A stretch of 26,496 nt of DNA, taken from a virus. The notes under the pieces are model-generated. The model made no database searches. It saw only the letters and a list, made by a program, of their open reading frames with translations, and was not told the origin of the DNA. A program made the translations under genes and the position numbers. The stretch lies in the IMG/VR virus record IMGVR_UViG_3300042898_006144, positions 1 to 26,496 of that record; one strand, given 5' to 3'. The first letter of the stretch is position 1; every line of letters starts with the position of its first letter. Of the stretch, positions 1 through 26,496 are shown one piece after another.

Positions 1-1
1 C

Positions 2-100
2 AATGGTAATGTGTCAGGCTTATTAATATACAACAGAGCTTTAACAGAACAAGAAATTCTCCAAAATTATAACGCTACAAGAAAGAGATTTGAATTGTAA
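2..100 (+). CDS. LamG-like lectin protein, C-terminal end (partial)
   Basis: Open from the left window edge to the TAA at 98-100, encoding 32 residues that start NGNVSGLLIYNRALTEQEIL and end NATRKRFEL. This is the same last beta strand and C-terminal helix as in the seven complete LamG-type proteins of the window (compare IYNRALTQQEILQNFNATRF in the next gene). It is therefore the tail end of another member of the array. The stop overlaps the next start (TAATG), which suggests translational coupling. Family role by analogy: concanavalin A/LamG-fold sugar-binding protein displayed on the phage tail. Confidence 0.75.
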   Translation, partial: NGNVSGLLIYNRALTEQEILQNYNATRKRFEL

Positions 101-759
101 TGGCTGTAGGATATAACCCAAGCATTCTATCAGATGGATTAGTGTTTTTTCTTGATGCTGCTAATACAAGAAGTTATTCAGGATCTGGTGTAACTGCTAA
201 TGGACTTGTTGGCGGTATCAATGGAAGTCTTGTAAACGGAACAGGTTTTACATCTTCAAATAATGGTTGTTTTGTTTTTGATGGTTCTAATGATTATATC
301 AATGTACCTTCGATCACATCAATCAGTGGAGATTTTTCTGTATTAATTTGGTTCAAAACTGCTACTACTAATCCTACCTTTACAAGATTGTTGGACTTTG
401 ATTATATTAATGGATTTTGGTTAGGTAATAGCAGTTCAGCAACATCTTGGGGTGGTGGAATTAGAGAATCTGGTGCGCCTTACGGGATATTTATACCATT
501 TACAGATAATGAATGGCATTTTTTAGTTTCAGTAAGAAGTAACACAACACATTATATTTACAGAGATGGAATTGCAAACTTCACATCAAATACTGTTTCA
601 AGTAATTCACTAAGTAATAGCACTCTTGTAATTGGATCTACTGGCTCAGGTTTTAATTTTAACGGCAATATATCTCAAGTGCAAATCTACAACCGAGCCC
701 TCACACAACAAGAAATATTGCAAAATTTCAATGCTACAAGATTTAGATATGGAATATAA
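100..759 (+). CDS. LamG-like (concanavalin A fold) lectin, putative tail adhesin
   Basis: 219 residues, about one LamG jelly-roll domain. It opens with the array signature (N-P-S-I then DGLVFFLDAANTRSYSGSG, residues 6-30). It has the central strand NEWHFLVSVRSNTTHYIYRDG near residues 147-167, where LamG domains usually carry W-h-H-h-a-h. It ends with IYNRALTQQEILQNFNATRF followed by RYGI. There is no signal peptide or membrane segment. The start overlaps the previous stop by one base. I infer a virion surface protein that binds host or environmental polysaccharide, because it lies in a row of paralogs beside giant fibre genes. The ligand cannot be read from the sequence. Confidence 0.8.
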   Translation: MAVGYNPSILSDGLVFFLDAANTRSYSGSGVTANGLVGGINGSLVNGTGFTSSNNGCFVFDGSNDYINVPSITSISGDFSVLIWFKTATTNPTFTRLLDFDYINGFWLGNSSSATSWGGGIRESGAPYGIFIPFTDNEWHFLVSVRSNTTHYIYRDGIANFTSNTVSSNSLSNSTLVIGSTGSGFNFNGNISQVQIYNRALTQQEILQNFNATRFRYGI

Positions 760-760
760 G

Positions 761-773
761 AAATATTTTATAA
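761..773 (+). promoter_or_regulatory. Candidate phage late-promoter motif
   Basis: AAATATTTTATAA lies directly after the LamG stop at 757-759, in a 60-base gap before the fibre gene at 820. The identical 13 bases recur at 15855-15867, again just after a LamG stop and before a fibre gene. A looser copy (TTTTATAATTTAAAT) lies at 17014-17028. The core resembles the TATAAATA late promoter of T4-like phages. In an AT-rich genome this is suggestive only. Confidence 0.35.
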
Positions 774-819
774 CATAGATGCAGAATAATAAAATAGTTC
801 CCCCCAATTTGAGATATTA

Positions 820-1566
820 ATGGCACTTGACTTTCCTACATCACCCTCGACAAACCAGATTTTTACATCTAATGGAAAAACCTGGAAGTATGATGGCACT
901 GCATGGAGAACGCTTAATGTAACAGGAATTACAGGTGGCGGTACTGGTCTCACTAGTATAAATGCCGGTAATTCTTTCCTATCATCAAATTCTGCCGGAA
1001 CAGCATTAACATATAGATCATTATTAGCTGGTTCTGGTGTTACATTATCAATTGATGCAAATTCTGTCACTATAGAGTCTTCAGGTTCAGGATTTGTAAC
1101 AGGCACAGGTACATCTGCATACGTTCCCTTATGGACTGATGGTGGAACTACCCTTACAGACTCTATTATGCAACAAAATGGTTCCATAATAATTGTAAAT
1201 GGATCCATCAAAGCTCAAACCAAAAGCTTTAAAATTCAACACCCTTTAAAACCTGACATGTATCTTGAACATGGATCTCTTGAAGGCCCAGAACATGGAA
1301 TTTATCAAAGAGGTAGAGCTTCTGGTTATGATCAGGTTATTGTTGAATTACCTGACTATTTTCATGCACTTTCTGAAAATGAAATTTCAGTTCTAATTAC
1401 TCCAAGAATAAATGCTAACTTGTATGTTTCTGGGAGTAATTCTTATTCTTTTAAAGTGAAAAGGATAAACAGGCGCTTCTTACGTAAAGAATATATTGAA
1501 TTTGATTATTTTGTAATAGGAGAGCGGACAGATATTAAGCTTTCTATTGAACAGCCAAAACCGTAG
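820..1566 (+). CDS. Short tail-fibre protein with conserved fibre C-terminal cap
   Basis: 248 residues. Residues 1-30 (PTSPSTNQIFTSNGKTWKYD, then GTAWR) form the phage-fibre entry motif in which a Trp/Tyr-rich hairpin follows a PxSPSxxQ stretch. Residues 35-125 are Gly/Ser/Thr-rich fibre shaft. From about residue 130 to the end lies the cap shared with the two giant fibres here: K-S-F-K-I-Q-H-P-L-K, then GSLEGPEHGIYQRG, then IVELPDYF and a C-terminal strand ending in D-I-K-L-S-I-E-Q. It looks like a minimal version of the giant fibres: N-terminal adaptor, short shaft and cap, without the tetrapeptide arrays. TTGAGA about 10 bases upstream of the ATG could serve as ribosome site. Likely role: tail or baseplate fibre. 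Confidence 0.75.
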   Translation: MALDFPTSPSTNQIFTSNGKTWKYDGTAWRTLNVTGITGGGTGLTSINAGNSFLSSNSAGTALTYRSLLAGSGVTLSIDANSVTIESSGSGFVTGTGTSAYVPLWTDGGTTLTDSIMQQNGSIIIVNGSIKAQTKSFKIQHPLKPDMYLEHGSLEGPEHGIYQRGRASGYDQVIVELPDYFHALSENEISVLITPRINANLYVSGSNSYSFKVKRINRRFLRKEYIEFDYFVIGERTDIKLSIEQPKP

Positions 1567-1578
1567 TGGAGAATTATT

Positions 1579-4500
1579 ATGCCAGAAAATAATAAAGACA
1601 ATCAGCCGTTAGACTTTGCAGAAAAGGTCTTACAAACCCTAAAAAGAACTTCTCGTGCGGTTGACTTAAATGAACCAATTGCTTCTTCCGTAAATAGAGA
1701 TTTTACTGCTTATGGTGCACAAGAAGCAGGTGACCCAGGCCCAGGATCCGGTGGTAATAAAGACATCGTTATCATTCCTGGGTTTGGTGGTGCTGCAGCT
1801 TCTTCAACCTCTCAAGTAAACTTTTATTGGAGTGCTCCTGCTGTTCCAGACTCTACTGGTATTGATAACAATGTCAGAGCTACAATATATAACTATGCAA
1901 TTTCTGCAACAAGACCAACTCTTGTAATTGGTGGTTATGATGGTACAAATCAATACAAACCAATTGCAAACTATGGTACTGGTACTGGTATTACTGCAAA
2001 AATTTGGTTCCATCCATTTTTAGGTAGAATTGATGCTGACCAGTTTGGATTTAACACATTAGCAGCTACTGGCGTTTCCACAGCAACAGGTATTCTTACA
2101 TGGGATACAACACAAAATAAAATTAGAGTTGGTGTAGCTGGCATTGCTAAAACTCTTGCATATACAGATGACATTTCTCCATTCTCAGGATCAGCTACAA
2201 CTGCAAGTAATTTAAATTTAGCAACTTCTGCAACTCAAACATCAAGCCACTACTTGACAATGTCAGCATCACAAACAGCAACTGGAGTTGCTGGTGCTGC
2301 AATTTCAACTGTTTCTACAGTCTTTGTAGTTCCAAATACTGGAGTCGTAAATGCTACTGGTTTCTCTGGTAATGTAACAGGTACCGTATCTGGTAATTTA
2401 ACTGGAAATGTATCGGGTTCAATTACAGGTAACCATTCAGGTAATGTTACAGGTAACGTATCAGGTAATCTTACTGGTGGTGTATCAGGTAATGTGACTG
2501 GAAACGTAACAGGTACTGTTTCAGGTAACGTGACTGGAAACGTTTCAGGTAACCTAACAGGAAATGTATCAGGTAATGTTACAGGCGGTGTATCTGGAAA
2601 TGTTACAGGTAATGTATCAGGCAACCTTACAGGAAACGTATCAGGTAACCTTACAGGTAATGTTACCGGAATTGCAACTACTGCTAGTGGTGTTACACAG
2701 CTCCTTGCCACAACTTCTTCTGAGAACTTTGTTACCTTTAGCCCTTTCGGAACAAGCTTAGTTGGTGCAGGAGTATCAGTAGCAACTTCATTCAAATTTG
2801 TTCCTAGCTCTGGAGTTGTAATAGCTACCGGATTCTCTGGAAATGTCACTGGGACTGTTTCAGGTAATGTCACCGGTAATGTATCGGGTTCAATTACAGG
2901 TAACCATTCAGGTAACGTAACTGGTAACGTATCAGGCAATGTTACTGGTGGTGTTTCAGGTAATGTAACTGGAAACGTGACTGGAACTGTTTCAGGTAAC
3001 GTAACTGGTAATGTATCAGGTAACATAACAGGTGGTGTTTCTGGAAATGTTACTGGAAATGTAACGGGTACAGTTTCAGGTAACGTAACAGGGAATGTAT
3101 CAGGTAACCTTACAGGAAATGTATCAGGTAACCTTACAGGAAACGTTTCTGGAAATGTTACAGGTAATGTTTCTGGAATTGCCACTACTGCCAGTGGTGT
3201 TACACAACTTCTTTCATTAACTTCTGCAGAGAACTTTGTTACCTTTAGTCCTTATGGAACTAGTTTAGTAGGATCAGGAGTATCTGTAGCAACAGCATTC
3301 AAATTTGTCCCAAGTTCTGGAGTGGTAATAGCCACTGGATTCTCTGGAAATGTTACTGGAACTGTATCTGGTAATGTAACAGGCAATGTATCGGGTTCAA
3401 TTACAGGTAACCATTCAGGTAATGTTACAGGTAATGTATCAGGTAACCTTACTGGTGGTGTTTCAGGTAATGTAACAGGCAACGTAACAGGAACTGTATC
3501 CGGTAACGTAACAGGTAATGTTTCAGGCAACCTTACAGGTAATGTTTCAGGCAATGTAACAGGAAATGTTTCTGGCAATCTTACTGGTAACGTTACTGGA
3601 TTTGCCACTACCTCACAACATGTTAACGTTGTAGCAGCAGATACTGCAACAGGTAACCATTTCCTCCCATTTGTCAGAGCTCAAGCTGGTTCAGGTCTTG
3701 CGTTATCAACAGACAACACTTTGTATTATGACCCTACAGGCAATATCTTATATTCAACAAACTTTAATGGAGCATTCACTGGTACAATTTCAGGTATAGC
3801 AACCACAGCAGCTAACATGGTTGTAAATAATGCTGCAGAAAGTACTACCCATTACATCTTGATGTCTCCTACCCCTACAGGTGCTGGAGTTGCAGTTTCT
3901 TCTGATGCCACATTTACTATCAATCCTAGTACAAATGCTTTGTCAATGGGTACTGGTAATATAACTGTAAACTCTGTTACCGTAGGAAGCGCTGCGAGAA
4001 CAGTTTCAACATCTACTGGCAACCTTATATTAGATTCAAGTGGTGGTCAAGTTGATATTGCTGATAACGTAGTTATTACAGGAAACTTAACTGTTCAAGG
4101 AACAACACTTACAGTTGACTCAACTGTTTCTACAATTGTTGATCCTGTTATTGTGGTTGGATCAGGCGTTGGAGGGACACACTCTACAGCTGATAATAAC
4201 CAAGATAGAGGTATTGAATTTAGATGGTCCAATGCTGGTACTGCTACTACTGGATTCTTTGGATTCTCTGACACTGATGGTAGATTCAAATTTATCCCAA
4301 ATGCAACAACTGTAGCTGGTTCTAACGTTTATACTGGAACAGTTGGGACAATAAATTCTAGTATATCAGGTAACGTCACAGGAACTGTATCCGGTAATGT
4401 TACTGGAAATGTTTCAGGAAGCGTAACTGGTAACGTATCAGGAAACCTTACAGGTAACGTTTCTGGAAATGTCACTGGTGGTGTTTCAGGTAATGTTACT

Positions 4501-6597
4501 GGAAATGTTACAGGCACCGTTTCTGGCAATGTAACTGGCAACGTATCAGGAAACCTTACAGGAAACGTATCAGGTAATGTTACGGGCGGTGTATCTGGAA
4601 ATGTAACTGGAAACATAACAGGAACTGTTTCAGGTAACGTAACTGGTAATGTATCAGGTAACCTAACAGGTGGTGTATCAGGAAATGTTACTGGTAATAT
4701 CACAGGAACTGTATCAGGCAACGTAACTGGTAACGTATCAGGTAATCTAACTGGTAACGTATCAGGTAACCTTACAGGTAACGTTTCTGGAAATGTAACA
4801 GGTAATGTTACTGGAATTGCAACTACTGCTAGTGGCGTTACACAGCTCCTTGCTACAACTTCTTCTGAGAACTTTGTTACCTTTAGCCCTTTTGGAACTA
4901 GTTTAGTAGGAGCTGGAGTATCTGTTGCAACAGCGTTCAAATTTGTTCCTAGTTCTGGAGTTGTAATAGCTACTGGATTCTCTGGTAATGTGACTGGAAC
5001 TGTTTCAGGAAACGTAACTGGTAATGTATCGGGTTCAATTACAGGTAACCATTCAGGTAATGTGACAGGTAATGTTTCAGGAAATGTCACAGGTGGTGTA
5101 TCAGGTAATGTGACTGGAAACGTGACTGGAACTGTTTCAGGAAATGTAACTGGAAATGTTTCAGGAAACCTTACAGGTGGTGTATCAGGTAACGTAACTG
5201 GAAATGTAACAGGAACTGTTTCAGGAAATGTAACAGGTAACGTTTCAGGAAACCTTACAGGTGGTGTATCAGGTAACCTTACAGGAAATGTTTCTGGAAA
5301 TGTAACTGGAAACGTAACAGGAATTGCTACCACTGCTAGTGGCGTTACACAAATTCTTGCTACTACTTCCTCTGAAAACTTTGTTACCTTTAGTCCTTTT
5401 GGAACTAGCTTAGTAGGAGCAGGAGTATCTGTTGCAACAGCGTTCAAATTTGTTCCTAGCTCTGGAGTTGTAATAGCAACTGGATTCTCAGGCAACGTCA
5501 CAGGTACTGTATCCGGTAACGTAACTGGAAATGTATCGGGTTCCATTACAGGTAACCATTCAGGTAACGTAACTGGAAACGTATCAGGTAACCTAACTGG
5601 TGGTGTTTCTGGTAACGTTACTGGTAATGTAACAGGAACTGTATCAGGTAACGTAACAGGTAATGTATCTGGAAACCTTACAGGTGGTGTATCAGGAAAT
5701 GTAACAGGTAATGTAACAGGAACTGTTTCAGGTAACGTAACTGGAAACGTATCTGGAAACCTTACTGGTGGTGTTTCTGGCAATGTAACAGGTAATGTAA
5801 CAGGAACTGTTTCTGGCAACGTAACTGGAAACGTATCAGGAAACCTCACTGGTAACCATTCAGGTAACGTAACTGGTAACGTATCAGGTAACCTTACTGG
5901 AAACGTTAGTGGTACAGCTACAACAGCTCAAAACTTGAATGTTGGTTCAACTCTCGCAACTACTAACTATATATTGTTATCTTCATTAGCAACTGGTGCT
6001 GGTGTTGCAGTTTCTACAGATACAAACTTAGCTTATAATGCTTCAACAGATACATTAACTCTCAACAATATTGTTGGTAGTGGAGCTGGTTTGACTCTTA
6101 CAGCAACTTCTGCAATTACAAATAGTTCATATTTAACAATTCAGACTGTTTCTGGAGATGACAACTCTACAAGTGACTTCTTTATAAGGGGTATCAATTC
6201 AACAGCAACTTCAAAATTCTCTGTTGATGCAAATGGAAACTTAAGAGCTACAACTAAGAGCTTTGATATTCCACACCCTACAAAAGAAGGCAAGAGACTT
6301 GTATACGGTGTTCTTGAAGGACCTGAACATGGTGTATATCATAGAGGAACAGTTGAAGGTAAGGGAAATATCATAGTAGAACTTCCTGAATACTGGACAA
6401 AACTTGTAAATCAAGAATATTCAATTCATCTTACATCATGGGGTAACTATGGAGTTCAAATCTTAGAAAAAGCTCCTAGTTCCTTTATAATATCAGCAAC
6501 TGGTAATCCATTTACTAAGAAATTTAAATCAATCAAGGTTGACTATATAGTTCACGGTTCAAGAAAAGATGCACATTTAGATATTGAACAAGATTAG
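1579..6597 (+). CDS. Giant repeat-rich tail-fibre protein
   Basis: 1672 residues; GGAG at 1568-1571 supports the start. Residues 1-60 are a charged N-terminus. Residues 60-260 are a unique region with G-F-G-G and NFYWSAPAVPD segments. Six arrays of G-[NTGSH]-[VLI]-[ST] tetrapeptides follow, at roughly residues 262-364, 420-533, 589-674, 929-1079, 1134-1248 and 1304-1444. Four arrays are preceded or separated by near-identical 55-residue modules (GVTQLLATTSSENFVTFSPF to KFVPSSGVVIATGFS). Residues 675-928 include VVITGNLTVQGTTLTVDST and GIEFRW, motifs usual in T4-like cyanophage and pelagiphage fibres. The cap (KSFDIPHPTK, LEGPEHGVYHRG, IIVELPEYW) spans about 1556-1672. Likely a long trimeric shaft protein; the arrays may form a beta-helical or beta-prism stem. 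The adjacent short fibre and LamG genes fit a host-recognition locus. Confidence 0.85.
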   Translation: MPENNKDNQPLDFAEKVLQTLKRTSRAVDLNEPIASSVNRDFTAYGAQEAGDPGPGSGGNKDIVIIPGFGGAAASSTSQVNFYWSAPAVPDSTGIDNNVRATIYNYAISATRPTLVIGGYDGTNQYKPIANYGTGTGITAKIWFHPFLGRIDADQFGFNTLAATGVSTATGILTWDTTQNKIRVGVAGIAKTLAYTDDISPFSGSATTASNLNLATSATQTSSHYLTMSASQTATGVAGAAISTVSTVFVVPNTGVVNATGFSGNVTGTVSGNLTGNVSGSITGNHSGNVTGNVSGNLTGGVSGNVTGNVTGTVSGNVTGNVSGNLTGNVSGNVTGGVSGNVTGNVSGNLTGNVSGNLTGNVTGIATTASGVTQLLATTSSENFVTFSPFGTSLVGAGVSVATSFKFVPSSGVVIATGFSGNVTGTVSGNVTGNVSGSITGNHSGNVTGNVSGNVTGGVSGNVTGNVTGTVSGNVTGNVSGNITGGVSGNVTGNVTGTVSGNVTGNVSGNLTGNVSGNLTGNVSGNVTGNVSGIATTASGVTQLLSLTSAENFVTFSPYGTSLVGSGVSVATAFKFVPSSGVVIATGFSGNVTGTVSGNVTGNVSGSITGNHSGNVTGNVSGNLTGGVSGNVTGNVTGTVSGNVTGNVSGNLTGNVSGNVTGNVSGNLTGNVTGFATTSQHVNVVAADTATGNHFLPFVRAQAGSGLALSTDNTLYYDPTGNILYSTNFNGAFTGTISGIATTAANMVVNNAAESTTHYILMSPTPTGAGVAVSSDATFTINPSTNALSMGTGNITVNSVTVGSAARTVSTSTGNLILDSSGGQVDIADNVVITGNLTVQGTTLTVDSTVSTIVDPVIVVGSGVGGTHSTADNNQDRGIEFRWSNAGTATTGFFGFSDTDGRFKFIPNATTVAGSNVYTGTVGTINSSISGNVTGTVSGNVTGNVSGSVTGNVSGNLTGNVSGNVTGGVSGNVTGNVTGTVSGNVTGNVSGNLTGNVSGNVTGGVSGNVTGNITGTVSGNVTGNVSGNLTGGVSGNVTGNITGTVSGNVTGNVSGNLTGNVSGNLTGNVSGNVTGNVTGIATTASGVTQLLATTSSENFVTFSPFGTSLVGAGVSVATAFKFVPSSGVVIATGFSGNVTGTVSGNVTGNVSGSITGNHSGNVTGNVSGNVTGGVSGNVTGNVTGTVSGNVTGNVSGNLTGGVSGNVTGNVTGTVSGNVTGNVSGNLTGGVSGNLTGNVSGNVTGNVTGIATTASGVTQILATTSSENFVTFSPFGTSLVGAGVSVATAFKFVPSSGVVIATGFSGNVTGTVSGNVTGNVSGSITGNHSGNVTGNVSGNLTGGVSGNVTGNVTGTVSGNVTGNVSGNLTGGVSGNVTGNVTGTVSGNVTGNVSGNLTGGVSGNVTGNVTGTVSGNVTGNVSGNLTGNHSGNVTGNVSGNLTGNVSGTATTAQNLNVGSTLATTNYILLSSLATGAGVAVSTDTNLAYNASTDTLTLNNIVGSGAGLTLTATSAITNSSYLTIQTVSGDDNSTSDFFIRGINSTATSKFSVDANGNLRATTKSFDIPHPTKEGKRLVYGVLEGPEHGVYHRGTVEGKGNIIVELPEYWTKLVNQEYSIHLTSWGNYGVQILEKAPSSFIISATGNPFTKKFKSIKVDYIVHGSRKDAHLDIEQD
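2362..3600 (+). repeat. Coding tetrapeptide (12-base) repeat arrays, first group
   Basis: Three in-frame arrays (about 2362-2670, 2836-3177 and 3343-3600) of a 12-base unit encoding G-N-V-[ST], with G, T, S or H in place of N and L or I in place of V. Example: GNVTGNVSGNLTGNVSGNVT. Units with the same peptide use different synonymous codons (GGT/GGA/GGC, AAT/AAC, GTA/GTT/GTG/GTC, TCA/TCT, ACA/ACT), so protein identity exceeds DNA identity. The arrays are separated by non-repeat modules. Confidence 0.9.
2410..5567 (+). repeat. Five near-invariant 35-base elements encoding V-S-G-S-I-T-G-N-H-S-G-N
   Basis: Copies lie at 2410-2444, 2881-2915, 3388-3422, 5026-5060 and 5533-5567. Each begins GTATCGGGTTCAATTACAGG (the fifth copy has one synonymous change, TCA to TCC) and continues through a His codon. 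They use the TCG serine codon that I do not see in the surrounding repeats. The flanking repeats vary freely at synonymous sites while this element stays fixed. Each copy sits at the same place, shortly after the FSGNVTGTVSGN that follows the unique module. Confidence 0.85.
2671..5487 (+). repeat. Four copies of a 55-residue fibre module
   Basis: Copies at about 2671-2835, 3178-3342, 4815-4977 and 5323-5487 encode I-A-T-T-A-S-G-V-T-Q-[LI]-L, then ENFVTFSPFGTSLVG (Y for F in the second copy), then FKFVPSSGVVIATGFSG. They differ at a handful of residues and at many synonymous sites. Each separates two tetrapeptide arrays, so the fibre is built from about 170-residue super-repeats (module plus array). 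A more diverged version (S-S-H-Y-L-T-M-S to VVPNTGVVNATGFSG) precedes the first array at about 2210-2361. Confidence 0.85.
4363..5910 (+). repeat. Coding tetrapeptide repeat arrays, second group
   Basis: Three further arrays of the G-[NTGSH]-[VLI]-[ST] unit, at about 4363-4814, 4978-5322 and 5488-5910, after the unique middle of the giant fibre gene. The GNV / GGV / GTV / GNL units follow a repeating order (N, T, N, N, G, N, N, T). The last array carries two His-containing GNHS units. The antisense strand is open through most of this region because of the repeat composition. I regard that as a by-product. Confidence 0.85.
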
Positions 6598-6616
6598 TAT
6601 CAATGTGCATGAGATA

Positions 6617-6646
6617 TCAGAAGGCAAGCATTAGTTTGCCTTCTGA
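6617..6646 (+). terminator. Stem-loop after the giant fibre gene
   Basis: An 11-base perfect inverted repeat, TCAGAAGGCAA (6617-6627) and TTGCCTTCTGA (6636-6646), with an 8-base loop. It sits 20 bases after the fibre stop and 27 bases before the next start. An AT-rich stretch (ATATTATTATTAAT) follows, but not a clean T run. It may be a weak intrinsic terminator or an mRNA-stabilising hairpin. Confidence 0.55.
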
Positions 6647-6673
6647 ATATTATTATTAATAAGTGGAAAAATT

Positions 6674-6931
6674 ATGCACAAGTTCAGAATTTTAAAAGCA
6701 TCAAACTTAAATATAAAATGGCTTGAAATTGAAGAAGGCAACATAAATATTGAATCAGGGATTAGATTTATTTATTCTTTGTTTGATTATGATTTAAATG
6801 TTTTAGAAAGAAAAACGTTTCATATTAATGGCTCAGACTTTTCAGACATTGGATTGAGTGGTAAAGATACCAGAATAGCAATAATTGAATTATTACTCAC
6901 TACATTAGATGCCATTATGGTCAAGGAATAA
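6674..6931 (+). CDS. Small protein of unknown function
   Basis: 85 residues, starting MHKFRILKASNLNIKWLEIE, acidic to neutral, with no Cys, no signal peptide and no membrane segment. The last third (RIAIIELLLTTLDAIMVKE) should be an amphipathic helix; the first half looks beta-rich. I recognise no family. It lies between the two giant fibre genes, 6 bases before the second. In T4-like phages, small proteins between fibre genes can be fibre chaperones or hinge connectors. That is a positional guess only. The ribosome site is weak (GTGGAAA upstream). Confidence 0.6.
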   Translation: MHKFRILKASNLNIKWLEIEEGNINIESGIRFIYSLFDYDLNVLERKTFHINGSDFSDIGLSGKDTRIAIIELLLTTLDAIMVKE

Positions 6932-6937
6932 TAGTAA

Positions 6938-9900
6938 ATGCCTACTGATGTCATCATAGACCCTAGTACAGGTCAGATATATTGGAACGATAGTGCTGTA
7001 TCAGCACAGTCGATTTCTATTAAGGGTGATGCTCAGAACACAATTTCCATAGTAGGTTATTCTGGTTCTTTTTCTCCTGGTTCTGCTCCAGGTGGAGCAA
7101 CAACATTAGCAACATTTACCGATAATAGTGGTACTGATGCCCTCATACCTGGTACTAATGGATATGATCTAGGAAAAGATACAGCGAGATGGAGATTGTT
7201 TGCCACTTCAGGTGCTTTTTCTGGTGAAGTCAATATTGCTTCTACTACACAATCAACGTCATTATTATCTGGCGCAATTAAAATTCAGGGTGGTTTGGCA
7301 GTAAGCTCTAATGCTTCTATAGGTCAAACATTATTCTTTTACAACCCATCAAATGCACTTTTTACTGCATTTAGAGCAGGAGCAGCAGCTGCTTCAACCA
7401 CTTATACCTTACCAACAAACTCTCCACAGTCTTCTGTAGGAACATCAGTATTGTCATCAACAATTGCTGGTGTGATGAGTTGGGTGCCTTTAGCTTCTAG
7501 TGGATCAGGATCATCTGAAGTATATACAGGTGCTCTTTATGACGTAGCGTATTTTGCTGCAGCAGGTGCCACAGTTCAAGGCTCGTCCACATTAATTAAC
7601 AACACTGCATCAGGGCAAGTAAAAATCAGCCATACAACTGCATCATTTGGCACATCTTCAGGAGCGCTTCAAGTTGCTGGTGGCGTGGGTATTAGTGGTA
7701 GGCTCTCATTTAATCAAGCATCATTTGGCACTACTGGTATCACCACAGTGCCGACAATGGCTATGATTGGTCAAACTGGTGACCCAATTTTTCTATCAGT
7801 TTTGGAAGACAATTCTATAGTATTTGAAGGCTCACAAGGACAATTATTTTCAATCAGCCCCAATTTATCTACTGGCTATATTTGGGCAGTTAATGATATT
7901 TCTGGTATTCCTTTATTAAGAGCTAATGTTTCAGGAAATGTTTTTATAAATGAATTTGGTGGACTTGTAGGCTTAGGACATACAAATCCAGCTTATAAAT
8001 TTCATGTAAGGGGTTCATCAGCTTTTGCAACTACAAATGGTGCAAGTGCTATCAGTTTCTTATTTGATAATATAAGTGCTCCGGGAAGTAATACTTTTCA
8101 AATTAAATCTGCTAACTCTATACAGCTTTATAATTCTGCAGATACTTTCTACACAGCACTAAAATCAAATGCTTCAACTAACGTAACATATACTCTTCCA
8201 GCAACAGATGGTTCAAATGGTCAAGCTTTAACAACCAACGGATCTGCAACCTTATCATGGACGACGATTTCAGGTGGATCAGGGGGAGGAGGAACGGGCG
8301 TACAACCAGGTGGAGAATTTGAGATTGCCTATTATGCTTCAACGGGTTCATCTGTAGTAGGGTCTTCAACTTTCAAAAATGATACGACAGCTGCAAAAGT
8401 ATCTGTAACTCATACAACTACATCGATATCTTCGTCTACGGGAGCTTTAGTTGTTTCAGGTGGAGTCGGTATTGGTGGAAGTTTATGGGTATCTGGCATT
8501 GGTGCTAGTATCAGTGGTGTTAGGCTTTCACACAGTATCGCATATGGATCATTCGTAGGTAATGTTACTGGAAATGTATCTGGAACTGTAACAGGCAATG
8601 TTCAAGGCAATGTTACTGGCAATGTTTCTGGTACAGTTACTGGAAACGTTCAAGGCAATGTGACAGGTAACGTATCAGGGACAGTCACTGGAAATGTTCA
8701 AGGTAACGTCACTGGTAATGTTTCTGGAAATTTGACCGGAAATGTAACAGGCTTAGCTACCACTAGTAATAACATTCAAGTTGCAATTGGCGCAGAAAAC
8801 TTAAGTCATACTTTACTATTTACAAGACCAACAAGTACAGTTTCAGGCTCAGGTGGCATAGCAGTTTCAAATGACCTAACACTGTTCTTTAATCCAAGCA
8901 CTGAAATTTTATCAGTTTCTGGATTAGCTGTTACTTCCGCATTAAATTCAATTTCTTCTACAACTGGAGCCCTTAATGTTGTGGGTGGTGTTGGAGTTGG
9001 GCAATCTGTTTCAATACGTGGAAGTTTACAAATGTTTAGTGCATCAAATTACACTGCATTTGTAAGCGGAGCAACAGCAAACACAACTTACACTCTTCCA
9101 GTAAACACTCCTCAGTCTTCTGCTGGAACTTCAGTTTTATCTTCTACAATTGCTGGTGTAATGAGCTGGGTGCCTCTCGCATCTTCATCAGGATCTGGTC
9201 TAGCAACTACTGCTAATAATATTTATGTAAATATACTAGGTAATCCAAACGTTTTTCATCCATTATTGGTAACTCCGGCTCAGTTGTCAGCGGGTTCTGC
9301 AGTTTCAGCAAATGGAACTTTACTTTATAACCCATCTACTGATTATCTTCACACACCTGGCTTAGCAGTTACATCTGGTCTTGATTCAAGTAGTACAACT
9401 ACAGGAGCTCTTCAAGTAAGAGGTGGAATCGGAGTAACAGGCACAGGATATTTTGATGTTGTAAGAACAAGAGCAATAGTCACAACAGGTGATGTGACAA
9501 TTGCTGGAAATTTAGCAGTAAATGGTTCTACAATTGACTTTGGTAATGCAACTACAGATTCTATTTCATTTATAGGAAGAGTAGACACCGACGTAGATCC
9601 AATAGCTACTAATACTTATGATTTAGGTGAAAGCAGCTTAGTATGGAAAAATGTTTCTATTGGAAGCTCAGTAATTTTCTATAATACGAGTAATGCAAAT
9701 ACCTTAGGATTCAGAGCTGGAGCTTCTGGAGCAAGTCTTATTTATGTTTTACCAATAGATACTCCTAATGCAGGGCAAGTATTAGCTGCCTCAGCTGCTT
9801 CCGGCGGTGTAGTTACATTATCTTGGGAAGATGATCAAACTGGCGCTCCTGCAGGTGGAATTACTACTCTTAATACTCTTACTGCTGCATCTCAATCTTT

Positions 9901-11716
9901 TCAAACTGGTACAACTGGCACTGATTTTGCAATTTCTTCTGCAACATCAACCCATACATTTAATTTACCAGATGCCAGTGCTACTGCAAGAGGTGTTATT
10001 ACAACAGGCGCTCAAACAATAGCTGGTTCAAAAACATTTAGTTCAGCAATTTTAGGTAATGTTTCAGGCAATGTTACAGGAGGCGTTTCTGGAAATGTAA
10101 CTGGTAATGTCACAGGTAATGTTTCAGGCAATGTTACTGGCGGAGTATCAGGTAACGTTACTGGAAACTTAACAGGAAACGTTTCAGGTAATGTTACAGG
10201 TGGAGTATCAGGAAATGTAACTGGAAACATGACTGGTAATGTTTCTGGAAATGTTACAGGTGGTGTGTCAGGAAATCTTACTGGAAATGTAGTTGGTATT
10301 GCAATAACTGCTGGAAGCACTCACGTTAGTATTGCTTCTGCAGCAACTGCTCACGCTATTACAGTAGTTCCAACAACTTCCGCTCAAGTAACTGTTGGAA
10401 TTGGTCAATCTATTGTTAGTGGTGTCACTGTCTTAGCTAGTACAGGTGTTATAACTGCTGGAGGTTTCTCAGGTAATGTAACAGGAACCGTATCGGGAAA
10501 TGTTACAGGCAATCTTTCAGGTTCTGTTACAGGTAATGTCCAAGGTAATATTACAGGTAACGTATCAGGTACAGTAACTGGAAACGTACAAGGCAACGTC
10601 ACTGGTAATGTTTCTGGAACGGTAACTGGAAATGTTCAAGGTAACGTCACAGGTAATGTTTCTGGTAACCTTACTGGTAATGTAACTGGATTAGCCACTA
10701 CTAGTAATAACATTCAAGTTGCAATTGGATCTGAAAACTTAAGTCACACATTATTATTTACAAGACCATCAAGCACTGTTTCTGGTTCAGGTGGAATTGC
10801 AGTATCTCAAGATTTAACTTTATTCTTTAACCCATCTTCAGAAATTTTATCTACTTCAGGGTTGGCTGTTACTTCAACCACTAATTCTATTTCTTCTACA
10901 TCAGGTGCTTTAATTGTCACAGGTGGAGCAAGTGTTGGCCAATCTCTTTCAATTGGTGGTCGTTTACAGCTATTCAATTCTTCATTAAGCACTGCATTTG
11001 TAAGTGCTCAAGCTGGTGTCAACACTACATATACCCTGCCTACAACATCTCCAGCAGCAACAGGAACTTCAGTATTATCATCTACAATGGCTGGAGTTAT
11101 GTCTTGGGTCCCTTTAACTTCAACTGTTGGGGGAAGTGGTACGCCTGGTGGAAGTAATAAACAAATTCAATATAATAACGCTTCTTCATTTGGGGGAGCT
11201 GCTGGATTTGAATATACAACAGGTGGTATAGCAATTACTGTTGGATTCTTTGCTCCATCTGGTCTTGGTTACACTTCAGGTCTTTGGGTCAACGCAATAA
11301 ATGGCTCAACAACAAGAATTGGTATTGGTCTTTCCAATCCACAATTTGAATTAGAAATCTTAGGTGAACTTTCTGCTACAAACAAAAGCTTCGTAATCAA
11401 CCACCCAACAAAGTCTGGATTAAAACTAAGATATGGTAGTTTAGAAGGCCCAGAAAACGGTGTGTATGTTCGTGGAGAATTAAAAGGAACTAATATAATT
11501 GAAGTTCCTGATCACTGGGTTGGACTTGTGCATGAAGATTCTTACACTGTTCACCTTACTCCTATTGGTAAATACGCTCAGCTTTATGTTGAAAAAATTG
11601 AAAATTACAATGTTTTTGTAGCTGAGAATAATAACTCCTATATACATTGTTATTATAGTGTTTGGGCTGAAAGAAAAGATATACCTAAACTAGTCACAGA
11701 ATATGAGGCACAGTAA
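6938..11716 (+). CDS. Second giant tail-fibre protein
   Basis: 1592 residues, preceded by AAGGAA. The N-terminus has the fibre entry TDVIIDPSTGQIYWNDSAV and NGYDLGKDTARWRLF (residues 69-90), a [YF]-D-L-G-x-x-x-x-x-W motif usual in phage fibres and seen again as TYDLGESSLVWKNV near residue 890. Middle modules such as TYTLPTNSPQSSVGTSVLSS occur three times. Three tetrapeptide arrays lie at about residues 541-604, 1040-1118 and 1179-1250; two of them use a V-Q-G variant unit (GTVTGNVQGNVTG). The cap (KSFVINHPTK, YGSLEGPENGVYVRG, IIEVPDHW) spans about 1480-1592. It shares architecture with the 1672-residue fibre but not the same modules, so the two may form different fibres or parts of one composite fibre. 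The next LamG gene starts at the base after its stop. Confidence 0.85.
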   Translation: MPTDVIIDPSTGQIYWNDSAVSAQSISIKGDAQNTISIVGYSGSFSPGSAPGGATTLATFTDNSGTDALIPGTNGYDLGKDTARWRLFATSGAFSGEVNIASTTQSTSLLSGAIKIQGGLAVSSNASIGQTLFFYNPSNALFTAFRAGAAAASTTYTLPTNSPQSSVGTSVLSSTIAGVMSWVPLASSGSGSSEVYTGALYDVAYFAAAGATVQGSSTLINNTASGQVKISHTTASFGTSSGALQVAGGVGISGRLSFNQASFGTTGITTVPTMAMIGQTGDPIFLSVLEDNSIVFEGSQGQLFSISPNLSTGYIWAVNDISGIPLLRANVSGNVFINEFGGLVGLGHTNPAYKFHVRGSSAFATTNGASAISFLFDNISAPGSNTFQIKSANSIQLYNSADTFYTALKSNASTNVTYTLPATDGSNGQALTTNGSATLSWTTISGGSGGGGTGVQPGGEFEIAYYASTGSSVVGSSTFKNDTTAAKVSVTHTTTSISSSTGALVVSGGVGIGGSLWVSGIGASISGVRLSHSIAYGSFVGNVTGNVSGTVTGNVQGNVTGNVSGTVTGNVQGNVTGNVSGTVTGNVQGNVTGNVSGNLTGNVTGLATTSNNIQVAIGAENLSHTLLFTRPTSTVSGSGGIAVSNDLTLFFNPSTEILSVSGLAVTSALNSISSTTGALNVVGGVGVGQSVSIRGSLQMFSASNYTAFVSGATANTTYTLPVNTPQSSAGTSVLSSTIAGVMSWVPLASSSGSGLATTANNIYVNILGNPNVFHPLLVTPAQLSAGSAVSANGTLLYNPSTDYLHTPGLAVTSGLDSSSTTTGALQVRGGIGVTGTGYFDVVRTRAIVTTGDVTIAGNLAVNGSTIDFGNATTDSISFIGRVDTDVDPIATNTYDLGESSLVWKNVSIGSSVIFYNTSNANTLGFRAGASGASLIYVLPIDTPNAGQVLAASAASGGVVTLSWEDDQTGAPAGGITTLNTLTAASQSFQTGTTGTDFAISSATSTHTFNLPDASATARGVITTGAQTIAGSKTFSSAILGNVSGNVTGGVSGNVTGNVTGNVSGNVTGGVSGNVTGNLTGNVSGNVTGGVSGNVTGNMTGNVSGNVTGGVSGNLTGNVVGIAITAGSTHVSIASAATAHAITVVPTTSAQVTVGIGQSIVSGVTVLASTGVITAGGFSGNVTGTVSGNVTGNLSGSVTGNVQGNITGNVSGTVTGNVQGNVTGNVSGTVTGNVQGNVTGNVSGNLTGNVTGLATTSNNIQVAIGSENLSHTLLFTRPSSTVSGSGGIAVSQDLTLFFNPSSEILSTSGLAVTSTTNSISSTSGALIVTGGASVGQSLSIGGRLQLFNSSLSTAFVSAQAGVNTTYTLPTTSPAATGTSVLSSTMAGVMSWVPLTSTVGGSGTPGGSNKQIQYNNASSFGGAAGFEYTTGGIAITVGFFAPSGLGYTSGLWVNAINGSTTRIGIGLSNPQFELEILGELSATNKSFVINHPTKSGLKLRYGSLEGPENGVYVRGELKGTNIIEVPDHWVGLVHEDSYTVHLTPIGKYAQLYVEKIENYNVFVAENNNSYIHCYYSVWAERKDIPKLVTEYEAQ
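8558..8749 (+). repeat. Tetrapeptide array with V-Q-G variant, copy 1
   Basis: An in-frame 12-base unit array in the second giant fibre encodes G-N-V-[ST], G-T-V-T and G-N-V-Q in a repeating order (GNVTGNVSGTVTGNVQ). The Gln-containing unit is absent from the first giant fibre. The array leads into the duplicated 145-residue module starting at 8750. Confidence 0.85.
8750..9187 (+). repeat. Duplicated fibre module, copy 1
   Basis: About 145 residues from GLATTSNNIQVAIG to SWVPLASS. The second copy at 10688-11122 has the same order: GLATTSNNIQVAIG, HTLLFTRP, STVSGSGGIAVS, DLTLFFNPS, SGLAVTS, TYTLP, AGVMSWVPL. Many synonymous and some amino-acid differences show the duplication is not recent. 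A shorter third relative (FRAGAAAASTTYTLP to SWVPLASS) lies near 7368-7500. Confidence 0.85.
10055..10293 (+). repeat. Tetrapeptide array with G-G-V units
   Basis: The second array of the second giant fibre has a higher-order 20-residue period (GNVSGNVTGGVSGNVTGNVT). It has no Gln units and ends in VVGIAITAG. It lies between the YDLG module and the second copy of the V-Q-G array. Confidence 0.85.
10472..10687 (+). repeat. Tetrapeptide array with V-Q-G variant, copy 2
   Basis: Same unit order as the array at 8558-8749 (G-T-V-T, G-N-V-Q, G-N-V-T, G-N-V-S). It is followed by the second copy of the GLATTSNN module, so array and module were duplicated together. Confidence 0.85.
10688..11122 (+). 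repeat. Duplicated fibre module, copy 2
   Basis: Paralog of 8750-9187, about 145 residues, starting GLATTSNNIQVAIGSENLSH and ending MSWVPLTS. It is followed directly by a Gly-rich linker and the region leading to the C-terminal cap. Confidence 0.85.
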
Positions 11717-12385
11717 ATGGGAACTCAAACTGGTCCTGGTGTATTTTGGTGGGACACTTTTGATACATTATTTGATCCTTCTAGTTTAATAAGTTATCCA
11801 GGCTCAGGTCTAATTTTATATAATCCTTTAAAGTATAAAGGTTTTTCAGATTGGACAATGACTGATGCTACAAATTTAGTTGCTGGTTCAGGAATTTCTA
11901 AATATGTAAAACAAATTACTAAACAACAATTTTCTCAAAGAATAGAGCAAACTGGAAATGAAGGTAGTGATAAATATACATTTATTATGATATACAGACA
12001 GCCTTCTGCAGCAGCTTATAGCACAATTATTCAATGGAATTCTAATAATTTAACTTTTTATGGCTTAACTAATGGTGAAATACAAATGAGACACCATAGT
12101 GTTGATTTTGCAACAAGCGGTTTAGCTATGACAGACGATAGATGGAGACATTATGCTTTTACTCGTTCTGGTACAGCTGCAACAATGTATGTCAATGGTA
12201 GTTTGTTTACTACTTTTACAGGTTTATCTGGGAATAATTCAAATGCAACGGACACTAAAGTTTTTGATTATGAAGGTTGCGATGGAGCCATGGGACAACT
12301 TTGGTTCAATATGGGGCAAGCAATAACAGCAGCTCAAGTAAGAGAACATTATCGTGCTTTTAGAGGAAGGTTTGATATTCAATAA
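11717..12385 (+). CDS. LamG-like lectin, putative tail adhesin (divergent member)
   Basis: 222 residues, starting at the base after the giant fibre stop. The N-terminus differs from its paralogs (W-W-D-T-F-D-T-L-F-D in place of DGLVxxxDAANxRS), but SYPGSGLILYNPL aligns with the SYxGSG stretch. The LamG core is clear: DRWRHYAFTRSGTAATMYVN near residues 140-160, and the C-terminal AAQVREHYRAFRGRFDIQ matches the array end motif. There is no signal or membrane segment. I infer a phage surface sugar-binding protein with a ligand different from its neighbours. Confidence 0.75.
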   Translation: MGTQTGPGVFWWDTFDTLFDPSSLISYPGSGLILYNPLKYKGFSDWTMTDATNLVAGSGISKYVKQITKQQFSQRIEQTGNEGSDKYTFIMIYRQPSAAAYSTIIQWNSNNLTFYGLTNGEIQMRHHSVDFATSGLAMTDDRWRHYAFTRSGTAATMYVNGSLFTTFTGLSGNNSNATDTKVFDYEGCDGAMGQLWFNMGQAITAAQVREHYRAFRGRFDIQ

Positions 12386-13071
12386 TGGCACTTGGACACG
12401 CACCATCAATAGTCATGAATGGTTTAGTAGCTTATATGGATGTAGCAAATACAAGATGCTACCCTGGTTCTGGTTCAAATATAACTGACTTAATAAATTT
12501 TACTGCAAGCACAGGCGCAAGTGCAATACAAATTTCAGCTATTGGTGCAACATTTGGTACTAATAAAAATACAAGTGTTGGTACAGATGCAACAGTGTCA
12601 AACACTAGTTACAGCAAATGTTGTTGGTTTAACTTAGATGATGTAACAACTTTTCAGCCATTAATTTGTGGAACTAATTCGATGAGACATTGTATGTGGA
12701 TGAATAAAACAGCTAATTTAACTGCAAGTCATTCAAATACTTCTGCATTTTCTTCTCCAACTTTTACAAGTATAGCTGGGACAACAACATTATCAACCGG
12801 AATTTGGTATTTTGGTGCAGTTACTTATTCTAGCACTACTGGTTTTAATATTTATTTGAACAATAGAAGAGATCAAACATCTGCAACTACTCAAACATTT
12901 GGTCAATCAAGTACTACAAATTATTTTGGATTTTTTGGAGATTTTTTTACTTCTCCAGCATTACCAAATTTAAATGGCATTATGGGTCCTTCAATGTATT
13001 ATAATAGAGTCTTATCAGCTGCAGAAATAATACAAATATACAATGCTACAAAGAAGAGGTATGGATTCTGA
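12385..13071 (+). CDS. LamG-like lectin, putative tail adhesin
   Basis: 228 residues. The start overlaps the previous stop (TAATG) and its stop overlaps the next start (TGATG). The N-terminus (PSIVMNGLVAYMDVANTRCY, then PGSGS) and the end (YYNRVLSAAEIIQIYNATKK, then RYGF) are the array signatures. Core strand GIWYFGAVTYSSTTGFNIYL lies near residues 138-157. It has several Cys and Trp residues (KCCWFN, HCMWMN) not shared by the other copies. The ligand is unknown; the role is inferred from fold and position. Confidence 0.78.
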   Translation: MALGHAPSIVMNGLVAYMDVANTRCYPGSGSNITDLINFTASTGASAIQISAIGATFGTNKNTSVGTDATVSNTSYSKCCWFNLDDVTTFQPLICGTNSMRHCMWMNKTANLTASHSNTSAFSSPTFTSIAGTTTLSTGIWYFGAVTYSSTTGFNIYLNNRRDQTSATTQTFGQSSTTNYFGFFGDFFTSPALPNLNGIMGPSMYYNRVLSAAEIIQIYNATKKRYGF

Positions 13072-13736
13072 TGGGAATTGCATATAATACCTCAATAGTT
13101 CCTGATAATTTAGTTTTGCTATTTGACGCTGCTAATATGAGATCATATGCGGGAAGTGGTAATACATGGGTTGATTTGGCCAGATCAAACACAACTGCTA
13201 GCTTAGTTGGAATTACTCTAGTAGGTTCTGGTGTAACGTCAGCTTTAAATTTCAATGGATCATATACTGCTCCTTTAGCAAATGTAGGAAGCTTGCAATA
13301 CAGTACTGGGCCAAGAACAATTTTAGCTTGGGTGTACCCTACAGCAATAGCTGGATGGAATCAGATATTTGGATTTGGAACAGCTACAAGTAATCATGCA
13401 AGCGGTTTAGCAATTGCTGATAACGGAAAATGGGCAACTTATCAGCATAACGTAGCAGGATATTCAGCAAATACTAGCGCTGCAACCAATATTTGGGCAC
13501 ATTTGGCTGTCACACAATCTACTTCTGGTTGGAAATTATATTTAAATGGCGCTTTAGATAATAGTGGTGGCAATCAGATAACAGTTTCTCAAGGAGCTGC
13601 TTATATCGGTGGTAGTTTTCAAGATACTGAAAAATTTGTTGGAAGAATTGCTCAGGTGCTTTTTTATAACAAAGAACTTACGGCTGCAGAAATTAAACAA
13701 AATTATCACGCTACTAAAAAAAGGTATGGCTACTAA
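13071..13736 (+). CDS. LamG-like lectin, putative tail adhesin
   Basis: 221 residues, the most typical member of the array. N-terminus NTSIVPDNLVLLFDAANMRS followed by YAGSGNTWVDL, which keeps the TWxDL stretch usual in phage LamG proteins. Core: TILAWVYPTAIAGWNQIF near residues 83-100, and NIWAHLAVTQSTSGWKLYLN near 141-160. End: FYNKELTAAEIKQNYHATKK then RYGY. It is coupled to both neighbours by one-base overlaps. Confidence 0.82.
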   Translation: MGIAYNTSIVPDNLVLLFDAANMRSYAGSGNTWVDLARSNTTASLVGITLVGSGVTSALNFNGSYTAPLANVGSLQYSTGPRTILAWVYPTAIAGWNQIFGFGTATSNHASGLAIADNGKWATYQHNVAGYSANTSAATNIWAHLAVTQSTSGWKLYLNGALDNSGGNQITVSQGAAYIGGSFQDTEKFVGRIAQVLFYNKELTAAEIKQNYHATKKRYGY

Positions 13737-14479
13737 TGGGACACTATTTCAATCCAAATATACCAAAAGATAGTTTACATTGGATTGTTGATGCCTTAAA
13801 TATTAGATCTTATCCAGGCACAGGAACATTGTGGAAGAATGCAGTTTTTCCAAATGTAAATGATTTGACCAATACAAACACGCCAACATTTAGTTCAGCA
13901 GGCGGAAGTACTAATTTTACATATAACGGATCTACACAATATTCCGTTAATTCATCACTAATAAACCCAGTAAACATTCAAGGCCCACTTACAGTTAATG
14001 TAATTTTTTCTCCAAGTACTCTTACAGGCGCACAAAATGTTTTTGCTATTGTCAACAATGGAGCTAGCCAAAGTCTTCAAATTGGATTTGATGGAACGAC
14101 AGGAGCAATTTGGAAATTTGGCGGTACTGCATTACTTAATTACACTTATGCAGGAGTTGGAACAGTGTGGCATATTACCTATTCATGTGACGGTTCAAAT
14201 AATTCTAAAGTTTACATAAATGGTCAATTGCATGCTTCTGGGACAGTTGCAACAAACACTGGAACCCCAACAACATACACAGTAGGTTCATACCATACAG
14301 GATCTGGTCAATTTTTAAACGGTAAAGTTTATTATGTTTCAATACATAAGCAAGTTCATACAGATAATGAAGTGGCAGATACTTGGCATGCCCTCAAAAG
14401 AAGATTTGGATATGCTGGAATAGGTACTAATCCTACAGGCGGCCCTACGATTGGCGATCTTGTTGGAGGGCCTGAATAA
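13736..14479 (+). CDS. LamG-like lectin with short C-terminal extension
   Basis: 247 residues. The LamG domain runs from PNIPKDSLHWIVDALNIRSY to WHALKRRFGY. A Gly/Pro-rich extension of about 21 residues (AGIGTNPTGGPTIGDLVGGP) follows, which no other member has. Core strand TVWHITYSCDGSNNSKVYIN lies near residues 143-162. The extension may be a linker or attachment peptide. The start overlaps the previous stop (TAATG). Confidence 0.78.
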   Translation: MGHYFNPNIPKDSLHWIVDALNIRSYPGTGTLWKNAVFPNVNDLTNTNTPTFSSAGGSTNFTYNGSTQYSVNSSLINPVNIQGPLTVNVIFSPSTLTGAQNVFAIVNNGASQSLQIGFDGTTGAIWKFGGTALLNYTYAGVGTVWHITYSCDGSNNSKVYINGQLHASGTVATNTGTPTTYTVGSYHTGSGQFLNGKVYYVSIHKQVHTDNEVADTWHALKRRFGYAGIGTNPTGGPTIGDLVGGPE

Positions 14480-14491
14480 TGGAGAAATATT

Positions 14492-15163
14492 ATGGGTAGC
14501 GGAATAGGGCCTATTGGACAAGCAATTGATAGTGTGCTTATAAGAATTGATGCATTAAATTCAAGGTCATTTTCTGGTGTTGGAAATACAATTAAATCAT
14601 TAATTGGTGGAGATGTATTAAATCAAACTTCAGTAACTATAAATTCTTTTGGTGGTGAAACTGCTTTTGTGTTTGGACAATCTGGAGCATTTGTAACATC
14701 ATCAAAAAATACTGGAGTTTCTGGTGCATCAAGTAGAACAATGGCCGCTTGGGTCAAATTTGGAAAAAAAGCTTCTCAAGGTGTTATGAGTACAGGAGCA
14801 AATGGTGCTGGTACTGGAATGGCTTTAGAGACATCATCTACCGTTTGGACTCTTTCTATAGGCAATTCAGGTACTGCAACCACTGTAACATATAATCTTC
14901 ATCAATGGTATTACGCAGCTTATGTAAGTGAGCAAACTTCAGGCTCAACTCATAATATAAAGCTATATATCAATGGGGGGCTTGCTCATACTGCTATTGC
15001 TACAGGTATCAATCTAACAAACAGTTCATTGAAAATTGGCTTTAATAATAGCGCTATTGGAATTAGTGGTCAGATTTCAAGAGCTAATTTTTACAATAAA
15101 GCTTTAACTGCTAGAGAAATACAAAAAAATTATTGGAATTACAAATCAAGGTACGGGCTTTAA
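14492..15163 (+). CDS. LamG-like lectin, putative tail adhesin
   Basis: 223 residues. GGAG about 8 bases upstream supports the start; with the member at 15167, it is one of the complete LamG genes not fused to its upstream neighbour by a one-base overlap. N-terminus DSVLIRIDALNSRSFSGVGN, core TMAAWVKFGKKASQGVMSTG and QWYYAAYVSEQTSGSTHNIK, end FYNKALTAREIQKNYWNYKS then RYGL. It has no signal peptide or transmembrane segment. Confidence 0.78.
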   Translation: MGSGIGPIGQAIDSVLIRIDALNSRSFSGVGNTIKSLIGGDVLNQTSVTINSFGGETAFVFGQSGAFVTSSKNTGVSGASSRTMAAWVKFGKKASQGVMSTGANGAGTGMALETSSTVWTLSIGNSGTATTVTYNLHQWYYAAYVSEQTSGSTHNIKLYINGGLAHTAIATGINLTNSSLKIGFNNSAIGISGQISRANFYNKALTAREIQKNYWNYKSRYGL

Positions 15164-15166
15164 ATT

Positions 15167-15853
15167 ATGGGGCAAAAAGGCGGACCAAATATACCATCAG
15201 AAAATAATATTTTCATGATTGATAGTAAAAATCCTAGATCCAAAATCAATTCTTTAATTTCAGTAATTTCAAATGCTCTTTCAACTGTTACTGGCACAAC
15301 CATAGCTGGCTCTGGATATTCATCTGCTTATACTTTTTCTGCTTCAACAAATAATATAAATTTTGCAGATCTTGCTTTATTGAAATTAACAAGCCAAATA
15401 ACAATTTCTTCATGGATTTATCCTAATTCATTCGGAGGAGGAAGTGCCGGAAGAATTTATGATAAATGGAAGACCACTTTTCCACAGACAGGTTATGCTT
15501 TTTTTATTGATAATGTTGTAGGTGTAAACTCTATTTCTTTTGGTACAGGCTTCCTTGTTAGTACAACTATTGCAAGAGTTAATAACGCAATTGACCTAAA
15601 TACTTGGCAGCATATGGCGGTTGCATTTAGTGGAACTGCTTGTACATTTTATAAAAATGGTTATTCTATTGGTACGGTGACAGGATTAACTGCTCCAGTG
15701 AGTGGTACAGAAAATGCATTGATTGGTAATAATTCAGGCAACGTAAACTATTTTGACGGAAAAATTGATAATTTAAAAATTTACTCAAGAGGTTTGACAT
15801 CTACTGAAATAAACAGAATTTACACTTCTACAAAATCAAGGTATGGATTGTAA
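15167..15853 (+). CDS. LamG-like lectin, putative tail adhesin (last of array)
   Basis: 228 residues. The N-terminus is NIPSENNIFMIDSKNPRSKI. Core ITISSWIYPNSFGGGSAGRI lies near residues 82-101 and TWQHMAVAFSGTACTFYKNG near 145-164. It ends IYSRGLTSTEINRIYTSTKS then RYGL. W-Q-H-M-A-V-A-F is the canonical LamG W-h-H-h-A strand. The candidate late promoter follows its stop directly. Confidence 0.8.
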   Translation: MGQKGGPNIPSENNIFMIDSKNPRSKINSLISVISNALSTVTGTTIAGSGYSSAYTFSASTNNINFADLALLKLTSQITISSWIYPNSFGGGSAGRIYDKWKTTFPQTGYAFFIDNVVGVNSISFGTGFLVSTTIARVNNAIDLNTWQHMAVAFSGTACTFYKNGYSIGTVTGLTAPVSGTENALIGNNSGNVNYFDGKIDNLKIYSRGLTSTEINRIYTSTKSRYGL

Positions 15854-15854
15854 A

Positions 15855-15867
15855 AAATATTTTATAA
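15855..15867 (+). promoter_or_regulatory. Candidate phage late-promoter motif, second copy
   Basis: AAATATTTTATAA, identical to 761-773, begins two bases after a LamG stop and 16 bases before the next fibre start at 15883. GAGAGA at 15872-15877 is a possible ribosome site between the two. The context is the same as for the first copy. Confidence 0.38.
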
Positions 15868-15882
15868 TATAAGAGAGATACA

Positions 15883-17010
15883 ATGGCAATATCAGATAAA
15901 AATATCAGGATAACTAAAAATACAAATACACCACCTGGAAATTTTCCAAAAATGGTATTTACTGGTTCGTCTGCTGGTGCTTCAGTTGTCACTCTTGAAG
16001 TACTTGACGATAACACGCTGTCATTCTCTAGTAATGAGGGTCAAATTTTTTCTCTTGACTCAAACCTTACATCTGGCACAATTTGGTCAGTAAATGATGT
16101 TTCTGGTGTAGCTTTACTTAGAGCAAGTGCTGGTGCAACAATTGGATTAGTTGAAACAGTTGGTGTTGTTGGCATTGGAGAATCATTACCAAATCCTGGA
16201 ATTTATAAACTTCAAGTAAGAGGGCAAGTTGCATTTGGAAGTACAGCTGACACAAACTCTCACTTCATATTTAATACATCTTCTTCAAGTACAAATACAA
16301 ATTCATTTCAATTAAGAAGAGGCGCATTAGCCCAATTTTTTGAAGATGGAGATGTTTTAAAAACAACATTCAGGGCTAATGCTGCTCAATCAGCAGATGC
16401 AAACTATATTTGGCCTATCGGATTGCCTGCAGCTGTTGGATCATCCGTTTTGCAATCAGATACATCAGGTAACCTTTCATGGGTTCCGCTTGCTGCTAGT
16501 GGTGGTGGGTCTGGTACTGTAACAACACTTACAGCTGGAACTGGTATTTCTTTTATTGTAGGTGGTTCAGGAACTGGAACAATAACTGCTACTGGTACTA
16601 TTAGAACTAAAAGACCTCTTAATATGCAATTTGCTTCTGGATATACTCCATTAGCAGCTGGCACAGATAATGTTGTTTTGACAATTCCAGATAGTCCAGT
16701 GGATGGTACTAGCGCAATTACATACCGCTTAAGAGACTTTTATATAAGAGTTGAAACTCCTTCTGCTGGCTCTTCTAGAATTCAACTTGAAAAATCTACT
16801 GGAACGGGTGCTTTTACATTAGCAGCAACAGGTTCAAGCTATATAGCTGGATTTGGTTTAACGCTTACAGGTGCAGGTATATATACTACTCAGACCACAA
16901 CCTTTGCCGGAGCGTTTTTGACAAGCGGTGACAATTTAAGACTGAACTGGACTTTACTTAATGCTACTCACGCAAACTTCTCTGTTCAATTACTTTTAGA
17001 AGAAGTTTAA
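15883..17010 (+). CDS. Tail-fibre protein with modules shared with the second giant fibre
   Basis: 375 residues. Residues 20-150 repeat a module of the 1592-residue fibre. LEVLDDNTLSFSSNEGQIFS, SGTIWSVNDVSGVALLRA and YKLQVRGQVAF correspond to VLEDNSIVFEGSQGQLFSIS, TGYIWAVNDISGIPLLRA and YKFHVRGSSAF there. Residues 165-210 carry another shared fibre module (ANYIWPIGLPAAVGSSVLQS, then GNLSWVPLAASGGGSG). The C-terminal 150 residues differ: a beta-sandwich-like domain with YRLRDFYIRVE and GDNLRLNWTLLNATHANFSV in place of the LEGPE cap. This suggests a fibre that shares its base or shaft with the long fibre but has its own tip. Confidence 0.75.
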   Translation: MAISDKNIRITKNTNTPPGNFPKMVFTGSSAGASVVTLEVLDDNTLSFSSNEGQIFSLDSNLTSGTIWSVNDVSGVALLRASAGATIGLVETVGVVGIGESLPNPGIYKLQVRGQVAFGSTADTNSHFIFNTSSSSTNTNSFQLRRGALAQFFEDGDVLKTTFRANAAQSADANYIWPIGLPAAVGSSVLQSDTSGNLSWVPLAASGGGSGTVTTLTAGTGISFIVGGSGTGTITATGTIRTKRPLNMQFASGYTPLAAGTDNVVLTIPDSPVDGTSAITYRLRDFYIRVETPSAGSSRIQLEKSTGTGAFTLAATGSSYIAGFGLTLTGAGIYTTQTTTFAGAFLTSGDNLRLNWTLLNATHANFSVQLLLEEV

Positions 17011-17028
17011 TTCTTTTATAATTTAAAT

Positions 17029-18540
17029 ATGAAAACCAGAATTGTTTCAACCAGAATTCCAACTGGACAAGCTAATGGAGCTTTCAATATTAGTTTACCA
17101 ACAGGATTTGGTGTGCCTAGAGGTTTCCTAGTATATGCTATGGATAATGCTGTGCAACCAAACAATTTTGATAATACAACTACATTTCCTTGCATATCTG
17201 TTGGATTTGGAGGCAGCAATATCGCTGGAACAGGTTTAACCAACGCTTGCGTTTTTGTTTCAAATCGAGACAATATTGAACCATCAGATTCTATAGCTAG
17301 TTTTGGAAATACTGTTTCTGTATTAACAAGAAATATTGCTGGCTCAGTTTTAAGACAATGGCAAATGACAGGCTTTGGTACTGATACCATTTTTGGAACT
17401 TATCAAGCCACAGGTACACAGGTTCAGCCGTTAGATCTTTGCTTTACTGTTTTTGGTGGAAATGATTTTTTTTGTGCAGTTGGACAGACCGTAGTTCCCC
17501 CTCCAGCAAACACAAGAACGGTTGTGGGAACAACATTTCAGCCTGATGCAATTTTGTATTCACATATACGCCCTGCTCAAATAACCGATAGTCAAATACA
17601 TTTTGGTACAGCTTTAAGGAACGCTTCTACTGGTTCTACTACTGTTTCATCTCAACTTGGTGGTATATGGAGAAGTACAGATAATGCAGACCCCACAGAA
17701 GTAAGAGCTAGAATTTTAAACGATGGAAGCTTAACTTTAGCATCAACTGCAACTGTAAGATTTCAAACTATGTTTACTTCAGGTTTTGCAGTAACTCAAA
17801 GTACTGCAAACACTGGCCATTCTATAATATTTCTGGCTATGAAAGCAGGTACGGGATTGAGCACAAATCCTGCATTTTCCGCAAATACATTTCAATCAAG
17901 AGCTTCTGGTACTGGAATTTCTTTTTATTCAGTAGGTTTTAAACCAGCACATATTATAGGTAATTTTTCACACGTTAATGCACTGAATACCAATGTTAAC
18001 ACTGCTGCAACTGGTTGTGAAATGTTGTCATTCTTCACTGCAAATGGATTTCAACGATCAAATATAACTGGAATAGGAACATTTACTTCTTCTACAGGCA
18101 GTGTAACAGTTACTGGAGTTGGCACATCGTTTTTGCAACAATTGGGTCCTTTGGATGTGATATATAATTTAGGATATCAGCTTGTTGGTACTGTGAGCGC
18201 TATTGCATCAAACACTTCTCTTACCTTAACAGCTAATGCAGCAATTACAGCTACAGGTTCTTCTTTTGTATTTGAAAAGCCTCAACAATATAGTTTTTCT
18301 TATGGGAACCTTAATGCTGATGGCGGTGGAAGCAATATGAGTGGAAGGGTTTCATCCAGCGCATTAACAAGTTTTACTGTTCCTACTACATTACAAGCAG
18401 TGGGAAATATCCAAAACTTTAATGGTGAAAATGGATTTACAGTTGACTATACAACTTTGACCAATGGTAGTAGATATGGATGGTATCTTGCTATAAGAGA
18501 CGAAGACTATTACAGAACACGCAGAGGATCAATTTCATAA
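17029..18540 (+). CDS. Probable virion/tail surface protein, unknown family
   Basis: 503 residues, beta-rich and Gly/Thr/Ser-rich throughout, with no signal peptide. It begins MKTRIVSTRIPTGQANGAFN. Two similar halves may exist: GFGVPRGFLVYAMDN near residue 25 and GTGISFYSVGFKPAHIIGNF near residue 297. Residues about 345-420 form a compact module (FTSSTGSVTVTGVGTSF, GPLDVIYNLG, ASNTSLTLTANAAI) of a type I know from phage and bacterial surface proteins. The position after the fibre genes suggests a tail or decoration protein. I cannot name a family. No clear ribosome site precedes the ATG; an AT-rich stretch resembling the putative late promoter does. Confidence 0.65.
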   Translation: MKTRIVSTRIPTGQANGAFNISLPTGFGVPRGFLVYAMDNAVQPNNFDNTTTFPCISVGFGGSNIAGTGLTNACVFVSNRDNIEPSDSIASFGNTVSVLTRNIAGSVLRQWQMTGFGTDTIFGTYQATGTQVQPLDLCFTVFGGNDFFCAVGQTVVPPPANTRTVVGTTFQPDAILYSHIRPAQITDSQIHFGTALRNASTGSTTVSSQLGGIWRSTDNADPTEVRARILNDGSLTLASTATVRFQTMFTSGFAVTQSTANTGHSIIFLAMKAGTGLSTNPAFSANTFQSRASGTGISFYSVGFKPAHIIGNFSHVNALNTNVNTAATGCEMLSFFTANGFQRSNITGIGTFTSSTGSVTVTGVGTSFLQQLGPLDVIYNLGYQLVGTVSAIASNTSLTLTANAAITATGSSFVFEKPQQYSFSYGNLNADGGGSNMSGRVSSSALTSFTVPTTLQAVGNIQNFNGENGFTVDYTTLTNGSRYGWYLAIRDEDYYRTRRGSIS

Positions 18541-18630
18541 ATGATTGTATCTGCAGTTCAATTAAATCTTAAGCATTGTTTTTCAAAAAAACAATTTCAA
18601 GATTATATTGAAAAACTAAAAAGATGTTAA
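18541..18630 (+). pseudogene. Truncated N-terminal fragment of a nitrilase-family gene
   Basis: The ATG follows the previous stop directly and opens 29 codons: MIVSAVQLNLKHCFSKKQFQ, then DYIEKLKRC. This matches the start of the complete nitrilase-family protein at 20085 (MRVCAVQLNLKHCADYASFV): 11 of the first 13 residues are identical, and Phe, Tyr and Lys still align further on. The two copies differ mostly at synonymous or third positions (about 31 of 39 bases identical over 13 codons). The repeat is therefore diverged, not a fresh duplication. It then stops, so it lacks the catalytic residues. It may be a relic or a small expressed peptide. Confidence 0.7.
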
Positions 18631-18644
18631 TTAAGGAGATAATT

Positions 18645-19772
18645 ATGCCAACAGGAATAGGATACACAGTTCAAGTGCCAATTAGAAGTTTAGATGCTGA
18701 AGATGTCAAAGAGGCTTTTGCATTTTACTATAATTACCAAGAAAAAGTAGATTTAGGTTTTGGTGTTTTAGAAAATAATCCAATTACAAAAGAAGATTTT
18801 GTCAATTCTTGTTGTACTCAATTTCTGCTTAATATATATAAAAATTTTATGATTGAAAAAGCAGAAATTGATGCTAAAAATGCAGCAGTTGTTCAAGCAG
18901 ATACAAGAGCTCAAGAGGTGACAGTTTGGTTTGACACATTAAGAAATGAATCTTATCCTGTCAATCCATATACTGATTATCCTACCGCTACTTCTGGTTT
19001 AGCATTTACAACTAATATGATTACTCCTGTAGATGTTACTCTTGAAGCTGTAGATCCAAATAATCTTCCATTAACATTTGAAGTAATTGATAACTCTGCT
19101 TTCACAAAATCAATCACAGATAATGTTGTCACAGTAAATCCTGTTGAAGATTTTTATGGTGTAACAAATTTATCATTTAGGGCATATAATGGAGAAAAAT
19201 ATAGTCCTACATATGATCATTATATAAATGTTGTTGATACTCGCCCAGTTGCATCAGATATGCAATTAGTATTTGACATGGGGCAACCTGCAGAAGAATT
19301 GATTTTAGCGACAGACCCTAGAGATTTATCTTTAACTTATTCAATCGTAGATCAACCATCTAAGGGGTCTGTAACATTAACTGATAATAGTTTTGAATAT
19401 ATTCCAAATGCTAATGAATTTGGTGAGGATCTATTCACCTATAAAGTATCTAATGGTGAGGTCTATTCTCCAAAATATACAGTAAGTGTTTTTATGAATG
19501 ACCTAAGGCCTTATGCTGATCATTATGCAGCATCAACCACAATTAACAATTCTGTTGATGTAACTATTACTTCTACAGATCCAAGAAGTCTTCCAGTTTC
19601 TTATGTTATTACAGCACAACCAACAAATGGGTCTGCATCAATTTCTGGAAGTGTTATAACTTACACTCCAGCAAATAATTATGTAGGAACTGACAGGGTA
19701 AGTTTTGTTGCTACTAACGGAACATTTAGTAGTGAAGTTTATGGTTTTGAAATTACAGTGAATGGAGAATAA
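18645..19772 (+). CDS. Protein with phage-specific N-domain and three Ig/cadherin-like repeats
   Basis: 375 residues from the ATG at 18645. I chose this start over one 21 bases upstream because AAGGAG at 18633-18638 is correctly spaced. Residues 1-105 are alpha-helical and charged (VPIRSLDAEDVKEAF, NPITKEDF, C56-C57) and are paralogous to the whole next protein. Residues about 112-197, 198-287 and 288-375 are three tandem Ig/cadherin-like repeats of the tandem-95 or Big_9 type, with markers such as VDVTLEAVDPNNLPLTFEVI, DPRDLSLTYSIVDQPSKGSV, ITYTPANNYVGTDRVSF. Such domains decorate phage tails and capsids and bind carbohydrate or other surfaces weakly. I infer a virion protein whose N-domain docks to the particle. 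Confidence 0.75.
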   Translation: MPTGIGYTVQVPIRSLDAEDVKEAFAFYYNYQEKVDLGFGVLENNPITKEDFVNSCCTQFLLNIYKNFMIEKAEIDAKNAAVVQADTRAQEVTVWFDTLRNESYPVNPYTDYPTATSGLAFTTNMITPVDVTLEAVDPNNLPLTFEVIDNSAFTKSITDNVVTVNPVEDFYGVTNLSFRAYNGEKYSPTYDHYINVVDTRPVASDMQLVFDMGQPAEELILATDPRDLSLTYSIVDQPSKGSVTLTDNSFEYIPNANEFGEDLFTYKVSNGEVYSPKYTVSVFMNDLRPYADHYAASTTINNSVDVTITSTDPRSLPVSYVITAQPTNGSASISGSVITYTPANNYVGTDRVSFVATNGTFSSEVYGFEITVNGE

Positions 19773-19774
19773 AT

Positions 19775-20083
19775 ATGGATCCTATAGCATTTATTATTAC
19801 GATTCCAATTAGAGATACAGAGCTTGAAGATATCAAATCAGCTTTTTTGCAGAAAAGACCATATAATGCTCCAATTCCAGTTGATACAGTATTAGACAAC
19901 GCTGGCAATGTAATCCCAAATCCAATAACAAAAGAAAACTATATTGAAGATTGTATAGCTTATTTTGTTCTTGAAACAACTAAGAATTATTTAGTTGAAA
20001 AAGATGCTAAAGCTGCTAAAGATACTGAAACAACTAACATGAATGCAGTTGTTTCAGATTTTGTAAGCTGGACAAGAAGTTAA
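19775..20083 (+). CDS. Short paralog of the preceding N-domain
   Basis: 102 residues, aligning along nearly its full length with residues 1-105 of the previous protein: TIPIRDTELEDIKSAF against VPIRSLDAEDVKEAF, NPITKENYIEDCIAYF against NPITKEDFVNSCCTQF, then KN-x-x-x-EK and V-S-D-F-V-S-W against V-T-V-W-F. It has no Ig-like repeats. GGAG at 19764-19767 supports the start. The two proteins probably form one assembly, or the short one caps or regulates the site used by the long one. No known family is recognised. Confidence 0.65.
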   Translation: MDPIAFIITIPIRDTELEDIKSAFLQKRPYNAPIPVDTVLDNAGNVIPNPITKENYIEDCIAYFVLETTKNYLVEKDAKAAKDTETTNMNAVVSDFVSWTRS

Positions 20084-20084
20084 T

Positions 20085-20918
20085 ATGAGAGTCTGTGCAG
20101 TTCAATTAAATTTGAAACATTGCGCAGACTATGCTTCTTTTGTAAGTTATCTGCAAAAAGAAGTATTTGACAATCTACTTATCGTACCTGATTTATTAGT
20201 ATTTCCAGAAAATATAAATCTTTGTCTATTATTTGCTAAAAAAGATAAAAGTTTTGAAACCAAAAATTTCAAAACTTTTATTGAACTTGTATTTGATAAA
20301 TTTATAAGGTTGTTTGATTTATCTTTTTTATTAAGATGGTTTGATATAGATAATCAACGTTTCATCATCTTAAAAGCTTTTTCATATTTTGCTAAGAAAT
20401 ATAATACAAATATAATTGTTGGGACATATTATCATTCAAAGCAAGGCAAAATTTATAATTCTGTAGCAATGATAGATTCATTTGGTTTTTTCTTAGGAGA
20501 AGTTCATAAGAAAAAACTAACAGGATTTGAAAAAGCTCTCAAATTGGGTGTTCAAGAAGATTCAGTCATTGTTGAAAGTTCTGTAGGTAATATTGGGCTT
20601 TCAATATGTTATGATATCAACTATCCTGATTATATAAAATCAATATGTGATTTAGGTGCTGATATTGTTGTGTGCCCCTCAAATGGATGGAGGCCTTTCC
20701 CTGGATATCCTTATGATCCTAAAAAAGAAAAGCCTCACATTGACCGAGCAAAAGAAAATAATGTAATTGTTATAAGACCTTATTGTGCAGGTTGGTTATT
20801 TCCATTATATTTTCAAGGCCACACTGAAATTATAGATGGTAATGGAAATTTATTAAATAGATCTTACACATATAACAGAACAGAATTAGTTATCAGTGAA
20901 ATTAATAAGGAAGTCTGA
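20085..20918 (+). CDS. Carbon-nitrogen hydrolase (nitrilase superfamily)
   Basis: 277 residues, the usual length for this alpha-beta-beta-alpha amidohydrolase family. The catalytic triad is visible: Glu42 in VFPEN, Lys142 in GEVHKKKL, and Cys175 in GLSICYDINYP. Other family marks are NIIVGTYYH and KIYNSVAMID before the Lys, and DIVVCPSNGWRPFPG after the Cys. Residues 50-95 hold a helical insertion rich in Phe and Lys. The substrate cannot be read off; family members hydrolyse amides, nitriles or carbamoyl compounds, including omega-amides and N-carbamoyl compounds. It lies directly after two probable virion genes and ends convergently with the lysin gene (17-base overlap). An N-terminal fragment of a second copy lies 1.5 kb upstream. 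Confidence 0.85.
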   Translation: MRVCAVQLNLKHCADYASFVSYLQKEVFDNLLIVPDLLVFPENINLCLLFAKKDKSFETKNFKTFIELVFDKFIRLFDLSFLLRWFDIDNQRFIILKAFSYFAKKYNTNIIVGTYYHSKQGKIYNSVAMIDSFGFFLGEVHKKKLTGFEKALKLGVQEDSVIVESSVGNIGLSICYDINYPDYIKSICDLGADIVVCPSNGWRPFPGYPYDPKKEKPHIDRAKENNVIVIRPYCAGWLFPLYFQGHTEIIDGNGNLLNRSYTYNRTELVISEINKEV

Positions 20919-21507
20919 CAATTCCACCAAGCAAACCTAAGCTCTTAAAATCACGCTCTTTTCTATATACGCCCTGACCTTCTCTGTCAACTAAATCTCT
21001 AATACCGCCAGAAGTATTACCTTCTACAGTTTCAAAATTCTTTCCACCCTTAACAACAATTCCAGTATGCGCAATTCTTCCTTTTAATGGGAAGAAATAA
21101 AACACAATGTCGCCTTCCATTGGTGTTGCTCTTCCTAATTCAAGATCTGCCCTCTTGATGAAAAAGCTCTTCTTCTTACCCCAATTTGAAAAAACAACAG
21201 TAGATCCAGTTCTTGGCATTTCATTAGGAATAAATTTATTTAATGAATGAGCTGCTTTGATTAATCTAAGAACAACAAAAGCCATACACCAAGGATTGCC
21301 AGCTCCTAATCCCACTGCCTTCAAGTAAACTTCAACAAAAGTTCCTCTGTTACTGCCATCTTCTCTAACTGACAAAACTTCTTTAGCTGTGGCATCTTTT
21401 GCAGCCTTAACAGAAATTTCACCAGGCCTACTTGCAGCCATAGCACTGAAATCATTAAATTTGTCTGTAGATAAAATCTTCCAAAATATCTCTTGCACTT
21501 TATTCAT
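20902..21507 (-). CDS. CHAP-domain peptidoglycan hydrolase (putative lysin)
   Basis: 201 residues. The N-terminal 45 residues are helical. A CHAP (Cys/His-dependent amidohydrolase/peptidase) domain covers about 46-200. Cys74 in GNPWCMAFV is the nucleophile, His147 in GRIAHTGIVV the base, and Glu162/Asn164 in TVEGNTSGG complete the site. REDGSNRG before the Cys is the usual CHAP lead-in. MEGDIVFYFFPL precedes the His. Expected action: cleavage of peptide or amide bonds in bacterial peptidoglycan, as endolysin or virion-bound lysin. There is no signal peptide or cell-wall-binding domain. It is the last gene of a minus-strand operon, with a 4-base overlap with DUF2997. Its 3' end overlaps the nitrilase-family gene. 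Confidence 0.85.
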   Translation of the reverse strand: MNKVQEIFWKILSTDKFNDFSAMAASRPGEISVKAAKDATAKEVLSVREDGSNRGTFVEVYLKAVGLGAGNPWCMAFVVLRLIKAAHSLNKFIPNEMPRTGSTVVFSNWGKKKSFFIKRADLELGRATPMEGDIVFYFFPLKGRIAHTGIVVKGGKNFETVEGNTSGGIRDLVDREGQGVYRKERDFKSLGLLGGIVRLPY

Positions 21508-21710
21508 TTTTGATCTACTCCTTGATTATCATAAATTTTATTATCTTTTTGCATATCTTTGTTAGCGGTAGTTTCAATTACTTTAAGGCCTTCAATCTTG
21601 TCTAAAAATTTCATTAAATCTAGACATTCTTTGCCTTCAGTACCTTTTGGCTCTACTGTAATTTTTCCATCTTTGCCAATTGTAATATTCAATTCAACTT
21701 CTTTTGACAT
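21504..21710 (-). CDS. DUF2997 family small protein
   Basis: 68 residues. The first 45 match the DUF2997 pattern: NITIGKDGKITVEPKGTEGK, then ECLDLMKFLDKIEG (beta hairpin, then a helix beginning at the conserved Cys). The last 20 residues are a polar tail. In bacteria, plastid-related genomes and phages this family is typically encoded beside DUF1257 (Ycf35), as it is here, where the two genes overlap by one base. The function is unknown. It overlaps the CHAP gene by 4 bases (ATGA). Confidence 0.75.
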   Translation of the reverse strand: MSKEVELNITIGKDGKITVEPKGTEGKECLDLMKFLDKIEGLKVIETTANKDMQKDNKIYDNQGVDQK

Positions 21711-22135
21711 TAGATAATTTTTCTCGCTTTTATTTCTAAATCTGATAATTGTCTCTTAAGTAAATCTTCTTCATTGATATTTACTTTAATTTTGAAACCA
21801 TTTTTCTTTAAAGCTTTTTCTAAAACAATTTTGACATAGGATTGGATAATTCTTTGATCCATAAGTTTAGCTTTATCGTAATCAGAAACTATAAAGTCAT
21901 ATTTATTTTCTTTTTCATTCCACAAAAAGCCAATGTCGTTTGAAGCTCCTGTAAATTTATTAACTTGATCTTTAGAAATGATAATATGCGCAGTTTCTTC
22001 ACGCTTATCTCCTCTATATCCTGTCAAATGCTTAGGTTCAACTAAAACATCAGGCGTAAATCCTAATAAACTTAATGCTTCTAGTAAACTTTCTTTATCT
22101 ACAATATCGCATTCAATTTTTTTATAAGCAGACAT
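21710..22135 (-). CDS. DUF1257 / Ycf35-like protein
   Basis: 141 residues. Family marks: start with Y-K-K-I-E-C-D-I-V-D and E-S-L-L-E-A-L, then LTGYRGDKREETAHIIISKD, NDIGFLWNEKENKYDFIVSD and QRIIQSYVKIVLEKALKKNG. This corresponds to the G-Y-R-G, Y-D-I-G-F and Q-x-Y elements of Ycf35. Homologs occur in cyanobacteria, red-algal plastids, other bacteria and phages; the molecular role is not known. The start overlaps the previous stop and its stop overlaps the DUF2997 start by one base each, so the proteins are probably co-produced and may interact. Confidence 0.75.
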   Translation of the reverse strand: MSAYKKIECDIVDKESLLEALSLLGFTPDVLVEPKHLTGYRGDKREETAHIIISKDQVNKFTGASNDIGFLWNEKENKYDFIVSDYDKAKLMDQRIIQSYVKIVLEKALKKNGFKIKVNINEEDLLKRQLSDLEIKARKII

Positions 22136-22686
22136 TACAAATCTTCACTTTCTGATTCTGATACTTCAAACATCAAATTATGTGAAATCCATTCCACGCT
22201 ATCCATAAGTGCAGTTCTGAGTCTAATTATCCCAGCAACAGCAATTCCGTGTCCTTCATTCATGTTTGTTACTAAGTTATAGCCTTCGATAATAACATCC
22301 GTACTATCATGCATTTTTACTAGCCTTTCAAGAATCTCATCAACATCTAGTGTAAGAATTTCTTCTCTGTGGCTTTCAATTTGTTTTTGAAGAGCAATTT
22401 GTTCATCTGGGTCTAATTCATCGTAGTTCATAAGTGAATTGTACAAGTTAGATAGAATTAAAGGATTAATGAATATGGGAAACTTGTTATCGTCATTAGG
22501 TTTGATGTTTCTAATTAACGTTCCTTGGAATAATATAAATCTTCCTGTGCAGCCTTCTATACAATTAGAAGAGAAAGTTAAGAAGGAACCAGTTTTTACC
22601 GTCATAAGCTCAAAGTATGTTTTGACTTCTACTATAATTGATGATTTTTTTAGAGCATCAAAAATTACAACATATTCATACAACAA
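22135..22686 (-). CDS. Unknown protein, first gene of the DUF1257-DUF2997-lysin operon
   Basis: 183 residues if the TTG at 22684-22686 is used. That start has no purine-rich ribosome site; the first in-frame ATG (22603-22605) would give 156 residues. I keep the longer form because residues 3-40 (YVVIFDALKKSSIIVEVKTY) read as a coherent beta-rich start. The middle (ELDPDEQIALQKQIESHREE) is helical and charged. The C-terminus is acidic (FEVSESESEDL). I recognise no family. It is coupled to DUF1257 by a one-base overlap, so a shared function with the DUF1257/DUF2997 pair is the best guess. Confidence 0.6.
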   Translation of the reverse strand: MLYEYVVIFDALKKSSIIVEVKTYFELMTVKTGSFLTFSSNCIEGCTGRFILFQGTLIRNIKPNDDNKFPIFINPLILSNLYNSLMNYDELDPDEQIALQKQIESHREEILTLDVDEILERLVKMHDSTDVIIEGYNLVTNMNEGHGIAVAGIIRLRTALMDSVEWISHNLMFEVSESESEDL

Positions 22687-22831
22687 AGAGGAAATAAATA
22701 AGATTAAAATTCCTAAGTTTCAAATCTGGGAAAAGAACTTTGAAGAAACAAAAGTTTTACTTGAAAAGTTTTTAGGAGTCCATTTTGAGACAGATGAAAA
22801 GAAAACTTATTATATGGTAAAGAAAAAATGA
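22622..22831 (+). CDS. Small basic protein of unknown function, start unresolved
   Basis: The reading frame ends with TGA overlapping the next start (ATGA), which argues that its 3' half is translated: IPKFQIWEKNFEETKVLLEK, then FLGVHFETDEKKTYYMVKKK. No ATG is usable unless one accepts a long antisense overlap with the minus-strand gene (in-frame ATG at 22439). Options are the TTG at 22622 used here (no ribosome site), an ATT at 22703 with GAGG 11 bases upstream, or the out-of-frame ATG at 22641 joined by a one-base slip on the T7 run at 22645-22651. The family is unknown. Confidence 0.45.
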   Translation: MTSTIIDDFFRASKITTYSYNKEEINKIKIPKFQIWEKNFEETKVLLEKFLGVHFETDEKKTYYMVKKK

Positions 22832-23478
22832 AAAAAATTGTTATTTTGCTTTTTGTTCTCTTGTTATGTTCAAGCTCTTTTGCTCAATCTAATATTACTT
22901 TAGACTTAAAAGATGCCCCAGTAAGAAGTAGCTTAGAAATGATTTTTAAGCAAGCTGGTATCAAGAATTATGTAATCGATAATTCTGTAGCTGGATTTGT
23001 TACTTGCACACTTACTGATCAGCCATTTGAGAATTCTTTAAAGCTTATAATGAGAGCTAACACTACTCCTCTTACATATACAAAAGAAAATGATGTTTAT
23101 ATTGTAAAATCAAGAAGAATTGTAATTGAGGCAAATCCTGAACCTAGTTCTTATGCTGACTTTATAATGGAAACAAGTAGAAATTCAACAACTTGGGAAA
23201 AGATATCTCTTACTTTTATTGATCCTGTTGATTTGATGTCAGCTTTTGGTAATATCTTGCTTATTAATCAATTTAGTAGATATACAGGTGGAATGAATGG
23301 AAGTGGTATGGGCAACTTTGGCGGTGGTAATGGTAGTGGCTCTTTCGGAGGCAATGGAGGCTTTGGAATGGGCGCTGGTAACGGAATGGGCGGAGGAGCA
23401 ATGGGAGGCTTTGGCGGTGGAGCCTTTGGTGGAATGAATGGTGGAATAGGTGGATTTGGTGGTGGTAGAAATTTCTAA
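22828..23478 (+). CDS. Secreted protein with secretin-type N0/STN domain and Gly-rich tail
   Basis: 216 residues. Signal peptide MKKIVILLFVLLLCSSSFAQ, with cleavage expected after Ala19 (type I; the LLLC stretch is a poor lipobox). Residues about 22-96 match the secretin and TonB short N-terminal domain: ITLDLKDAPVRSSLEMIFKQ, then the G-I-K-N-Y-V-I-D-N and V-A-G-F-V-T-C-T-L segments, then SLKLIMRANTTPLTY and NDVYIVKS. Residues 115-145 (ISLTFIDPVDLMSAFG) resemble the start of a secretin N1 domain. Instead of the channel domain there is a 65-residue Gly/Met/Phe/Asn-rich tail. It would be exported to the host periplasm. Possible roles are interaction with a host secretin complex, exclusion of other phages, or lysis or egress. 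These are inferences. Confidence 0.7.
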   Translation: MKKIVILLFVLLLCSSSFAQSNITLDLKDAPVRSSLEMIFKQAGIKNYVIDNSVAGFVTCTLTDQPFENSLKLIMRANTTPLTYTKENDVYIVKSRRIVIEANPEPSSYADFIMETSRNSTTWEKISLTFIDPVDLMSAFGNILLINQFSRYTGGMNGSGMGNFGGGNGSGSFGGNGGFGMGAGNGMGGGAMGGFGGGAFGGMNGGIGGFGGGRNF

Positions 23479-23483
23479 GTACA

Positions 23484-24026
23484 ATGAAAAAACACGTTGT
23501 ATTTTTTGCTTCTGATATAAACTCAGAAGAACAACCAAATCCAAACGTATTGTGGGCTGCTAATTTCCATATGTCGGATGAATATAAATTTACACTTCCA
23601 GAAAATTTATTACAAGCAGTTACAAAAGATTACAAGACTATAAGTTACCCTTTGGCTTGGTGGAAAAAAGAATTTGAAAAATTGTCTTTTGAATTAGATA
23701 TTGACTATCCATATGCAAAAGAATATATTTGGTCATGGGCACAAATAGAAGCACTTAGAGTCACAATCAAAGCCAACGATATCAACAGTTGCTCAAATCA
23801 AATAATTATCCCTAGAAAGATAGCTAAAATCATCCTTTCTGAAATGCATCTTGGACTCGCAGGAAGTATGCATCCTGAAAAATTCTATAATAAACTTATT
23901 GATGTTATGGATCTTTCTGAAATGATCCTAGATGCTGATACAGTTTTAGATAACTTACTTCAATTAGAGGAGATTTGTGAGTCTTGTGTCAAATATGAAA
24001 GTAATATTGAATGGAGACTGGAATAA
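23484..24026 (+). CDS. Unknown protein
   Basis: 180 residues, starting MKKHVVFFASDINSEEQPNP, acidic, mixed alpha/beta, with no signal peptide (the first strand is short and followed by charged residues). It has many aromatics in the middle (YPLAWWKKEFEKL, YIWSWAQIEALRVTI). The C-terminal half is helical (IIPRKIAKIILSEMHLGLAG, LDNLLQLEEICESC). I recognise no family. It lies 5 bases after the secretin-like gene in the same cassette of short plus-strand genes. Confidence 0.6.
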   Translation: MKKHVVFFASDINSEEQPNPNVLWAANFHMSDEYKFTLPENLLQAVTKDYKTISYPLAWWKKEFEKLSFELDIDYPYAKEYIWSWAQIEALRVTIKANDINSCSNQIIIPRKIAKIILSEMHLGLAGSMHPEKFYNKLIDVMDLSEMILDADTVLDNLLQLEEICESCVKYESNIEWRLE

Positions 24027-24033
24027 TTAAATT

Positions 24034-24456
24034 ATGTGGTACAAACTTTCTCAACAAATTGATATTGGACTTCAAAACTCTCCCTCTGCTTTAGGCCCAA
24101 ATACTGGAATTTTTGCTCCTTTTGCTGAATCTGAAAAGCTAAGAAAAGCTCTTGAAGCTGGAACTTATGTTGTTATTACAGGTCAAAATGGAGAAAAGCT
24201 TTTAGGATTACATGGTTCTAAAAATCTTGAAGGTGAATATTGCGGACAAATTTCAAAGAATGACATTAGATGCGGACAAGACTTTGATGATTGGCTAACA
24301 CAACAAGGATTCAAGGGTATGCAAATTGTTACATGTCAAGGTGGGATGCTTCCAGATTCTTTGACAAACGTAAAAGCCCCTATTCAAGTTGGTTTTCCTA
24401 TCGCTCCAGATCCAACAAATCCTAACAACCCAGTATTTGTCTCTGTACAAAAATAA
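24034..24456 (+). CDS. Unknown protein
   Basis: 140 residues starting MWYKLSQQIDIGLQN. Residues 45-105 look like a small beta-rich domain with TYVVITGQNGEKLLGLHGSK and two G-E/R-Y/C-C-G-Q segments (GEYCGQISKNDIRCGQDFDD). The C-terminus is Pro/Asn-rich (FPIAPDPTNPNNPVFV). No family is recognised. The stop overlaps the SOD start (TAATG), which suggests coupled expression with SOD. Both proteins begin with a short hydrophobic stretch ending L-S-Q. Confidence 0.6.
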   Translation: MWYKLSQQIDIGLQNSPSALGPNTGIFAPFAESEKLRKALEAGTYVVITGQNGEKLLGLHGSKNLEGEYCGQISKNDIRCGQDFDDWLTQQGFKGMQIVTCQGGMLPDSLTNVKAPIQVGFPIAPDPTNPNNPVFVSVQK

Positions 24457-25124
24457 TGAACTTTATAACTAGCACAATTATTCTTTCACAAAAAAAAGAA
24501 AAAGTAGAAGCAACAGGTTTTGAATTTCAAAAGCTACCATATTCTTTTGATTTTTTAGAACCTGTAATTGATGCTGAAACTATGAAAATTCATCATACAA
24601 AGCATCAAAAGAAATACTTTGATAATATGATGGATATAATCGATAAGAACTCTAAATTACAAAAGCATAATTTAGTAGATCTTATGTCAAATTTAAACTT
24701 AGTCCCTTCTGAATCAAGAGAAAAGTTTAAAAACAATGCTGGTGGATATTTCAATCATTCTTTCTTCTGGAATGTAATGACAACTGAAAAGCCAGTTTAT
24801 TCAGGAGCTATTAAAAAACTTATTGATAAAAAGTTTGGCTCTTTAGATAAATTCAAAATTGAATTTATCAAAACAGGAATGGATCATTTTGGTTCTGGTT
24901 GGATTTGGTTATGTACAGAAGACGGAACAAGTTTAAAGCTTTCTTCTATGCCAAATCAAAATAATCCATATATTGAAGAATGCGGCAAGCCTCTCATAGG
25001 TTGTGATTTATGGGAACATGCATACTATTTAAAATATCAAAACGATAGAGAAAAATACTTAAAGAAATGGTATGAATTGATAAATTGGGATTTTGTCAAT
25101 GAAACCTTAGAGAGCTACAAATGA
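24456..25124 (+). CDS. Superoxide dismutase, Fe/Mn family (Mn-like)
   Basis: 222 residues with all four metal ligands: His46 (IHHTKHQKKY), His101 (NNAGGYFNHSFFW), Asp184 and His188 (GCDLWEHAYYLKY). Tyr54 occupies the gateway position. The active-site Gln appears to be Gln168 (MPNQNNPY), as in Mn enzymes, with Gly97 where Fe enzymes carry Gln. I therefore predict Mn or cambialistic use. It converts superoxide to oxygen and hydrogen peroxide in the cytosol. The first 25 residues (to KVEATGFEFQ) extend beyond the usual start at KLPYSF. Long insertions around residues 65-90 are within family range. It overlaps the Dps-like gene by 4 bases (ATGA). Confidence 0.92.
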   Translation: MNFITSTIILSQKKEKVEATGFEFQKLPYSFDFLEPVIDAETMKIHHTKHQKKYFDNMMDIIDKNSKLQKHNLVDLMSNLNLVPSESREKFKNNAGGYFNHSFFWNVMTTEKPVYSGAIKKLIDKKFGSLDKFKIEFIKTGMDHFGSGWIWLCTEDGTSLKLSSMPNQNNPYIEECGKPLIGCDLWEHAYYLKYQNDREKYLKKWYELINWDFVNETLESYK

Positions 25125-25495
25125 ACATAATTACAAATTTATTAACAATTCAAAATCAGATGAGAGTGTTTCACTGGCAAACACAAAAGAAGCCTGGAAG
25201 CTTTGCACAACATGAAGCATTTGGTACTGCTTATGAAGATCTAGACCCGCTAATTGATGATTTTATTGAAGTTTATCAAGGCAAAAAAGGCGCTTTAATG
25301 GGCAAGCAAGGATTCACTGTAAAGCTAGTCAATCTTTCTGATGATGCTGAATCTTTTATTGATGACGCAATTGAATATTTTAGAGTTTATTTGCCAAAAT
25401 CATTAGACTCAAATGTAGATACTGATTTACTCAATATTAAAGATGAAATGATGGCAATTTTGAATCAAACTAAGTATCGCTTGCACATGATGTAA
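25121..25495 (+). CDS. Dps/ferritin-like four-helix protein
   Basis: 124 residues, predicted all-helical. Residues 11-54 follow the Dps ferroxidase pattern: QNQMRVFHWQT, then SFAQHEAFGTAYEDLDPLID, then DFIEVYQG. Dps proteins show H-W, H-x-x-F-x-x-x-Y and D-x-x-A-E. By alignment His18, His31, Asp46 and Glu50 match Dps ligands, but the Asp four residues after the second His is Gly35. The protein is shorter than Dps (about 160) and lacks the N-terminal DNA-binding tail. I recall related small proteins in T4-like phages (possibly DUF5856). Iron or peroxide handling is inferred from these residues and from coupling to SOD; iron storage is not shown. Confidence 0.6.
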   Translation: MNIITNLLTIQNQMRVFHWQTQKKPGSFAQHEAFGTAYEDLDPLIDDFIEVYQGKKGALMGKQGFTVKLVNLSDDAESFIDDAIEYFRVYLPKSLDSNVDTDLLNIKDEMMAILNQTKYRLHMM

Positions 25496-25668
25496 TGAAA
25501 AATTTCTTTAAAGATTCTAGTTGGATTGTGAAGGTGGTGGCATTTGCTACCGCCTTCACTGTTTTGTATGAGTTTGTAAAAGATTTAGGTGAAATAGCAG
25601 TTCACGTTTATCATTTTATTGCAATTATTTTTGGTTTAGGTTTGACTTATAAGAGAAAAAATGGATAA
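25495..25668 (+). CDS. Small membrane protein with two predicted helices
   Basis: 57 residues, starting MKNFFKDSSWIVKVVAFATA and ending TYKRKNG. The ATG overlaps the previous stop (TAATG) and the stop overlaps the next gene by 8 bases, so the frame fits the packed gene order. Residues about 10-28 and 34-51 are hydrophobic and could span the membrane. The turn (KDLGE) is charged and the tail is basic (YKRKNG). Small two-helix proteins include class II holins, but the lysin gene is 4 kb away on the other strand, so holin is only a possibility. Confidence 0.6.
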   Translation: MKNFFKDSSWIVKVVAFATAFTVLYEFVKDLGEIAVHVYHFIAIIFGLGLTYKRKNG

Positions 25669-25888
25669 CTGGACATTCAATAATCCTACTAAAGTAAAAT
25701 TAGTAGAAACGTTGTCTTATTTAGGTGTAAGTAGAAACTTAATGATTCAGAGTACAGAAATTACTTATTTTTTGTCAATTGAACAATTAGAATCTATATA
25801 TGAAAACTTGTCAAAGAAGCAAAAAAAAGCTAAACCAGGAAGAGTAATATTAGAAATAATTGATTTCAAAAAAAATTATCCTGAATAA
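25661..25888 (+). CDS. Unknown small protein
   Basis: 75 residues, starting MDNWTFNNPTKVKLVETLSY, probably a compact helical domain (LVETLSYLGVSRNLMIQS, then SIEQLESIYENLSKKQKKAK). The basic KKQKKAKPGR stretch could contact nucleic acid, but no known motif is present. It overlaps the small membrane protein gene by 8 bases. Its last 13 bases overlap the convergent Fe-S protein gene. Confidence 0.55.
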   Translation: MDNWTFNNPTKVKLVETLSYLGVSRNLMIQSTEITYFLSIEQLESIYENLSKKQKKAKPGRVILEIIDFKKNYPE

Positions 25889-26259
25889 CCACAGCCTCCA
25901 CAAGAATCATGCTCTTCACCTTCAACACTAAAAGATTTTGAACATCCACAACTTTTAGCTGCATTTGGATTTTCTACTTTGAATCCTGTCTTTATACCAT
26001 CTTGCATGTAGTCAACAATTGCTCCATTTAAGTATCGGGCAGAGTTATTATCAACCACAATCATAATATCTTTATCATATACTACGACATCATCAATTTC
26101 TGGCTCGCCTTCTGAAATAGCCAAGCCATACTGAAGACCTGAGCATCCACCACCCGCAACATAAAAATATAAATGTGGAGAGGTTGATTCAATATCAGAA
26201 AATGATTCTTTAATCTTTTCTGCTGCAACATCTGTAATTTGTACTTGAAAATTATCCAT
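25876..26259 (-). CDS. A-type iron-sulfur carrier protein (IscA/ErpA/HesB family)
   Basis: 127 residues. The three cluster-ligand cysteines are present: Cys39 in AGGGCSGLQYG, and Cys104 and Cys106 in NPNAAKSCGCSKSF. Other family marks are VVVDNNSARYLNGAIVDYMQ and GFKVENPNA. It would bind and deliver Fe-S clusters in the cytosol. Unlike ordinary A-type proteins, which end soon after C-G-C-G-x-S-F, it has a 15-residue tail with a second Cys pair (Cys120 and Cys123 in DSCGGCGYSG). HesB-like proteins are known in marine T4-like phages. The start overlaps the stop of the upstream minus-strand gene by 8 bases. Confidence 0.88.
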   Translation of the reverse strand: MDNFQVQITDVAAEKIKESFSDIESTSPHLYFYVAGGGCSGLQYGLAISEGEPEIDDVVVYDKDIMIVVDNNSARYLNGAIVDYMQDGIKTGFKVENPNAAKSCGCSKSFSVEGEEHDSCGGCGYSG

Positions 26260-26496
26260 CTATTCTCATTCCTATACAATGCATAACTGGTCTTACTAAA
26301 GCTAATCCTAAAGCTTCATCAAATAAAACTTCTCCAGTTGTGTCAGGTTCAGGAGCTTCACTATCAGTCAATACAGTTAATTTATGTTTTGATTCAGAAA
26401 CAATTTTCTGAGCTAAATACAATCTACAAGCATGATGATTTTCTAGCTTTTGAAACTCTGATAATCGCTCTCTGAATTCTTTATCTTCTTGCTTTG
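26252..26496 (-). CDS. Unknown protein, C-terminal part (partial at window edge)
   Basis: Open from the right edge (first full codon at 26494) to the TAA at 26252-26254; 80 residues are visible. It begins KQEDKEFRERLSEFQKLENH (a charged helix), continues ACRLYLAQKIVSESKHKLTV, then an acidic Pro-rich segment (DSEAPEPDTTGE), and ends LGLALVRPVMHCIGMRIDG. No family is recognised from this part. The stop lies inside the start region of the Fe-S protein gene (8-base overlap), so the two are probably co-transcribed and coupled. Confidence 0.6.
   Translation of the reverse strand, partial: KQEDKEFRERLSEFQKLENHHACRLYLAQKIVSESKHKLTVLTDSEAPEPDTTGEVLFDEALGLALVRPVMHCIGMRIDG

Follow-up and report, generated by a model that had tools for sequence, protein, structure and literature searches.

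Whether a superoxide dismutase (SOD) gene and the adjoining gene of a small Dps-like protein act together in a phage is the question raised by positions 24034–25668 of IMG/VR record IMGVR_UViG_3300042898_006144. We analysed positions 1–26,496 of this record, and the whole stretch of 26,496 nucleotides is referred to as the window. According to the original prediction, the two genes form a coupled two-step detoxification module, in which the SOD produces peroxide and the Dps-like protein consumes it with Fe(II).

The locus is organized into four open reading frames on the plus strand, all of which were found where predicted. They encode a 140-residue protein of no assigned family with the leader MWYKLSQ (24034–24456), the 222-residue SOD (24456–25124), the 124-residue Dps-like protein (25121–25495), and a basic 57-residue protein with one hydrophobic stretch (25495–25668). 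The predicted overlaps of one, four, and one nucleotides at the three junctions are present. However, overlaps of one or four nucleotides occur at 8 of 23 same-strand junctions in the window, 74 of 309 in the 358-kb contig of a sister phage (G001), and 60 of 252 in a 316-kb contig (G023). Since such overlaps are present at roughly one in three or four of these junctions, the coupling of the SOD and Dps-like genes is ordinary, and the overlap was dropped as evidence for it.

The 140-residue protein has no match in Pfam or PHROG, its structure model is poor (pLDDT 57), and its gene evolves fast (dN/dS of approximately 0.45 between the window and G001). Its homologues are located 5′ of the SOD gene in G001 (MWYRYSQ, 29% identity) and G023 (MSWYRLAQ, 24%). 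The 57-residue protein also matches no Pfam or PHROG family. Its gene was not found in G001, which rules the protein out as a member of the predicted module, and in G023 its place is taken by an unrelated-looking 124-residue membrane protein. A 75-residue protein of no assigned family (25661–25888, plus strand) is kept 3′ of the Dps-like gene, with a 42% identical homologue in G001 and a similar 81-residue reading frame in G023. Positioned tail to tail with the operon is the gene of an IscA/HesB-type iron-sulfur cluster assembly protein (25876–26259, minus strand), which matches PF01521 above the cut-off and TIGR00049 with 104 bits against a cut-off of 58.8. It is 70% identical to its counterpart in G001 and occupies the same place in G023.

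Several other genes of the window could be characterized. Two very long, probably fibre-like proteins (1579–6597 and 6938–11716) contain repeats of the GNVTGNVSGN type and share a C-terminal module (LEGPEHGVY...). The protein encoded at 20085–20918 is a carbon-nitrogen hydrolase (PF00795), 53% identical in G001. The protein encoded at 22828–23478, 70% identical in G001, has a signal-peptide-like start and a glycine-rich tail, and displays weak similarity to the N-terminus of the filamentous-phage protein IV/secretin (phrog_1012, E-value 1e-8).

The SOD scores 76.4 bits against PF00081 (cut-off 27) and 130 bits against PF02777 (cut-off 20.9), and its residues 20–221 match SODs in the PDB with E-values down to 1e-59. 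The metal ligands were predicted to be complete, and His46, His101, Asp184, and His188 are indeed present and aligned in register with those of cellular and other viral SODs. The protein also contains the gate residue Tyr54, and Gln168 together with Gly97, a combination that we take to point to an Mn-type or cambialistic enzyme and not to an Fe-type one. An extension of approximately 20 residues precedes the SOD domains. The dN/dS ratio of approximately 0.07 between the window and G001 indicates strong purifying selection. Judged from its residues, the window SOD looks catalytically intact.

The 124-residue protein belongs to the family DUF5856 (PF19174, 55.2 bits against a cut-off of 34.6) and to phrog_858. 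The residues singled out in the original prediction, His18, His31, Gly35, Asp46, and Glu50, are all present, and the positions +4, +15, and +19 from His31 reproduce the ligand spacing of Dps. Thus, four of the five Dps ferroxidase ligands (His, His, Asp/Glu, Asp, Glu) are found in the window copy, with glycine at the remaining position 35. Among 51 distinct DUF5856 homologues, His31, Asp46, and Glu50 are conserved in all 51 and His18 in 50, so the match to the Dps pattern is not due to chance. The metal-ligand positions are the most conserved ones of the family. Position 35, that of the fifth ligand, is occupied by glycine in 32 homologues, aspartate in 15, glutamate in three, and asparagine in one. 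The gene is under strong purifying selection (dN/dS of approximately 0.12, window against G001).

A search of the PDB with the single 124-residue sequence did not recover the relationship to Dps. A profile built from 17 homologues identified Bacillus anthracis Dlp-1 (E-value 3e-6) and Dlp-2, B. subtilis MrgA, and Helicobacter pylori NAP, and its alignment places His18, His31, Asp46, and Glu50 on the Dps ferroxidase ligands. The monomer predicted by AlphaFold2 is a four-helix bundle (helices 3–22, 28–56, 76–93, and 101–123; pLDDT 87). A Foldseek comparison with Dps and ferritins had been proposed as a check, and in the search against the PDB Dps and bacterioferritin do come first, with probabilities of up to 0.97 and TM-scores of up to 0.68, although with E-values of 0.3 or higher. 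Among viral models, the Foldseek matches are proteins of phages and pithoviruses, with a crAss-like “DpsA” further down the list. The original prediction was to fail if the predicted fold did not bring the four residues together. The Dps ferroxidase site lies between two subunits, and the fold of a monomer is therefore ill-suited to judging it.

The 124-residue protein is similar to the Dps mini-ferritins named above in profile, order of helices, and the spacing of the histidine from the aspartate at +15 and the glutamate at +19. In contrast, it is shorter (124 versus approximately 145–165 residues) and has glycine in place of the fifth ligand. The short BC helix is not seen in the model, in which residues 57–75 form a loop predicted with lower confidence. 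The protein is acidic (pI 4.9) and lacks the basic DNA-binding tail, and the ferritin family PF00210 is not among its Pfam matches at E-values up to 1. Because of these three absences, we do not file the protein as a Dps. The claim of a Dps-like protein is thus borne out by the profile, the predicted fold, and the pattern of ligands. The glycine at the fifth ligand and the missing tail speak against the predicted detoxification pathway. The combined profile and model evidence indicates that DUF5856 is a divergent relative of Dps and mini-ferritins, in which one ligand has changed in a large subgroup, and that the 124-residue protein probably works like a Dps. The name DUF5856 was not found in the literature searched.

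The SOD–DUF5856 pair is not confined to the window. A survey of phage genomes for this adjacency, proposed with the original prediction, identified it in G001 (88% identity for SOD, 83% for DUF5856) with the same four-nucleotide overlap, and in G023 with one gene (724 bp) in between. In the window and both contigs, a gene with an MWY-type leader precedes the SOD gene, and DUF5856 is followed by a small gene of no known family and the IscA-like gene on the opposite strand. The latter completes a conserved neighbourhood concerned with iron and reactive oxygen species. The terminase of G001 has only approximately 26% identity to its nearest match, from a 485-kb uncultured phage. In a second lineage (G003 and G024), approximately 1.3 kb separate DUF5856 from a divergent SOD-like gene (27% identity). 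In the product of this gene, the first histidine ligand seems to be out of register, and the score of the N-terminal domain stays below the cut-off. Of 54 virus records with DUF5856, many of them fragments, SOD was detected in four (not certified as complete), in each case near DUF5856, and in none of the other 50. In G072, G078, and Vibrio phage 2.275, the two genes are approximately 78–161 kb apart. At 12 other loci, the neighbours of DUF5856 include no common partner and are a mixture of replication genes, head genes, and genes of no identified family. Because most DUF5856 records lack SOD and three phages have the genes far apart, the adjacency is lineage-specific: it is real in two lineages, and not general.

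We favour the reading that a lineage of uncultured giant phages conserves an iron and oxidative-damage neighbourhood of SOD, an Fe(II)-handling DUF5856 protein, and IscA-like repair, and assign to it a probability of about 0.5. Gene identity, the conservation of the ligands and of the pair, the predicted class of fold, and purifying selection are shown by the analysis, whereas we infer the enzymatic activities, the metal used, the oligomeric state, any joint action, and when and where the proteins would act. The SOD would remove superoxide. The DUF5856 protein, as a shortened Dps/ferritin relative, would most likely bind and oxidise Fe(II) at a putative site composed of His18 and His31 from one subunit and Asp46 and Glu50 from its neighbour, and this capture would keep the iron out of contact with peroxide and the DNA of the phage. 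Where superoxide has damaged iron-sulfur clusters, the IscA-like protein would restore them. Together, the three proteins would limit Fenton damage to phage DNA, and part of the activity of the DUF5856 protein may take place within the virion. The SOD–DUF5856 pair is thus plausibly used to protect phage DNA from oxidative damage. The intact-looking SOD, its Dps-like partner, and the adjacency in other genomes speak for the predicted two-step module, whereas the lineage-specific nature of the adjacency and reports of DUF5856 homologues in virions speak against it.

These reports give rise to another explanation, that DUF5856 is mainly a DNA-associated protein of the virion interior, and the SOD an independent gene of a shared late operon or transcript. 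Some DUF5856 homologues carry N-terminal leaders (MIKNFSDFINE in L022, positions 2716–3141; MIKKFDEFLNE in L023, positions 758–1183; MQTFNEITE in phage RB16) which, in our view, resemble the capsid-targeting sequence of phage T4. The leader pattern in RB16 is a weak signal, only slightly above background (5 of 250 reading frames versus 5 of 1069 internal methionines). No head-targeting leader was found on the SOD or DUF5856 protein of the window, the latter of which begins directly in helix A. Phage phiR1-37 encodes a DUF5856 homologue, g280 (29% identity), whose annotation is that of a phage structural protein. In purified virions of Klebsiella Jiaodavirus, a “starvation-inducible transcriptional regulator” was detected with 26 and 27 peptide spectra and listed as DNA-associated (PMC13119998), the link to DUF5856 being this shared label. 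Klebsiella phages with the same label are the largest group of DUF5856 matches. The evidence suggests that DUF5856 relatives are virion proteins, and the window copy may therefore be a DNA-associated protein that is packaged, and not a step of a pathway. The abundance of long fibre-like and other late-type genes in the rest of the window, and the routine occurrence of short overlaps, agree with this explanation. However, the window copy is acidic and leaderless, and a purely structural role leaves unexplained why conservation in the family is highest at the metal ligands. We regard the explanation as possible but somewhat unlikely; it is compatible with a protective function of the pair.

The phages that carry the phrog_858 “starvation-inducible transcriptional regulator” include the Pseudotevenvirus phages RB16 and RB43, Klebsiella phages, phiR1-37, and Microcystis phage Mel-JY01. 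Their proteins belong to the same family as the window protein according to the curated cut-off and share its four conserved residues. In contrast to the window, SOD does not adjoin these genes, and many of the proteins have aspartate or glutamate at the fifth ligand or an N-terminal leader.

A different leader, MWY[KR]x[AS]Q, recurs on unrelated proteins, including the one encoded from position 24034 of the window (leader at 24034–24054). In G001, 15 of 396 reading frames begin with MWY (0.19 expected, p = 8e-24), internal MWY is absent, and no homology among the 15 proteins is detectable. Methionine followed by zero to two residues and WY is enriched in G023 (12 of 320) and G002 (6 of 425), and the leader type is absent from RB16. 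The protein sets concerned (L165–L182 from G001, L284–L299 from G023, and L300–L318 from G002) include a NUDIX hydrolase and a PcfJ-like protein. It is possible that the leader is a packaging or targeting tag. As a speculation to which we give low odds, the MWY-tagged protein, SOD, and Dps-like protein might constitute an antioxidant set inside the giant-phage head, delivered with the DNA.

The SOD could also be the working part of the pair, as an auxiliary metabolic gene for the infected cell, if DUF5856 bound a metal or ligand in another manner, without ferroxidase chemistry. The replacement of one Dps ligand by glycine in 32 of the 51 homologues and the missing BC helix and basic tail are in line with this, as is a published proposal that SOD serves bloom phages as a viral helper gene (PMC12542629). 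The near-invariance of the other four ligands and the joint presence of both genes in three giant phages make it unlikely.

SOD genes of phages were predicted to be uncommon, which holds for named phage records, where 28 of 50,697 contain matches, some of them probably bacterial contamination. It does not hold for IMG/VR, in which at least 554 stretches with SOD-domain relatives were confirmed. Among the IMG/VR matches listed is a sizeable group of contigs from aquatic viruses that encode SOD domains within proteins of 513–915 residues (for example, L113:5896–7431, L100:5599–7677, and L148:5944–8676). In the contigs examined, these fused genes have a helicase gene on one side and a head-tail adaptor-like or neck-like gene on the other, with a tail-sheath-like gene nearby, and their product may be a virion protein that contains an SOD domain. 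Like the window, the Wroclawvirus phages Callisto and PA5oct (sodB), Vibrio phage 2.275, and the T4-like contigs with fused SODs are large tailed phages with SOD-domain genes. The window SOD differs from theirs in belonging to a separate clade and in being unfused. DUF5856 was not found in the two Wroclawvirus genomes tested, and in Vibrio phage 2.275 it is located 161 kb from the SOD, unlike in the window.

A tree of 59 rows groups the three giant-phage SODs in a single clade (support 100/99), which sits on a long branch and is separate from every cellular SOD sampled. The separate clade, together with at most approximately 48% identity to cellular relatives, indicates that the capture of the gene is old, and both the tree and a scan of genome contigs disfavour a recent one. 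A recent capture of the SOD from a host, with no fixed role for the gene, might be suggested by the lineage-specific adjacency and the frequent acquisition of host genes by large phages, but is highly improbable given this clade, the distance to cellular SODs, and the purifying selection.

The idea of antioxidant phages is not new, since phage-encoded Dps and catalase were proposed to act against oxidative stress in gut phages (PMC8008677), and a helper role of SOD has been published for bloom phages, as cited above. Host dps and catalase rise during infection by phage YerA41 (PMC7354516). Similar to the window, Gratiaviridae and other gut phages encode members of the ferritin superfamily, there Dps and manganese catalase, with a proposed role against oxidative stress (PMC8008677). 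In gut Bacteroidetes phages, catalase occurs with Dps, whereas in the window SOD occurs with a divergent DUF5856, in unrelated giant phages. Phage SOD and phage Dps-like genes are both already known, and their pairing is the main new point.

DUF5856, a family widespread in phages and usually labelled as a transcriptional regulator, is now linked to the Dps/ferritin superfamily by profile and model, with a conserved metal-ligand pattern. If its homologues are really present in virions, it becomes a testable question whether phages package mini-ferritins with their DNA. If the set carried in the head were real, it would guard the incoming genome against superoxide, peroxide, and iron before the transcription of phage genes begins. 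Judging from the conserved neighbourhood of SOD, DUF5856, and IscA-like genes, some giant phages may maintain a defence of their own against iron and superoxide.
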